In this document: one piece after another, positions 1-64,000 of the stretch
How the letters are laid out: each line of letters opens with the position of its first letter
Numbering within the stretch: the first letter of the stretch is position 1
Origin: Acidimicrobiaceae bacterium
GTDB taxonomy: Bacteria; Actinomycetota; Acidimicrobiia; Acidimicrobiales; RAAP-2
Reading direction: 5' to 3'
Assembly: GCA_003138815.1 (NCBI GenBank)
Contig: PLHD01000035.1
Coordinates: 1 to 64,000, forward strand
DNA length: 64,000 nucleotides
Notes under the pieces: generated by a model
What the model saw: the letters and a program-made list of their open reading frames with translations, nothing else
Told to the model about the DNA's origin: nothing
Databases searched by the model: none
Translations under genes and position numbers: made by a program

Positions 1-29
1 GTGTCACACCGGATTCGTACCTTGAAGGC

Positions 30-548
30 ATGGGAAGAGTCCACCTCACTGGTTACGAGCACAGCGCTCCTTCGACCGTCGGCTCGTTCGTCGCCAACCT
101 TCCCGAGCTGCTGGGCTCGATGGCCGTCGATCCGCGCTGTCTGGTCGCGGTGGCGGAGTTCAGCGACGTTCGCTACGTGCAGTTCTGGGTCGAACCTGAC
201 GGAGGGGTCATCGCCGAGGTGATCTCGAACCTCAACATCGGCGACGCGGTCGCGCTGAGCCGTGCTGACGAGGGCATGCTTCGCGACATGGGCTGGTGCG
301 AGCCCACGCCTGGTCCGAATCCCAACTGGCGCTACGAGTCCCATGACGTGTCTGGCCTGATGCGGATCGTGGCGATGACGCGTCGCGCGGTCCTCGAGGT
401 GCTGGGCGAGAGGCCACGCAACGTCGTGCGTCTTCGAACGTGGTCAATGCAGCCCGACCCCACGCTCCCGAGCGACGTCGAGCGCGAGGAGAGCCGCGTG
501 CGCTACCGCGACGCGCTGCGCCAGATCGCTCGTCAACTCGACGACTAG
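30..548 (+). CDS. hypothetical protein, possibly TY-Chap/YbjN-like
   Basis: 172-aa ORF; plausible composition; family guess from overall pattern only. Confidence 0.55.
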   Translation: MGRVHLTGYEHSAPSTVGSFVANLPELLGSMAVDPRCLVAVAEFSDVRYVQFWVEPDGGVIAEVISNLNIGDAVALSRADEGMLRDMGWCEPTPGPNPNWRYESHDVSGLMRIVAMTRRAVLEVLGERPRNVVRLRTWSMQPDPTLPSDVEREESRVRYRDALRQIARQLDD

Positions 549-607
549 GCCCGCCTGACTCGTCTCTCGGCCCGCCTTCCTACACTGCATGGGACGAGGG
601 AGTCGCA

Positions 608-2515
608 ATGAGCATGCACGGTGGAGGGGGAGGCGCGCGGGGCGGCATGCGCTCGATGCAACGCGACCGCACCATTCTGGAGCACCGCATCAAGAAGGGA
701 ACGCTGCCGCGGATCGCGAAGTTCGCCAGGCCCTACAAGACGATCCTCATCATCTTCCTGTCGGCCGTCGTGCTGGACGCCGTCGTGAGTTCGATCGCGC
801 CACTGGTGCTTCGCGCCATCATCGACATCATCACCCAGAAGGGCGTTCACCGGGCCCTCGCCGGATCTCGTGAACACCTCATCATCTGGCTGGCCGTGCT
901 CACGGCCGCGCTGGCCATCGGCGACGCCTGCCTTTCCATGATCGAGCGCCGGCTCTCGTCCGTGATCGGCGAAGGCCTCATCTATGACTTGCGCGCCCGG
1001 GTCTTCGGCCACATCCAGGAGATGCCGATCGCCTTCTTCTCGCGTACCCAGACGGGCGCGCTGATCAGCCGACTGAACAACGACGTGGTCGGGGCTCAGC
1101 AGGCCTTCACCGACCTCTTCTCCAACGTCGTGGGTAACGTCATCCTGGTCGCCATCACCCTGGGCGTGATGTTCTACCTGAGCTGGCAGATCACCCTGCT
1201 GTCCTTGGTCTTGCTTCCGGTGTTCCTGATCCCGGCACGCCGGGTCGGTCGACGACTGGGCTCGCTCTTCCAGCGCGGGATGGAACTGAACGCGGAGATG
1301 AACATGGTGATGAGCGAGCGGTTCAATGTCGCCGGCGCCATGGTCGTGAAGCTCTTCGGACGGCCCAAGGACGAGCTCGACTACTTCGAGCGCCGCGCCG
1401 GCCAGGTGCGCGACATCGGCATCGACCAGGCCGTCTACCAGCGCTTCTTCTTCATCGCGCTGTCGCTGACGGCGTCGCTCGCCACCGCCTTCGCCTACGG
1501 GTTCGGCGGCGTCGAGGCCTTGAAGGGCACGCTGGCGGTGGGGACCGTGGTGGCGCTCACGGCCTACCTGACGCGCCTCTACGGGCCCCTGACCCAGCTC
1601 TCCAACCTCAACATCGACTACATGTCGGCGATGGTCAGCTTCGAGCGGCTCTTCGAGGTGCTCGACATCGAGCCGATGATCAAGGAAAGTCCGGGCGCGA
1701 TCGTCATTCCGGCGGGGCCCGCGGAGCTGACGTTCGCTCACGTGGACTTCTCCTATCCCGGCGCCGAGGAGGTCTCACTGGCCTCGCTCGAGGCGGTCGC
1801 GCGCTTGGACGACACCCCGCGCACGGAGGTCCTGCACGACTTGTCCTTCGAGGTCGCGCCGGGGTCGATGACGGCGCTCGTCGGTCCGAGCGGCGCGGGC
1901 AAGACCACGATCTCGCTGCTGGTGTCACGTCTCTACGACGTGGACAAGGGCTCGGTGAAGATAAACGGTGTCGACCTGCGCGACGCGACCACGGAGTCGC
2001 TCAACGCGACCGTGGGCGTCGTGACCCAGGACCCCCATCTCTTCCACGACACGTTGCGCGTCAACCTCAGCTTCGCCAAGCCCGACGCGAGCGACGCCGA
2101 GATCGAGGTGGCGCTGCGCGCGGCGCAGATCTGGAACCTCGTGGCGACCCTGCCGCTCGGGCTCGAGACGGTGGTGGGCGAGCGCGGCTATCGACTATCG
2201 GGGGGGGAGAAGCAGCGGGTGGCCCTGGCGCGGATGCTGCTCAAGTCGCCGCGCCTCGTGGTGCTGGACGAGGCCACGGCCCACCTGGACGCCGAGAGTG
2301 AAGCGGCGGTGCAGCGTGCGCTCGACGCGACGATGACGTCGCGCACGTCGCTGGTGATCGCGCACCGTCTCTCTACCATCCGAAACGCGGACCAGATACT
2401 GGTCGTGGCTGACGGGACGATCGTCCAGCGAGGCACCCACACCGAGCTGCTCGAGGCCGGCGGACTCTACCGGACCCTTTACGAGACCCAGTTCAGGGAC
2501 CAGGAGCCGACTTAG
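608..2515 (+). CDS. ABC transporter, fused permease and ATP-binding protein (exporter type)
   Basis: TM domain, Walker A GPSGAGKT, LSGGEKQR signature, VVLDEATAHLD; ATG 608 preferred over the ORF-track start 440. Confidence 0.93.
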   Translation: MSMHGGGGGARGGMRSMQRDRTILEHRIKKGTLPRIAKFARPYKTILIIFLSAVVLDAVVSSIAPLVLRAIIDIITQKGVHRALAGSREHLIIWLAVLTAALAIGDACLSMIERRLSSVIGEGLIYDLRARVFGHIQEMPIAFFSRTQTGALISRLNNDVVGAQQAFTDLFSNVVGNVILVAITLGVMFYLSWQITLLSLVLLPVFLIPARRVGRRLGSLFQRGMELNAEMNMVMSERFNVAGAMVVKLFGRPKDELDYFERRAGQVRDIGIDQAVYQRFFFIALSLTASLATAFAYGFGGVEALKGTLAVGTVVALTAYLTRLYGPLTQLSNLNIDYMSAMVSFERLFEVLDIEPMIKESPGAIVIPAGPAELTFAHVDFSYPGAEEVSLASLEAVARLDDTPRTEVLHDLSFEVAPGSMTALVGPSGAGKTTISLLVSRLYDVDKGSVKINGVDLRDATTESLNATVGVVTQDPHLFHDTLRVNLSFAKPDASDAEIEVALRAAQIWNLVATLPLGLETVVGERGYRLSGGEKQRVALARMLLKSPRLVVLDEATAHLDAESEAAVQRALDATMTSRTSLVIAHRLSTIRNADQILVVADGTIVQRGTHTELLEAGGLYRTLYETQFRDQEPT

Positions 2516-3291
2516 CCCATGGCGTGGGCGCCGCCGTCGACGTGGATCACCGATGCGGTGGTGCCACGCAGCAGCGGGGAAAGCAGGGCGATCGCGGCGT
2601 CCGAGACGGAGCTGCGGTCGTTCACGTCCCAGCCGAGCGGCGCGCGGTCGGCCCAGGTGTCCTCGAACAGCTGGAATCCGGGGATCGACTTGGCGGCCAT
2701 GGTGCGGATGGGTCCGGCGGCGAGCATGTTGATGCGGATCATGTCGACGCCGACCTCGCGCGAGAGGTAGCGCCCGAGCGACTCGAGGCCGGCCTTCATC
2801 ACGCCCATCCAGTCGTACATCGGATAGGCCCGCGAGCCGTCGAAGTCGAGCGAGATCACCGAGGCGCCGCCCAACGCTTCGCTCTTCTGCAGCAGGGGCC
2901 GAAAGGCCCCGACCAGCGCCGCCAGCGAGTAGGTCGAGATGTGCATGGCCGTGGCGACGTCCTCGAAGGGCGCGGTGAACATGCCGCTGCCGAGGCAGGT
3001 CTGGGGCGCGAAGCCGATGGCGTGCACGAGACCGTCAAGGCGGCCGAAGCGTTCCTCGACCTCCGTGACCGCTTCGGCGACCTGTGCGGGATCGGTGACG
3101 TCGAGCTCGATGATCTCGCCGACGTCGCCCAACTTGCGAACGGTGCGCCGGGTGATCGAGGTGCCCCTCCCGGCCCCCGACACGGCGATGGTGGCGCCCT
3201 CTTCGAGGGCCCGCTGAGCGATTCCGTAGGCCAGCGATTCATCAGTCAGAATGCCGGTAACAAGAATACGGTGGTTGGTCAGTAAGCCCAT
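2512..3291 (-). CDS. fabI: enoyl-ACP reductase, FabI/InhA-type SDR
   Basis: GLLTNHRILVTGILTDESLAYGIAQ N-terminus; YDWMGVMKAGLESLGRYLSREVG active-site segment. Confidence 0.93.
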   Translation of the reverse strand: MGLLTNHRILVTGILTDESLAYGIAQRALEEGATIAVSGAGRGTSITRRTVRKLGDVGEIIELDVTDPAQVAEAVTEVEERFGRLDGLVHAIGFAPQTCLGSGMFTAPFEDVATAMHISTYSLAALVGAFRPLLQKSEALGGASVISLDFDGSRAYPMYDWMGVMKAGLESLGRYLSREVGVDMIRINMLAAGPIRTMAAKSIPGFQLFEDTWADRAPLGWDVNDRSSVSDAAIALLSPLLRGTTASVIHVDGGAHAMG

Positions 3292-3334
3292 CTTGTTAGC
3301 GTACTTGGCAAGCACTAAATCGACGGGGACAATC

Positions 3335-3985
3335 ATGACGACGGTAGGCATACTCGGAGGAACTGGGCCCGCGGGCCGCGGAGTGGCGGTTCGACTGGCG
3401 AGCGGCGGCTGCGACGTGGTGCTCGGGTCTCGCGACGCTGAGCGCGCTCAAGCGTGCGCCCAGGCCCTCGTGGCGCGAGGAATCGATCGGATCACCGGCG
3501 CCGCCAATGAAGCGGCGGCCGAGTGCGACCTCATCGTTGTGGCCACTCCCTGGGACTCCGCGGTCGCCACGGTGAGCGCGCTGCGCTCGCAGTTGAAGGG
3601 CAAGACCGTGATCTGCATGGTCAACGCGCTGGCCCGAGAGGGTCGTGAGATGATTCCGGTCTATCCGCCCCGAGGTTCGATGGCCGCCCAGGTCGCCTTC
3701 GCGTTGCCCGAGAGCGTGATCGTCGGCGCCTTCCACCACCTGCCCGCCGCGCTGATGGAGGATCTCGACAGCGGACTGGACGCGGACGTCGTGATCTTCT
3801 CCGACCACGACGCCGCGCGCCAGCGGGTCGCCGAACTCGTGGACGCGACGCCTGGCCTTCACGCGGTCATCGCGGGCTCCATGTCGCTGGCCAGCGCCGT
3901 CGAGGCCTTCACCGCCGTGTGCATCTCGATCAACATCCGCCACAAGGCCCACAGCTACGTCATGTTGGCGGGACTCGCGCGCTGA
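3335..3985 (+). CDS. npdG: NADPH-dependent F420 reductase
   Basis: TVGILGGTGPAGRGVAVRLASGG Rossmann motif; IVVATPWDSA; family-typical length. Confidence 0.85.
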   Translation: MTTVGILGGTGPAGRGVAVRLASGGCDVVLGSRDAERAQACAQALVARGIDRITGAANEAAAECDLIVVATPWDSAVATVSALRSQLKGKTVICMVNALAREGREMIPVYPPRGSMAAQVAFALPESVIVGAFHHLPAALMEDLDSGLDADVVIFSDHDAARQRVAELVDATPGLHAVIAGSMSLASAVEAFTAVCISINIRHKAHSYVMLAGLAR

Positions 3986-5106
3986 TGGAGCTGTACGACA
4001 CCGCCCGCGGTGGCATCTTCACGCTCGACGCCGGACCGATCGTCACCATGTACAGCTGCGGGATCACGCCCTACGATTCGGCCCACCTGGGCCACGCCTT
4101 CGTCTACCTGACCTTCGACGTGCTCCAGCGCCGGCTGCGCGACGCCGGCCACGAAACCCGCTGCGTGCGCAACGTGACCGACGTCGACGACGACATCCTG
4201 CGCAAGGCCCGCGAGCTGGGAGTGAACTTCCTGGACCTCGCGGCCCAGGAGATGGTCAAGTTCGACCGCGACATGCAGCTCCTCAACCTGCTGCCCGTGT
4301 ACTCCGAGCCGCGCGCCACGGGGGCCATCCCCGAGATCCTGACGTTGATCGGCAGGACGTTCGATCAGGGATTGGCCTACGAGGTGGACGGATGCGTCTT
4401 CTTCGAGGTGTCGAAGTTCCCCCGATTCGGTCAGGTCAGCCACGAGAGCCGCGACGCCATGATCGAGCTGGCGGCCCAGCACGGCGGCAATCCCGATGAC
4501 CCTCGCAAGCGCGACCCGCTGGACTTCGTGCTGTGGCAGCCCTCGCTCGAGGACGAACCCTCCTGGGAGTCGCGCTGGGGCGCCGGACGACCGGGCTGGC
4601 ACATCGAGTGCTCGGCCCTGGCGCTGCGGGACCTCGGCGAGACCCTCGACGTGCACGGCGGAGGGCGCGACCTGGTCTTTCCCCACCACGAGTGCGAGGC
4701 GGCCCAGAGCGAGTCGGTCACTGGGGCGCCGTTCGTGAAGCACTGGCTCCACGTGGGACTGGTCGGTCTCGGCGGCGCCAAGATGTCCAAGTCCCTGGGC
4801 AACCTCGTGTTCGTCGAGGAGCTGGTGGCGCGGGCCGAGCCCGCGGCGGTGCGCCTCGCGCTGCTCGATCAGCACTACCGAGGCGACTGGGAGTGGCACG
4901 ACGAGACCCTGTCGCGCGCGCAGTCGCGACTGGCCACCTGGCGATCCACCCTGACCACCGGCCGCGCGAGCACGGTGATCGACGACGTGCGACGGGCCCT
5001 CGACGACGACCTGGACTGCCCCGCGGCCCTGCTCGCCATCGATGAAGCGGCGCTCGCGGGGTTCACCGTGGCTCCCGCGGCGGCGCTGATGGGCATTACG
5101 CTGTAG
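3985..5106 (+). CDS. mshC: MshC-like cysteine:glucosaminyl inositol ligase (CysRS paralogue)
   Basis: CGITPYD motif (MshC type; CysS has CGPTVYD), KMSKS, HIECSA and FPHHE zinc-site motifs, short C-terminus. Confidence 0.8.
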   Translation: MELYDTARGGIFTLDAGPIVTMYSCGITPYDSAHLGHAFVYLTFDVLQRRLRDAGHETRCVRNVTDVDDDILRKARELGVNFLDLAAQEMVKFDRDMQLLNLLPVYSEPRATGAIPEILTLIGRTFDQGLAYEVDGCVFFEVSKFPRFGQVSHESRDAMIELAAQHGGNPDDPRKRDPLDFVLWQPSLEDEPSWESRWGAGRPGWHIECSALALRDLGETLDVHGGGRDLVFPHHECEAAQSESVTGAPFVKHWLHVGLVGLGGAKMSKSLGNLVFVEELVARAEPAAVRLALLDQHYRGDWEWHDETLSRAQSRLATWRSTLTTGRASTVIDDVRRALDDDLDCPAALLAIDEAALAGFTVAPAAALMGITL

Positions 5107-5122
5107 GCGTAGAAAGGCCACA

Positions 5123-7105
5123 ATGTCCAACATCGAAGTAGTGCTGCCCGACGGCAGTGCCCGCAGCCTGTCCGAGGGCGCGACGGCGCTGGACCTGGCA
5201 ACGGCGATTGGCAAGCGCCTGGCCAAGGACGCCCTGGCCGCGGTGGTGAACGAACAGTTGGTCGACCTCAGCGCTGCGCTGCCCGACGGATCGACGGTCG
5301 CAATTGTCACTCCGGCCAGCGAAAACGGTCGCGAGGTGCTGCGCCATTCGACGGCCCACGTGCTGGCCCAGGCCGTCACGCGCCTGTGGCCGGGGGCGCA
5401 CTACGCGATCGGACCGGCCATCCGCGACGGCTTCTACTACGACTTCGCTCTGCCCGGCGGGGCGCGATTCAGCGAGGACGATCTGGCGCGCATCGAGGAG
5501 GAGATGCGCACGATCGTCGCCGAAAACCAGCCGTTCGTCCGCTCGGAGTACTCCATCGAGGAGGGACTCGAACTCTTCAGGGACCAGCCCTACAAGGTGG
5601 AGATCATCAATGCCGTCTCGGCCGGGGCCACCGGCGAGGAGCTCGCCGAGGTGGCGAGCCCGACGGTCGTGTCGACCTACTCGAACACCTCCGCGTTCCG
5701 CGACCTCTGCCGGGGTCCCCACGTGCCGAGCACCTCGCGCCTCGGATTCTTCAAGCTCATGAGGGTGGCGGGGGCGTACTGGCGCGGCGACGAGAAGAAC
5801 GAGCAGCTCCAGCGCATCTACGGCACCGCCTGGGAGTCCAAGGAGGCCCTCGCCGCGCACCTCGAGCAGCTGGCCCAGGCCGAGCTGCGCGACCACCGGC
5901 GTCTGGGCCAGGAGCTCGATCTCTTCTCGTTCCCCCCGGAACTGGGTCCGGGCCTGGCGGTGTTCCACCCCAAGGGCGGCACGATACGCCGGATCATGGA
6001 GGACTACTCGCGCAACCGTCACGTCGCCGGCGGCTACGAGTTCGTCAATTCACCCCACATCTCCAAGGCCGACCTCTTCGAGACCTCGGGCCACCTCGAG
6101 TGGTTCGCCGAGAGCATGTACCCGCCGATGGAGCTCGACGAGGGCCAGCGCTACTACCTCAAGCCGATGAACTGCCCCTTCCACATCTTGATCTTCAAGG
6201 CCCGCCAGCGCAGCTACCGTGAACTGCCGCTGCGCATGTTCGAGTTCGGCACGGTCTACCGCTACGAGAAGTCCGGCGTGGTGCAAGGCCTGACCCGGGT
6301 GCGCGGAATGACCCAGGACGACGCGCACATCTTCTGCACCCGCGACCAGATGGCCGACGAACTCACGAGCCTGCTGTCGTTCGTGCTCGACCTGCTGCGC
6401 GACTTCGGACTCAACGACTTCTACCTTGAGCTTTCGACCCGTCCCGAGGGCAAGGCCGTCGGCACCGACCAGGAGTGGCACGAGGCCGAAGAGACCCTCG
6501 CGAAGGTGGCCGAGTCGGCCGGCCTGGACCTCGTGCTCGACGAGGGTGGCGGCTCGTTCTACGGCCCCAAGATCTCGGTCCAGGCGCGCGACGCGATCGG
6601 ACGGACCCACCAGCTCTCCACCATCCAGCTGGACTTTCAACTGCCCCAGCGCTTCGACGCCACCTACATCGGGGCCGACAACTCTCGACATCGCCCGATC
6701 ATGATCCACCGCGCCCTGTTCGGTTCGGTCGAACGCTTCATGGCCATCCTCATCGAGCACTACGCCGGCAACATGCCCACCTGGATGAGCCCGGAGCAGG
6801 TGCGCGTGCTCGGCGTACGCGACACCCACGACGACTACGCCTACGACATCGCCGCCGCGCTGCGCCTGGAGGGCGTGCGGGTCCAAGTCGAGGCGGCCAC
6901 CGAGCCGCTGGGCGCGCGCATCCGAAAGGCCAAGTTGGAGAAGGTCCCCTACATCGTGGTGGTGGGCGACGACGACGTCGCTCACGGGACCCTCGGCATC
7001 AACGCGAGGGGCTCCAACGACCCCGAGCGCGGCGTCTTCCTCACCGACTTCCGCGACCGACTGCTGGGCGAGATCGTGAACCACGGATCGCCCGAGGCGC
7101 CGTAG
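5123..7105 (+). CDS. thrS: threonyl-tRNA synthetase
   Basis: TGS domain, class II motifs, MNCPFHILIFK, length 660 aa. Confidence 0.97.
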   Translation: MSNIEVVLPDGSARSLSEGATALDLATAIGKRLAKDALAAVVNEQLVDLSAALPDGSTVAIVTPASENGREVLRHSTAHVLAQAVTRLWPGAHYAIGPAIRDGFYYDFALPGGARFSEDDLARIEEEMRTIVAENQPFVRSEYSIEEGLELFRDQPYKVEIINAVSAGATGEELAEVASPTVVSTYSNTSAFRDLCRGPHVPSTSRLGFFKLMRVAGAYWRGDEKNEQLQRIYGTAWESKEALAAHLEQLAQAELRDHRRLGQELDLFSFPPELGPGLAVFHPKGGTIRRIMEDYSRNRHVAGGYEFVNSPHISKADLFETSGHLEWFAESMYPPMELDEGQRYYLKPMNCPFHILIFKARQRSYRELPLRMFEFGTVYRYEKSGVVQGLTRVRGMTQDDAHIFCTRDQMADELTSLLSFVLDLLRDFGLNDFYLELSTRPEGKAVGTDQEWHEAEETLAKVAESAGLDLVLDEGGGSFYGPKISVQARDAIGRTHQLSTIQLDFQLPQRFDATYIGADNSRHRPIMIHRALFGSVERFMAILIEHYAGNMPTWMSPEQVRVLGVRDTHDDYAYDIAAALRLEGVRVQVEAATEPLGARIRKAKLEKVPYIVVVGDDDVAHGTLGINARGSNDPERGVFLTDFRDRLLGEIVNHGSPEAP

Positions 7106-7605
7106 TGCCGTTGGAGCGTTTCGCGGCGGCGTGGCGCGAGCAGTACGTCTCGAGCACCATCGCGACCGACCACGCCGTCGAGGGCTCGTCCTGCGTCTTC
7201 TGCACCCTGGCGAGCGATGAGGTGAGCGAGTCAACGGGCGTGCTGTGGCGCAACGAGACGACGTTCGTGACGCTCAACGCGTACCCCTACGGCTCGGGGC
7301 ACCTGCTGGTGCTGCCGCGTCGCCACGTCGCGGGCCTGGGCGACCTGAGCGACGAGGAGTACGAGCAGTTCTTCCTCGCGTTGCGCCGCGTGGTGATCGC
7401 GCTCGAGGCGGCCTACGGGGCCGACGGAATGAACATCGGGATGAATTTGGGGCTCGCGGGGGGTGCGGGCATCCCCAAACACCTCCACGGGCACGTGCTG
7501 CCTCGCTGGAACGGCGACACGAATTTCATGACCTCGATAGCCGAAACCCGGGTTTTGCCCGAGTCACTGGCGTCCACGTGGCAGAAGGTTCACGCCGAGC
7601 TCTAA
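7105..7605 (+). CDS. HIT family hydrolase (Ap4A phosphorylase-like)
   Basis: HLHGHVLPRW histidine triad, SCVFC N-terminal motif; GTG overlaps thrS stop. Confidence 0.9.
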   Translation: MPLERFAAAWREQYVSSTIATDHAVEGSSCVFCTLASDEVSESTGVLWRNETTFVTLNAYPYGSGHLLVLPRRHVAGLGDLSDEEYEQFFLALRRVVIALEAAYGADGMNIGMNLGLAGGAGIPKHLHGHVLPRWNGDTNFMTSIAETRVLPESLASTWQKVHAEL

Positions 7606-7662
7606 CCCCTGCGGCGCCGGGCGTTGCCGTTAGACTCTGCGGCAAAGGGTCCGGAGGCTCAA

Positions 7663-8328
7663 TTGTTCGACGGAAAGTTTCGAAAGTCGGTAGACCAGAG
7701 GACGGCGCCGATCGGTCGCTGGCTGGTGCGCTTCGGCTTCGCCGCGGACGTGCTCACCGCCTCGGGTCTGGTCTTCGCCTGCGCGACGGCCTGGGCGATC
7801 GCCGTAGGCCATCATCACCTCGCCATACTCCTGCTCATCGCCACCGGAGCCCACGACCTCTTCGACGGTCCGGTCGCCAAGGCGTCGAATCGCGCCAGCC
7901 AGCGTGGCAGCTACTTCGACTCGGTCGTCGACCGGCTCTCGGACGCGGCGCTGCTCGGCGGGGTGGCCTACTACGTGACGGCCCACCATCACGGCCAGCT
8001 GGTGCTGCTGCCGTTCGCCATCGTCACCATGACCTTCATGATCTCCTACCAGCGCAGCAAGGCCGAGAGCCTGGGGCTGAACGCCAGGGGCGGGCTCATG
8101 GAGCGCGCGGAGCGGATGATTCTGCTCGGGGTGGCGCTGCTCGCGAACCAGATCTTCATTCCGGTGCTGTGGGTGATGCTGGTGCTCACGACGATGACCG
8201 CCCTCGGCCGATTCCGGCGGGTCTGGCAGATCGCCGACAGCCCGGCCCCGGCGCCCGCCAGGACAATGCGTGCCCATCAGCACACCAGTCGCCTGCGTCG
8301 AGGGCCGAGCCGCACGTCGCGTCGCTAG
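7663..8328 (+). CDS. pgsA: CDP-alcohol phosphatidyltransferase (PI-phosphate synthase-like)
   Basis: DLFDGPVAKASNRASQRGSYFDSVVDRLSD, a D-x2-DG-x2-A-R-like motif; TTG 7663 preceded by GGAGG; synteny with patA/pimA. Confidence 0.85.
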   Translation: MFDGKFRKSVDQRTAPIGRWLVRFGFAADVLTASGLVFACATAWAIAVGHHHLAILLLIATGAHDLFDGPVAKASNRASQRGSYFDSVVDRLSDAALLGGVAYYVTAHHHGQLVLLPFAIVTMTFMISYQRSKAESLGLNARGGLMERAERMILLGVALLANQIFIPVLWVMLVLTTMTALGRFRRVWQIADSPAPAPARTMRAHQHTSRLRRGPSRTSRR

Positions 8329-8330
8329 CC

Positions 8331-9218
8331 GTGACCGCCAGGGCACGAGTCGCCCTCTTCAAGTCCCTGGGCGCGCTGCTCGAGGCGCTGCCGGAGCGCG
8401 TGGACGTGTGGCTGGCCTGTCGCATCGCGAGCGTGGTGGGACGTCGCGCCACCGCGTCGCGCCGGAACCTTAAGGCCAACGTGTCGCGCGCGCTCGGCGC
8501 GCCCGGCGTCTCGGCCGACGAGGCGTTGGTGGAGCGATTCACCGACCGGGCGTTCGTCAGTTACGGCCAGTACTGGGCCGAAAGCGCGAAGCTGCCCGCG
8601 ATCGGGCGCTCCACTATCTATGACCGGTTCCGGATCTGCGAGGGGCTCGAGCATCTGGTCGAGGCGAGGCAGCGGGGCATGGGAACGGTCATTGCCCTTC
8701 CGCACGTCGGCAGCTGGGAGTGGGGCGGATCGTTCATGGCACAGCTGGACCTTCAGATGACGTGCGTGGCCGAGGACCTGGAGCCGCCGGCGCTCTTCGA
8801 GTGGTTCAAGCAGAAGCGCGAGTCGATCGGCATACGGATCGAGCCGCTGAACGCCCACGCCAGCACGGTGCTGCTCCAGACGCTGAAGGAGGGCGGGGTC
8901 GTCGGTCTGCTCTGCGACCGCGACATCCAGCACAACGGGATCGAGGTCGAGTTCTTCGGAGAAGTGGTGACCATACCCGCGGGACCGGCCACGCTGGCGC
9001 TTCGCACGGGGGCCACGCTGGTCGCGGCGGCGTGCTACGCGGGTCCCGGGCGCGACCACTTCGCGGTCATCACGCCGCCGATCGAGGCGCTGCGCAAGGG
9101 TCGGCTGCGCGACGACGTGACCCGGGTCACCCAGTCGGTCGCCCGCGAGCTCGAGGGTCTGATCCGACGGGCCCCCGAGCAGTGGCACGTCCTGCAGCCG
9201 CGGTTCACCGAGCCGTGA
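8331..9218 (+). CDS. phosphatidylinositol mannoside acyltransferase (LpxL/PatA family)
   Basis: ALPHVGSWEWGGSFM (HxxxxE-type motif); position between pgsA and pimA; GTG start within larger ORF 7245..9218. Confidence 0.85.
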   Translation: MTARARVALFKSLGALLEALPERVDVWLACRIASVVGRRATASRRNLKANVSRALGAPGVSADEALVERFTDRAFVSYGQYWAESAKLPAIGRSTIYDRFRICEGLEHLVEARQRGMGTVIALPHVGSWEWGGSFMAQLDLQMTCVAEDLEPPALFEWFKQKRESIGIRIEPLNAHASTVLLQTLKEGGVVGLLCDRDIQHNGIEVEFFGEVVTIPAGPATLALRTGATLVAAACYAGPGRDHFAVITPPIEALRKGRLRDDVTRVTQSVARELEGLIRRAPEQWHVLQPRFTEP

Positions 9219-10324
9219 ACCCGAGTCGAATCGCGCTGGTCTCGCCGTACGCGTTGGGGGTCTTCGGCGGGGTGCAGGAGCAGGTGATGGCCATGAGCCG
9301 CGAGCTCGGGCGGCGCGGTCACGAGGTGCTGATCGTGGCTCCGGACCGCCACGACCGGTCGTCGTGCGATACGGCGGCGACGGTGAAGCGCTTCGGGCGG
9401 CTGGTGTTGTTGCCGGCCAACGGCTCCAAGGCACCGCTCACCCTCTCGCCGCTGGCCAGCCGTCGGGCGCTGCGGTCTATTCGCGAGTTCGCCCCCGACG
9501 TGGTCCACTTCCACGAGCCGTTCGCTCCCTTGGTGGGTTGGGCGGCGCTGCGCGCGCACGCCGCCCCCGCGGTCGGCACGTTCCACCGCAGCGGCGCCGG
9601 TCCGGCGCTGGACCTCACCAGGCCCGTGCTGCGCGTGCTCGCCAAGGGCCTCGACGCCGCGGCGGCGGTGAGCGAGAGCGCGGCAACCACCATCGAGCGG
9701 GCCGCGGGTGTGCACGCCACGGTCCTCTTCAACGGGTTCGAGATGGACCGGTTCGTCGCCACGCCGCGCGAGCGATCGGCAGAGACGGTGCTTCTCACGG
9801 TCGGGCGCCTCGAAGAGCGCAAGGGGACCGCGCACGCCATCAGCGCCGTGCGGGCCCACAACGCCGGCAGCGAGAACCCGTGGCGACTCGTGGTGATAGG
9901 CGACGGCCCCCAGCGTGCCCGACTCGAGGCTCTGGCCGGCCACGACGAGATGGTCGTGTTCGCCGGAGCCGTGGCCGACGCCGACAAGCGGGCCTGGCTG
10001 CGCCGGGCGAACGCGCTGGTGGCTCCCGCCACGCACGGCGAGAGCTTCGGGCTGGTGCTGCTCGAGGCGATGGCGAGCGAGACGGTGGTCGTGGCGAGCG
10101 ACATCAGCGGCTACCGCGAGGCGGTGGGCGGGCACGGAGTCCTCTTCCCGCCCGGCGACGAGGCAGCCCTCGAGGCGGCAATCGCCAAGGCGCTCGCCGG
10201 CGAGACCCCGCAGGCCGTCGCGGCGGCGAAAGACTACGCCCAGGGCTGGTCCATGAGCGCTCTCGTGGACGCGTACGACTCTCTCTACGCCACGGCGCGC
10301 GAGCGATTCGAGGCCGCGCGGTAG
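9215..10324 (+). CDS. pimA: GT4 glycosyltransferase, PimA-like
   Basis: PYALGVFGGVQEQV N-terminus; GESFGLVLLEAMA Ex7E motif; GTG overlaps upstream stop. Confidence 0.85.
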   Translation: MNPSRIALVSPYALGVFGGVQEQVMAMSRELGRRGHEVLIVAPDRHDRSSCDTAATVKRFGRLVLLPANGSKAPLTLSPLASRRALRSIREFAPDVVHFHEPFAPLVGWAALRAHAAPAVGTFHRSGAGPALDLTRPVLRVLAKGLDAAAAVSESAATTIERAAGVHATVLFNGFEMDRFVATPRERSAETVLLTVGRLEERKGTAHAISAVRAHNAGSENPWRLVVIGDGPQRARLEALAGHDEMVVFAGAVADADKRAWLRRANALVAPATHGESFGLVLLEAMASETVVVASDISGYREAVGGHGVLFPPGDEAALEAAIAKALAGETPQAVAAAKDYAQGWSMSALVDAYDSLYATARERFEAAR

Positions 10325-10333
10325 CCTTGGTCC

Positions 10334-11236
10334 GTGGCAACCAAGCAACGATCGCGCCAGCGCAGGTCAAACTCGTCGAGGGACCGGACCCCGCACTACG
10401 TCGCGCCGGTGCTCGACCCCACCTGGCAGAGCCCCTACGCGCCGTCGGGCGCCGAGCGTCACGCCAACGAGAGGGCCGTGCGTCTCTTCGTCGTGCGCAA
10501 GCGCATGCCTCAGACGATCATCGCCGGTGTCGTCGCCCTGGCCCTCGTCGCGGGCGTCTTCATCGTGCCGTGGATGCCGGGCGTCGGCGTCGTGGTCGCC
10601 CTGCTCTACGCGTGGGACCTCCGCCGCAGCCTGGCCGGCTACGAGCGCCGCGGTCTGTCGCTGGGTGCGGTGATGCTCGACCAGTTTGAGGAAGGCGGCA
10701 CGAGCAAGGACCGCCAGCGGCTGATCACCGTTATCGATCGCCTGGCCGCCACCTTCGGCGTCAACGGCGTCAGCGCCTTCATCGTCGACGACCCCGGCTA
10801 CAACGCCGCACTCGTGCCCAACGGCGACGATTTCTCCCTGTTCGTCACGAGCGCGATGATGCGCGACTTCGAACTGATCGAGCTCGAAGGAGTCGTGGCG
10901 CACTGCCTCGCCCGTCAACGCCTGGGCCAGTTGACCAGGGAGAGCGTGGCTTCGGCGACGCCCCTGAGCGACGAGAACCGCCGGCTGCTGGCCGGGGCGG
11001 GCATGGCGTACCGCGCCGACGAGGTCGCCGCCGCAGCCATCCGGTACCCGCTGGGACTGGCGGGCGCGCTGCGCAAGTGCGCGAGCAAGCAAGTGCCGCG
11101 CGACTCGTTCTTCGCCACCTCGAAGTTCAACGACTGGCGCTGGATCTGGTTCGACATCCGGTGCGACCGCGCCGAACGGGACCTGAGCGACCTGGACGAC
11201 GTGGAGATTCGAGCCCTGGCGCTCGAAGAGTGGTAG
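10334..11236 (+). CDS. membrane protein with degenerate M48 peptidase-like domain
   Basis: Two N-terminal TM segments; LEGVVAHCLARQRLGQL and AYRADEVAAAAIRYPLGLAGALRK resemble the M48 core but lack HExxH. Confidence 0.7.
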   Translation: MATKQRSRQRRSNSSRDRTPHYVAPVLDPTWQSPYAPSGAERHANERAVRLFVVRKRMPQTIIAGVVALALVAGVFIVPWMPGVGVVVALLYAWDLRRSLAGYERRGLSLGAVMLDQFEEGGTSKDRQRLITVIDRLAATFGVNGVSAFIVDDPGYNAALVPNGDDFSLFVTSAMMRDFELIELEGVVAHCLARQRLGQLTRESVASATPLSDENRRLLAGAGMAYRADEVAAAAIRYPLGLAGALRKCASKQVPRDSFFATSKFNDWRWIWFDIRCDRAERDLSDLDDVEIRALALEEW

Positions 11237-11262
11237 GGCGTGGGTCCAGTTAGGCTGGACGC

Positions 11263-12159
11263 ATGAGTTCCTCAAGAGACACTTCAACCACTGGTTCGGC
11301 GGTAGTCAAGCGCGGCCTCGCGGACATGCTCCGCGGCGGGGTCATCATGGACGTCGTCAATCCCGAGCAGGCCCGCATCGCCGAGGACGCCGGCGCCGTC
11401 GCGGTGATGGCGCTCGAGCGCGTGCCTTCGGACATCCGACGAGACGGCGGCGTCGCGCGCATGAGCGACCCGCAGATGATCCAGGACATCCAGGCCGCGG
11501 TGACGATTCCCGTTATGGCCAAGGCCCGCATCGGCCACTTCGCCGAGGCGCAGATCCTCCAGGCCCTCGACGTGGACTACATCGATGAGTCCGAGGTCCT
11601 GACGCCCGCCGACGAGGAGAACCACATCGACAAGTGGGGCTTCACCGTGCCGTTCGTCTGCGGCGCGACCAACCTCGGCGAGGCGCTGCGGCGCATCGGC
11701 GAGGGCGCCTGCCTCATCCGCTCCAAGGGTGAAGCCGGCACCGGCAACGTCGTCGAGGCCGTGCGCCACCTCCGCACGATAAACGCCCAGATGCGCCGGC
11801 TCGCGAGTGCCGACACGTCGGAGCTCTTCGCGCTCGCCAAGGACCTTGGGGCGCCGCTCGCGCTCGTCCAGGAGGTCGCCGCGACCGGCCAGCTGCCGGT
11901 CCCGCTGTTCTGTGCCGGGGGCATCTCGACGCCGGCCGACGCCTCGCTGGTCCTGCAGTTGGGCGCCGAGGCGGTGTTCGTCGGATCGGGCATCTTCAAG
12001 AGCGAGGACCCGGTGCGCATGGCTCACGCCATCGTCGAGGCGACCACGCACTTCCGCGACGCCAGCGTCGTGGCCAAGGTGTCGACCGGCCTGGGCGCAG
12101 CGATGCTCGGGGCCGAGACCTCCACGCTCGAGGTCCGTCTCGCCGAGCGCGGTTGGTAG
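11263..12159 (+). CDS. pdxS: pyridoxal 5'-phosphate synthase subunit PdxS
   Basis: [45 protein letters not shown]. Confidence 0.98.
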
Positions 12160-12737
12160 TGCCACGCGTTGGCGTGCTCGCCCTCCAGGGCGACGTGCGT
12201 GAACACGTCGCGGCGCTGGAGCGACTCGGCGCCGAGGTTGTCACCGTGCGGGCTTGCGACCAGCTCGAGGGCCTGGACGGTCTCGTGTTGCCGGGCGGAG
12301 AGTCCACGACGATCGCCCACCTCCTCAACACATCAGGCATGCGCGTCGTGCTGGAGGAGAAGCTCCGCGATGGCCTGAGCGTGTTCGGCACCTGCGCGGG
12401 ACTCATTCTCCTGAGCCGCGAGGTGCTCGATGGCCGGGCCGACCAGTGGAGCTTCGGTCTGCTGGACGTCGCCGTGCGACGCAACGGCTACGGGCGCCAG
12501 ATCGCCAGCTTCGAGACACCGATCGACGTGGAAGGTGTCGGCACGGTGCCGGGCGTCTTCATTCGAGCGCCCAAGATTGAAACGTGGTCCTCGGACGTGG
12601 AGGTGCTGGCGAGCCTCGATCACGGCGATGGCATGCATCCGGTGCTCGTGCGCCAGGACAACGCGTGGGGCTGCTCGTTCCACCCGGAACTGACGAGCGA
12701 CGCGAGCGTGCACCGTCTCTTCGTTGACTCTCTGTAG
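12159..12737 (+). CDS. pdxT: pyridoxal 5'-phosphate synthase glutaminase subunit PdxT
   Basis: VGVLALQGDVREH, LPGGESTTI, GTCAGLILLS, SFHPELTSD. Confidence 0.97.
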   Translation: MPRVGVLALQGDVREHVAALERLGAEVVTVRACDQLEGLDGLVLPGGESTTIAHLLNTSGMRVVLEEKLRDGLSVFGTCAGLILLSREVLDGRADQWSFGLLDVAVRRNGYGRQIASFETPIDVEGVGTVPGVFIRAPKIETWSSDVEVLASLDHGDGMHPVLVRQDNAWGCSFHPELTSDASVHRLFVDSL

Positions 12738-12778
12738 TCTTCGATAGAGTTGGGTCGCCCCAGGGGGCAGGAGGAACT

Positions 12779-13528
12779 ATGTCCGGCCATTCGAAGTGGG
12801 CAACGACCAAGCATCGCAAGGGCGCCAAAGACAGCGCCCGCGCCAAGGTGTTCGCCAAGCTGATCCGTCAAGTGGAAGTGGCCGCCCGCGAGGGAGGGGG
12901 CGACCAGTCGACCAACGCCAGCCTGCGCACCATGTTCCAGAAGGCCCGCGAGGCGTCGGTGCCGATCGACACAATCGAACGGGCCATCAAGCGCGGCACT
13001 GGCGAGCTGGAGGGCGTGCGCTACGAGGCCATCAGTTACGAAGGGTACGCCCCGGGCGGGATCGCGGTCATCGTCGAGACCTTGACCGACAACCGAAACC
13101 GCACCAGCGCCGAGATCAAGCACCTCTTCGGCAAGAACGGTGGGACCATCGCCGAGCCCGGCGCCGTCTCGTGGCAGTTCGACCGCAAGGGGGTCCTCGA
13201 GATCCAGGGACCGATCGACGAGGATCAGCTCCTGGAGTGGGTCATGGAGGCCGGCGGAGAGAACTTCGAGGCCCAGGGCCAGAACTTCATCGTCACCACC
13301 GAGCCCCACGAGGTCGGCAAGGTTCGCGACGCGCTCGAGGGTTTCGGCGTGAAGGTCCTCAGCGCGGAGCTGACCCTGGTGGCTCAGAACTCCATCGAAG
13401 TGACCGACGAGGCGGACGCGAAGAAGATCCTGAGGTTCATGGAGGCGATCGACGACCACGACGACGTCCAGAACGTGTTCGCCAACTTCGACGTCCCTGA
13501 AGAGATCCTCGCGGCGTACGAGGAGTAG
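12779..13528 (+). CDS. yebC: YebC/PmpR family protein
   Basis: MSGHSKWATTKHRKGAKDSARAKVFAKLIRQ. Confidence 0.97.
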   Translation: MSGHSKWATTKHRKGAKDSARAKVFAKLIRQVEVAAREGGGDQSTNASLRTMFQKAREASVPIDTIERAIKRGTGELEGVRYEAISYEGYAPGGIAVIVETLTDNRNRTSAEIKHLFGKNGGTIAEPGAVSWQFDRKGVLEIQGPIDEDQLLEWVMEAGGENFEAQGQNFIVTTEPHEVGKVRDALEGFGVKVLSAELTLVAQNSIEVTDEADAKKILRFMEAIDDHDDVQNVFANFDVPEEILAAYEE

Positions 13529-13583
13529 GGTCGCGGGCATCGGCGTAGGTGGTGGAAGGGGTGGTGGCAACGCCGCCCGTGGT

Positions 13584-13608
13584 TGGTCAGTGCTTCATAT
13601 GCTGACCA
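13584..13608. repeat. inverted repeat TGGTCAG-N11-CTGACCA upstream of ruvC
   Basis: perfect 7-bp arms at 13584-13590 and 13602-13608. Confidence 0.7.
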
Positions 13609-13616
13609 GTCTTGTG

Positions 13617-13622
13617 TAGTAT
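13617..13622 (+). promoter_or_regulatory. -10 element TAGTAT of ruvC
   Basis: TANNNT, 7 nt before ATG 13630, abutting the SOS box. Confidence 0.6.
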
Positions 13623-13636
13623 CGAACGTATGTTCG
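13623..13636. promoter_or_regulatory. LexA (SOS) box CGAAC-GTAT-GTTCG overlapping the ruvC start codon
   Basis: Exact CGAAC-N4-GTTCG palindrome, the Gram-positive/actinobacterial SOS consensus. Confidence 0.85.
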
Positions 13637-14142
13637 TACTCGGAATCGACCCCGGTCTGACTCGATGTGGCTACGGCCTGGTCGAAGGGTCGTTCGACGG
13701 ACTGGAATCCTTTCGGGCTGTTCGCGCGGGTGTCGTCGAGACGGACCCATCGACCCCGGTGGAACGCCGACTCAGCCAACTCCTGATCGAGCTGCGCACC
13801 CTGCTCGAAGAAACCTCTCCCGACGCGGTGGTCGTCGAGCGGGTCTTCTACCAGACCAACGCCAAGACGGCGATTCCCGTGGCTCAGGCCAGCGGTGTCG
13901 CGGTGGCCCTCGCCGGAGCCGTCGATCTTCCGGTGCGCCAGTTCACCGCCCAGCAGGTGAAGCTCGCGGTCACGGGATACGGGGCGGCGAGCAAGGTGCA
14001 GGTCCAGGGCATGGTCGCCCGGCTCTGTGGGCTGGCGGAGATCCCCAAGCCCGCCGACGCCGCCGACGCCCTGGCGCTGGCGATCACTTACTTCATGATG
14101 GTGCGAATGGAGCGCCATTACCCAGCGGAGAAGCTCGCATGA
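13630..14142 (+). CDS. ruvC: Holliday junction resolvase RuvC
   Basis: MFVLGIDPGLTRCGYGLV; VVVERVFYQTNAKTAIPVAQASGV; synteny. Confidence 0.96.
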   Translation: MFVLGIDPGLTRCGYGLVEGSFDGLESFRAVRAGVVETDPSTPVERRLSQLLIELRTLLEETSPDAVVVERVFYQTNAKTAIPVAQASGVAVALAGAVDLPVRQFTAQQVKLAVTGYGAASKVQVQGMVARLCGLAEIPKPADAADALALAITYFMMVRMERHYPAEKLA

Positions 14143-14707
14143 TTGGGTGGCTCGAAGGACACGTGCTGCACCACCACGCCAACGGGGCGGTGGTGCTCGA
14201 CGTGCAGGGTGTCGGCTACGAGGTGCACGTCGCCACCGCCGAGGAGCTCCGGCCGGGAGAATCACTCGAGCTCTTCGTCTACACCGTGGTGCGTGCCGAC
14301 GCGATCCTGCTCTACGGATTCCTCGACTACGCGGACCGCGAGTTCTTCGAGATGCTCCTCGTGACGCCCGGAGTGGGTCCCGCGACCGCGCTGGCGGCAC
14401 TTCGTATGGCGTCGAGGAATGAGCTCGCCCGCGCGATCGAGACCGGCGACGCCAAGCGGATTGCCCAGATACCCGGAATCGGACCCAAGACCGCGAGCCG
14501 CATCGTGCTCGAGCTCAAGGGCAAGGTCGCCTCCACGGGTGGCGCCGAGGCTTCGAGCAGGCCGGCGGTGCGCTCGAACGCCATCGAGGACGCGCTGCGC
14601 GCGCTTGGTTACAACGTCGCGGAGATCCGCCAGGCCCTCGACGGCGTGGAACTGCCCGACAACGAGCCCGACGCCCTGAGAGAAGCGCTGGCACACTTGA
14701 GGCGAGC

Positions 14708-14711
<4 letters not shown>
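14139..14711 (+). CDS. ruvA: Holliday junction helicase subunit RuvA
   Basis: MIGWLEGHVLH, VTPGVGPATALAAL, IPGIGPKTASRIVLELKGK; in frame within ORF 13665..14711. Confidence 0.96.
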
Positions 14712-15745
<1,034 letters not shown>

Positions 15746-15799
15746 GCCCGACCCCCGGAGCGACTAGGGTTTCCTTGTCCATTGACGGAGGAATTTCAC

Positions 15800-16129
15800 A
15801 TGTTCTTAGGCGCCTCAAGTGGCTCATCTTCGATACTTATTATTTACGTGGTCGTTTTCGGTGGGCTCTACTTCTTCTACCTTCGCCCGCGCAACCGCAA
15901 GCAGAAGGCCGCTCGACTCCAGGGCCGCAAGGTCGAGGTGGGCGACCGCGCCCAGACAATCGGCGGCTTCGTGGGCACGGTAGTGAAGCAGGATGACGAC
16001 CTGGTCACGCTGCGTAGCACCAGTGGCGTGGAGCTGGAGTTCGTGCCGACGGCGATCGCGCGCAAGTACGAGGTGGTTGTGCCTGAATCATCGGATGACG
16101 AGACCAAGAACCAAGAAGGCGACAAGTAA
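15800..16129 (+). CDS. yajC: preprotein translocase subunit YajC
   Basis: single TM then YFFYLRPRNRKQKA; next to secD/secF. Confidence 0.92.
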   Translation: MFLGASSGSSSILIIYVVVFGGLYFFYLRPRNRKQKAARLQGRKVEVGDRAQTIGGFVGTVVKQDDDLVTLRSTSGVELEFVPTAIARKYEVVVPESSDDETKNQEGDK

Positions 16130-16131
16130 GA

Positions 16132-17658
16132 ATGGCTTCGCCAGTTGGATCACGACGGTCGATGATCGTCAGCCTCGTCCTGGTACTTGTTATCTCGTTC
16201 GGATCGCTGATAACGACCCTCTCGCTCGGCTGGGGACCCAAGTTGGGTCTCGACCTCGCTGGCGGCCTGTCGGTCGTCTACAAGCCGGCCACCCACGCCA
16301 CCAACGCCGACATGCAAGAGGTCGTGGCTGTCCTGACCAACCGCGTCAACGGACTTGGCGTCTCGGGTGCGCAGGTGAACCTCCAGGGCAAGAACGTCGT
16401 GGTTAGCGTTCCGGGCGTCACCAACGCCCGCCAAATCCTGGGGCAGATCGGCCAGACTGCGCAACTGCTCTTCCGGCCCGTGCTCTGCCAGGTCACCGAG
16501 GATGCGAAGGTCTACAGCATCGGCAAGCAGAAGCTTCCGTCATCGTGCGCGAGTCAGTACGCGATGACGGCGGCGAATCTTAACGTTGTCCAAGCGCCTC
16601 AGACGACGGCCGGGTGGACGTCGACGAACCTTCCATCGGACCCGGCCTTCGCCAAGGTCGCCTCGACCGCTCCGGCGAACGACGACAAGAATGCGGTGGT
16701 CATCCTCCCGCAACTCGGGCAGCCGGGCGTGCGGTACCTGCTCGGTCCGGCTCAGATGACCGGCCAGTCCGTTTCCAAGGCGGTGGCCCAGCAGGACCAG
16801 GTTGGTGCGTGGGTCGTGAACTACAACCTGACGTCGTCGGGCAGCCCGCTCTGGGACGCGGTCGCCAAGAAGAACTTCCACCAGCTCGTGGCCATCGAGC
16901 TCGACGGAGTGGTCCAGTCGGCGCCGATGATCCAGCCGACCGATGCGTCGCCCACCAGCTTCGGCGGATCCGGGCAGATCTCCGGCTCGTTCACCGAAGC
17001 TTCGGCGAAGAACCTTGCCCTCGCGATGGAGTTCGGCGCGCTGCCAGTTCGCCTCGAGCCGCTCACCACCGAGACCATCTCGCCGACGCTCGGCCACAGC
17101 GCCCTGGTGGCGGGACTCGCGGCCGGACTGGTCGGCCTGGCGCTGGTGCTGCTCTACACCATCCTCTACTACCGCGCACTGGGCCTGGTCATCGTGCTGG
17201 GCCTCAGCGCCACCGCGGCGCTGCTCTGGGCGATCATCTCGGCGCTTGGCCACACGGCCTTCGCGCCCAGCTTCGACCTGGCTGGTGTCACCGGATTAAT
17301 TGTGTCCATTGGCATCACCGTCGACAGTTACATCGTGTACTTCGAACGACTCAAAGACGAGGCCCGAGCAGGGCGCTCGATCAGGTCGTCGGTCGACCGC
17401 GGTTTCCGCTCGGCGTGGCGCACGGTCCTGGCCGCGGACACCGTCAGCCTCCTGGCGGCCGTGCTGCTCTACCTGATCGCGGTGGGCGACGTGCGGGGCT
17501 TCGCCTTCTTCCTCGGACTCTCCACGATCATGGACGTGGCCATCACCTGGTACTTCACGCGCCCGCTGGTGATCCTGCTCGGTCGGCGAGGCTCACAGAG
17601 CGACTCGATGCTGTCAATGGCTGCTGGGCTCACGTCGGGAGGCTCGCCGAATGGATAA
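16132..17658 (+). CDS. secD: protein translocase subunit SecD
   Basis: LGWGPKLGLDLAGGLSVVYKP; C-terminal TM domain. Confidence 0.96.
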   Translation: MASPVGSRRSMIVSLVLVLVISFGSLITTLSLGWGPKLGLDLAGGLSVVYKPATHATNADMQEVVAVLTNRVNGLGVSGAQVNLQGKNVVVSVPGVTNARQILGQIGQTAQLLFRPVLCQVTEDAKVYSIGKQKLPSSCASQYAMTAANLNVVQAPQTTAGWTSTNLPSDPAFAKVASTAPANDDKNAVVILPQLGQPGVRYLLGPAQMTGQSVSKAVAQQDQVGAWVVNYNLTSSGSPLWDAVAKKNFHQLVAIELDGVVQSAPMIQPTDASPTSFGGSGQISGSFTEASAKNLALAMEFGALPVRLEPLTTETISPTLGHSALVAGLAAGLVGLALVLLYTILYYRALGLVIVLGLSATAALLWAIISALGHTAFAPSFDLAGVTGLIVSIGITVDSYIVYFERLKDEARAGRSIRSSVDRGFRSAWRTVLAADTVSLLAAVLLYLIAVGDVRGFAFFLGLSTIMDVAITWYFTRPLVILLGRRGSQSDSMLSMAAGLTSGGSPNG

Positions 17659-18766
17659 CGAGACCAAGGCTCCGGGCCACTTCGGTCGCCTCTACCAGGG
17701 GCTCACCACGATCGACTTCGTCGGACGCAAGAAGACGTGGTTCACAATCTCGATCATCATCATCGTGCTCGGCATGGGCTCGCTCGCCATCCGCGGCTTC
17801 AACCTGGGCATCGACTTCAAGGGCGGCAGCTCGTGGGAGGTCCTCGCGCCCAACACCTCGATCACCACGATGACCCACGCCGTCGAGCAGGCCGGGTTGG
17901 TCCAGCCCACGGTCGAGAAGCTGGGCAGCGGCACCTACGAGGTGACCGCGGACCTGAACGCCCTCTCGGCGGGCAAACAGTTGAGCGTCACCACCAAGGT
18001 GGTCGACGCGATGGCCAAGGTCGCCCACAAGAACGGGGACCAGGTGTCCACCAGCAGCGTCGGACCGACGTGGGGCGGCCAGATCACCAACCGCGCCATT
18101 GAGGCCCTGATCGTCTTCTTCATCGCCGTGGTCAGCTACATCAGCGTCCGCTTCGAGCCCAAGATGGCCGGCGCGGCCTTCGCCGCCATGGTCCACGACC
18201 TGCTCGTCACCGTCGGCGTCTTCTCGCTGATGGGCTTCCAGATCACCCCCGACACCGTCATCGCAATCCTGACCATCCTCGGCTACTCGCTCTACGACAC
18301 GGTGGTCGTCTTCGACCGGGTTCGCGACAACACCGGGGGCGTGCTGAAGGCGGGCGACATGACCTACTCGGACATGGTGAACCTCTCGATGAACCAGACG
18401 CTGGCGCGCTCGATCAACACCTCACTCGTGGCGATCCTGCCCGTGCTGTCGGTGCTGATCGTCGGCGCCTACATCCTCGGCGCGACGACCCTGCAGAACT
18501 ACGGGTTGGCGCTGTGCGTGGGACTCTTCAGCGGGGCCTACTCGTCGATCTTCATCGCCAGCCCGCTGCTGGCGATCATGAAGGAGCGCGAGCCGCGCTT
18601 CCGCGACCTCGCGGCGCGCGTGGGCCAGCGCGCGGACCGGGCCGCGCTGAGCCCCGCCGCCGCGGCTCGCATGAGCGGCGAAGGCGCCCAGCGCACGGTC
18701 GGCTCGACCAGATCCGCGACCGCGACGATGGTCAAACCCCGGGCGCGCAAGCAGAAGCGCCGATAG
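17651..18766 (+). CDS. secF: protein translocase subunit SecF
   Basis: NLGIDFKGGSSWEV; GYSLYDTVVVFDRVRDN; follows secD. Confidence 0.96.
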   Translation: MDNETKAPGHFGRLYQGLTTIDFVGRKKTWFTISIIIIVLGMGSLAIRGFNLGIDFKGGSSWEVLAPNTSITTMTHAVEQAGLVQPTVEKLGSGTYEVTADLNALSAGKQLSVTTKVVDAMAKVAHKNGDQVSTSSVGPTWGGQITNRAIEALIVFFIAVVSYISVRFEPKMAGAAFAAMVHDLLVTVGVFSLMGFQITPDTVIAILTILGYSLYDTVVVFDRVRDNTGGVLKAGDMTYSDMVNLSMNQTLARSINTSLVAILPVLSVLIVGAYILGATTLQNYGLALCVGLFSGAYSSIFIASPLLAIMKEREPRFRDLAARVGQRADRAALSPAAAARMSGEGAQRTVGSTRSATATMVKPRARKQKRR

Positions 18767-18786
18767 GTCACCGGTAGGCTGACCTC

Positions 18787-20997
18787 ATGGTCAGTCTCAC
18801 TTCACGATCGACGCCGGACAGCGCGCTGACGGGCTCGGTCGAGCGTCTGATCGCCATCTACGCGCAGCATCACGCCGACGGCGACCACGAGCTGATCCGC
18901 CGGGCCGGCCGGGCCGCGATCAACGCCCACGAGGGCCAGCTTCGAAGGACCGGTGAGCCCTACGTCACCCACCCGATCGCGGTGGCGGGCATCGTGGCCG
19001 ACCTGGGCCTGGACGCGCCGACCATCGTGGCGGCCCTGCTGCACGACGCCGTCGAGGACACCGGGATCACGACGCAGTGGCTGGTCCACGAGTTCGGGGA
19101 CCAGGTGGCCGCGGTGGTCGACGGCGTGACCAAGCTCGACCGGCTCGAGTTCGACTCGAAGGAGGCCCAGCAGGCCGCCACCATCCGCAAGATGTTCATC
19201 GCCATGGCCCAGGACTGGCGGGTGCTGCTGATCAAGCTGGCCGACCGGCTGCACAACATGCGCACGATCTCGGTGATGCCGATGGACCGTCAGCGCGCGA
19301 TCGCCCAGGAGACCCTCGACGTCTACAGTCCGCTGGCCCATCGGCTGGGAGTCCAGCAGGTCAAGTGGCAGCTCGAGGACCTGAGCTTCGCCACGCTGCA
19401 CCCCAAGCGCTACGCCGAGATCGAGCAAATGGTCGCGGCGCGCCAGCCCGAACGCGAGGCCTACCTCGCCGAGGTCATGGACACGCTGATCGCGAAGCTG
19501 GAGAGCTTCGCGATCAAGGCCGACGTGCGCGGGCGGCCGAAGCACCTCTGGAGCATCTACGAAAAGATGGTCGTCGGGGGCAAGGAGTTCGACGATATCT
19601 TTGACCTGGTGGGCCTGCGCGTGATCGTCGACGACGACCGCGACTGCTGGGCGGTGCTCGGGGCCATCCACGCGCTGTGGTCGCCGGTGCAGGGCCGCTT
19701 CAAGGACTACATCAATTCGCCGAAGTTCAACCTCTACCAGTCGCTACACACCACCGTGATCGGACCGCGGGGCAAGTCGGTCGAGGTCCAGGTGCGCACG
19801 CTCGAGATGCACCGTCGCGCCGAGTTCGGGATCGCGGCGCACTGGGGCTACAAGGAGGGCGCGTCGAACAAGGAGATCGCGTGGATGCAGCGCCTCGTCG
19901 ACGTCGAAGAGGAGGAGCACGACCCGATCGCCTTTCTCGAGGCCCTGAAGCTGGACCTCGGCCAGGACGAGGTCTACGTCTTCACGCCCAAGGGCCGGGT
20001 CATCGCGCTGGTCGAGGGCGCCACGCCCATCGACTTCGCCTACGCCGTGCACACCGAGGTCGGCCATCACTGCGTGGGCGCCAAGGTGAACGGCCGGCTG
20101 GTCCCGATCGACACGGCGCTGCACTCGGCCGACGTGGTCGAGATCGTCACCAGCAAGAACTCCTCGGCCGGGCCGTCGCGCGACTGGCTGAACATCGCGA
20201 TGTCCTCGCGCGCCAAGTCCAAGATCCGCCAGTGGTTCCAGCGTGAGCGCCGCGAGGACGCGATCGAGGGCGGCCGCGAGGAGCTCACCAAGGCGCTGCG
20301 CCGCGAAGGGCTCCCGATATCGACGTCGCTCTCCTCGAGCGCGCTCGACGCGGTGATCTCGGCGCTCAATCTCGAGGACCTCGACGCGCTCTACGTGTCG
20401 ATCGACAGTGGCCAGATCTCGGCCCTGGCGGTGGTCCAGCGGCTCGACCGTGAACTGCACGGGGGAGAGGCGGAGCAGCTGCCCACCACGGTCACCAAGA
20501 TGCCGCGAACCAACCGCTCGACGCGGCGCACGGCGGGCGTCTACGTCGAGGGACTCGACGACGTCATGATCCACATGGCCCGGTGCTGCTCGCCGGTGCC
20601 CGGCGACGCCATCATGGGCTTCATCACCCAGGGACGCGGGGTCTCGATCCACCGCGACGACTGCTCGAACGCGGTGGCGCTGGCCCAGCGACTCGGCGAG
20701 CGGATCATCGACGTCGAGTGGGACGGTTCGGGCGACGGACAGTACCGCGCCGTACTGGAGATCATGGCCTTCGACCGCTCGCGGTTGCTGCTGGACGTCT
20801 CCAAGGTCGTGGCGGAGTACCACCTCAACATCATCTCGAGCAGCACGTCGACCTCGGGATCGCGAATCGTGAGGATGATCTTCGACGTCGAGCTCGCCGA
20901 TCCCGCGCACCTCAGTAGCCTCTTGACGGCACTGAAGAGTGTCGATGGCGTCTTTGACGCCTTTCGACAGCTTCCCGGACGGAATAAGACATCATGA
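18787..20997 (+). CDS. relA: RelA/SpoT bifunctional (p)ppGpp synthetase/hydrolase
   Basis: HD domain (LLHDAVEDT), GRFKDYINSPKFNLYQSLHTTVIGP, TGS and ACT domains. Confidence 0.97.
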   Translation: MVSLTSRSTPDSALTGSVERLIAIYAQHHADGDHELIRRAGRAAINAHEGQLRRTGEPYVTHPIAVAGIVADLGLDAPTIVAALLHDAVEDTGITTQWLVHEFGDQVAAVVDGVTKLDRLEFDSKEAQQAATIRKMFIAMAQDWRVLLIKLADRLHNMRTISVMPMDRQRAIAQETLDVYSPLAHRLGVQQVKWQLEDLSFATLHPKRYAEIEQMVAARQPEREAYLAEVMDTLIAKLESFAIKADVRGRPKHLWSIYEKMVVGGKEFDDIFDLVGLRVIVDDDRDCWAVLGAIHALWSPVQGRFKDYINSPKFNLYQSLHTTVIGPRGKSVEVQVRTLEMHRRAEFGIAAHWGYKEGASNKEIAWMQRLVDVEEEEHDPIAFLEALKLDLGQDEVYVFTPKGRVIALVEGATPIDFAYAVHTEVGHHCVGAKVNGRLVPIDTALHSADVVEIVTSKNSSAGPSRDWLNIAMSSRAKSKIRQWFQRERREDAIEGGREELTKALRREGLPISTSLSSSALDAVISALNLEDLDALYVSIDSGQISALAVVQRLDRELHGGEAEQLPTTVTKMPRTNRSTRRTAGVYVEGLDDVMIHMARCCSPVPGDAIMGFITQGRGVSIHRDDCSNAVALAQRLGERIIDVEWDGSGDGQYRAVLEIMAFDRSRLLLDVSKVVAEYHLNIISSSTSTSGSRIVRMIFDVELADPAHLSSLLTALKSVDGVFDAFRQLPGRNKTS

Positions 20998-22277
20998 GCG
21001 AACCGGTTACGACGTTCCAGGCGCCGTTCGGGACCCACGACGTCCTCGGGCCCCAGTCCGCGCAGTGGGAGGGCCTCGTCGCCATCTTCGCCGACTTCGC
21101 GTACCGGTACGGGTTCTCCCTGGCGCTCACGCCGCTGTTCGAGGAGGTCGGGGTCTTCCACCGCGGCATCGGCGAGAACAGCGAGGTGGCCAAGAAGGAG
21201 ATGTACGTCTTCACGGACCGCGGTGACCGCGTCTACGCGCTGCGCCCCGAGGGCACCGCGCCGATCGTGCGGGCCTACATCCAGCACCAACCCACCACGC
21301 CCTGGAAGGCCTGGTACGTGACGCCGGCCTTCCGCTACGAGCGACCCCAGGCCGGACGCTACCGCCAGCACCACCAGCTCGGTGTCGAGGTGCTGGGCAC
21401 CGACGACCCCGCCGTCGACGTCGAGGTCATCGCGCTCGCGTGGCGCTTCTACGCGGCGCTGGGCATGACGCGCGTGCGCCTGTTGCTCAACTCCATGGGC
21501 CACGACGAGTGTCGCGGCGCGTACGTCAGCGTCCTGCGCGACTTCCTCGAGGCGAACGTCGACCAGCTGTGCGACGAGCACCGCCTGGTCTGGGGCGAGA
21601 ACACGCTGCGGGTGCTCGACTGCAAGAAGGAGCCCTGCATCGCCGTGACGTCGCGGGGACCAATGCTGCCCGACCACCTGTGCGACGACTGCCGCGAGCA
21701 CTTCGAGCGCGTGGTCGCGGGCCTGGCGACGCTCGGCATCGAGGCGGTCCTCGACCCGCGCCTGGTGCGCGGCTTCGACTACTACACCCGCACCACCTTC
21801 GAGTTCGTCAGCGACGCGCTCGAGGGGTCCCAGAAGTCGATCGGCGGCGGCGGGCGCTACGACAAGCTGGCCGAGCAGCTCGGCGGCAAGCCGACCAGCG
21901 GCGTCGGCTTCGGCAGCGGCATCGAGCGCCTGCTGCTCGCGCGCGAGGCCGAGGACCTGGACTCCGCGCTGATCAACCGGACGCTCGACCTCTTCGTGGT
22001 GGACACCACCGGCCTCGACGACGCGACGGTGCTGGTGGACCGTCTGCGATCGGCCGGCTTCGCGACGAGCCGTTCGTACGACGGTCGCTCCATGAAATCG
22101 CAGATGAAGGTCGCCGACAGGTCCGGCGCCCGTCTCGCGCTGCTGATCGGCCCCATGGAGCATGGCGCCGGTCAGGTTACGATTAGGGACCTGCGGAGCG
22201 AGAACTTCGAGCAGGCCCAGCAGACCGTCGCGCTTGGCGACGTAGTGGCTGCGGTCTCGAACCTACTGACGAATTGA
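20994..22277 (+). CDS. hisS: histidyl-tRNA synthetase
   Basis: APFGTHDVLGPQS, RPEGTAPIVRAYIQ, GGGGRYDKLAEQLGG. Confidence 0.96.
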   Translation: MSEPVTTFQAPFGTHDVLGPQSAQWEGLVAIFADFAYRYGFSLALTPLFEEVGVFHRGIGENSEVAKKEMYVFTDRGDRVYALRPEGTAPIVRAYIQHQPTTPWKAWYVTPAFRYERPQAGRYRQHHQLGVEVLGTDDPAVDVEVIALAWRFYAALGMTRVRLLLNSMGHDECRGAYVSVLRDFLEANVDQLCDEHRLVWGENTLRVLDCKKEPCIAVTSRGPMLPDHLCDDCREHFERVVAGLATLGIEAVLDPRLVRGFDYYTRTTFEFVSDALEGSQKSIGGGGRYDKLAEQLGGKPTSGVGFGSGIERLLLAREAEDLDSALINRTLDLFVVDTTGLDDATVLVDRLRSAGFATSRSYDGRSMKSQMKVADRSGARLALLIGPMEHGAGQVTIRDLRSENFEQAQQTVALGDVVAAVSNLLTN

Positions 22278-22278
22278 A

Positions 22279-24027
22279 GTGAAGATGTCGAAGAACCATG
22301 AAGCCACCAGCCTGCGCGACTGCCTCTGCGGTTCCGTCGGTCCGACCCTCGTCGGCCAGCGGGTGACGGTCTGCGGATGGGTCGCCAAGCGGCGCGAGCA
22401 CGGCGAGCACCTGGCCTTCTTGGACGTGCGCGACCGCTCGGGGATCCTTCAGGTCGTCGTCGACGGATCGGTCGACGCGCGCAGCGAGTACGTGGTGCGC
22501 GTCACCGGCGTCGTTTCGCACCGACCGGAAGGCACGGTCAACGAGCGTCTCGCCACCGGCGAGGTCGAGCTCACCGAGTGCGACGTGGAGATACTCTCGG
22601 CCGCCGAGGCGCCGCCGTTTCAGCTCGACGACCGCGTCGAAATCGACGAGCAGGTGCGCCTTCGCCACCGCTTCCTCGACCTGCGCCGCGAGAAGATGCA
22701 ATACAACCTGCGCCTGCGCGCGGCGGTCAACCGCTCACTGCGCGCCGCGATGGACGCGCAGGGCTTCTGCGAGGTGGAGACGCCGCTGCTGTGGGCCCCG
22801 ACGCCCGAGGGCGCGAGGGAGTTCGTGGTGCCGTCGAGGCTGCACCCGGGCGAGTTCTACGTGCTGCCCCAGAGCCCCCAGATCGCCAAGCAGCTCCTGA
22901 TGGTGGGTGGTTTCGACCGCTACTACCAGATTGCGCGATGCATGCGCGACGAGGACCTGCGCGCGGACCGCCAGTTCGAGTTCACCCAGCTCGACGTCGA
23001 GGCCAGCTTCGTCACCCAGGACGACGTCATGGGCTTCGTGTCGCGCGCGGTGCTCGACGCCGCCGAAGAGGCGACCGGCGTGAGGCCCGGGACCATCGAG
23101 TCGATGACCTGGGCCCAAGCCTTGGACCTCTACGGCACCGACAAGCCCGACCTTCGCTTCGCGATGCTCCTGCACGACCTCTCGAACGTGTTCGCATCGA
23201 CTGAGGTCAAGGCCTTCGCCGCGGCGACCGTGAAGGCCATGCGCGTGCCCGGCGGCGCGGCGATGACCCGCAGCCGTCTCGACCAGCTGACTGACCAGGC
23301 CAAAGAGCTCGGCGCCAAGGGCCTAGCGTGGTTCCGAGTCACCGCCGAGGGACTCGACTCCCCGTTGGCGCGGTTCCTCAGCGAGACCGAGGCGGCGGCG
23401 ATCGCCGGCGTCGACGACGCCCAGGTGGGCGACATCGTGCTGTGCGTGGCCGACGAGTACGCCAACGCCTGCAAGTTCCTCGGGGCGCTGCGCGTGACGC
23501 TCGGCTCGCCGCCGGTGAGCGAGGGGCCCCACCGCTACGTCTGGGTCACCGAGTTCCCCTTGTTCGAGGGGATCGACGAGGACGGCAACCCCCAGGCCGC
23601 GCACCATCCCTTCACGATGCCCCACCCCGACGACCTCGACCTGATCGAGACCGACCCGGTGAAGGTGAGGTCCCAGGCCTACGACCTGGTGCTGAACGGA
23701 TGGGAGCTGGGCAGCGGCTCGGTGCGCATCCACCGCGCCGATATCCAGTCGCGGGTCTTCAAGGCCCTCGGGATCACCGACGAGGAGGCCCAGGGCCGCT
23801 TTGGATTCTTGCTCGGCGCCTTCAGGTTCGGTGCGCCGCCCCACGCGGGCTTCGCCTTCGGCATTGACCGGCTGGTGGCGATCTTCGCGGGCGAGGAGAA
23901 CATCCGAGAGGTCATCGCCTTTCCCAAGACCCAGTCGGGCACGGATCTCATGACCGGAGCTCCCAAGGACATCACCGCCCGCCAGATCCGGGAACTTCAC
24001 CTGAAGTTCGCCCCGAAAGGTTCGTGA
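22279..24027 (+). CDS. aspS: aspartyl-tRNA synthetase
   Basis: OB fold, RHRFLDLRR, CMRDEDLRADRQFEFTQLD, FAFGIDRLVAIFAGEENIREVIAFPK; actual start may be ATG 22285. Confidence 0.97.
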   Translation: MKMSKNHEATSLRDCLCGSVGPTLVGQRVTVCGWVAKRREHGEHLAFLDVRDRSGILQVVVDGSVDARSEYVVRVTGVVSHRPEGTVNERLATGEVELTECDVEILSAAEAPPFQLDDRVEIDEQVRLRHRFLDLRREKMQYNLRLRAAVNRSLRAAMDAQGFCEVETPLLWAPTPEGAREFVVPSRLHPGEFYVLPQSPQIAKQLLMVGGFDRYYQIARCMRDEDLRADRQFEFTQLDVEASFVTQDDVMGFVSRAVLDAAEEATGVRPGTIESMTWAQALDLYGTDKPDLRFAMLLHDLSNVFASTEVKAFAAATVKAMRVPGGAAMTRSRLDQLTDQAKELGAKGLAWFRVTAEGLDSPLARFLSETEAAAIAGVDDAQVGDIVLCVADEYANACKFLGALRVTLGSPPVSEGPHRYVWVTEFPLFEGIDEDGNPQAAHHPFTMPHPDDLDLIETDPVKVRSQAYDLVLNGWELGSGSVRIHRADIQSRVFKALGITDEEAQGRFGFLLGAFRFGAPPHAGFAFGIDRLVAIFAGEENIREVIAFPKTQSGTDLMTGAPKDITARQIRELHLKFAPKGS

Positions 24028-24030
24028 GCC

Positions 24031-25356
24031 ACGTCTCTGTTCGATGACGCCGTCGCCCAGCGCCTGCGCCAGGCCGCTCCGCTGGCCGAGTTGCTGCGTC
24101 CCAGGTCCATGGACGAGATCGTGGGACAGGAGCACCTGGTGGGTCCCGAGGGGCCGCTGCGGCGATTCGTTGACGCGAAACGGCTGACCTCGATGATCCT
24201 TTGGGGCCCGGCGGGCACCGGTAAGACCACGCTGGCGCGCATCATGTCCAGCGAGGCGGGCTACGCGACCGAAAGCCTCTCGGCGGTGAGCGGGGGCGTG
24301 AAGGACGTGCGCGAGGCCATCGCCAGGGCGCGCGAACGTCTCGGTGAGCGCGGCCAGCGCACCGTGCTCTTCATCGACGAGGTCCACCGGTTTAACAAGG
24401 CCCAGCAGGACCTCCTGCTGCCGGCGACCGAGTCGGGCGAGATAGTCCTTATCGGCGCCACGACCGAGAACCCGTACTTCGAGGTCAACGCGGCGCTCAT
24501 GAGCCGCTCCACGCTGTGGCGCCTGCGCAGCCTCACCGGAGCCGACCTGGAGGTGCTGGTGCGCCGTGGCATGGAGCTGCGCGGCGTCGCGGTCAGCGAC
24601 GAGGCGCTCGAGGCGATCACCTCGTCGGCCGATGGCGACGCGCGCGCGGCGCTCACGACGCTGGACACCGCCCTCATGCTCGCCAGGGCCCAGTCGGGCG
24701 AGGAGGCGGCCGTCGAGGTCGAGCACGTGGCCCAGGCCCGCGACGGACGTCTCTACCACCAGTCCCGCGACACGCACTACGACCAGGTCAGCGCCCTCAT
24801 CAAGTCCGTTCGCGGCTCCGACCCCGACGCGGCGCTCTACTGGTTGGTGACGCTGCTCGAAAGTGGGGAGAGCGCGAGGTTCCTCGCGCGGCGCCTCGTC
24901 ATCCTCGCCAGCGAGGACGTCGGGTTGGCCGATCCCACGGGACTGCTGGTCGCCGAGTCCGCGGCCCGGGCCGTCGAGTTCGTCGGACTGCCCGAGGCGC
25001 GCCTCACCCTCGCCCACGCCACGCTGACGCTGGCCCTGGCCCCCAAGAGCAACGCGGTCACGCGCGCTCTGGGCGCGGCGACGCGAGCGGTCCAGGCGGG
25101 TGGACTCGTCGAGGTGCCCGACCATCTGCGCGGCTCCAACTACCGTGGCGCCGGCGAGTTGGGTTTCGGCCTGGGCTACGACTACCCGCACGACTTCGAC
25201 AACGGTTGGGTGGACCAGCAGTACCTGCCGGATTCGCTCGTCGGATCGCACTTCTTCGATCCCTCCGGCTACGGCCATGAGAAGGACTTGGTGGAACAGT
25301 GGCGGGCCCGGACCGGGGCGGCCACTGCGGCCGATCAGGGCCCGCCGGTAGAGTGA
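24031..25356 (+). CDS. rarA: replication-associated recombination ATPase RarA/MgsA; start uncertain
   Basis: LFDDAVAQRLRQAAPLAELLRPRSMDEIVGQEHLVGP; WGPAGTGKTTLAR; IDEVHRFNKAQQD. The first canonical codon called by the ORF track is TTG 24091, inside conserved sequence. Confidence 0.88.
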   Translation, partial: TSLFDDAVAQRLRQAAPLAELLRPRSMDEIVGQEHLVGPEGPLRRFVDAKRLTSMILWGPAGTGKTTLARIMSSEAGYATESLSAVSGGVKDVREAIARARERLGERGQRTVLFIDEVHRFNKAQQDLLLPATESGEIVLIGATTENPYFEVNAALMSRSTLWRLRSLTGADLEVLVRRGMELRGVAVSDEALEAITSSADGDARAALTTLDTALMLARAQSGEEAAVEVEHVAQARDGRLYHQSRDTHYDQVSALIKSVRGSDPDAALYWLVTLLESGESARFLARRLVILASEDVGLADPTGLLVAESAARAVEFVGLPEARLTLAHATLTLALAPKSNAVTRALGAATRAVQAGGLVEVPDHLRGSNYRGAGELGFGLGYDYPHDFDNGWVDQQYLPDSLVGSHFFDPSGYGHEKDLVEQWRARTGAATAADQGPPVE

Positions 25357-25360
25357 ACGG

Positions 25361-27910
25361 GTGGAAGCCGCCGAACTACGTTCTATATTTCTCAACTATT
25401 TCGCCGAGAACGGGCACACCATCGTTCCCTCGGCGAGCTTGATTCCGCACGACCCTTCGCTGCTGTTCACCGTCGCGGGGATGGTGCCGTTCAAGCCCTA
25501 CTTCACCGAGGAAGAGGTCGCGCCCTACCCCCGGGCGGTGTCGATCCAGAAGTGCTTCCGGGCGCCGGACATCGAGATCATCGGCACGACGCTGCGCCAC
25601 CTGACCTTCTTCGAGATGATGGGAAACTTCTCGTTCGGCGACTACTTCAAGGAAGGCGCCATCAAGCTGGCCTGGGGTCTCATCACCGAGGGCTTCGGCC
25701 TGGACCCCGAGCAGCTCTGGGTGACGGTCCACACCACCGACGACGAGGCCGAGGAGATGTGGCGCGACATCATCGGCGTGCGCCCCGAGCGCATCCAGCG
25801 CCTCGACGAGGACAACTTCTGGGGCATGGGCGACACCGGGCCGTGCGGGCCGTGCTCGGAGATCTTCTTCGACAAGGGGCCGGCCTTCGGCGCCGACGGC
25901 GGGCCAGCCTTCGGGGACGAAGACCGCTTCATGGAGTTCTGGAACCTCGTCTTCATGCAATACGAGAAGGGCCCGGGCGGCACCCTGACCGAGCTGCCCA
26001 AGAAGAACATCGACACCGGCGCCGGGTTCGACCGCACCCTCTCGATTCTCAACGGCGTTGAATCGGTATTCGCCACGGACCTCTTCGCGCCGCTGCTCGA
26101 GACCGCCTCGCGCTCGATCGGCGTGGCGCTCGGCCGCGACGAAGCGACCGACGTCGCGATCCGGCGCATCGCCGACCACGGCCGAGCGATGACGATGCTC
26201 GTCTCGGACGGCGTGCTGCCGACGAACGAAGGCCGCGGCTACGTGCTTCGGCGCATCATCCGCCGCGCGGTCCTGGCCGCGCGGCGCGCCGGTTCCGAGG
26301 CGCCGCTCTCGGCCGCGCTGGTCGACGCCACCATCGAGAAGATGGGTGCGACCTATCCGGTGCTGGTGAAGGACCGGGACCTGATCGTGTCGATCCTCGA
26401 GCGCGAGGAGGCGGGTTTCGCGCGCACGCTGCGAACGGGCCTGTCGCTGCTCGAAGAGGCCCAGGAGCAGGTCCTGGCGAGCGGCTCGACGGTCTTTCCC
26501 GGCGACGTGGCCTTCCGGCTTCACGACACCCACGGGTTCCCGATCGAGCTCACCGACGAGATAGTCGCCGAATCGGGCCTGAGCGTCGAGCGCGCCGTGT
26601 TCGACGATGCCATGAGCCTTCAGCGAGAGCGCGCCCGGTCCGGCTCCAAGGCGCTCAACCTCGCCGACGACTCCCAGTACCGCGAGCTCATCGAGCGAAG
26701 CGGTCCGACGGAGTTCGTGGGCCGCGACATCTCGCGCTACAGCATCGAGACGACGGTCCTGGCGGTCCTGGGGGGCACGGACGGCACCAGCGAGCTCTTC
26801 CTCGACTCGACGCCCTTCTACGCCGAATCCGGCGGCCAGGTCGGAGACCGCGGGACGGTCGTCACCGAGACCGGCCGGTTCGAGGTCCTCGACACCCAGA
26901 ACGTCGCGGGAGGGCTCTTCGCCCACCGCGGGCGCGTCACCGGCGAGGTCCTGGCGGGCCAGGCGTGCGTGGCGACCATCGATCCCGAGCGGCGCGAGGC
27001 CACGAGGCGCAACCACACCGCCACGCACCTGCTGCACGCCGGGCTTCGGTCCGTGCTCGGCGACCACGTCCGCCAGCAGGGATCGTACGTCGGGCCGGAC
27101 CGTCTGCGCTTCGACTTCGCGCACGGTGCGGGGCTGGCCAGCGAGGAGGTCACCGAGATACTCACCCTCGTGAATACCGACGTGGTGGCCAACGAGGGCG
27201 TCGAGACCATCCAGACCACCAAGCAGGAGGCCGAGACGATGGGGGCGATTGCGTTCTTCGGCGACAAGTACGGCGATCGGGTCCGGGTCGTGCGCGCGGG
27301 CTCGCACAGCCTCGAGTTCTGCGGCGGCACCCACGTCGACCGCCTCGGCGACATCGGGCAGATCCAGATCGTGAGCGAGGCCTCGATCGGTTCGAACACC
27401 CGTCGTATCGAGGCCGTCAGTGGAATGGGCGCCTACCGGCGCAGCCACGAGATGGAGGGCGCGCTCGGTTCCGTGGCCGCGCTCCTGAAAACGTCGCTGG
27501 ACGACGTCGTGCCGGCGCTGGAACGTCTCGTCGAGCGCCAGCGCGAGGTGGAGCGAGAAGTAGGTTCGCTGCGCCAGGCGCAGCTGTCGACCTTCGCGGA
27601 TCAGCTGCACGCTCGGAGCGACGGTGAGGTACTCGTCGCGCGGGTCGATGGTTACCCCGGCGAGCAGTTGCGAACGCTGGCCCAGGACCTCCAACGCCGC
27701 GGGCGGCGGGTCGTGGTGCTGGCGGGAACGAGCGACGACAAGGTGGCCATCGTGGTGGCGTCGGACGAATCGCTCGACGCCCAGAGTGCGGTCAAGGAGT
27801 TGGCCGCGCTGGTCGGCGGCGGCGGCGGCGGATCGTCGAGGCTCGCACTCGCGGGTGGTCGTGATGCCGGCGGGATCGATCAGGTCCTGGCCGCCGCCGC
27901 CGCGTTGTAG
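25361..27910 (+). CDS. alaS: alanyl-tRNA synthetase
   Basis: LRSIFLNYFAENGHTIVPSASLIP, RNHTATHLLHAGLRSVLG, CGGTHVDRLGDIG. Confidence 0.98.
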   Translation: MEAAELRSIFLNYFAENGHTIVPSASLIPHDPSLLFTVAGMVPFKPYFTEEEVAPYPRAVSIQKCFRAPDIEIIGTTLRHLTFFEMMGNFSFGDYFKEGAIKLAWGLITEGFGLDPEQLWVTVHTTDDEAEEMWRDIIGVRPERIQRLDEDNFWGMGDTGPCGPCSEIFFDKGPAFGADGGPAFGDEDRFMEFWNLVFMQYEKGPGGTLTELPKKNIDTGAGFDRTLSILNGVESVFATDLFAPLLETASRSIGVALGRDEATDVAIRRIADHGRAMTMLVSDGVLPTNEGRGYVLRRIIRRAVLAARRAGSEAPLSAALVDATIEKMGATYPVLVKDRDLIVSILEREEAGFARTLRTGLSLLEEAQEQVLASGSTVFPGDVAFRLHDTHGFPIELTDEIVAESGLSVERAVFDDAMSLQRERARSGSKALNLADDSQYRELIERSGPTEFVGRDISRYSIETTVLAVLGGTDGTSELFLDSTPFYAESGGQVGDRGTVVTETGRFEVLDTQNVAGGLFAHRGRVTGEVLAGQACVATIDPERREATRRNHTATHLLHAGLRSVLGDHVRQQGSYVGPDRLRFDFAHGAGLASEEVTEILTLVNTDVVANEGVETIQTTKQEAETMGAIAFFGDKYGDRVRVVRAGSHSLEFCGGTHVDRLGDIGQIQIVSEASIGSNTRRIEAVSGMGAYRRSHEMEGALGSVAALLKTSLDDVVPALERLVERQREVEREVGSLRQAQLSTFADQLHARSDGEVLVARVDGYPGEQLRTLAQDLQRRGRRVVVLAGTSDDKVAIVVASDESLDAQSAVKELAALVGGGGGGSSRLALAGGRDAGGIDQVLAAAAAL

Positions 27911-27913
27911 CTG

Positions 27914-28330
27914 ATGGCCAGGATCCTCGGCATCGACCCCGGGACCAGACGTTGCGGGGTGTCCATAACCGACTCCGCTCAGACGATGGCCTTCCCACGG
28001 CCCGCGCTCGCGGCCGACGAGTCGCTGATGAGCGCATTGTCCGGATTGGTCCAGGACGAGTCGGTGGTCCTGATCGTGGTGGGCCGCCCGGTGGCCCTCT
28101 CGGGCAAAGAGACGGCCAGCACCTCGTTGGCGGATCAGCTCTACGAGTCGATTCAGCGGACCCTGCCTGACATGGAGGTCATCCAGTGGGATGAGCGCTT
28201 GACGACCCGAGAGGCCCAAAGGTCGCTGTCTGGCGCCGGAATGAAGGCACGACAGCACCGCGAGCACATCGACAGCGCTGCCGCGGTGATCATGCTGCAA
28301 AACTACCTAGATGGCCTCAATGCTCTCTAG
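27914..28330 (+). CDS. ruvX: YqgF/RuvX family pre-16S rRNA nuclease
   Basis: LGIDPGTRRCGVSITD; VVGRPVALSG; DERLTTREAQRSL. Confidence 0.93.
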   Translation: MARILGIDPGTRRCGVSITDSAQTMAFPRPALAADESLMSALSGLVQDESVVLIVVGRPVALSGKETASTSLADQLYESIQRTLPDMEVIQWDERLTTREAQRSLSGAGMKARQHREHIDSAAAVIMLQNYLDGLNAL

Positions 28331-29318
28331 ACCGCTCGTGCGTGTCCTCGCCGTCTCGTTCGTGCTACTCCTGGCGGCGGTGATCTGGTTCGTGCTCCAG
28401 GTCAGTCCGATCGGCGGCCAGGGTCGCGAAGAGTACGTGACCGTGAACCCCGGGGCTTCGCTCTCGGCGATCGCTGGCGAAATGCACGCCGAGGGCGTGA
28501 TCGGCTCGCCGCTGGCCTTTCGGATCGACACGGTGCTCTTCGGCGCCCCAACGGTGCGCGTCGGCACCTACGGCATCCGCCAGAACTCGTCGTTCGCCCA
28601 GGTGAAGTCGATACTCGGCGGCCCACCGAACGTGGTGGCGGTGGCGCCCTTGATGACGCTGCACGAGGTGGCGGTCACGGGCGTCGCCTCAGCCAAGGGT
28701 GACGCCTTCGCCAACAGCTTCGTGGCGGATGCCGTCGCCGCCGCTGCCCAGAACGCCTACCATCCGGCCAGCTCGCTCGAAGGGCTCATTGGCGCGGGGG
28801 ACTACGTGCTCGCGCCGGGCGAGACGCCGATGGAGCTGCTGGGCCAGATGACCTCGAGCTTCGCCCGCCAGGCCGCGTCGGTGGGACTGTCGCCTTCGAC
28901 GACGCTGAACGGTCTGAACGCGTATCAGTTGATCATCGCGGCCTCGATCACCCAGGAGGAGGGGTACTACCCGTTCAACATGCCCAAGGTGGCCCGCGTG
29001 ATCTTCAACCGACTCGCCCAGGGCGGCCCCTTGCAGATGGACGGCACCGTGTGTTACACCCAGGGCCAGCTCGGCTGCCAGGTGACCCCGGCGATGCTCT
29101 TGGTCGCTGGGCCCTACAACACGTACACGATCAACGGTTTGACGCCCACGCCGATCTGCACCGTGTCGACGTCGGCACTGAAGGCCGTGTTGCACGCGCC
29201 CCCGGGTCCGTGGCTGTACTTCGTGCTGGTCACCAAGAGTGGCACGATGAAGTTCTCGTCGACCTGGGCGGGACAGCTGAAGGCCGAGAAGCTCGCCCAG
29301 GAGAGGGGGGTCGGATGA
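28311..29318 (+). CDS. mltG: endolytic transglycosylase MltG
   Basis: N-terminal TM, LIIAASITQEEGYY, VARVIFNRLAQGGPLQMDGTVCY; ATG 28320 is an alternative start. Confidence 0.92.
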   Translation: MASMLSRPLVRVLAVSFVLLLAAVIWFVLQVSPIGGQGREEYVTVNPGASLSAIAGEMHAEGVIGSPLAFRIDTVLFGAPTVRVGTYGIRQNSSFAQVKSILGGPPNVVAVAPLMTLHEVAVTGVASAKGDAFANSFVADAVAAAAQNAYHPASSLEGLIGAGDYVLAPGETPMELLGQMTSSFARQAASVGLSPSTTLNGLNAYQLIIAASITQEEGYYPFNMPKVARVIFNRLAQGGPLQMDGTVCYTQGQLGCQVTPAMLLVAGPYNTYTINGLTPTPICTVSTSALKAVLHAPPGPWLYFVLVTKSGTMKFSSTWAGQLKAEKLAQERGVG

Positions 29319-30097
29319 GTTGGCGCCTGGGCGTGGCGGGCTTCCCGATCGAGCACTCGCTCTCGCCGCGCCTGCACGAGGTGGGGCTCACGCTGGCCAG
29401 CCTCGAAGGAACGTCGACGCGCCTGGAGCTGCGCGAGCACGAGGCGCCGCGCCTGGCCGAGCTGATGGGCTCGCGCTTCGACGCGCTCTCGGTCACGATG
29501 CCGCTCAAGTTCGCGGCGCCGATGGTCTGCGACTGGCTCGACGAGGTTTCTCTGCGCACGGGCGTGGTCAACTCGCTGCTCGCGCGCGACGGTCAGATAC
29601 TGGGCGCCTGCACCGACGGTCTGGGGTTCGTGGGCGCGCTGCGCGCGGAGTTCGCCGTCTCGCTCGAGGGCGCGCGCACCGTCGTCCTGGGTTCCGGGGG
29701 AGCGGCCCGGGGCATCGTCGACGCGTTGGTCCACGCCGGGGTCGAATCGGTCAGTGTGTACGCCAGGACAGCGGCCAACGTGGCGGTGCTGGTCGATCGC
29801 TACGACAACGTCTTCGACCATGCGAGCCCGCCCACCGAGATCGATCTCATCGTCAACACGACGCCGTCGGCCACCCGCACCGACGAGGACCACGTGCTCG
29901 AGGGCACCGGCGTCGCCACCCTCGCGGTCGACATCACCTACGAGCCGCGGATGTCGCGGTGGCGCGCGCTGTACGAGCAGATTGGCTGTCGCAGCACGAA
30001 CGGACTGGGAATGCTGGCCTATCAGGCGGCGCTGCAGATGGAGTGGTGGTGGGACACGAAGATCGACGCGGCGGTCCTGCTCGGGGCGATCTCGTGA
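29315..30097 (+). CDS. aroE: shikimate dehydrogenase
   Basis: GVAGFPIEHSLSPRLHEVG; SVTMPLKFAAPM; GSGGAARGIVDAL; LGMLAYQAALQMEWW. Confidence 0.93.
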   Translation: MSWRLGVAGFPIEHSLSPRLHEVGLTLASLEGTSTRLELREHEAPRLAELMGSRFDALSVTMPLKFAAPMVCDWLDEVSLRTGVVNSLLARDGQILGACTDGLGFVGALRAEFAVSLEGARTVVLGSGGAARGIVDALVHAGVESVSVYARTAANVAVLVDRYDNVFDHASPPTEIDLIVNTTPSATRTDEDHVLEGTGVATLAVDITYEPRMSRWRALYEQIGCRSTNGLGMLAYQAALQMEWWWDTKIDAAVLLGAIS

Positions 30098-31233
30098 CCG
30101 ACACGCTCAGCGCAATGTCGTCGAAGCTGCGTTCGAAGGACTCCCTCGACCTCGGGCTGTTCTGGGGCCTGATCGCGCTCGGCATCACCGGGGTGATCAT
30201 GATCTACAGCGCCACCCGTCAACCCCTGATCAACGCGGGCTACAACCCGCACTACTACCTGGAACGCCAGCTGCTGTTCGTCGTGATCGGCATCGTGGCG
30301 ATGTACGTGATCTCGCTGATCGACTACCGCCGCTTCGAGATGGCGACGACCCCGCTGTACGTCATGTCGCTGATCGGCCTGGCCGGAGTGTTCGTGCTGG
30401 GCAAGAGCGCCCTCGGCGCCCAGCGCTGGTACAGCCTGGGCTTCATCCAGATCCAGCCCAGCGAGTTCACGGTCGTGATCCTCGTCCTGGCGTTCGCGAC
30501 CTACTGCCAGCGCCGGCCCGACGGGCTGAGCCTCTACGACGTGGCGCGCCTTCTCGTGATGGCCACGGTCCCCTTGGTCATGATCTTCGCCCAGCCGGAC
30601 CTCGGGACGTCGGTCATCATCGTCATCACCGTGGCGGCCATGCTGGTCATCGGCGGGGTGCCCCCGCGTCTGATGAGTCTGCTGGCGGTCGTCGGATCGA
30701 TCGGCGTGGTCAGCGCCGTCTTCCTCGACGTCCTGCACAAGTACCAGATCGACCGTTTCGTGTCCTTCCTCAACCAGAACTCGGCCAACAAGAATCTTCA
30801 GGCCCTGATCTACGAGGTCAACAACGCCAAGAGCGCCATCGGCTCGGGCGGGCTGCGCGGGGCCGGGTTCTTCCAGGGGATGCAGACGGTGCTGGGCTAC
30901 GTCCCCGAGCAGCGCACGGACTTCATCTTCACCGCGATCGGCGAGCAACTCGGCTTCATCGGCTCGGTGCTGATCATCCTCCTGCTCGCCTTCGTGGCGT
31001 GGCGAATGTTCGTCGTCGGGCGCAACTCCAAGGACACGATGGGCCGCGTGCTCTGCCTGGGCATCTTCATCTTCTTCTCCTTCAGCTGCTTCGAGAACAT
31101 CGGCATGACCATGGGGATCATGCCGGTGACCGGCATCCCGCTGCCGCTGCTCAGCTACGGGGGCTCGTCCGCACTCGTCTTTCTCGCCGCGGGCGGCGCC
31201 GTGCTCTCGGTCTCTCGGCGAGCGGGCAGTTAG
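30094..31233 (+). CDS. rodA: RodA/FtsW/SpoVE (SEDS) family protein, copy 1
   Basis: multi-TM; IQIQPSEFTVVILVLAFA; PVTGIPLPLLSYGGSS. Confidence 0.92.
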   Translation: MTDTLSAMSSKLRSKDSLDLGLFWGLIALGITGVIMIYSATRQPLINAGYNPHYYLERQLLFVVIGIVAMYVISLIDYRRFEMATTPLYVMSLIGLAGVFVLGKSALGAQRWYSLGFIQIQPSEFTVVILVLAFATYCQRRPDGLSLYDVARLLVMATVPLVMIFAQPDLGTSVIIVITVAAMLVIGGVPPRLMSLLAVVGSIGVVSAVFLDVLHKYQIDRFVSFLNQNSANKNLQALIYEVNNAKSAIGSGGLRGAGFFQGMQTVLGYVPEQRTDFIFTAIGEQLGFIGSVLIILLLAFVAWRMFVVGRNSKDTMGRVLCLGIFIFFSFSCFENIGMTMGIMPVTGIPLPLLSYGGSSALVFLAAGGAVLSVSRRAGS

Positions 31234-31245
31234 TCTGGTGGCACG

Positions 31246-31692
31246 ATGAGCGAGCAAGAGCCGCCGGCGGCCGGCGCCGACGCCGTCCAGTTCCGGGTGA
31301 TGACCGTCGAGTCGGTGCTCTTCGATCTGGGCGAAGCCTCGCCGCAGGTCCACCTGATGGAAGAGGAGTCGCCGTTCCGTTACCTGTCCATCAGCGTGGC
31401 GCTGCCCGAAGCCCAGGCAATCCACCACGCCCTCGTCGGCTCGAAGGGGCCGCGCCCCAGCACCCACGAGCTGGCCAGCGCCATCATCCGACAGCTCCAG
31501 GCCGACATCATCGCGGCGCGGATCCTGCGCCACGAGGGAGGCGTCTTCTACGCCGAGCTCGATCTCATGACCACGCGCGGCCGTCAGCAGTTCGACTGCC
31601 GCACGAGCGACGCGGTCATCCTGGCGCTGCGCCAGCCCGTGGCGGCGCCGATACTCTGCGCCGAAGAGGTCCTGGCGACGTTCTACTCCTGA
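31246..31692 (+). CDS. bifunctional nuclease domain protein (DUF151)
   Basis: YLSISVALPEAQAIHHAL; DLMTTRGRQQFDCRTSDAVILALRQPVAAPIL. Confidence 0.9.
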   Translation: MSEQEPPAAGADAVQFRVMTVESVLFDLGEASPQVHLMEEESPFRYLSISVALPEAQAIHHALVGSKGPRPSTHELASAIIRQLQADIIAARILRHEGGVFYAELDLMTTRGRQQFDCRTSDAVILALRQPVAAPILCAEEVLATFYS

Positions 31693-33041
31693 TCGAACTG
31701 CACCGAGCGGATCTCGCCGCCGGTGCGTTCGGTCTCGTTCTCGTCCGAGATCCGAAGCAGGATCGCGACGATGATGTAGTTGGCGAAGAGTGAGCTGCCT
31801 CCGTAGGCCATGAAGGGCAGCGTGATCCCGGTGAAGGGGAGGATCCTGAGCACGCCGGCCATGATGAAGAACGCCTGGAGTCCCATGATCGCCGAGAGGG
31901 CGACCGCGGCGAGTCGCACGAAGTCCGAGTGCGCGCGCTGGGCGATTCGGAATCCCTCGCCGACGAAGGCCGCGAAGAGGCAGAGCACCAGGATGATGCC
32001 GAGGAAGCCGAGCTCTTCGCCGACGGCCGCGAAGATCATGTCCGAGGTGATCTCCGGCACCGTCCCCGACTGGCCCAGTCCGAGACCCGTTCCGGTGATG
32101 CCGCCGGCGGCGAGCGAGAACCAACCGTAGGCGAGCTGGTGCGAGTAGGCGAAGTTGACCGCGGACCACGGATTGAGCCACTCGCTGACGCGCACGTGGA
32201 CCTGGCTGAAGAGATTGGCGGCGACGAGCGCTCCCGCGGCGAAGAGCACGAAGCCCAGCACGATGTAGGTCTTCAGGCCGGTGGTGATCCACAACATGGA
32301 GATGAAGAGCGCGAAGAGCAGCATCGCGAAGCCGATGTCGTTCTCGGCGCCCAGGATAACCAGGGTGAAGCCCCAGGCAAAGAGGATGGGCAGCAGGGTC
32401 TTGGGCGGGACGACGAGCCGCCGGCCTACGCGCTGGGTGGGCGTCGACAGCAGGTCACGGTTCGCCGCGAAGTACGACGCGAAGAAGAAGGCGAGCAGTA
32501 TCTTGGCGATCTCGACCGGTTGGAACGAGATCGGTCCGACCACCACCCACAGGCGCGCGCCATTGATGTCGGCACCGATGTGGGGCACGAGCGGCATGAG
32601 CAGCAGCAGCACCGCGGTGGTGAGCGTGAGGTAGCGGTACCGGTCGAGGTCGCGGATGCGCCGCACGAGCGCGAGCACCAGGATCAGGCCGACCGCGCTC
32701 ACCAGGAACCAGACGGCCTGGTAGGCCGCGCGCGGCGGGTTCCACCGGGCGATCTCGACGTAGCCGATGCCGTTGAGCAGCGTGGCGATCGGCAGGAGCA
32801 CCTGGGAGGAGTTGGGGGCCAAGCGACGGATGGCGACGTGCATGCACAGGGAGATGACGACGATGCTCGTGAGGAACAGCCACAGTCGCGATGGCATATG
32901 ACCCTGGGAGCCCAGCGAGGCCAGCACGTAGAAGGCGGTCGTGATGAACCAGGCCATCGCCATGAGACCGAGCTCGGTCGAGCGGGACTTGGAGGGCGCA
33001 GGCTGGACCCCGCGCTGCATGCTGCTTGCGAGTCTCGCCAC
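31683..33041 (-). CDS. FtsW/RodA (SEDS) family protein, copy 2
   Basis: multi-TM; VVVGPISFQPVEIAKILLAFFFASYF; LPFTGITLPFMAYGGSSLFANYI. Confidence 0.9.
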   Translation of the reverse strand: MARLASSMQRGVQPAPSKSRSTELGLMAMAWFITTAFYVLASLGSQGHMPSRLWLFLTSIVVISLCMHVAIRRLAPNSSQVLLPIATLLNGIGYVEIARWNPPRAAYQAVWFLVSAVGLILVLALVRRIRDLDRYRYLTLTTAVLLLLMPLVPHIGADINGARLWVVVGPISFQPVEIAKILLAFFFASYFAANRDLLSTPTQRVGRRLVVPPKTLLPILFAWGFTLVILGAENDIGFAMLLFALFISMLWITTGLKTYIVLGFVLFAAGALVAANLFSQVHVRVSEWLNPWSAVNFAYSHQLAYGWFSLAAGGITGTGLGLGQSGTVPEITSDMIFAAVGEELGFLGIILVLCLFAAFVGEGFRIAQRAHSDFVRLAAVALSAIMGLQAFFIMAGVLRILPFTGITLPFMAYGGSSLFANYIIVAILLRISDENETERTGGEIRSVQFDQE

Positions 33042-33104
33042 TGTTTAAGAGTAGCCGTACCATGGTAGAAAGGATTCCCACTGCAACAGAAAGAGCAACC
33101 GTCC

Positions 33105-35162
33105 GTGGCTATCGACCTCCTCTCGTTTGGACCCGAGCGCTTCTCCAGTCGCGAACTTTCGAGACTGGAGTTCGGCGCACGGCTGCTCGACCTGGGCGGG
33201 GACCAGCGCCTGCCGATCCTCGAGCGCTGCAAGTTCGTCGCGATCTTCGCCGACATGGTCGACGAGTTCTTCCAGGTGCGTGTCGTGAGCCTGGAGGACA
33301 AGGTTGCCGCCGGCGTGCAGACGCCCTCGCTCGACGGCGTGCGGCCCCGCCAGCAGCTGTCCGCCATCCGTGAACGGGTGATGTCGCTGATGGAGCGCCA
33401 GGACCGGCTGGTGCTCGATCAGCTGCTGCCCGAGCTGGCCGACGCCGGCCTCGCGATCGTTCATTACGGCGAGCTCGACGAGGAGGAGCGCCTGCACCTC
33501 TCGAAGTTCTTCAACGAGAACGTCTACCCGGTCCTGACGCCGCTCGCGGTCGATCCGGGCCATCCGTTCCCCATGATCTCGAATCTGTCGCTCAACATCG
33601 CCGTGACGGTGCTCGACCCGGTCACCGGCGAGGAGCGCAGCGCCCGGGTCAAGGTGCCCAACTCGCTTCCGCGCTTCCTGCACGCCGGGACGAGCCGTTG
33701 GTGCCTCTTGGAGGACCTGGTGATGGCGAACCTCGACCAGCTCTTTCCGGGAATGGTCATCTATCGCGCCGACCTCTTCCGCGTGACGCGCAACGCGGAC
33801 CTCGCCCTGGACGAGGACGAGGCCGACGACCTTCTGGTGGCGCTCGAGGTCGAGCTGCGTCGGCGTCGCTTCGGCGAGGCGCTGCGCATCGAGATCCAGC
33901 GCGGGATGTCCGAGGAGTTCCTCGGGCTACTCGTCGAGCAGTTCGAGCTGAGCCCTTCGAGTGTCTACGTGACCGACGCCCCCCTGGGCCTGCACGACCT
34001 GTGGAGCCTCTACGACATCGACCGGCCGGATCTCAAGGGCGAGGGATGGTCACCGCTGACCCCGAAGCGCCTGCTGGCGGGCGACCACGTGGGCGACGTC
34101 TTCGCCGCGATCCGCGAAGAGGACATCCTGCTGCACCACCCCTACGAGTCCTTCACCGACTCGGTCGAGGTGTTCATCGCCCAGGCCGCCGATGATCCCA
34201 AGGTCGTGGGCATCAAGCAGACGCTCTACCGGACCTCGGGCGACTCTCCGGTGGTGGGTTCTCTCATCCGCGCGGCGGAGCACGGCAAGCAGGTTGTGGC
34301 GCTCGTGGAGCTGAAGGCCCGCTTCGACGAGGCCGCCAACATCGAATGGGCCAAGACCCTCGAGGACTCGGGCGTGCACGTGGTCTACGGGATCGTCGGG
34401 CTGAAGACGCACTCCAAGACCGCGCTCGTCGTGCGCAGCGAAGGCAACACGACCAACCGCTACGTCCACATCGCCACCGGCAACTACAACTCCAAGACCG
34501 CGCGCAACTACGAGGACTTCGGGATGCTGACCTGCAACCCCGACATCGCCCACGACATCGGAGAGCTCTTCAACTTCCTCACCGGCTTCGCGCGCCACGG
34601 CGACTACTCCAAGATCATCGTGAGCCCCATCTCGACGAGGATCCGGATCGTCGAGCTGATCAATCAGCAGCGCGACCTCGGGCCGGAGGGGCGGATCTCG
34701 CTGAAGGCCAACGGGCTCACCGACCCCACGATCATCGACGCGCTGTACGAGGCGAGCGCCGCGGGCGTGGAGATCCGCCTCGAGGTTCGCACGCTCTGCT
34801 GCCTGCGCCCGGGGGTGGCCGGCCTCTCCGAGCACATCACGGTGCACAGCCTCGTCGGCGAGTTCCTCGAGCACTCCCGGGTGTTCATCTTCGGCCGGCG
34901 CGGCGAGAGGTCCTTCTCGGTCTACATCGGCTCGGCGGACCTGATGGAGCGCAATCTCGACCGGCGCGTCGAGGTGCTCGTTCCCATCGAGGACCCGACC
35001 CTGCAGGAGGAGCTGCTCGAGGCCTTCGAGATCACGTGGCGTGACGACCTGTTCACGTGGGTGCTCGGAACCGATCGTCGGTGGCGGCGCCTCCAGCCGG
35101 TGAACAGCTTCTCCGCGCAGGCCGAGTTCAAGCGGCTGGCGCTGGCCCGGTCTCGCTCGTAG
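33105..35162 (+). CDS. ppk: polyphosphate kinase 1
   Basis: SRELSRLEFGARLLD; HHPYESFTDSVEVFIAQAADDPKVVGIKQTLYRTSGDSPVVGSL; GNYNSKTARNYEDFG. Confidence 0.97.
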   Translation: MAIDLLSFGPERFSSRELSRLEFGARLLDLGGDQRLPILERCKFVAIFADMVDEFFQVRVVSLEDKVAAGVQTPSLDGVRPRQQLSAIRERVMSLMERQDRLVLDQLLPELADAGLAIVHYGELDEEERLHLSKFFNENVYPVLTPLAVDPGHPFPMISNLSLNIAVTVLDPVTGEERSARVKVPNSLPRFLHAGTSRWCLLEDLVMANLDQLFPGMVIYRADLFRVTRNADLALDEDEADDLLVALEVELRRRRFGEALRIEIQRGMSEEFLGLLVEQFELSPSSVYVTDAPLGLHDLWSLYDIDRPDLKGEGWSPLTPKRLLAGDHVGDVFAAIREEDILLHHPYESFTDSVEVFIAQAADDPKVVGIKQTLYRTSGDSPVVGSLIRAAEHGKQVVALVELKARFDEAANIEWAKTLEDSGVHVVYGIVGLKTHSKTALVVRSEGNTTNRYVHIATGNYNSKTARNYEDFGMLTCNPDIAHDIGELFNFLTGFARHGDYSKIIVSPISTRIRIVELINQQRDLGPEGRISLKANGLTDPTIIDALYEASAAGVEIRLEVRTLCCLRPGVAGLSEHITVHSLVGEFLEHSRVFIFGRRGERSFSVYIGSADLMERNLDRRVEVLVPIEDPTLQEELLEAFEITWRDDLFTWVLGTDRRWRRLQPVNSFSAQAEFKRLALARSRS

Positions 35163-36195
35163 CGCCCGGACGAGCCTCGGGTCCGCGCCGCCACTGCAGG
35201 CTCGCGTAGGCCGCGCCGCCGATGGGGATCGGTATCCAGAAGTTGACGAGGCGGTAGGCCAGTACGGCGAGGATCGCCTGGGCGTGGGGCACGCCAAATC
35301 CGACCAAGGTGGAGATCAGGATGCTCTCAATGATGCCGAGCCCCCCGGGCGTGATCGGAATGGCCGCGAGGATGTTCGCCAGGCCGTAGGCGACGAGCAG
35401 GTCGATGGGCGAGATCGGGTAGCCGAACGACCACAGGAAGACCCACAGGCATCCGGCGTCCAAGAGCCAGTTGAGCCCGGCCCACGTGAAGGCCCACCAG
35501 AGCGTGCGTCGGTTGTTTATCAGCATCGTGATGCGCTCGGCAATCTTCTTCAGCAGCGCCGACACGGCGTCGGGGTTGACGGCCGGGACCCTCTGGGCCG
35601 CGAACCGGAGCCAGTTGTCAGCGTGGCGCTGGCCGCGGGTGATGAGCAGGATCGTCCCGAAGAAGGCCAGCATCAGGAACACCCCGGCGAGGGCCGCGAA
35701 GCCGTACGCGGGATTGAAGCCCCGCAGCGGGATCGAGATGACCAGGGCCATCCAAAAGATGATGTTCAGCACGACGGCCGAGCCGCTGCCCTGGGCGGCC
35801 AGCCCGAAGGCGTTGGTCTCGCGCGGCACCCCGAGCTCGTTGAAGATGCGGTATGCCAGGGCGCCCGCGGGAGCGGTGCCGCCCGGGATCACGTGGCTGA
35901 TGGCCAGCCCCGCGAGATTGACCCGCAGTGTGCTGTAGCGGCTCGGCGCGTAGGGGTACATGACCGTGCGGGTGAGCTCGACGTACGCGTAGATCGCCGC
36001 GAGCTCGAAGATTATCGCGAGGGCCACCAGCAGGGGGTTGAGCGACGCGAGCAGGTGCAGCGGATGCACCTTGCGAGCGTTCGCGAACTGGGGCACCACG
36101 AGGTACATCAGTACGAAGACCAGACAGCCCGCGCTGAAGATGATGCGAAGCTCGCGCGGCATCGCGAATCGTTTCTTGGCGGTGGCGTCGGTCAT
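35128..36195 (-). CDS. lysylphosphatidylglycerol synthase TM region/UPF0104 (flippase-like) membrane protein
   Basis: multi-TM; ISHVIPGGTAPAGALAYRIF; ANILAAIPITPGGLGIIESILISTLVGFG. Confidence 0.88.
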   Translation of the reverse strand: MTDATAKKRFAMPRELRIIFSAGCLVFVLMYLVVPQFANARKVHPLHLLASLNPLLVALAIIFELAAIYAYVELTRTVMYPYAPSRYSTLRVNLAGLAISHVIPGGTAPAGALAYRIFNELGVPRETNAFGLAAQGSGSAVVLNIIFWMALVISIPLRGFNPAYGFAALAGVFLMLAFFGTILLITRGQRHADNWLRFAAQRVPAVNPDAVSALLKKIAERITMLINNRRTLWWAFTWAGLNWLLDAGCLWVFLWSFGYPISPIDLLVAYGLANILAAIPITPGGLGIIESILISTLVGFGVPHAQAILAVLAYRLVNFWIPIPIGGAAYASLQWRRGPEARPGATSETGPAPAA

Positions 36196-36213
36196 AAGGC
36201 TTCCCTAAGCCTT
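36196..36213. repeat. perfect inverted repeat AAGGCTT-CCCT-AAGCCTT abutting the start codon of the minus-strand flippase-like gene
   Basis: 7-bp arms with 4-nt loop, directly adjacent to CAT 36193-36195. Confidence 0.8.
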
Positions 36214-36281
36214 ACACTTTCCGGCCGACGAGGGGCGGAGCCGGCAAATTCCCGCTGGGGCACGGTCGTTAGAATCCAATG

Positions 36282-37001
36282 ATGCGTACTCTCGTGGTGT
36301 TGCCCACGTACAACGAGATATTGAACGTTGAATCGATGCTGCGCACGCTGCGCGGGGTCGTGCCGAACGCCGATCTCCTGGTCGTCGACGACGCCAGCCC
36401 CGACGGTACGTCGGTCAGGGCCGAGCAGCTGGCCCGGGAGCTGGGACAGATCCAGATAGTGAGCCGCGCCGCCAAGAGCGGCCTCGGCGGCGCGTACCGC
36501 GCGGGGTTCACCTGGGGACTCGAGCGCGGCTACGACCATTTCGTGGAGATCGACTGCGACTTCTCGCACGACCCCCAGGCGCTGCCGACGCTGCTCGAGG
36601 CCGCTGAGACCCACGAGGTCGTGATCGGATCGCGCTACGTTCGCGGCGGGGCGATCCCTAAGTGGTCGTTCTCGCGCCGGCTGCTGTCGCGCGGCGGCAA
36701 TCAGTACGCATCGGTCATGCTGGGCCTTGGGGTCGCCGATTCGACCGCCGGCTACCGCGTCTACTCCAAGAGCGCGCTGGAGAAGATCCGCTACGAGTCG
36801 GTGCGCGCCGACGGCTACGGCTTCCAGATAGAGATGACCTACCGGGCCCGGCGCGCCGGCGCCTCGATCGTCGAGGTTCCGATCTCGTTCACCGACCGGG
36901 CGCTCGGCGAGTCCAAGATGTCGCGGGCCATCGTAGTCGAGGCCCTCTTCCTGGTGACGTTGTGGGCGCTCGAGAGGCCCTTTCGTCGCCGGGTCCGCTA
37001 G
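36282..37001 (+). CDS. polyprenol monophosphomannose synthase (GT2, Ppm1/DPM1-like)
   Basis: LVVLPTYNEILNVESML; LLVVDDASPDGTS; MDxDFSHDP-like EIDCDFSHDPQALP; ATG 36279 is the track start. Confidence 0.92.
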   Translation: MRTLVVLPTYNEILNVESMLRTLRGVVPNADLLVVDDASPDGTSVRAEQLARELGQIQIVSRAAKSGLGGAYRAGFTWGLERGYDHFVEIDCDFSHDPQALPTLLEAAETHEVVIGSRYVRGGAIPKWSFSRRLLSRGGNQYASVMLGLGVADSTAGYRVYSKSALEKIRYESVRADGYGFQIEMTYRARRAGASIVEVPISFTDRALGESKMSRAIVVEALFLVTLWALERPFRRRVR

Positions 37002-38239
37002 ACGCGGTCGACCAGGACCGACGACAGGACGCTGGCCAGCTTGTCCTTGGTCTCTTCGCGCTCGGCGATGGGGTCGGACTCGCTCACGATGCCCGCCCCC
37101 GCCCACGCCTCGAACTCTGTCCCGTGGATGATGACCCCGCGGATGCCGATCCACCACTCGCCGTCGCCCTCGGCGTCGATCCAGCCGACCGGACCGGCGT
37201 AGTGCCCCCGGTCGTGCTGTTCGAGGCGCGCGATGAGGTCGTAGGCGTCGTCGCGGGGTATTCCGCCGACGGCGGCCGTGGGGTGCAGGAGTCGAAGCAC
37301 GTCCAGGGCGTCGGGTGCGGTCGCCCGGTCCTGGCGCACGGCCGAGACCCAGGTGCCCAGGTGCGCGACGGTGCGCAGCGTCACGATGGACGGAGTGGCA
37401 TCGACGGTGATGTCGTCGTAGTGGCTCGAGAGGTGGCGCACCAGGTCGTCCACGAGCACGGTGTGTTCGTGGAGGTTCTTGGTGCTGCCGAGCAGCCAGT
37501 TGTGGTAGTCGTCCGGCGCGACGTTGGCGGGCAGCGCGATGGTGCCGGCCAGCGGATGGCACTGCACCGTGGCGCCAGTGCGGCGCACCAGCAGTTCGGG
37601 GCTGGCCCCGACGAAGCGCCGCCCGCCGGGCGTGGGGAGGCTGTAGATCGTGCAGATCGGCTCGCGCTGGCGAAGCCGTGCGGCGATCGCCGCGGCGTCG
37701 AGTGACTCGGGAACCGAGCCGGTGACCGCGCGCGCCAGCACGACCTTGTCGATCTCCTTGCGGCGCAGCACCTCGACGGCGAGGGCGACGCTGTGCGCGT
37801 ACTCCTCGGGGGTCGGCTGGTACGTCAGGGTCCGGACTGCCTGGGTCTCCTGGCTCGGGACCGGTTCGCCGTCGAGCAGATCGGCCCAGGGCGCCGAGCC
37901 GGCGACGCGGGTGATCCACGCCTGGCCGTCCCTGGTCTGGGTGAGCAGGTACCTCGGCACGTCGAGCTGGCCGGGCGCGTGGCGGTCGAAGGGCAACGAG
38001 GCGAAGGCCACGATGCCGGTGCCGGGGGGGGCCGTGACACCCTCGAGCTCGTGCTCTCGCATCTGGGCCCGGGCGTCGGTGTGGTGCTCCAGGCCCGCAG
38101 CGAGCTGGATCGACAGCGCCGCTCCGCCGAATCCGCTGCGAATCACGTCGGCGGTCTCAACCAGCCAGCCGTCGCGCGAGCCCAGGGCACGAAGCTGTCC
38201 CCGGTTGACCGGCTCGATGCGTTCGCGGACGAACCTCAC
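36998..38239 (-). CDS. menF: isochorismate synthase
   Basis: chorismate-binding domain: KIDKVVLARAV-like KEIDKVVLARAVTG; FVGASPELLVRR; HPTAAVGGIPRDDA. Confidence 0.9.
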   Translation of the reverse strand: MRFVRERIEPVNRGQLRALGSRDGWLVETADVIRSGFGGAALSIQLAAGLEHHTDARAQMREHELEGVTAPPGTGIVAFASLPFDRHAPGQLDVPRYLLTQTRDGQAWITRVAGSAPWADLLDGEPVPSQETQAVRTLTYQPTPEEYAHSVALAVEVLRRKEIDKVVLARAVTGSVPESLDAAAIAARLRQREPICTIYSLPTPGGRRFVGASPELLVRRTGATVQCHPLAGTIALPANVAPDDYHNWLLGSTKNLHEHTVLVDDLVRHLSSHYDDITVDATPSIVTLRTVAHLGTWVSAVRQDRATAPDALDVLRLLHPTAAVGGIPRDDAYDLIARLEQHDRGHYAGPVGWIDAEGDGEWWIGIRGVIIHGTEFEAWAGAGIVSESDPIAEREETKDKLASVLSSVLVDRV

Positions 38240-38928
38240 GACGCCCTGGTCCCGATGAACTGCTGGCTCAGCCCGCCCATCACCCGCCGGTGGTTCACCG
38301 CGCGAAAGCCCGAGTCGTTGAGCATCCGCACGATCTCCGGCGCCGACGGCAGGTAGGCCGTCGACTGGGGCAGGTAGTGGTACGCCGCCCGGTCCGACAG
38401 GAGCGATCCAATGAAGGGGACGGCCCTGCGAAACCAGAAGCGGAAGCCCGCCTTCCAGAGGCCCGAGCGCGGCTCGGCGACCTCCAGGAGCGAGAGCCGC
38501 CCACCGGGTCGGGTCACCCTGGCCATCTCGGCGAACGTGGCGGCCAGGTCGGTGAAGTTGCGCAGCGCGTAGCCGCAGGTGATCCCGTCGAAGGCGGCCG
38601 CGCGGAACGGGAGCGAAGAGGCGTCGGCCTGCACGCGCTCGGGCATCGCGCGTCCGGCCTGCAGCATCCCGTAGCTGAGGTCGGTGGCGATCGCTCGGTG
38701 GCCTTGTCGGCTCAACTCGCGGGTGAAGTCGCCCGTCCCGGCGGCGACGTCGAGGACCACGCTGTTCGCGGCCAGACGGAGGTCGATGACGGCGCGGCGA
38801 CGCCAGCGCGCGTCGAGTCCGAAGGTCATGAGCTTGTTGACGAGCTCGTAGCGCGAGGCGATGGAATCGAACATCGCACGAACCTGGCGAGTCTTCTCCT
38901 CACCCTGGGGCAGCGGGGTCGTGGGCAC
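38236..38928 (-). CDS. menG: demethylmenaquinone methyltransferase
   Basis: VRAMFDSIASRYELVNKLMTFGLDARWRR; LDVAAGTGDFTREL; CGYALRNF. Confidence 0.95.
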   Translation of the reverse strand: MPTTPLPQGEEKTRQVRAMFDSIASRYELVNKLMTFGLDARWRRRAVIDLRLAANSVVLDVAAGTGDFTRELSRQGHRAIATDLSYGMLQAGRAMPERVQADASSLPFRAAAFDGITCGYALRNFTDLAATFAEMARVTRPGGRLSLLEVAEPRSGLWKAGFRFWFRRAVPFIGSLLSDRAAYHYLPQSTAYLPSAPEIVRMLNDSGFRAVNHRRVMGGLSQQFIGTRAS

Positions 38929-38932
38929 GTGC

Positions 38933-39388
38933 TTAGAGGTAGTAGCGGGAAACCACTTGGGCGACGCACGAGGGCTTGGTTGAGTCCTTCATCTCGACGA
39001 TCACGTCCATCACCACCTGGACCCCGCCCGTGATGGGCTCGATCGACGCCAGCGTGGCTCCGGCGCGAATCTGCGAGCCCACGAGCACCGGGCTCGTGAA
39101 GCGCACCTTGTTCGTGCCGTAGTTCACGCCCATGCGCACGCCGTCGACGTGCATCACGCCCGACAGCAGCGAAGGGATGAGTGAGAGGGTGAAGTAGCCG
39201 TGGGCGATGGTGCCGCCGAACGGACCGGTCGACGCCCTCTGGGGATCGACGTGGATCCATTGGTGGTCGCCGGTGGCGTCGGCGAAGAGATCAACCTGCT
39301 CTTGAGTCACCGTGCGATAGTCGCCGAAACCCAGGTGGGTGCCCACGAGCGAAGCCAGATCATCGATGCTTTTGACGTGTGTGGTCAT
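38933..39388 (-). CDS. MaoC-family (R)-hydratase
   Basis: FADATGDHQWIHVDPQRASTGPFGGTIAHGYFTLSL. Confidence 0.95.
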   Translation of the reverse strand: MTTHVKSIDDLASLVGTHLGFGDYRTVTQEQVDLFADATGDHQWIHVDPQRASTGPFGGTIAHGYFTLSLIPSLLSGVMHVDGVRMGVNYGTNKVRFTSPVLVGSQIRAGATLASIEPITGGVQVVMDVIVEMKDSTKPSCVAQVVSRYYL

Positions 39389-39465
39389 AACAACCTCCTG
39401 ACAGACTCTATCTTTCGCGGCGGTCTTCGATGATGCCTCGTTGCGGCGCCAATTAGGATGCAGCC

Positions 39466-40167
39466 ATGTCCGCGGAACACTACGAGGAGCACCATCGCCA
39501 GATAAGCGGTGGTTGGTTCCGGGCGGGGATCTTCGGGGTGAGCGACGGGCTGGTCACCAACGTCTCGCTCATCCTCGGATTCGCGGGAGCCAATCCCGGC
39601 CACAGCGTCGTTCGACTGGCCGGCCTCGCCGGGCTGGTGGCCGGCGGCTTTTCCATGGGCAGCGGGGAGTACCTGTCGATGCGGGCCCAAAAGGAGCTGC
39701 TGGAGTACGAGATCGACGTCGAGAGGATCGCGCACCTGAAGGATCCCGCGGGCGAGCGGATCGAGCTGCGCCAGATCTTCATCGATCGCGGCATCGAGCC
39801 GGATCTGGCCGAGCGCCTCTCGGTGGACCTCATGCGCGACCCGGACCTGGCGCTGCGCACCCACACGCGCGAAGAACTGGGCATAGACCCCTCCGCGACC
39901 GGCTCGCCCTGGATGGCCGCGATCTCGTCGTTCTTCGCCTTCGTCGTCGGCGCCTTCGTCCCGCTCCTGCCGTGGCTCTGGTCCTCGACCGGCAATCCGG
40001 TCTACTGGTCGATCGCGTTCGGCGCCCTGTGCGCCGGCGGCGTCGGGGCGGGTATTGGCTGGTACACGCACCGGGGGATGGTGCCCTGCGCCCTGCGCCA
40101 GATGTACATCGCGGCCCTGGCCGCCGGCGTCACCTTCGGACTGGGGTACCTGGTCGGCTCTAAGTAG
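39466..40167 (+). CDS. VIT1/CCC1 family iron/manganese transporter
   Basis: FGVSDGLVTNVSLILGFAGA; GGFSMGSGEYLSMRAQKE. Confidence 0.93.
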   Translation: MSAEHYEEHHRQISGGWFRAGIFGVSDGLVTNVSLILGFAGANPGHSVVRLAGLAGLVAGGFSMGSGEYLSMRAQKELLEYEIDVERIAHLKDPAGERIELRQIFIDRGIEPDLAERLSVDLMRDPDLALRTHTREELGIDPSATGSPWMAAISSFFAFVVGAFVPLLPWLWSSTGNPVYWSIAFGALCAGGVGAGIGWYTHRGMVPCALRQMYIAALAAGVTFGLGYLVGSK

Positions 40168-41002
40168 CCGCGGTGAAGCGAACGAGATTGTCCTCTCGTT
40201 CGACGACGAACCCCAGCGACTCGTAGAGCTTGCTGGCGATCGTGTTCGACTGGTCCACGAAGAGCACCGCCGACGATACGCCCTTCTTGCGCAGCGAGGC
40301 GAGACCCTGGGTCACCATGATCCGCCCCAGGTCCCTTCCCTGGAAGTCGGGGTGCACGGAGATGACGTAGATCTCGCCGAAGCGGTCCGGATGCAGCTCG
40401 TGGACCTTGGTCCAGCACGAGGCCGCGAGCCTCCCGTCGATCTCCAAGAGCAGGAAGCCGGACGGGTCGAACCACGGCTCGTCGATCCGCTCCTCCAGGT
40501 CGCACAGGAGCCACGCTCCCTGTTCGGGGTGGTGCGCGAAGGCGGCGTTGTTCTGCTGGAGCCACGTGTCCTCGTCGCGGCGCGGCTCGAACGCGCGAAG
40601 GGTCGCTCCGGCGGGCACGTCGACGACGTCGACCGGCAGGGGGGTGCGCATCATCTGGAGGGTTCGTATCACCGTGCCGTGCTCGATCAGGTGCGAGTCG
40701 CGCTTCCACCAGTCCACCTGCGGGTGGACCTCGAGGACGGCGTTCAGCAGGTCCTGGTCGAATCGACCGCCGCACATCTCGATGGTCGGATGCTCGGAGC
40801 CCGCGAGCAGGGCGTAGCCCTCCAGGTTCCCTTCGAGGTGTCGCAGCCAGTGCTCAGCCTTCCAGCCGTGCACGACGATCCGTCGGCTGCCCTCGTCGAT
40901 CGCCTCGCGGCCCAGGACGGCTTCGGTCCGGTTGAGCAGGTTCAGGACGTCGAGACGCTGTTCGGCCGTCAGTGATGCAGCAGAAGTCCACGAATTGCTC
41001 AT
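40160..41002 (-). CDS. mshD: mycothiol synthase (GNAT family)
   Basis: tandem GNAT; NNAAFAHHPEQGAWLLCDLEERIDEPWFDPSGFLLLE; GEIYVISVHPDFQGRDLGRIMVTQGL. Confidence 0.92.
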   Translation of the reverse strand: MSNSWTSAASLTAEQRLDVLNLLNRTEAVLGREAIDEGSRRIVVHGWKAEHWLRHLEGNLEGYALLAGSEHPTIEMCGGRFDQDLLNAVLEVHPQVDWWKRDSHLIEHGTVIRTLQMMRTPLPVDVVDVPAGATLRAFEPRRDEDTWLQQNNAAFAHHPEQGAWLLCDLEERIDEPWFDPSGFLLLEIDGRLAASCWTKVHELHPDRFGEIYVISVHPDFQGRDLGRIMVTQGLASLRKKGVSSAVLFVDQSNTIASKLYESLGFVVEREDNLVRFTAAT

Positions 41003-41026
41003 GGGCGAAGGTTACCGGTCGCTTGG

Positions 41027-41215
41027 TTAGCCGATTCGTCCGGCGACGCGGTTCAGACGTCGCAGCAAGGCCCCGATCGTGCGCTCGGCGGCGACGAGTT
41101 CGGTGTAGACATCGCTGGGCATCGCGGCGCCGTCGGTCTCGACCAGGGTGGTAATCCGCGTCGCGAGCTCGTTCATCGTCGAGGTAATGGTATTGAGTTC
41201 GGTCTGCATGGTCAT
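41027..41215 (-). CDS. small hypothetical protein (62 aa)
   Basis: ORF fills the gap between divergent genes; helical, non-repetitive. Confidence 0.5.
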   Translation of the reverse strand: MTMQTELNTITSTMNELATRITTLVETDGAAMPSDVYTELVAAERTIGALLRRLNRVAGRIG

Positions 41216-41277
41216 CGACAGTGGGCCTTTGGCTCGTTGGGCGCGGCATTTGGCGCAGGCGCATACTGTAATGGTCC

Positions 41278-41976
41278 ATGAGCGCAGCCGAGAAAAGCAC
41301 CGAGCCGGTTCCCTTGGAGTGGGCGCGCATCGTGGTGCGCGGGCCAGAAAGCGAGAGCTACTTGCAGGGCCAACTCACCCAAGACGTCGCCTCGGTGGGC
41401 GAAGGCGGGCTTTGGTCGCTGTTGCTGCGTCCCGACAGCGTCGTTCTCACGACGTGCTTCGTCGAGCGCGACGAGGGCGGATTTTCCCTGACCGTGGCGC
41501 GCGACACCGGCGAAGCGGCGCTGGCGCGACTGCGGAGGTTTCATCTTCGCGTCGACTGCACCCTCGAACTCGGCGGCGCCACGCGCGGCCCCTTCGCGAC
41601 GAGCGCGGATCTGGTCGAGGCCCGTTGGCCGGGCGCCAACGAGTTCCACGCTGCGCTCACGCCGCGAAGCTACGGGTCCCGGCTCGTGGGCGCCACCGTA
41701 TCGTTCACGAAGGGCTGCTACACGGGCCAGGAGCTCGTGGGCCGTCTGGAGGCCCGCGGCTCGAACGTGCCGTGGCGTCTCGTGTGGGCCGCTGGACCGA
41801 ACGTCGAGAGGATCGACGAGGTGCTGCGTTCCAGGGGCCCGGCGGGACCACAGGGCGTCACGACGGCGGTTCGGCGCGGCGGGAGGGTCGAGGCCCTCGG
41901 GTTCGCCCATCGGACGCTCCTCGATCCCTCGCGTCTCGATCCCGGCGAGGACGTCGCCGTCGAGGTGGTTGTTTGA
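41278..41976 (+). CDS. ygfZ: YgfZ/GcvT-like folate-binding protein
   Basis: LQGQLTQDVASV; KGCYTGQELVGRLEARG (KGCYxGQE motif). Confidence 0.9.
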   Translation: MSAAEKSTEPVPLEWARIVVRGPESESYLQGQLTQDVASVGEGGLWSLLLRPDSVVLTTCFVERDEGGFSLTVARDTGEAALARLRRFHLRVDCTLELGGATRGPFATSADLVEARWPGANEFHAALTPRSYGSRLVGATVSFTKGCYTGQELVGRLEARGSNVPWRLVWAAGPNVERIDEVLRSRGPAGPQGVTTAVRRGGRVEALGFAHRTLLDPSRLDPGEDVAVEVVV

Positions 41977-42019
41977 AGGCGGGCCGCCGGCCAGTTAGCG
42001 TGCATCGTGGAGGTCGAAC

Positions 42020-42682
42020 GTGCGACTTAGGGGCGAAGGGCTGTTCATCAAGATCTCGGGCATCACGACCGAGGAGGACGCACTGTTCTCGATTGGCCTC
42101 GGAGCCAGCGCGGTGGGCTTCGAGTTCGGGCCCACGGCCCGTCGGATCTCGCCGGCCCTGGCTCACGACATCGTGCGACGCCTGCCCAACGGGGCGCTGT
42201 CAGTGGGGGAGTTTCGTAACGAGATGCCCCAGCGGATAGTCGAGGTCGCGAACACGCTGGGCCTCTCCGCGGTCCAGATCGGCGGCGTCATAACCCCCGA
42301 ACACCTGGCGTACGTCGCCGAGCGTGTCAACACGGTGATGAGGACGTTGCCGAGCACGACCGCCATCGACTCGTCGTCCCACATCGCCGGGGCCGACTAC
42401 CTGCTGCTGCCCGAGTCCGACGACTACGACTCACTGGTGGACTGCCTCGTGACCTTCCTCGATGAGACGATCCAGGTGCCGCTGATCGCCTCGGGAGGAC
42501 TTACGCCGTCCAACGTCGTTGACCTGGTCCAGAACTATCCGGTGTGGGGCGTGGACGTGCGCGCGGGTGTCGAGGTGTCGCCCGGGATGAAGGACCCGGT
42601 CCTGCTGGGCGAGTTCATCGCCAATGCCCGTTGGGCCTACGCCAACTCCTACGTCGAGCGACGTCACGACGACTGGTTCTGA
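42020..42682 (+). CDS. TrpF-like (phosphoribosylanthranilate isomerase fold) protein, catalytic residues apparently replaced
   Basis: IKISGITTEEDALFSIGLGASAVGFEF; IASGGLTPSNV; VDVRAGVEVSPGMKD; GGAGG SD before GTG 42020. Confidence 0.8.
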   Translation: MRLRGEGLFIKISGITTEEDALFSIGLGASAVGFEFGPTARRISPALAHDIVRRLPNGALSVGEFRNEMPQRIVEVANTLGLSAVQIGGVITPEHLAYVAERVNTVMRTLPSTTAIDSSSHIAGADYLLLPESDDYDSLVDCLVTFLDETIQVPLIASGGLTPSNVVDLVQNYPVWGVDVRAGVEVSPGMKDPVLLGEFIANARWAYANSYVERRHDDWF

Positions 42683-42793
42683 CCGGCGACCGGCGGTGAC
42701 GTCCGGTTCACTGGCCACGTAGCCTTCATAGTCGCAGCCGGCGACGTCAGAGTCCCGGGCCCGACCGGACCGCGCCGGGTGAGTGAGGCTGGG

Positions 42794-43993
42794 TCAGGCG
42801 TGGTATCGGCGGAAGACGACGCTCCCGTTGTGACCTCCGAAGCCGAACGAGTTCGACAGGACGATCTCGACGTTCGCCGCTCGGGGGGCGCCGATCACGA
42901 CGTCGAGGTCGATCGCCGGATCGACCTCGGTGGTTCCCGCGGTGGGAGGGATGGTCTGCTTCAACAGCGTCATCACCGACACCACGCCCTCGAGTGCGCC
43001 GGCCGCGGCGAGGGAGTGGCCGAGGTGACCCTTGATCGAGGTGACGGGTGGTGCGTGGTCACCGAACACGTGGTGTACGGCCACCGACTCGGCCAGGTCG
43101 TTGAGCGGCGTCGACGTGCCGTGGGCGTTGATGTGCGACACATCGCTCGCGACGATCCCGGCGTCCTCGAGGGCCAGCTCCATGCAGCGCGTCGCGCCCC
43201 GGCCGGTCGGGTCCGGCGCCGTGATGTGGTGCGCGTCGGCCGTGGAGGCGGCGCCGATCACCTCGGCGAAGATCGTGGCTCCGCGGGCGATGGCGTGGTC
43301 CCACTCCTCCAGGATCAGGATCCCCGCTCCCTCGCCCATCACGAAGCCGTCGCGATTGACGTCGAACGGGCACGAGAAGTCCTCGTTGCTCAGCGCCGTC
43401 ATGTTGCGAAAGCCCGCCACGGCGATGTCGACGATGACCGCTTCGGCGCCGCCGGCCACGGCCACGCTGCAACGCCCCGACGCCACCAGGCGGGCGGCGT
43501 TGCCGATCGCGTGGGTCCCGGCGGCGCAGGCCGTCGTGACCGTCTCGCACGGTCCGCCGAGGCCGAAGCGCATCGACACCGAGGCCGTCGCGGCGTTGGG
43601 CATCATCATCGGCACCATGAACGGCGACACGCGGTCCGGGCCCTTGTCGTTGAGGATGCGCACCTGCTCGAGCACCGTTTGCAGGCCGCCGATTCCCGTG
43701 GTGACGATGCTGCCGGCGTCGTCGATCGGTCCGCTCAGCCCGCTCTGGCTCCAGGCCTCGTCGGCGGCCATCAGCGCGTACAGCGCGAAAGGGTCGAGGC
43801 GACGAAGCTCCTTGGGCCCCCCGAGGTGCGTGGCGTCGAACGTGGCGACCAGCTTGCTCGCCGGTGCGGTGCTCTTGGCGAGCGCCTCCCACAGGGCGTC
43901 AACCCCCACGCCCACGCACGTCAGCGCGCCGAGGCCCGTGACGGCGACCCGGCGGCCATGAACCGGACCCGAAGGGGTGACGGCTACCTGCAC
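42794..43993 (-). CDS. fabF: beta-ketoacyl-ACP synthase II
   Basis: TACAAGTHAIGNA; HINAHGTSTPLND; KGHLGHSLAAAG; NSFGFGGHN. Confidence 0.96.
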   Translation of the reverse strand: MQVAVTPSGPVHGRRVAVTGLGALTCVGVGVDALWEALAKSTAPASKLVATFDATHLGGPKELRRLDPFALYALMAADEAWSQSGLSGPIDDAGSIVTTGIGGLQTVLEQVRILNDKGPDRVSPFMVPMMMPNAATASVSMRFGLGGPCETVTTACAAGTHAIGNAARLVASGRCSVAVAGGAEAVIVDIAVAGFRNMTALSNEDFSCPFDVNRDGFVMGEGAGILILEEWDHAIARGATIFAEVIGAASTADAHHITAPDPTGRGATRCMELALEDAGIVASDVSHINAHGTSTPLNDLAESVAVHHVFGDHAPPVTSIKGHLGHSLAAAGALEGVVSVMTLLKQTIPPTAGTTEVDPAIDLDVVIGAPRAANVEIVLSNSFGFGGHNGSVVFRRYHA

Positions 43994-44232
43994 TACAGCT
44001 TGGCGTAGATCAGCTCGAAGGCTTCGCCCACGGTACGAATCTCCTTGAGCTCGTCTTCCGCAACCTCGATGTTGAAGGTCTCCTCGAGTGCCATGACCAG
44101 TTCGACGAGGTCCAGACTGTCGGCGCCCAGGTCGTCGGCGAACGACGCTTCCATCGTCACCTTGGAGGGATCAACGGCGAGAATCTCGACGGCGTTCTCG
44201 GAAAATTTCGCAAATGCTTCGTTACGGTCCAT
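43993..44232 (-). CDS. acpP: acyl carrier protein
   Basis: DDLGADSLDLVELVMALEETFNIEV; 79 aa. Confidence 0.97.
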   Translation of the reverse strand: MDRNEAFAKFSENAVEILAVDPSKVTMEASFADDLGADSLDLVELVMALEETFNIEVAEDELKEIRTVGEAFELIYAKL

Positions 44233-44293
44233 GGTTCTTTCCCTCGCTTTGTATCGCCCCAGCGTACTAAACGGCCCTGTAGGGGCAAATCAA

Positions 44294-44998
44294 TTAATAG
44301 CCGAGCGCCAACCCGCCGTCCACCGCCAGGACCGCCCCGGTGATGTAGCGCGCCTGGCTACTGGCGAGGAACCCGACAACTCCCGCTATATCGGAAGGCT
44401 GGCCGGTGTGGCCCATCGGGATCATGGCCGCCATCTGATCCTTGGAGGAGCCGAGATCGCTGGTCATGTCGGTTTCGATCAGTCCGGGCGCGACCACGTT
44501 GACCGTGACCCCTCGCGTCGCCACCTCCTTGGCCAGCGCGCGCGCCAAGCCCACCAGGCCGGCCTTCGCGGCGGCGTAGTTCGCCTGGCCCGGAACCCCG
44601 ACGAAGGGACTGATCGAACCGATGAAGATGATCGAGCCCTGCCGGGCGCGCACCATCGAGGCCATGGTGGCACGTGCGGTGTAGAAGGCGCCGTCGAGGT
44701 CGGTGGCGATGACCTCGCGCCACTGTTCGTCGCTCATGCGCATGGCGAGCCCGTCGCGGGTGATGCCGGCGTTGACCACGCACACGTCGACCGGTCCGAA
44801 TTCGCCGATGGCCGCCTTGACTGCGGCGTTCACCTGCTCGGAGTCCGAGACGTCGACGGTGAAGGACTTCGCGCAGGTGGACGGAGCCGACCCCGAGCGC
44901 GAGAGGGCCACGACGCGGTCGCCCAAGGAGGCGAAGTGGTCGGCGATCGCTGCCCCGATTCCTCGGCTGGCTCCGGTGACGATGACGTGGCGACTCAT
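44294..44998 (-). CDS. fabG: 3-oxoacyl-ACP reductase
   Basis: HVIVTGASRGIGAAIADHFA; VVNAGITRDGLAMRMSDEQW; NYAAAKAGLVGLARALAKE; start within larger ORF. Confidence 0.94.
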   Translation of the reverse strand: MSRHVIVTGASRGIGAAIADHFASLGDRVVALSRSGSAPSTCAKSFTVDVSDSEQVNAAVKAAIGEFGPVDVCVVNAGITRDGLAMRMSDEQWREVIATDLDGAFYTARATMASMVRARQGSIIFIGSISPFVGVPGQANYAAAKAGLVGLARALAKEVATRGVTVNVVAPGLIETDMTSDLGSSKDQMAAMIPMGHTGQPSDIAGVVGFLASSQARYITGAVLAVDGGLALGY

Positions 44999-45924
44999 GG
45001 GCTGATCTCCTGAAGTTCGGTGAGCGACGAAGGGGCGTACTGGGACTCGAAGGGTCGAATGCGCTTGGTCAGACCCGTCAGGACCGCGCCGGGAGGCATT
45101 TCGATGGTGGTGGTCACGGTGTCGGGCAGCGCCAGCGTCGCGTCGAGGAACCGCACCGGGGATGTCAACTGACGTGACAGAATCTCGCGCCAGTCGTCGG
45201 CGCTGGTGTGCACGAGCCCGTCGACGTTGGCGATGAGCGTCGCGTCGGTCGAACCCCAGCTGGTGGTGGCGAGGGCTTCGTCCAATTCCGACTGCGCGGG
45301 ACTCATCAGCGGGGAGTGGAAGGCGCCCCCGACCGCCAGCGGCGTGGCCCGACGCCAGCCGAGCTCGCGGTGGCGCGCGACGAGGTCGTCCAGTCCCGAC
45401 CGGGTCCCGCTGACGACGATCTGACCGGTGCCGTTGATGTTGGCCACCCAGACCCCTTCGAGACCGTCGAGCATCGCTCGTGCTCCGTCGTCGCCGCCCA
45501 TCAGGGCCACCATCGACCCGGCGCTGGCCTCGGCCGCACGAGCCATCGCGGCGCCGCGCACCGCGATCAGGCGAGCCCCTTCCTCGAGCGACAGCAACCC
45601 GGAGGCGACGAGTGCCGAGAATTCTCCGAGGCTGTGACCTATGAGGAAGCGCGGACGCACGCCGAGGTCGAGCAGTTCGAGGTACCCGACCATGGACAGG
45701 GCGAAGGTTGCAATCTGAGCCCGGTCGGTGCGAACGACGTCCTCGCCAGAGGCAGTGGTCAGGAGCGCCTCGACGTCGGTCTGGGCGGCCTCGCTGATGC
45801 GCGCCACCTGCGACCAGTGCCGTGACTCGCGCCACGCCAGGCCAGCGCCGCCCGTGAGCGAGCCCTGTCCGGGAAAGAGGGCGACCAGATCGTCGCGGAA
45901 CAGGGGCGTGGGCCAGTCGGACAT
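44995..45924 (-). CDS. fabD: malonyl-CoA:ACP transacylase
   Basis: VALFPGQGSLTGG; LIGHSLGEFSALVASG; VGGAFHSPLM. Confidence 0.94.
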   Translation of the reverse strand: MSDWPTPLFRDDLVALFPGQGSLTGGAGLAWRESRHWSQVARISEAAQTDVEALLTTASGEDVVRTDRAQIATFALSMVGYLELLDLGVRPRFLIGHSLGEFSALVASGLLSLEEGARLIAVRGAAMARAAEASAGSMVALMGGDDGARAMLDGLEGVWVANINGTGQIVVSGTRSGLDDLVARHRELGWRRATPLAVGGAFHSPLMSPAQSELDEALATTSWGSTDATLIANVDGLVHTSADDWREILSRQLTSPVRFLDATLALPDTVTTTIEMPPGAVLTGLTKRIRPFESQYAPSSLTELQEISP

Positions 45925-45942
45925 GATCTAACGGTAACAGCG

Positions 45943-46026
45943 TGCCCGGAGTGGGACTCGAACCCACACACCCTCTCGAGTAAAGACTTTTGAGGCCTCC
46001 GCGTCTGCCGATTCCGCCATCCGGGC
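45943..46026 (-). tRNA. tRNA-Leu (anticodon CAA)
   Basis: acceptor GCCCGGA/TCCGGGC, T-arm GTGGG-TTCGAGT-CCCAC, class II variable arm, CTCAAAA anticodon loop; CCA not encoded; 84 nt. Confidence 0.95.
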
Positions 46027-46065
46027 TGCGGCGACAACGGTAGCAGCAACTCTAAGGTGGTGACG

Positions 46066-47124
46066 ATGAAGTTGACCCTCTGGCGCGACGAGGCCGTGCT
46101 GCGCCGTCCGGTGGTCGCAGCCCACCAGAGTCACGGTGTTCGATCGAGGCTCTTCTTGCGCATTGAGCACGACGGTGTGATCGGATTCGGAGAGGTGGCC
46201 CCCCAGCCGACGGCCCTGCACGGTGACCCCGGCGTCGACGAGGTGATCGAAGAACTCACTCGGGTGACGATTCCCCAGGTCTGCGCGGCCTTCGTCCGAG
46301 AGGGTTCGGTGCCGTCGTGGACCAGGCTCGCACGCTTCGCGGGCGCCCGCCCGGCCAGTGCAGTGGCGGTGGCACTGGTGGAGATGGCCGTGCTCGACCG
46401 CGAGCTGCGCGCTTCGCGCCTGGACGCTCTGACGCTCTGGCCGCGGCGGTTCAACACCCCCACGCAGGCAACGGTGTCCCTGCTTGAGCTCGGCGAGCGG
46501 TGGAGTATCGGCGGGGACGTCGCTCGGGTGCGGGCCAAGACCTCCCCGGGCACCCTCTCCGCCGAGGCGCTCGAGCGGCTCGGTGAGCTCGGCGTGCCGG
46601 TGCTGCTCGACTTCAACTGCTCGGCCTCGAGCGACGCCGACGTGCTCGACCAGGTCGCACAGGTGGCGAGCGTCGCGACGCTCAGCGCCGTCGAGCAGCC
46701 GTTCGCCGCGGGCAACGTCATAGATCACTCGACGCTGGCCGAACAGCTGAGCGTGCCGGTCAGCCTCGATGAGGGCGTGCGCAACCTGCGCGACCTTGGC
46801 CAGATCGCGCGCTACGCCGCCGCGGGTGTGGTGTGCGTCAAGCCGGCCAGGGTCGGCGGGGTGGCCAACGCCCGGACCATGGTGCTGAAGGCGCAGACGC
46901 TGGGACTGCGGCCCTACCTCGGCGGTTTCTTCGAGTCGCCGTTTGCCCGCCACGTGCATCGGCTGCTCGCCGAGAACTGCGTCAGCGAGGCCAGCGATCT
47001 GGGCACGGTCGCGGTGGAGGCGGCGGGGGACCACCCGGAGATGGCTCTCTCGCGAGCGGGTTTCGGAGTGGCTCCTTCGCCGGAGCTCCTGGCGGCGGCC
47101 ACGGTCATCTACCAGGAGGGCTGA
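46066..47124 (+). CDS. menC: o-succinylbenzoate synthase-like enolase-superfamily protein
   Basis: FGEVAPQP; RAKTSPG; LLDFN; VEQPFAAG; SLDEGVR; CVKPARVGG; track start 46057. Confidence 0.85.
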   Translation: MKLTLWRDEAVLRRPVVAAHQSHGVRSRLFLRIEHDGVIGFGEVAPQPTALHGDPGVDEVIEELTRVTIPQVCAAFVREGSVPSWTRLARFAGARPASAVAVALVEMAVLDRELRASRLDALTLWPRRFNTPTQATVSLLELGERWSIGGDVARVRAKTSPGTLSAEALERLGELGVPVLLDFNCSASSDADVLDQVAQVASVATLSAVEQPFAAGNVIDHSTLAEQLSVPVSLDEGVRNLRDLGQIARYAAAGVVCVKPARVGGVANARTMVLKAQTLGLRPYLGGFFESPFARHVHRLLAENCVSEASDLGTVAVEAAGDHPEMALSRAGFGVAPSPELLAAATVIYQEG

Positions 47125-47145
47125 CGCTGGTTTTACACTCGGAGC

Positions 47146-47445
47146 ATGGGTGTTCGCAATCAGCGCAGGCGGCTCGAGGACCTGCAGCGGCGTCTCGGTG
47201 CCGCGCGCGAGAGCCTCGGCGTGCTCGAGGAGCAGGTGGCCGTGTGGAGCGAGGCGCTCGACGATGCCCGCATCCGTGCACTGGTCTCCGAGACGCCCCT
47301 TCAGGCCCGGGCGTACGACGAGCTGTCGCGCCAGGTGGCCATCGCCAACGCGGAGATGCGCCGCCGCTCGGTCGAAGTACGTAGCCTTGTGGGAGAACGG
47401 GACGAACTACTGCGCGAATGGACACCGAAAGATGACAATGGATAA
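47146..47445 (+). CDS. hypothetical coiled-coil protein (99 aa)
   Basis: heptad-rich helical ORF with promoter-like TACACT 6 nt upstream. Confidence 0.7.
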   Translation: MGVRNQRRRLEDLQRRLGAARESLGVLEEQVAVWSEALDDARIRALVSETPLQARAYDELSRQVAIANAEMRRRSVEVRSLVGERDELLREWTPKDDNG

Positions 47446-48010
47446 GCGAGCCGTGATTGCCGATGACGAGTCGATCATCCGCCTTGACCTGAAGGAGATA
47501 CTCGAGGGCGACGGCTACCTCGTCGTCGGAGAAGCGGCCCGGGGAGACGACGCGCTCGCGATGATCCAGGAGATGGAGCCGGACCTCGCGCTGCTGGACG
47601 TCAAGATGCCCGGTCTCGACGGCATCGAGGTGGCGCGCGAGTTGAAGGGCTCGAGCACGGTGGTGGTGCTGCTCACGGCCTTCAGTCAGCGCAACCTGAT
47701 CGAGAGCGCCCGCGAGGCCGGCGTGGCCGCCTACCTCGTCAAGCCCTTTCGCAGCAGCGAGATCCTTCCGAAGCTGGCCGCAATCTTGAACCCCGATTCG
47801 GTCGAGCCGCACAAGGCCGCCGAGGCGCACCACGTCGACGAGAAAATCGAGACACGCGAGCTCGTCCAGCGCGCCAAGGAGATGCTGATGCGCGACCGGG
47901 GCCTCGACGAGCCGGCGGCCTTCGAGGTCATCCAGCAGTCGGCGATGCGAGGGCGCACGCGAATGCGCGATATCGCCCAGCAGATCCTGAAGGGTGAGTT
48001 TGTTGGCTGA
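47432..48010 (+). CDS. pdtaR: ANTAR-domain response regulator (PdtaR-like)
   Basis: REC domain LALLDVKMPGLDG, VKPF; C-terminal AKEMLMRDRGLDEPAAFEVIQQSAMRGRTRMRDIAQQIL. Confidence 0.93.
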   Translation: MTMDKRAVIADDESIIRLDLKEILEGDGYLVVGEAARGDDALAMIQEMEPDLALLDVKMPGLDGIEVARELKGSSTVVVLLTAFSQRNLIESAREAGVAAYLVKPFRSSEILPKLAAILNPDSVEPHKAAEAHHVDEKIETRELVQRAKEMLMRDRGLDEPAAFEVIQQSAMRGRTRMRDIAQQILKGEFVG

Positions 48011-50624
48011 CGAACCGAACGACCGACGGCCGCTGGTGCTGTTGGACGGGATGTCGCTCGCGTTCCGTGCATTCTTCGCTCTCACCACCGACATTGCCAC
48101 TTCCGAGGGCCTGGTGACCAACGCCCTGCACGGCTTCGCGTCGATGTTGAACTCGCTCATCCGCTCGCAGAACCCGCGGGCCCTCGCCGTGGCCTTCGAC
48201 CTACCGGGAGGGACCTTCCGCGACGAGATGACCGAGGATTACAAGGGCGGTCGCGCCGAGACGCCCGTGGAACTCGAGCCGCAGTTCGAGCTGATCCGCA
48301 ACCTCTGCGAGGTGCTGCACATCCCGGTGTTGGGCGTGCCCGGCTTCGAGGCCGACGACGTCCTGGCGACCCTGGCGACCTGGGGACGCGAGGAGGAGAT
48401 ACCGGTGGTCGTGGTGACGGGCGATCGGGACACGTTTCAACTGGTTGAAGACCCCTACGTGAAGGTCCTCTACAACCGGCGCGGGGTGTCGGACTACTCG
48501 CTCTACGACGAGGCCGGGATCATCGAGCGCTGCGGTATCGAGCCCAAGCGCTACATCCTGCTCGCGGCGCTTCGCGGCGACGCGTCGGACAACCTGCCCG
48601 GCGTGCCCGGGATCGGCGAGAAGACTGCCGCGAAGCTTTTCGCCCAGTATCGCGACTTCGACGAGCTCTACCAGCATCTCGCGGACCTGACACCGAAGTT
48701 GCGCGAGAACCTGGCCACCTTCGAGCAGCGCGCGCGAAGCAACGAAAAGGTGATGCGCCTGGTGCGCGACGTGCCCCTGGACTTCACCTTGCAGGACCTC
48801 ACGCTGGGCGGATGGAACCGCGGCGAGGTCGCGGCGTACTTCGAGCGCTTCGAGATGAACACGATGCACTCGCGCTTCGAGAAGCTGATGAGCGACGGCC
48901 TGCTCGGCGCGCCGGCCGAGGGCGCGCGCTCGTCGGCCGAGGCGCCCACGCCCCGGCTCGAGGCGCCCACCCGCCACGTCGCGCTCGCGGCGCTGCTCGC
49001 GGGTGACGCTGCGCCGGTCGTCTCCTACAACGCGTCGAGGGTGGCGGCGTTCGATGTGGGCCAGGGGAGCGTGGCGCTCGGCACGATCCGCGAGTTCCTC
49101 GACCTCGCCGGCGCGTCGACGCCGGCTGGGCATGATCTGAAGGGCCTGTACCGGGTCGCCGCCGAGCAGGGGAGCGTGATCCCCGAGCCGGCCGACGACA
49201 CCTCGATCATGGCCTTCCTGGTCGATGCCACGAGCGGGCGCTACGACCTGGCCGACCTGGCTCAGCGCTTTTTGGGTGAGACGATCACCACGAGCACCCC
49301 TTCGCTCTTCGACGAGACGTCCGACGACGACACCCTCGTGAGGGACGTCGCGGTGATCGCGCGGTTGCGCGCCGACCTGCGCGCCGAGATCGACCGCTGG
49401 CAACTCCAGTTCGTCTACGAGCAGGTGGAGTTGCCGCTCGTCGCGGTGCTGGGCCGAATGGAGGCGCGCGGCATCCGGGTCGACGTGGACCTGCTGCGCG
49501 CGATCGCCGCGGAGTTCACCCAGGAGGCGAACACCCTGGACGCCCAGATACAGAGGGTGGCGGGCCACGAGTTCAAGGTCAACTCGCCCCAGCAGCTCCA
49601 GACGGTCCTCTTCGAGGAGCTCGGGCTGAGCGCAGTCAAGAAGATCAAGTCCGGCTTCTCCACCGACGCCCAGAGCCTCGAGGCGATCGCCGACGAGCAC
49701 AAGATCATCCCGTTGATCCTGCGCTACCGCGAGGTCGAGAAGCTTCGAAGCACCTACGGGGCCCCGCTGATCGACGCGGTCGGCGCCGACGGGCGGATCC
49801 ACGCGACCTTCCACCAGACCGTGGCCCGCACCGGCCGGCTGTCGTCGGAGAACCCCAATCTGCACAACATCCCCGTTCGAAGCCAGGAGGGACGGCGCTT
49901 GCGCTACGCCTTCGTGCCGTCGATCGGCTGGCAGCTGGCGGTCGCCGACTACAACCAGATCGAGCTGCGCATCCTCGCGCACCTCTCCCAGGACACGGGA
50001 CTTCTGGCGGCCTTTGCGTCCAACGAGGACGTGCATCGCACCATCGCCAGTTCCGTGTTCGGCGTGCCGCTGGCCAAGGTCAGCCACGAGCAGCGCGAGC
50101 AGGCCAAGGCCGTCTCGTACGGGCTGGCCTACGGGATGGAGGCCTTCGGGCTGAGTCAGCGCCTCGGCGTGCCCGTGAGTTCGGCCAAGGAAATCATGGA
50201 AAAGTACTTCGCGGGATTCCCGAACCTGCGCGCGTACATGGACAACGTCATCAAGGAGATCCGTTCCAAGGGCTACTCGCGCACCGAGTTCGGCCGGATC
50301 CGTCCCTTCCCGGACCTCGCCACCGCCGTGGGCCCCCAGCGCCAGGCGGCGGAGCGCCAGGCCATGAACGCCGGAATCCAGGGACTGGCCGCCGACATCT
50401 TCAAATCGGCGCTGGTGCGGCTCGATCGTCGCCTGACCAGCGAGGGTCTCGAGGCCCGGCTCATCCTCCAGGTCCACGACGAGGTCCTCGTCGAGGCCCC
50501 CCCGAAGGAGAAGGACCTCGTCGAGGCGATAATCCTCGACGCGCTGACCCACGCCGCGACCCTCAGCGTGCCGCTGGAGATCTCTCTGCACTGGGGCGAG
50601 AACTGGGCGGCCGCCAAGGGCTGA
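47994..50624 (+). CDS. polA: DNA polymerase I
   Basis: 5'-3' exonuclease N-terminus; TGRLSSENPNLHNIPVRS; DYNQIELRILAHLS; LQVHDEVLVEAP. Confidence 0.97.
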   Translation: MSLLADEPNDRRPLVLLDGMSLAFRAFFALTTDIATSEGLVTNALHGFASMLNSLIRSQNPRALAVAFDLPGGTFRDEMTEDYKGGRAETPVELEPQFELIRNLCEVLHIPVLGVPGFEADDVLATLATWGREEEIPVVVVTGDRDTFQLVEDPYVKVLYNRRGVSDYSLYDEAGIIERCGIEPKRYILLAALRGDASDNLPGVPGIGEKTAAKLFAQYRDFDELYQHLADLTPKLRENLATFEQRARSNEKVMRLVRDVPLDFTLQDLTLGGWNRGEVAAYFERFEMNTMHSRFEKLMSDGLLGAPAEGARSSAEAPTPRLEAPTRHVALAALLAGDAAPVVSYNASRVAAFDVGQGSVALGTIREFLDLAGASTPAGHDLKGLYRVAAEQGSVIPEPADDTSIMAFLVDATSGRYDLADLAQRFLGETITTSTPSLFDETSDDDTLVRDVAVIARLRADLRAEIDRWQLQFVYEQVELPLVAVLGRMEARGIRVDVDLLRAIAAEFTQEANTLDAQIQRVAGHEFKVNSPQQLQTVLFEELGLSAVKKIKSGFSTDAQSLEAIADEHKIIPLILRYREVEKLRSTYGAPLIDAVGADGRIHATFHQTVARTGRLSSENPNLHNIPVRSQEGRRLRYAFVPSIGWQLAVADYNQIELRILAHLSQDTGLLAAFASNEDVHRTIASSVFGVPLAKVSHEQREQAKAVSYGLAYGMEAFGLSQRLGVPVSSAKEIMEKYFAGFPNLRAYMDNVIKEIRSKGYSRTEFGRIRPFPDLATAVGPQRQAAERQAMNAGIQGLAADIFKSALVRLDRRLTSEGLEARLILQVHDEVLVEAPPKEKDLVEAIILDALTHAATLSVPLEISLHWGENWAAAKG

Positions 50625-50636
50625 ATTCTCTCGTGG

Positions 50637-50671
50637 TAAGGTCTTTCTCTGGGTTTGCACCGGAGACCCAG
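50637..50671 (+). promoter_or_regulatory. rpsA promoter and leader: TAAGGT -10 followed by CTGGGT-N11-ACCCAG stem-loop
   Basis: TAAGGT 50637-50642; arms 50649-50654 and 50666-50671. Confidence 0.45.
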
Positions 50672-50705
50672 CCCCTATCGTCTAGCTGACCCCGGTGTGG
50701 TCGCA

Positions 50706-52157
50706 ATGGAAATACGTATGTCGCAAGGCCAGAGCCTGCTCTCCACCCAGGAAATGGGTTCCTTCGATGCAGAGGGCCACTATGTGCCCCGCATCGTCAC
50801 CGAAGATGACATGGTCGGCACGGATCTCGCCACCCTCGTCGGTGACAGTGTCCTCGAGTTCGACGACGGCGACCTCGTCATGGGCACCGTCGTAAAGATC
50901 GACCGCGACGAGGTGCTGCTGGACATCGGGTTCAAGTCCGAAGGCGTCATTCCATCGCGCGAGCTCTCCATTCGCAACGACGTCGACCCCTCCGAGATCG
51001 TCTCGCTGGGCGAGCGCATCGAATGCCTCGTCCTGCAGAAGGAAGACAAGGAAGGGCGCCTCGTCCTGTCCAAGAAGCGCGCTCAGTACGAGAAGGCGTG
51101 GAGCAACATCGAAGAGCTCAAGAACCGCGACGAGGTCGTCAAGGGCGTGGTCATCGAGGTCGTCAAGGGCGGGCTCATCGTCGACATCGGACTTCGCGGC
51201 TTCCTGCCGGCCTCACTGGTCGAGTTGCGCCGCGTGCGCGAGCTCCAGCCCTACATCGGCAAGACCGTCGAGGCGAAGATCATCGAGCTCGACCGCAACC
51301 GCAACAACGTCGTGCTGTCGCGTCGCGCGTGGCTCGAGGAGACCCAGAAGGAGCAGCGAGGCGACTTCTTGAACAACCTCAAGCCCGGCGAGCGCCGTCA
51401 TGGCGTCATCTCGTCGGTCGTCAACTTCGGTGCCTTCGTGGACCTCGGCGGCATGGACGGGCTCATCCACGTCTCGGAACTCAGCTGGAAGCACATCGAC
51501 CACCCCAGCCAGGTCGTCTCCGTCGGCGACGAGGTCGACGTCGAGGTACTGGACGTCGACTTCGCCAAGGAGCGCATCTCCCTGTCGCTCAAGGCCACCC
51601 AGTCGGACCCCTGGCAGGTGTTCGCCGAGAGCCACTCGGTCGACCAGCTGGTCTACGGCCGCGTCACCAAGATGGTGCCCTTCGGCGCCTTCGTGCAGGT
51701 GGGCGACGGCATCGAGGGTCTCGTGCACATCTCCGAGCTGGCCGCCCACCACGTCGAGACGCCGGACCAGGTGGTCACGGCCGGCGAGGAGCTGTGGGTC
51801 AAGATCATCGAGCTCGACACCGCTCGGCGGCGCATCTCGCTGTCGATCAAGCAGGCCGCGGAAGGCGGCGAGGTCTCCGAGGAGTACCGCGAGGCGTTCG
51901 GAACGCACGCCTACGACACCGAGGGTAACTACATCGGCGGCATCGAGTACGGCGAGTTCACCCCCGAGACCGAGGCGCAGGCCGCGTGGGCCGAGTACGT
52001 GACGCCCGAGGCCGGGGCCACCGACTCTGAGGGCGACGCAACGGACGACGCTGGCGAAGCAGCCCCACTCGAGGCCGAGGCGGCCCCCGAGGCCGAAGCC
52101 ACGCCCGACGTCGAGAATGACGTCACTGCGCCGGCTGAGGATCCCTCCGCCGAATAG
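50706..52157 (+). CDS. rpsA: 30S ribosomal protein S1
   Basis: four S1 domains; GVISSVVNFGAFVDLGGMDGLIHVSELSW; track start 50655, alternative ATG 50718. Confidence 0.95.
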   Translation: MEIRMSQGQSLLSTQEMGSFDAEGHYVPRIVTEDDMVGTDLATLVGDSVLEFDDGDLVMGTVVKIDRDEVLLDIGFKSEGVIPSRELSIRNDVDPSEIVSLGERIECLVLQKEDKEGRLVLSKKRAQYEKAWSNIEELKNRDEVVKGVVIEVVKGGLIVDIGLRGFLPASLVELRRVRELQPYIGKTVEAKIIELDRNRNNVVLSRRAWLEETQKEQRGDFLNNLKPGERRHGVISSVVNFGAFVDLGGMDGLIHVSELSWKHIDHPSQVVSVGDEVDVEVLDVDFAKERISLSLKATQSDPWQVFAESHSVDQLVYGRVTKMVPFGAFVQVGDGIEGLVHISELAAHHVETPDQVVTAGEELWVKIIELDTARRRISLSIKQAAEGGEVSEEYREAFGTHAYDTEGNYIGGIEYGEFTPETEAQAAWAEYVTPEAGATDSEGDATDDAGEAAPLEAEAAPEAEATPDVENDVTAPAEDPSAE

Positions 52158-52166
52158 CCCTGGCCT

Positions 52167-52216
52167 CGCAAGTAGCCCGCCCTAGCGCCACTCGGCGCCG
52201 GGCCGGGCTACTTGCG
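52167..52216. repeat. 13-bp perfect inverted repeat CGCAAGTAGCCCG / CGGGCTACTTGCG between convergent rpsA and oppF
   Basis: Arms 52167-52179 and 52204-52216; nested GCGCC-ACTC-GGCGC inside the loop; right arm includes oppF's stop codon. Confidence 0.9.
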
Positions 52217-53179
52217 CGTTATGGCCAGCGGGTAGTGGCAGGAGACCTGGTGGCCCGGAGCGATCTCCCGGGCCAGGGGCTCCTCGGCCGCGCACTTCTC
52301 GGTGGCGTTGGGGCAGCGCGTGCGGAACCGGCAGCCGCTCGGCGGGTTCATGGGGCTCGGCGGCTCACCCTGCAGGACGTCGCCGTGGATCGGTGAGTCG
52401 GGGTCGGCCTCGAGAGCCGCACCGAGCAGGAACTTCGTGTACGGGTGAGCCGGACTGTCGTAGAGCACGTCGGACGGTCCCAGCTCGCAGATCTTGCCCA
52501 GGTACATCACCGCTACGCGGTCGCTGACGTTCTTGACGACGGCGAGGTCGTGGGCGATGAACAAGAGGGTCAGGCCGTACTGCGCCTTCAGGTCCTCGAG
52601 CAGGTTCAGGATCTGGGCCTGCACCGACACGTCCAGCGCCGAGACCATCTCGTCGCAGATGAGCATCTTCGGGCGCATGGCGAGGGATCGGGCGATCGAG
52701 ATCCGCTGACACTGGCCGCCCGAGAACTGGCGGGGGTAGCGGTTGCCGTAGACCGACGGGTCGATCCCCACCTTGTTGAGCAGGTCGCTCACGACCGCGT
52801 CGCGGTTGTCGGCGTGGCGGAACCAGCAGTCGAGCGGCTCGGCCACGATGTCCTTGACTCGGCGTCGGGGATTGAGCGAGCTGATCGGGTCCTGGAAGAT
52901 CATCTGCATCCTCGTGCGCGCGCCGCGCAGGGTCCTCTTCTTGAGTGCAGTGATGTCCACGTTGTCGAGCTCGACGGTTCCGCTGGTGGGCTCGATGATC
53001 CTCATCAGCGCCTTGCCGGTGGTGGACTTGCCGCAGCCGGACTCGCCCACGAGGCCCAGCGTCTCGCCTTCGAAGATGTCGAAGGTCACCCCGGCCACGG
53101 CGCTCACCGTGTGGCGGCCCTTGCCGAAGTTCACCACGAGGTCGCGCACGCGCAGGAGCGGCTGTTGCGTGTCGGTCAT
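52208..53179 (-). CDS. oppF: oligopeptide-type ABC transporter ATP-binding protein OppF
   Basis: [31 protein letters not shown]-terminal [15 protein letters not shown]. Confidence 0.93.
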
Positions 53180-54183
53180 GACGTCGGGGCTCCTTGTGAG
53201 GCGGGCAGCGGGTTCCAGCAGGCGAAGAAGTGGCCGGGCGCACCGGACGACTGGAGTTCCGGGCGTTCCTGGTGGCAGCGCTCGGTGGCGTAGGCGCAAC
53301 GCGGCGCGAAGCTGCATCCGGCGCTCAGCTTCATGAGGTTCGGCGGCCGGCCCGGAATGGCGATGAGGCGCGTGTGGGAGGGATTGGTCACCTTGGGCGA
53401 ACTCTCGAGCAGCGCCCTGGTGTAGGGCATCCGGTGGTTGGTGAAGACCTCTCGCGTATCGCCTATCTCGACGATCCGCCCGGCGTACATCACGATGATG
53501 CGCGACGTCCTCGTCGCCACGACCCCCAGGTCGTGGGTCACCAGGATGACCGACATGTGCAGGCGCTCCTTGAGCTCGTCAATCAGGTTGAGGATCTGGG
53601 CCTGGATCGTGACATCGAGGCCGGTGGTCGGCTCGTCGGCCATCAGCAGCTTCGGCGAGCAGGCCAGCGCGATGGCGATCACGACGCGCTGGCGCATGCC
53701 TCCGGAAAGCTGGCCGGGGTACGCGCTGTAGCGCCGCTCGGGCGAGGGGATCCCCACCAGCTCGAGCAGTTCGATGGCCCTCGCCTTGGCGGCCTCCCGG
53801 CTCATGCCCAGACGCACCCGCAGCGACTCGTCGATCTGCTTGCCGATGCGCATGACCGGGTTCAGCGACGTCATCGGGTCCTGGAAGACCATGGCGACGT
53901 CGATGCCCCAGTACTTGCGCTTCTCGTTCTCGCTCGCCCCGACGATCTGGTGGCCGTTCAGCAGCACCGAACCGGTGACCGTGACGTTGGTGCGCGGCTG
54001 GAGGCCCATGATGGTCCGCGACAGCACTGTCTTGCCCGAGCCCGACTCACCGACGATCCCGAGGGTCTCGTTCTTGTTGATGTTGAAGGAGATCCCGCCG
54101 ACGGCGGGCAGCGGACCGCCGGGGGTGGCGAAGGTCGTGGTCAGGTCCTCGACGACGAGAAGCTTCTCCGGCTCGGTGCTCAC
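53176..54183 (-). CDS. oppD: oligopeptide-type ABC transporter ATP-binding protein OppD
   Basis: GESGSGKTVLSRTIMG; LSGGMRQRVVIAIAL; GCSFAPRCAYATERC. Confidence 0.93.
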   Translation of the reverse strand: MSTEPEKLLVVEDLTTTFATPGGPLPAVGGISFNINKNETLGIVGESGSGKTVLSRTIMGLQPRTNVTVTGSVLLNGHQIVGASENEKRKYWGIDVAMVFQDPMTSLNPVMRIGKQIDESLRVRLGMSREAAKARAIELLELVGIPSPERRYSAYPGQLSGGMRQRVVIAIALACSPKLLMADEPTTGLDVTIQAQILNLIDELKERLHMSVILVTHDLGVVATRTSRIIVMYAGRIVEIGDTREVFTNHRMPYTRALLESSPKVTNPSHTRLIAIPGRPPNLMKLSAGCSFAPRCAYATERCHQERPELQSSGAPGHFFACWNPLPASQGAPTS

Positions 54184-55046
54184 AGCTTCACCTCGGTGAC
54201 GTCGTAGTGGCTGCGGAGTCGGTCGCCCATGAAGTTCAGGCCGAGCAGGAACAGGCAGATCGCCAGCGAGGGGAACAGCGCCAGCCACGGGTTCTGGGCC
54301 AGTACGGTGCGCGACTCATTGATCATGTTGCCCCACGAAGGGGTGGGCGGATTCACCGAGAGCCCGAGGAAGGCCAGTGCCCCTTCGAGGATGATGACGG
54401 TGGCGACGCCGATCAGCAGGAAGGAGATGCCGATCGGCGCGATGTTGGGCAGCAGCTCCTTGACCAGTATCCGCCGGTCCGTCGCTCCCTGCACCTTCGC
54501 GGCCGTCACGTAGTCCTTGGTGGCCACGGCCATGGTGGCGGTTCGGATCACGCGGTAGACGAGCGGGATCGACGCGATGCCGATGACGACGATGATCTTG
54601 TAGAGCGAGCGCGGCGTCCAGAACGACAGCACCGCGATGGTCGCGATGATCGCGGGGAAGGCCAGCAGGACGTACATCACGGTGGTCAGGATGGCGTCGA
54701 AGCGGCCCCGGCGATAGGCCGCCAGCATGCCCAGGGGAGCCCCGATCCCGAAGCCGATGATCATCGCGCCCACCCCGACCGAGATCGACACCCTCGAGCC
54801 ATACACGATCCGTGTGAAGATGTCGCGGCCGAGGTCGTCCGTGCCGAGGAGATGGTGGAGCGAGGGTCCGGCGTTCACGAGGGCGTAGTTCTGGTAGAGC
54901 GGGTTCTGTAGGGGCAGCACGTTGGCGAAGATCGCGCCGAAGACGTTCAGGACGATCCAACCGACGCACACCCAGAAGAGCACGCCCATCGGCTCCCTCT
55001 TCTCGGACTTCTCTACCAGCGGGGCTTCGTCTTGGAGATCACTCAC
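54180..55046 (-). CDS. oppC: oligopeptide-type ABC transporter permease OppC
   Basis: HHLLGTDDLGRDIFTRIVYGSRVSISVG; GTG start overlaps oppB. Confidence 0.93.
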   Translation of the reverse strand: MSDLQDEAPLVEKSEKREPMGVLFWVCVGWIVLNVFGAIFANVLPLQNPLYQNYALVNAGPSLHHLLGTDDLGRDIFTRIVYGSRVSISVGVGAMIIGFGIGAPLGMLAAYRRGRFDAILTTVMYVLLAFPAIIATIAVLSFWTPRSLYKIIVVIGIASIPLVYRVIRTATMAVATKDYVTAAKVQGATDRRILVKELLPNIAPIGISFLLIGVATVIILEGALAFLGLSVNPPTPSWGNMINESRTVLAQNPWLALFPSLAICLFLLGLNFMGDRLRSHYDVTEVKL

Positions 55047-55989
55047 GGCTAATCCTCGGATCGACAATATTGATGATGAAGTCAAAGGTGAAGTTGATCA
55101 GCACGACTCCCACCGACACGACGAAGACGATGCCCTGGACCAGCAGGTAGTCGCTGTTGAAGATCGCCGTGATCAGCGTGTAGCCCAGGCCCGGAATGGC
55201 GAGCAGGTACTGCACGATGAAGCCGCTCGCCAGGAGCCCGCCGATGTTCACTCCGGCGGTGCCGAGCAGCGCGACCGACGAGGGGCGAAAGGCGTGACGC
55301 CACATGATTCGCCGCTGGCTGATCCCCTTGGACCTGGCCAGCGTGATGAACTCCTCTTGGAGGGTTGCGATCAGGTCGCTTCGCAGCACCCGGTAGTACA
55401 CGACGAAGCTGCCGATGGCCAGGGTGAAGGCGGGCAGCGCCAGGCTCTCTAGGTTCGCAACCCAGTCCGTGCCCAGCGAGACGTAGGAGGACGGGCCCGT
55501 ATGGGGAACGCCCAGCTTGATGGAGATGAGCAGGACCAGCATGACGATGACGACGAAGGGCGGGATCGACAGGAGGGTGAAGCTGGAGGCGCCCAGGACA
55601 CGGTCGAGGGGACCGTCGGGCCGGCGCGACGAGCGCATCGCCATCGGAATCGCGGTGGCGAAGGCGATGATCTGGCTGAGCACGATGATCTCGACGTCGA
55701 TGGGCAGCGCCGCGCCGATGACGCTCGTCACCGACGTCTGCGATATGAACGAGGTGCCGAGATTCCCGTGCAGGACGTTGCCCATCCAGATGAAGTACTG
55801 CTCGTAGATCGGCCGGTTGAGCCCGAGAAGCTTGTAGAGCTTGGCCGTGTACTCCGGGGTGGCTCCGACGCCGGCAATGACGGTCGCGGGGTTGCCCGGC
55901 AGGAGGTGGATCAAATAGAAACTGCCGATGGAGATGACGAAGACTATGCCGATCAACATCAGCAGACGTCGTGTGACGTATTTGAGCAC
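55039..55989 (-). CDS. oppB: oligopeptide-type ABC transporter permease OppB
   Basis: YVTRRLLMLIGIVFVISIGSFYLIHLLPGNPA; VNFTFDF..DPRI-like C-terminus. Confidence 0.94.
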   Translation of the reverse strand: MLKYVTRRLLMLIGIVFVISIGSFYLIHLLPGNPATVIAGVGATPEYTAKLYKLLGLNRPIYEQYFIWMGNVLHGNLGTSFISQTSVTSVIGAALPIDVEIIVLSQIIAFATAIPMAMRSSRRPDGPLDRVLGASSFTLLSIPPFVVIVMLVLLISIKLGVPHTGPSSYVSLGTDWVANLESLALPAFTLAIGSFVVYYRVLRSDLIATLQEEFITLARSKGISQRRIMWRHAFRPSSVALLGTAGVNIGGLLASGFIVQYLLAIPGLGYTLITAIFNSDYLLVQGIVFVVSVGVVLINFTFDFIINIVDPRISRE

Positions 55990-56095
55990 TCGTTCCCCCC
56001 GTGACTCCTAAGGACACTAGCCACTACTTGACTCGTCAATGGGCCATCCCGGTTCGAGGGGCGGTCCGCTCCCAGCGGGTGGCTACCGTAGTCAG

Positions 56096-56666
56096 GTGAG
56101 AAGAATTGCGATTGCGGGTGGCATTGGTGCGGGCAAGACCGTCGTGACGGACCGGCTGTCGAGCCTGGGCTGGCCCGTGATCGACGCCGACGTCGTAGCG
56201 CGCCAGATCGTCGAGCCGGGCGCGCCGGCGTGGCGGTCGCTGCGAGACGCCTTCGGCGACGCGGTACTGAACTCGGACCGGTCGATCGATCGGACGTTCC
56301 TGGCTGACGTGGTGTTCCACGACCCCACGGCGCTGCGTCGACTGAACCGCATAACCCACGGCTACATCGGCGCCGAGATCGTCCGCCAGCTCGACGAGAT
56401 TCGGGCGCGGGCCGTCTTCGTGGCCCTGCCGCTCTTCCGGCCCGAGCATCGCGACGCGCTCGGGCTCGACGAGGTGTGGGCCGTGGAGGTCGAACCCGAG
56501 ACCGCCGTGGCCAGGCTGCGCGGCGCTCGAGGCTTTTCTGAGGCTGACGCCCGCGCGCGCCTGGCGGCCCAGATGTCCAACGACGAGCGTGAAGCACTCG
56601 CTGACCGGGTGTTCTGGAACGAGGGCACGCTCGAGGAGCTCTTCGTTAGTCTGGCACGGGTGATGG

Positions 56667-56692
<26 letters not shown>
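56096..56692 (+). CDS. coaE: dephospho-CoA kinase
   Basis: IAIAGGIGAGKTVVTDRLSSLGWPVIDADVVARQIV. Confidence 0.94.
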
Positions 56693-58703
<2,011 letters not shown>

Positions 58704-58719
58704 CCGGTAGATTCACCTT

Positions 58720-61560
58720 ATGGGCCAGTCAATTCGAGTGCAGGGCGCGCGCGTGCACAACCTCAAGAATCTCTCGGTGGAGATTCCCCGCGACCAGCTG
58801 GTTGTCTTCACCGGCCTCTCGGGATCGGGCAAGTCCTCCCTGGCCTTCGACACCATCTACGCCGAGGGGCAGCGTCGTTACGTGGAGAGCCTCTCGGCGT
58901 ACGCCCGCCAATTCCTGGGTCAGATGGAGAAGCCCGACGTCGAGTTCATCGAGGGGCTCTCGCCGGCCATCTCGATCGACCAGAAGACCTCGTCGCGCAA
59001 TCCGCGCTCCACGGTGGGCACCATCACCGAGATCCACGACTACCTGCGACTGCTCTTCGCGCGCATCGGCGTGCCGCACTGCCCCAACTGCGGCAAGGCG
59101 GTGACGCGCCAGACACCCCAGCAGATCGTCGACCAGATCCTGACGCGCCAGGCGGGAGAGCGCTTCTTGGTACTGGCGACGGTGGTCGAGGGCCGCAAGG
59201 GCGAGTACAGCACGCTGCTCAACGAGCTGGTGGCCCAGGGCTTCTCGCGCGCGAGGGTCGACAGTAACGTCATCGAGCTTGCGGACCGCGAGAACCTCAC
59301 GCTCGCGCGTTACGAGCAGCACACCATCGATGTCGTGCTTGACCGCTTGACGGTCAAGGCTTCGAGCCGTCAGCGCCTCACCGAATCCGTCGAGGAGGCG
59401 CTCAAGCTGACGCGGGGTCTCGTCTCGTTCTTGTTCACTGACGACAACGAGCTCGTCCAGTTCTCCGAGAAGCTGGCCTGCAGCGATTGCGGGGTGAGCT
59501 TCCTCGAGCTCGCGCCTCGCGACTTCTCCTTCAACTCTCCCTACGGGGCCTGCCCGGTCTGCACCGGCCTCGGGACCCGCTACGAGGTCGACCCCGACCT
59601 GGTGGTGCCCGACGGCGCGCTCTCGCTGGCCGACGGTGCGCTCGCCCCCTGGGCCGGGCAGCGATTCAAGTACTTCGAGCGGCTCATTGGCGGCATCGCG
59701 GACCTGGGCGGCTTCGACGTCGCCACGCCCTGGAACAAGTTGAAGGCCAAGGACCGCAAGCTGATCCTCTACGGCGTCGAGAAGCGGACCGTGCCGGTGA
59801 AGTACCGCAACCGCTACGGGAAGGTCCGTACGTACGACACCACCTACAACGGCATCGTCGAGTGGCTCGAGCGCAAGAGGAGCGAAGCCGACGGCGACTG
59901 GTCGCGTGAACAGGCCGAGCAGTACATGCGCGAGGTCGAGTGCCACGCCTGCGGGGGCCAGCGCCTCAAACCCGAGGTGTTGGCGGTGAAGATCTATGGG
60001 CACAACATCGCCGACGTCAACGCGCTGACGATAGATGAGACCATCGGCTTCTTCAAGAAGCTCAAGCTGACCAAGCGCGAGGAGACCATCGCGCACCAGG
60101 TCGTCAAGGAGATCGTCGAGCGGCTGAACTTCCTGATCAACGTGGGTCTCGACTACCTGACCCTGAGCCGCGCTTCGGCGACGCTGTCGGGCGGGGAGGC
60201 CCAGCGGATACGGCTGGCCAGCCAGATCGGCAGCTACCTGGTCGGCGTGCTCTACGTGCTCGACGAGCCCTCCATCGGGCTGCACCAGCGCGACAACCGC
60301 CGCCTGATCGCGACCCTCGAGCGCCTGCGCGACCTGGGCAACTCGGTCATCGTGGTCGAGCACGACGAGGAGACCATCCGACTAGCGGACTTCATCGTCG
60401 ACATCGGTCCGGGGGCCGGAGAGTTCGGTGGTCAGGTCGTCCACGCCGGAACGTACAAGGAGCTGCTCGAGAACAAGGAGTCGATCACCGGCCAGTACCT
60501 GTCGGGGGTCAAGTCGATCCCCATCCCGGACGAGCGGCGCAAGGGCGACGGCAAGAAGCTGACGATCAAGGGTGCTCGGGCCAACAACCTCCAGAACATC
60601 TCGGTGAACATCCCTCTCGGGGACTTCGTCGCGGTGACGGGGGTGTCGGGTTCGGGCAAGTCCTCGCTCATCAACTACATACTGCTGGCCTCGCTCGAGC
60701 GACAGATCAACGGGGCCAAGAGAACCGTCGCGGAGCACGACACGATTACCGGTGTCTCGAACATCGACAAGGTCGTGGCGGTTGACCAGCAGCCGATCGG
60801 TCGCACGCCGCGGTCCAATCCCGCGACGTACACCGGGATGTTCGACAAGATCCGCAAACTCTTCGCCGAGACCCAGGAGTCGAAGATTCGCGGGTACCAG
60901 CAGGGACGCTTCTCGTTCAACGTCAAGGGCGGGCGATGCGAGGCCTGCGCCGGCGACGGCACGATCAAGATAGAGATGCACTTCCTGCCCGACGTCTACG
61001 TGAACTGCGACGCCTGCGACGGGGCCCGGTACAACCGCGAGACGCTCGAGATCAGGTACCGGGGAAAGTCGATCAGCGACGTACTCGCCATGCCGATCGC
61101 CGAGGCGTTGACGTTCTTCGACCGCCAGCCCTCGATCCTTCGCCACATCCAGAGCCTGGTCGACGTGGGCCTGGGCTACGTGCGTCTGGGCCAGCCGGCA
61201 CCGACCCTGTCGGGCGGCGAGGCACAGCGCGTCAAGCTGGCTACCGAGCTGGCCCGGCGTCCGACGGGCCACACCTTCTACGTGCTCGACGAGCCGACGA
61301 CCGGACTGCACTTCGAGGACGTCAATCGCCTGCTGCAGGTGCTGCACCGGCTGGTGGACCAGGGCAACACGGTGCTCGTCATCGAACACAACCTCGACGT
61401 GATCAAGACCGCCGACTGGGTCATCGACCTCGGGCCCGAGGGAGGGCGCCGCGGCGGGCTGGTCGTGGGCGAGGGCACCCCTGAGCAGGTCGCGAAGCTC
61501 AAGACGGCCACCGGCACCGTCCTGCGGGAGGTGTTGTCCGGCGACCGGGGCAGACCCTAG
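58720..61560 (+). CDS. uvrA: excinuclease ABC subunit A
   Basis: [60 protein letters not shown]. Confidence 0.98.
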
Positions 61561-63425
61561 TGCTGGCCAAGCCGTCAGGGGTGCCCCGCCAGAGCGGGTG
61601 CTACCTGTTTCGCAACGGGCAGGGTTCGGTCATCTACGTGGGCAAGGCCCTCTCGCTCGCCCAGCGCCTGGCGAACTACTTCCAGCGCCCCGAGGCGCTG
61701 AACGCGAAGACCCAGGCGCTGATGTCCGAGGCGGCGTCGGTCGAGTGGATCGTGACTCCCAACGAGATGGATGCGTTGATACTCGAGAACGAGCTGATCA
61801 AGCAGAACCAGCCCCGCTACAACATGCGCCTCAAGGACGACAAGAGCTTCCCCTACGTCGCGTTGGACATGCGCGTGGACTTTCCCGCACCCTTCGTCAC
61901 GCGGAGCCGTCACGTGAGGGGGGTGCGCTACTTCGGGCCCTTCGTCGACGTAAAGGCCCTGCGATCGACGATCGACGAGCTGCTTCAGGCGTTCCCGCTT
62001 CGCTCGTGCACCAAGCACAAGTTCAACTACCACGAGCGCATCGGCCGGCCGTGCCTGCTCTACGACATCGGCAAGTGCTCGGGCCCGTGCGTCAAGGCCG
62101 TCACCCCGGAGGGCTACCACGACCTGGTCCAGGCGTGGGCCCGCTTCTTCGAGGGCGACGTCCGCCAGCTGCGCCGGCTGCTGCAGGACCAGATGCGCAG
62201 CGCATCGGAGAAGAAGCACTACGAGGCCGCCGCGAAGGCCCGCGACGCCCTGGCGGCCCTGGAGCGCGCCGCCAGCGAGCAGAGCGTGGTACTCGACGAC
62301 CACTCCGACCTCGACGTTCTGGCGGTGTCGACCGACGGCGGGCGCGCGGCGGTCGTGCGCTTCCGGGTGCGACACGGGCGCATCATCGGCCGCACGGTCC
62401 ACCTGATCGACCGCTCGATGGACGAGAGCGACGCCGAGATACTCGAGAGCGTCCTGCCCGACCTGTTCGGCGACGGCGAGTCCCTGCCGCCGGTGGTGGT
62501 GGTCGCCAGCGAGGAGTCGGCGACGCCCCTGATGCGCGACTACCTGAGCACGTTGCGAGCCAAGCCCGTCGAGGTGGTCGCGCCCCAGAGGGGGCGACGG
62601 CGCAAGGTGCTGGACCTGGCCCGCAGCGACGCGCAGTCGGTGATGAACCGCGATTCGCTGCGGCGTCAGAGCGACCACAACGTGCGATCGCGCGCGCTCC
62701 AGGAGTTGGGCGTCGCCCTCGGACTGGCCCAGCCTCCCTTCCGCATCGAGTGCTTCGACATGAGTCACCTCCAGGGCACGAACTACGTCGGATCGATGGT
62801 GGTCTTCGAGGACGGTCTACCCAAGAAGAGCGACTACCGTCACTTCAACGTCAAGGAGATCCTGGGCAACGATGACGTGGGAGCCATGGAGGAGGTGGTG
62901 CGACGGCGCCTGTTGCACTGGAACGACGACCAGGCCGCCTCGAAGTTCCGACGCGGTGACCTGATCATCATCGATGGGGGGCTACCGCAACTGCACGCCG
63001 CCGAGAAGGCCGCCGCGAGCGTGGGCGTGGATGGTCAGGTTGAGTTCGTGGCGCTCGCCAAGCGCGAGGAGCTCCTGTACCGTCCGGACACCAGCGTTCC
63101 CGTGGTGCTCGATCGCGGATCGGAGAGCCTCTACATGGTCCAGCGCATCCGCGACGAGGCCCATCGCTTCGCCATATCGTTCCACCGCTCCAAGCGGGGA
63201 AAGTCGATGGTGGCCACGACCCTCGAAGGCGTCGAGGGCCTGGGCCCCGCTCGACGCGAGCGGCTCCTGACGCAGTTCGGCTCGCTCGACGCGCTGAGGA
63301 GCGCCACGCTCGAGGAGCTCGACGCCCTGGCCTGGCTGCCCAACGACGTCGCCGCCAGGCTCTACGATCATCTACAGGCGCCCGGCCGTCCGAGGCCGGC
63401 CAAGGGGAGTGCACGAGATGAGTGA
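61560..63425 (+). CDS. uvrC: excinuclease ABC subunit C
   Basis: GIY-YIG-type N-terminus (GCYLFRNGQGSVIYVGKALSLAQRL); IECFDMSHLQGTNYVGSMVVFEDG; C-terminal HhH. Confidence 0.97.
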   Translation: MLAKPSGVPRQSGCYLFRNGQGSVIYVGKALSLAQRLANYFQRPEALNAKTQALMSEAASVEWIVTPNEMDALILENELIKQNQPRYNMRLKDDKSFPYVALDMRVDFPAPFVTRSRHVRGVRYFGPFVDVKALRSTIDELLQAFPLRSCTKHKFNYHERIGRPCLLYDIGKCSGPCVKAVTPEGYHDLVQAWARFFEGDVRQLRRLLQDQMRSASEKKHYEAAAKARDALAALERAASEQSVVLDDHSDLDVLAVSTDGGRAAVVRFRVRHGRIIGRTVHLIDRSMDESDAEILESVLPDLFGDGESLPPVVVVASEESATPLMRDYLSTLRAKPVEVVAPQRGRRRKVLDLARSDAQSVMNRDSLRRQSDHNVRSRALQELGVALGLAQPPFRIECFDMSHLQGTNYVGSMVVFEDGLPKKSDYRHFNVKEILGNDDVGAMEEVVRRRLLHWNDDQAASKFRRGDLIIIDGGLPQLHAAEKAAASVGVDGQVEFVALAKREELLYRPDTSVPVVLDRGSESLYMVQRIRDEAHRFAISFHRSKRGKSMVATTLEGVEGLGPARRERLLTQFGSLDALRSATLEELDALAWLPNDVAARLYDHLQAPGRPRPAKGSARDE

Positions 63426-64000
63426 GGTGCTGCTGGTGACGGGCATGTCGGGCGCGGGTCGCTCGACGGTGTCGGCCGCGCTGGAGGACCTTGGCTGGTT
63501 CGTCATCGACAACCTGCCCCTCGAAGTCGTGGTGCGGGTCGCCGAGCTGGCCGCCGCCGGGTCGCTCGACTATGCCGGCGTCGCGTTCGTGGTCGGCCGC
63601 TCGGGCCGGGTCCAGCCCGAGGCGCTGCTGGCCGTGCAGCGCGAGCTCCAGCAGATGCACGAGGCTGCCAAGATCCTCTTCGTCGACGCCCCCGACGACG
63701 TCCTCATCCACCGCTACGAGGGCACCCGGCGCCGCCATCCGTATCCGGCACCGACGCTGGCCGACTCCATCGCGGGCGAGCGCCTGCTGGTCCAGTCGAT
63801 CCGCGACGAGGCCGACCTGGTCATCGACACCGGCTCGATCAACACGAACCAGCTGCGCTCGCGGATCGTCGAGATCTTCACCGAGGACAGCGCCATGGGC
63901 TCGCTGCGGGTCTCCCTGGTCTCCTTCGGCTACTCCAACGGCATTCCGCGCGACGTCGACCTGGTCTTCGACTGCCGCTTCCTGCCCAACCCGCATTGGA
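63418..64000 (+). CDS. rapZ: RNase adapter RapZ/YvcJ family nucleotide-binding protein, truncated by window end
   Basis: LLVTGMSGAGRSTVSAALEDLGWFVIDNLPLEVV; VSFGYSNGIPRDVDLVFDCRFLPNPHW. Confidence 0.93.
   Translation, partial: MSEVLLVTGMSGAGRSTVSAALEDLGWFVIDNLPLEVVVRVAELAAAGSLDYAGVAFVVGRSGRVQPEALLAVQRELQQMHEAAKILFVDAPDDVLIHRYEGTRRRHPYPAPTLADSIAGERLLVQSIRDEADLVIDTGSINTNQLRSRIVEIFTEDSAMGSLRVSLVSFGYSNGIPRDVDLVFDCRFLPNPHW

Follow-up and report, generated by a model that had tools for sequence, protein, structure and literature searches.

The locus between pimA and pdxS

The window analysed here is a stretch of 64,000 nucleotides of contig PLHD01000035.1 from an Acidimicrobiaceae bacterium. The gene of interest occupies positions 10,334–11,236 of its forward strand, where a reading frame with a GTG start encodes 300 amino acids; its assignment as an M48/HtpX-like pseudoprotease gene draws on this frame, on its orthologues, and on a structural model whose top PDB matches are M48 proteins (see below). 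On the same strand it is preceded by a pimA-like GT4 glycosyltransferase gene (9,215–10,324; Pfam Glycos_transf_1 and Glyco_transf_4) and followed by pdxS (11,263–12,159; Pfam SOR_SNZ, E 7e-105), which agrees with the placement given in a first-pass annotation made from the letters alone. The full gene order is thrS, a HIT protein, pgsA, a Lip_A-type acyltransferase, pimA, the M48-like gene, pdxS, pdxT, and yebC, with the identities of thrS, HIT, and pgsA read from translation rather than by profile search. This neighbourhood resembles the mycobacterial pgsA-pimA-snzP region. In that cluster the corresponding position beside pimA is taken by Rv2609c, likewise a membrane protein but of Nudix rather than M48 type.

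Public relatives of the window genome are metagenome-assembled genomes titled Acidimicrobiaceae or Acidimicrobiales, with peat and lakes as common sources. Same-genus orthologues keep both the beginning, (M/V)ATKQRSR..., and the end, ...ALEEW, of the protein, and no genus copy has an internal stop. In one sample of same-genus genomes, only G021 yielded no copy of the gene. In G021 and G023, the two genus genomes negative in another sample, and in the family member G320, pimA runs to the contig end, so that these absences are no evidence of true loss.

The first-pass annotation had proposed that the gene has its own leaderless promoter, and conservation supports this. A leaderless-type -10 element, TAGCCT, lies six bases before the GTG (10,322–10,327, forward strand), where it overlaps the pimA stop codon TAG. 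Of 47 genus loci, 43 have the general form TANNNT, mostly TAGCCT, 5–7 bases (usually six) ahead of the start codon, and the other four are accounted for by a contig end or by start codons misplaced by our script (GTA, TTA, CTA); one locus, L022, keeps the element although the fetched stretch has no upstream pimA match. A similar element, TAGGCT (11,251–11,256, forward strand), stands six bases ahead of the ATG of pdxS, whose unit including this element spans 11,251–12,159, and TANNNT precedes pdxS in all 49 genus loci tested. TANNNT is the -10 form of Mycobacterium tuberculosis promoters (PMC3898074). The exact string TAGCCT N6 RTG shows no genome-wide enrichment over a reversed control, and the case for a promoter therefore rests on conservation. 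A sigma-70 scan upstream of the gene was empty, this promoter type being outside what the scan covers. An operon without a promoter of its own, suggested by the nine-base intergenic gap and the empty scan, was dropped given the conserved TANNNT N6 arrangement.

An M48-type protein without its zinc site

Kinship with M48 proteases, which had been claimed by eye, is borne out by several comparisons. The segment LIELEGVVAHCLARQRL aligns with the HtpX core, NCBIfam HtpX models match the window protein (E 1.7e-6 and weaker), and a profile-profile comparison of the genus alignment with intact copies from the same locus in other families gives E 1.6e-17. Pfam Peptidase_M48 does not match the single window sequence and gives no meaningful match for 31 genus members, and a PDB sequence search with the window protein returned nothing useful. 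AlphaFold2 on the genus alignment yields a model with pLDDT 88.8 and pTM 0.83, for which the top Foldseek matches in the PDB are ZMPSTE24, 3c37, BepA, an HtpX domain, and Ste24, all of them M48 proteins. Overall TM-scores are low (about 0.2–0.4 by query), and the match is therefore to the shared protease core rather than to the whole chain. A very divergent copy that has also lost its site (L146, QG..R) is modelled at pLDDT 88.0 and again finds M48 structures. The predicted fold of this membrane protein is thus of the M48 (HtpX) type.

The membrane part is reduced relative to full-length HtpX. The predicted first transmembrane helix spans residues 58–76 (10,505–10,561, forward strand), with a hydropathy peak at 61–79, and is followed by a second long helix at residues 81–108 (10,574–10,657, forward strand), the first half of which is the likely second transmembrane segment. 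The earlier claim that two N-terminal transmembrane helices are kept therefore stands in the AlphaFold2 model, whereas hydropathy alone picks out just one of them, the first. Full-length HtpX has a further TM3-TM4 pair that is absent here, about 23 residues separating the motif regions as against about 70 in full-length copies, so that the protein lacks the four transmembrane helices of the HtpX type. Ahead of the membrane helices, residues 23–35 (10,400–10,438, forward strand) carry the motif VxxVLDPxWxxxY, whose columns V23, V26, L27, D28, P29, W31, and Y35 are invariant in the aligned genus copies; the family's other genera showed no such motif at their N-termini, and it is possibly a docking peptide.

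As first read by eye, the zinc site is gone. HCLAR (10,901–10,915, forward strand) takes the place of HExxH, with His190 kept, the catalytic Glu replaced by Cys191, and the second His by Arg194. AYRAD (11,006–11,020, forward strand), which aligns with RESLAD/RELRAD, takes the place of ExxAD, so that the third zinc ligand is Ala225 and Asp229 is kept. The nearby IRYPLG block (11,039–11,056, forward strand; TRYPPG in relatives) is retained by active and dead copies alike. Alignment of orthologues, which had been suggested as a check, shows the loss to be fixed throughout the genus: the site is absent from all 50 copies examined (47 HC..R, three HL..R), and the third-ligand position holds A, T, S, C, or L, with His190, Arg194, and Asp229 invariant in the genus alignment. 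A local mutation or sequencing error as the cause of HCLAR is ruled out by the agreement of the 50 copies. The first-pass annotation had reasoned that intact orthologues at the same locus would imply a local mutation; the outcome of this check is mixed. Sister genera and other families do have such orthologues, yet the loss is fixed genus-wide and recurs elsewhere, and is therefore no local mutation. The protein thus shares fold and sequence homology with M48 metalloproteases but has neither HExxH nor the third-ligand Glu, and it combines clade-fixed loss of catalytic residues with purifying selection, as pseudoproteases do. It is very probably not a protease and would be expected to be inactive in vitro, although His190 and Cys191 may retain some metal binding.

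The best NCBIfam match of the window protein is the LemA-linked HtpX type (NF003425/PRK04897, M48B), a model on which the full-length locus orthologue L035, which sits after lemA, scores 339 bits against a cut-off of 355. In Streptococcus pneumoniae, htpX and lemA likewise bear consecutive locus tags, SPD_1138 and SPD_1139 (PMC8546594). Compared with this type, the window protein lacks HExxH, the ligand Glu, TM3-4, and a lemA neighbour, and has its own conserved N-terminal motif. The canonical HtpX encoded elsewhere in the genome (G000:C39) shares the M48 fold and the membrane protease family with it, but its HELSH and RELAAD motifs are intact, its TM3-4 region is hydrophobic, and it reads ILIGKP at the TRYPPG position of the locus family.

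Repeated loss across the order

The order in which the site was dismantled can be followed within the family. Genera g26 and g214 have intact HELAH or HEMAH together with RELRAD at the same place, and intermediate states occur in g209 (HL..H), in g203 (HL..R), and in g213, which reads HG..H and has Leu at the position of the ligand Glu. When the four catalytic columns are left out of the alignment, the tree unites g1, g203, g209, and g213 and places g26 and g214 as sister to them, and this grouping together with the motif states indicates that the two Glu residues were lost first and the second His later.

Beyond the family, the gene is a near-constant feature of the locus. Among 178 genomes from the order, we could place pdxS in 170, and an M48-like reading frame was found in 92 of the 100 upstream stretches read; the remaining eight are either cut short (L090, L096, L158, L159) or full-length with no pimA found either (L097, L125, L156, L157). 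The gene lies in the pimA-pdxS interval in about 50 families, and no recovered interval of the order is without it. Upstream on the same strand is pimA in 122 of 132 loci, and downstream is pdxS in nearly all, which supports the orthology of the copies. Two records carrying the locus, L065 and L083, are titled Saccharibacteria and Acidobacteria, titles that look wrong for these contigs.

Among 129 classified copies from outside the genus (the order stretches plus added family and phylum samples), 67 have all four residues, hereafter active, and 62, hereafter dead, do not. All four residues are gone in 25 of the dead copies and three in another 24. Fifty-five family groups were sampled, five of which lie outside the order: 29 contain only active copies, 20 only dead ones, and six a mixture. 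A single dead clade is rejected by the AU test (p-AU 6.6e-98, 47 rows), and the parsimony minimum is 15 changes on a 139-row quick tree. Counting losses only, the best tree requires 18, a figure that falls to 11 when branches below 80 support are collapsed and to three when those below 95 are. That the zinc site was lost repeatedly across the order is thus firm, but how many times is uncertain, given the weak support for deep branches in the M48 tree.

Could the altered residues have been rebuilt into a different metal or catalytic centre, formed by His190, Cys191, Arg194, or Asp229? The invariance of three of these within the genus would fit such a centre, as would the change of the second His to Arg in 32 of the 62 dead copies of other genera. 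Yet Cys191 is Leu in three genus copies, His190 is gone in 36 of the 62 dead copies elsewhere, and a change from His to Arg takes a single base in GC-rich DNA; we regard a rebuilt enzyme as very unlikely. The frequency of that Arg across genera could reflect convergence, or just this one-base change.

The ancestral layout is, from gene-order comparison, pimA-lemA-htpX-(DUF3048)-pdxS. A class-level outgroup outside the order (L226) has pimA-lemA-M48-DUF3048-pdxS with the site intact. Within the sample, lemA lies ahead of 27 of the 29 long active copies, whereas 53 of the 62 dead copies are short and without lemA, an association that is descriptive only, phylogenetically independent pairs being too few. 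The TM3-4 pair appears as two hydropathy peaks in long copies and is missing from short ones. In the window genus, lemA is at the locus in none of 50 copies and anywhere in the genome in four of 37. In other families, a DUF3048 lipoprotein gene (YerB-like, by eye; L035 5,124–6,355 and equivalents) often separates pdxS from the M48 gene; the window genus lacks it. In L233 (G236, a 9.2 Mb genome), the pimA-pdxS interval has no M48 gene but gives a weak LemA-like match at 456–965 (31%, E 1.6e-7), perhaps a case of reverse retention.

A maintained protein and its possible role

The gene remains under purifying selection. Nei-Gojobori dN/dS, a check suggested in the first-pass annotation, is 0.05–0.27 for close genus pairs (distant-subclade pairs with saturated dS being left out), near the pimA values in the same pairs, and 0.12–0.38 in other dead lineages against 0.15–0.33 for active copies. 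These values support the earlier view of a maintained rather than a decaying gene. The ExxxD motif retains its Asp in 178 of the 179 copies, including 61 of the 62 dead copies outside the genus, and the RYP block is nearly invariant. Even 27 very divergent, mostly dead copies share invariant Gly112, Glu156, Ala160, Asp208, Thr215, Pro218, Pro219, and Arg265 (L146 numbering). If the protease had instead become dispensable once lemA and TM3-4 were lost, and the gene were slowly decaying under relaxed selection, one would expect the same four residues to be replaced in many different ways across lineages, as is indeed the case. Such decay is already disfavoured, and we consider it highly unlikely, given the absence of stops within genus copies, the low dN/dS in several dead lineages, the conservation of RYPP, Asp, and promoter, and the presence of the gene in every recovered pimA-pdxS interval of the order, the missing genus copies falling at contig ends.

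Since the site has been lost repeatedly while the rest of the protein is conserved, its useful job is probably not cutting. We lean, somewhat beyond an even chance, towards a maintained M48 pseudoprotease that acts by binding a membrane or membrane-associated protein without cleaving it; a binding role is suggested because the fold is conserved, the core is kept, and the gene persists at the locus. The ancestor would have been a four-helix zinc protease of the LemA-linked HtpX type, encoded after lemA between pimA and pdxS. In the window lineage, lemA and the second helix pair would have been lost first and then the catalytic site, beginning with the catalytic and third-ligand Glu residues and ending with the second His. 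What remains may be a membrane hairpin bearing an intact M48 fold, whose old substrate-binding surface and RYPP loop would bind a partner, perhaps as a holdase, anchor, or adaptor. It is tempting to speculate further, at somewhat less than an even chance, that in the pimA-linked M48 lineage the main ancestral job was at no time proteolysis, or not proteolysis alone, and that active copies also bind through the RYPP/Asp core, so that the site could be lost repeatedly and the gene kept.

The nearest candidate partner would be the peripheral membrane enzyme PimA, with the PIM machinery. PimA is the natural candidate by position, which is suggestive only. In one genome (G042, locus L034, 2,544–5,141), lemA and htpX adjoin pimA and pdxS lies about 0.55 Mb away, so that there the gene follows pimA rather than pdxS. 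The link to PIM or lipid synthesis, raised in the first-pass annotation, is one of position only, and the gene's partner in the ancestral layout is lemA. Adjacency to pimA also fits plain conserved synteny, given that translation and PLP genes share the interval and that the gene carries a promoter of its own.

The main rival to a PimA partnership is pairing with the genome's own active HtpX. By analogy with what is thought for iRhoms and FtsHi, the dead copy might act as a partner or decoy, presenting or withholding HtpX clients. The window genome and almost all of its relatives retain an intact canonical HtpX (HELSH...RELAAD), and regulation of active cousins is a recorded pseudopeptidase role (PMC11266112). 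The conserved position, however, adjoins pimA and not the other htpX, and other M48 genes are almost universal, in genomes with an active locus copy as in those with a dead one, so that the two groups offer no contrast; we consider this reading unlikely.

A binding pseudoprotease would have parallels in other families. FtsHi (M41), ADAM2-type (M12), and alpha-MPP (M16) proteins have lost zinc or base residues and kept a cellular role (PMC11266112), and are likewise cases of a lost site in a kept protein, in families other than M48. The same 2024 review of metallopeptidase pseudoenzymes names neither M48 nor HtpX, and our full-text searches of open-licence papers for a bacterial M48/HtpX pseudoprotease, or for HtpX in Acidimicrobiia, returned nothing relevant, an absence that is no proof.

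Automatic annotation will miss such proteins, which have no Pfam match, or miscall them as zinc proteases. HtpX and LemA are widespread and poorly understood, and here one syntenic gene occurs in active and dead versions, with intermediates, across about 50 families of one order. The locus therefore lets one ask which function of an M48 membrane protease needs no cutting, and whether that function serves envelope lipid synthesis.
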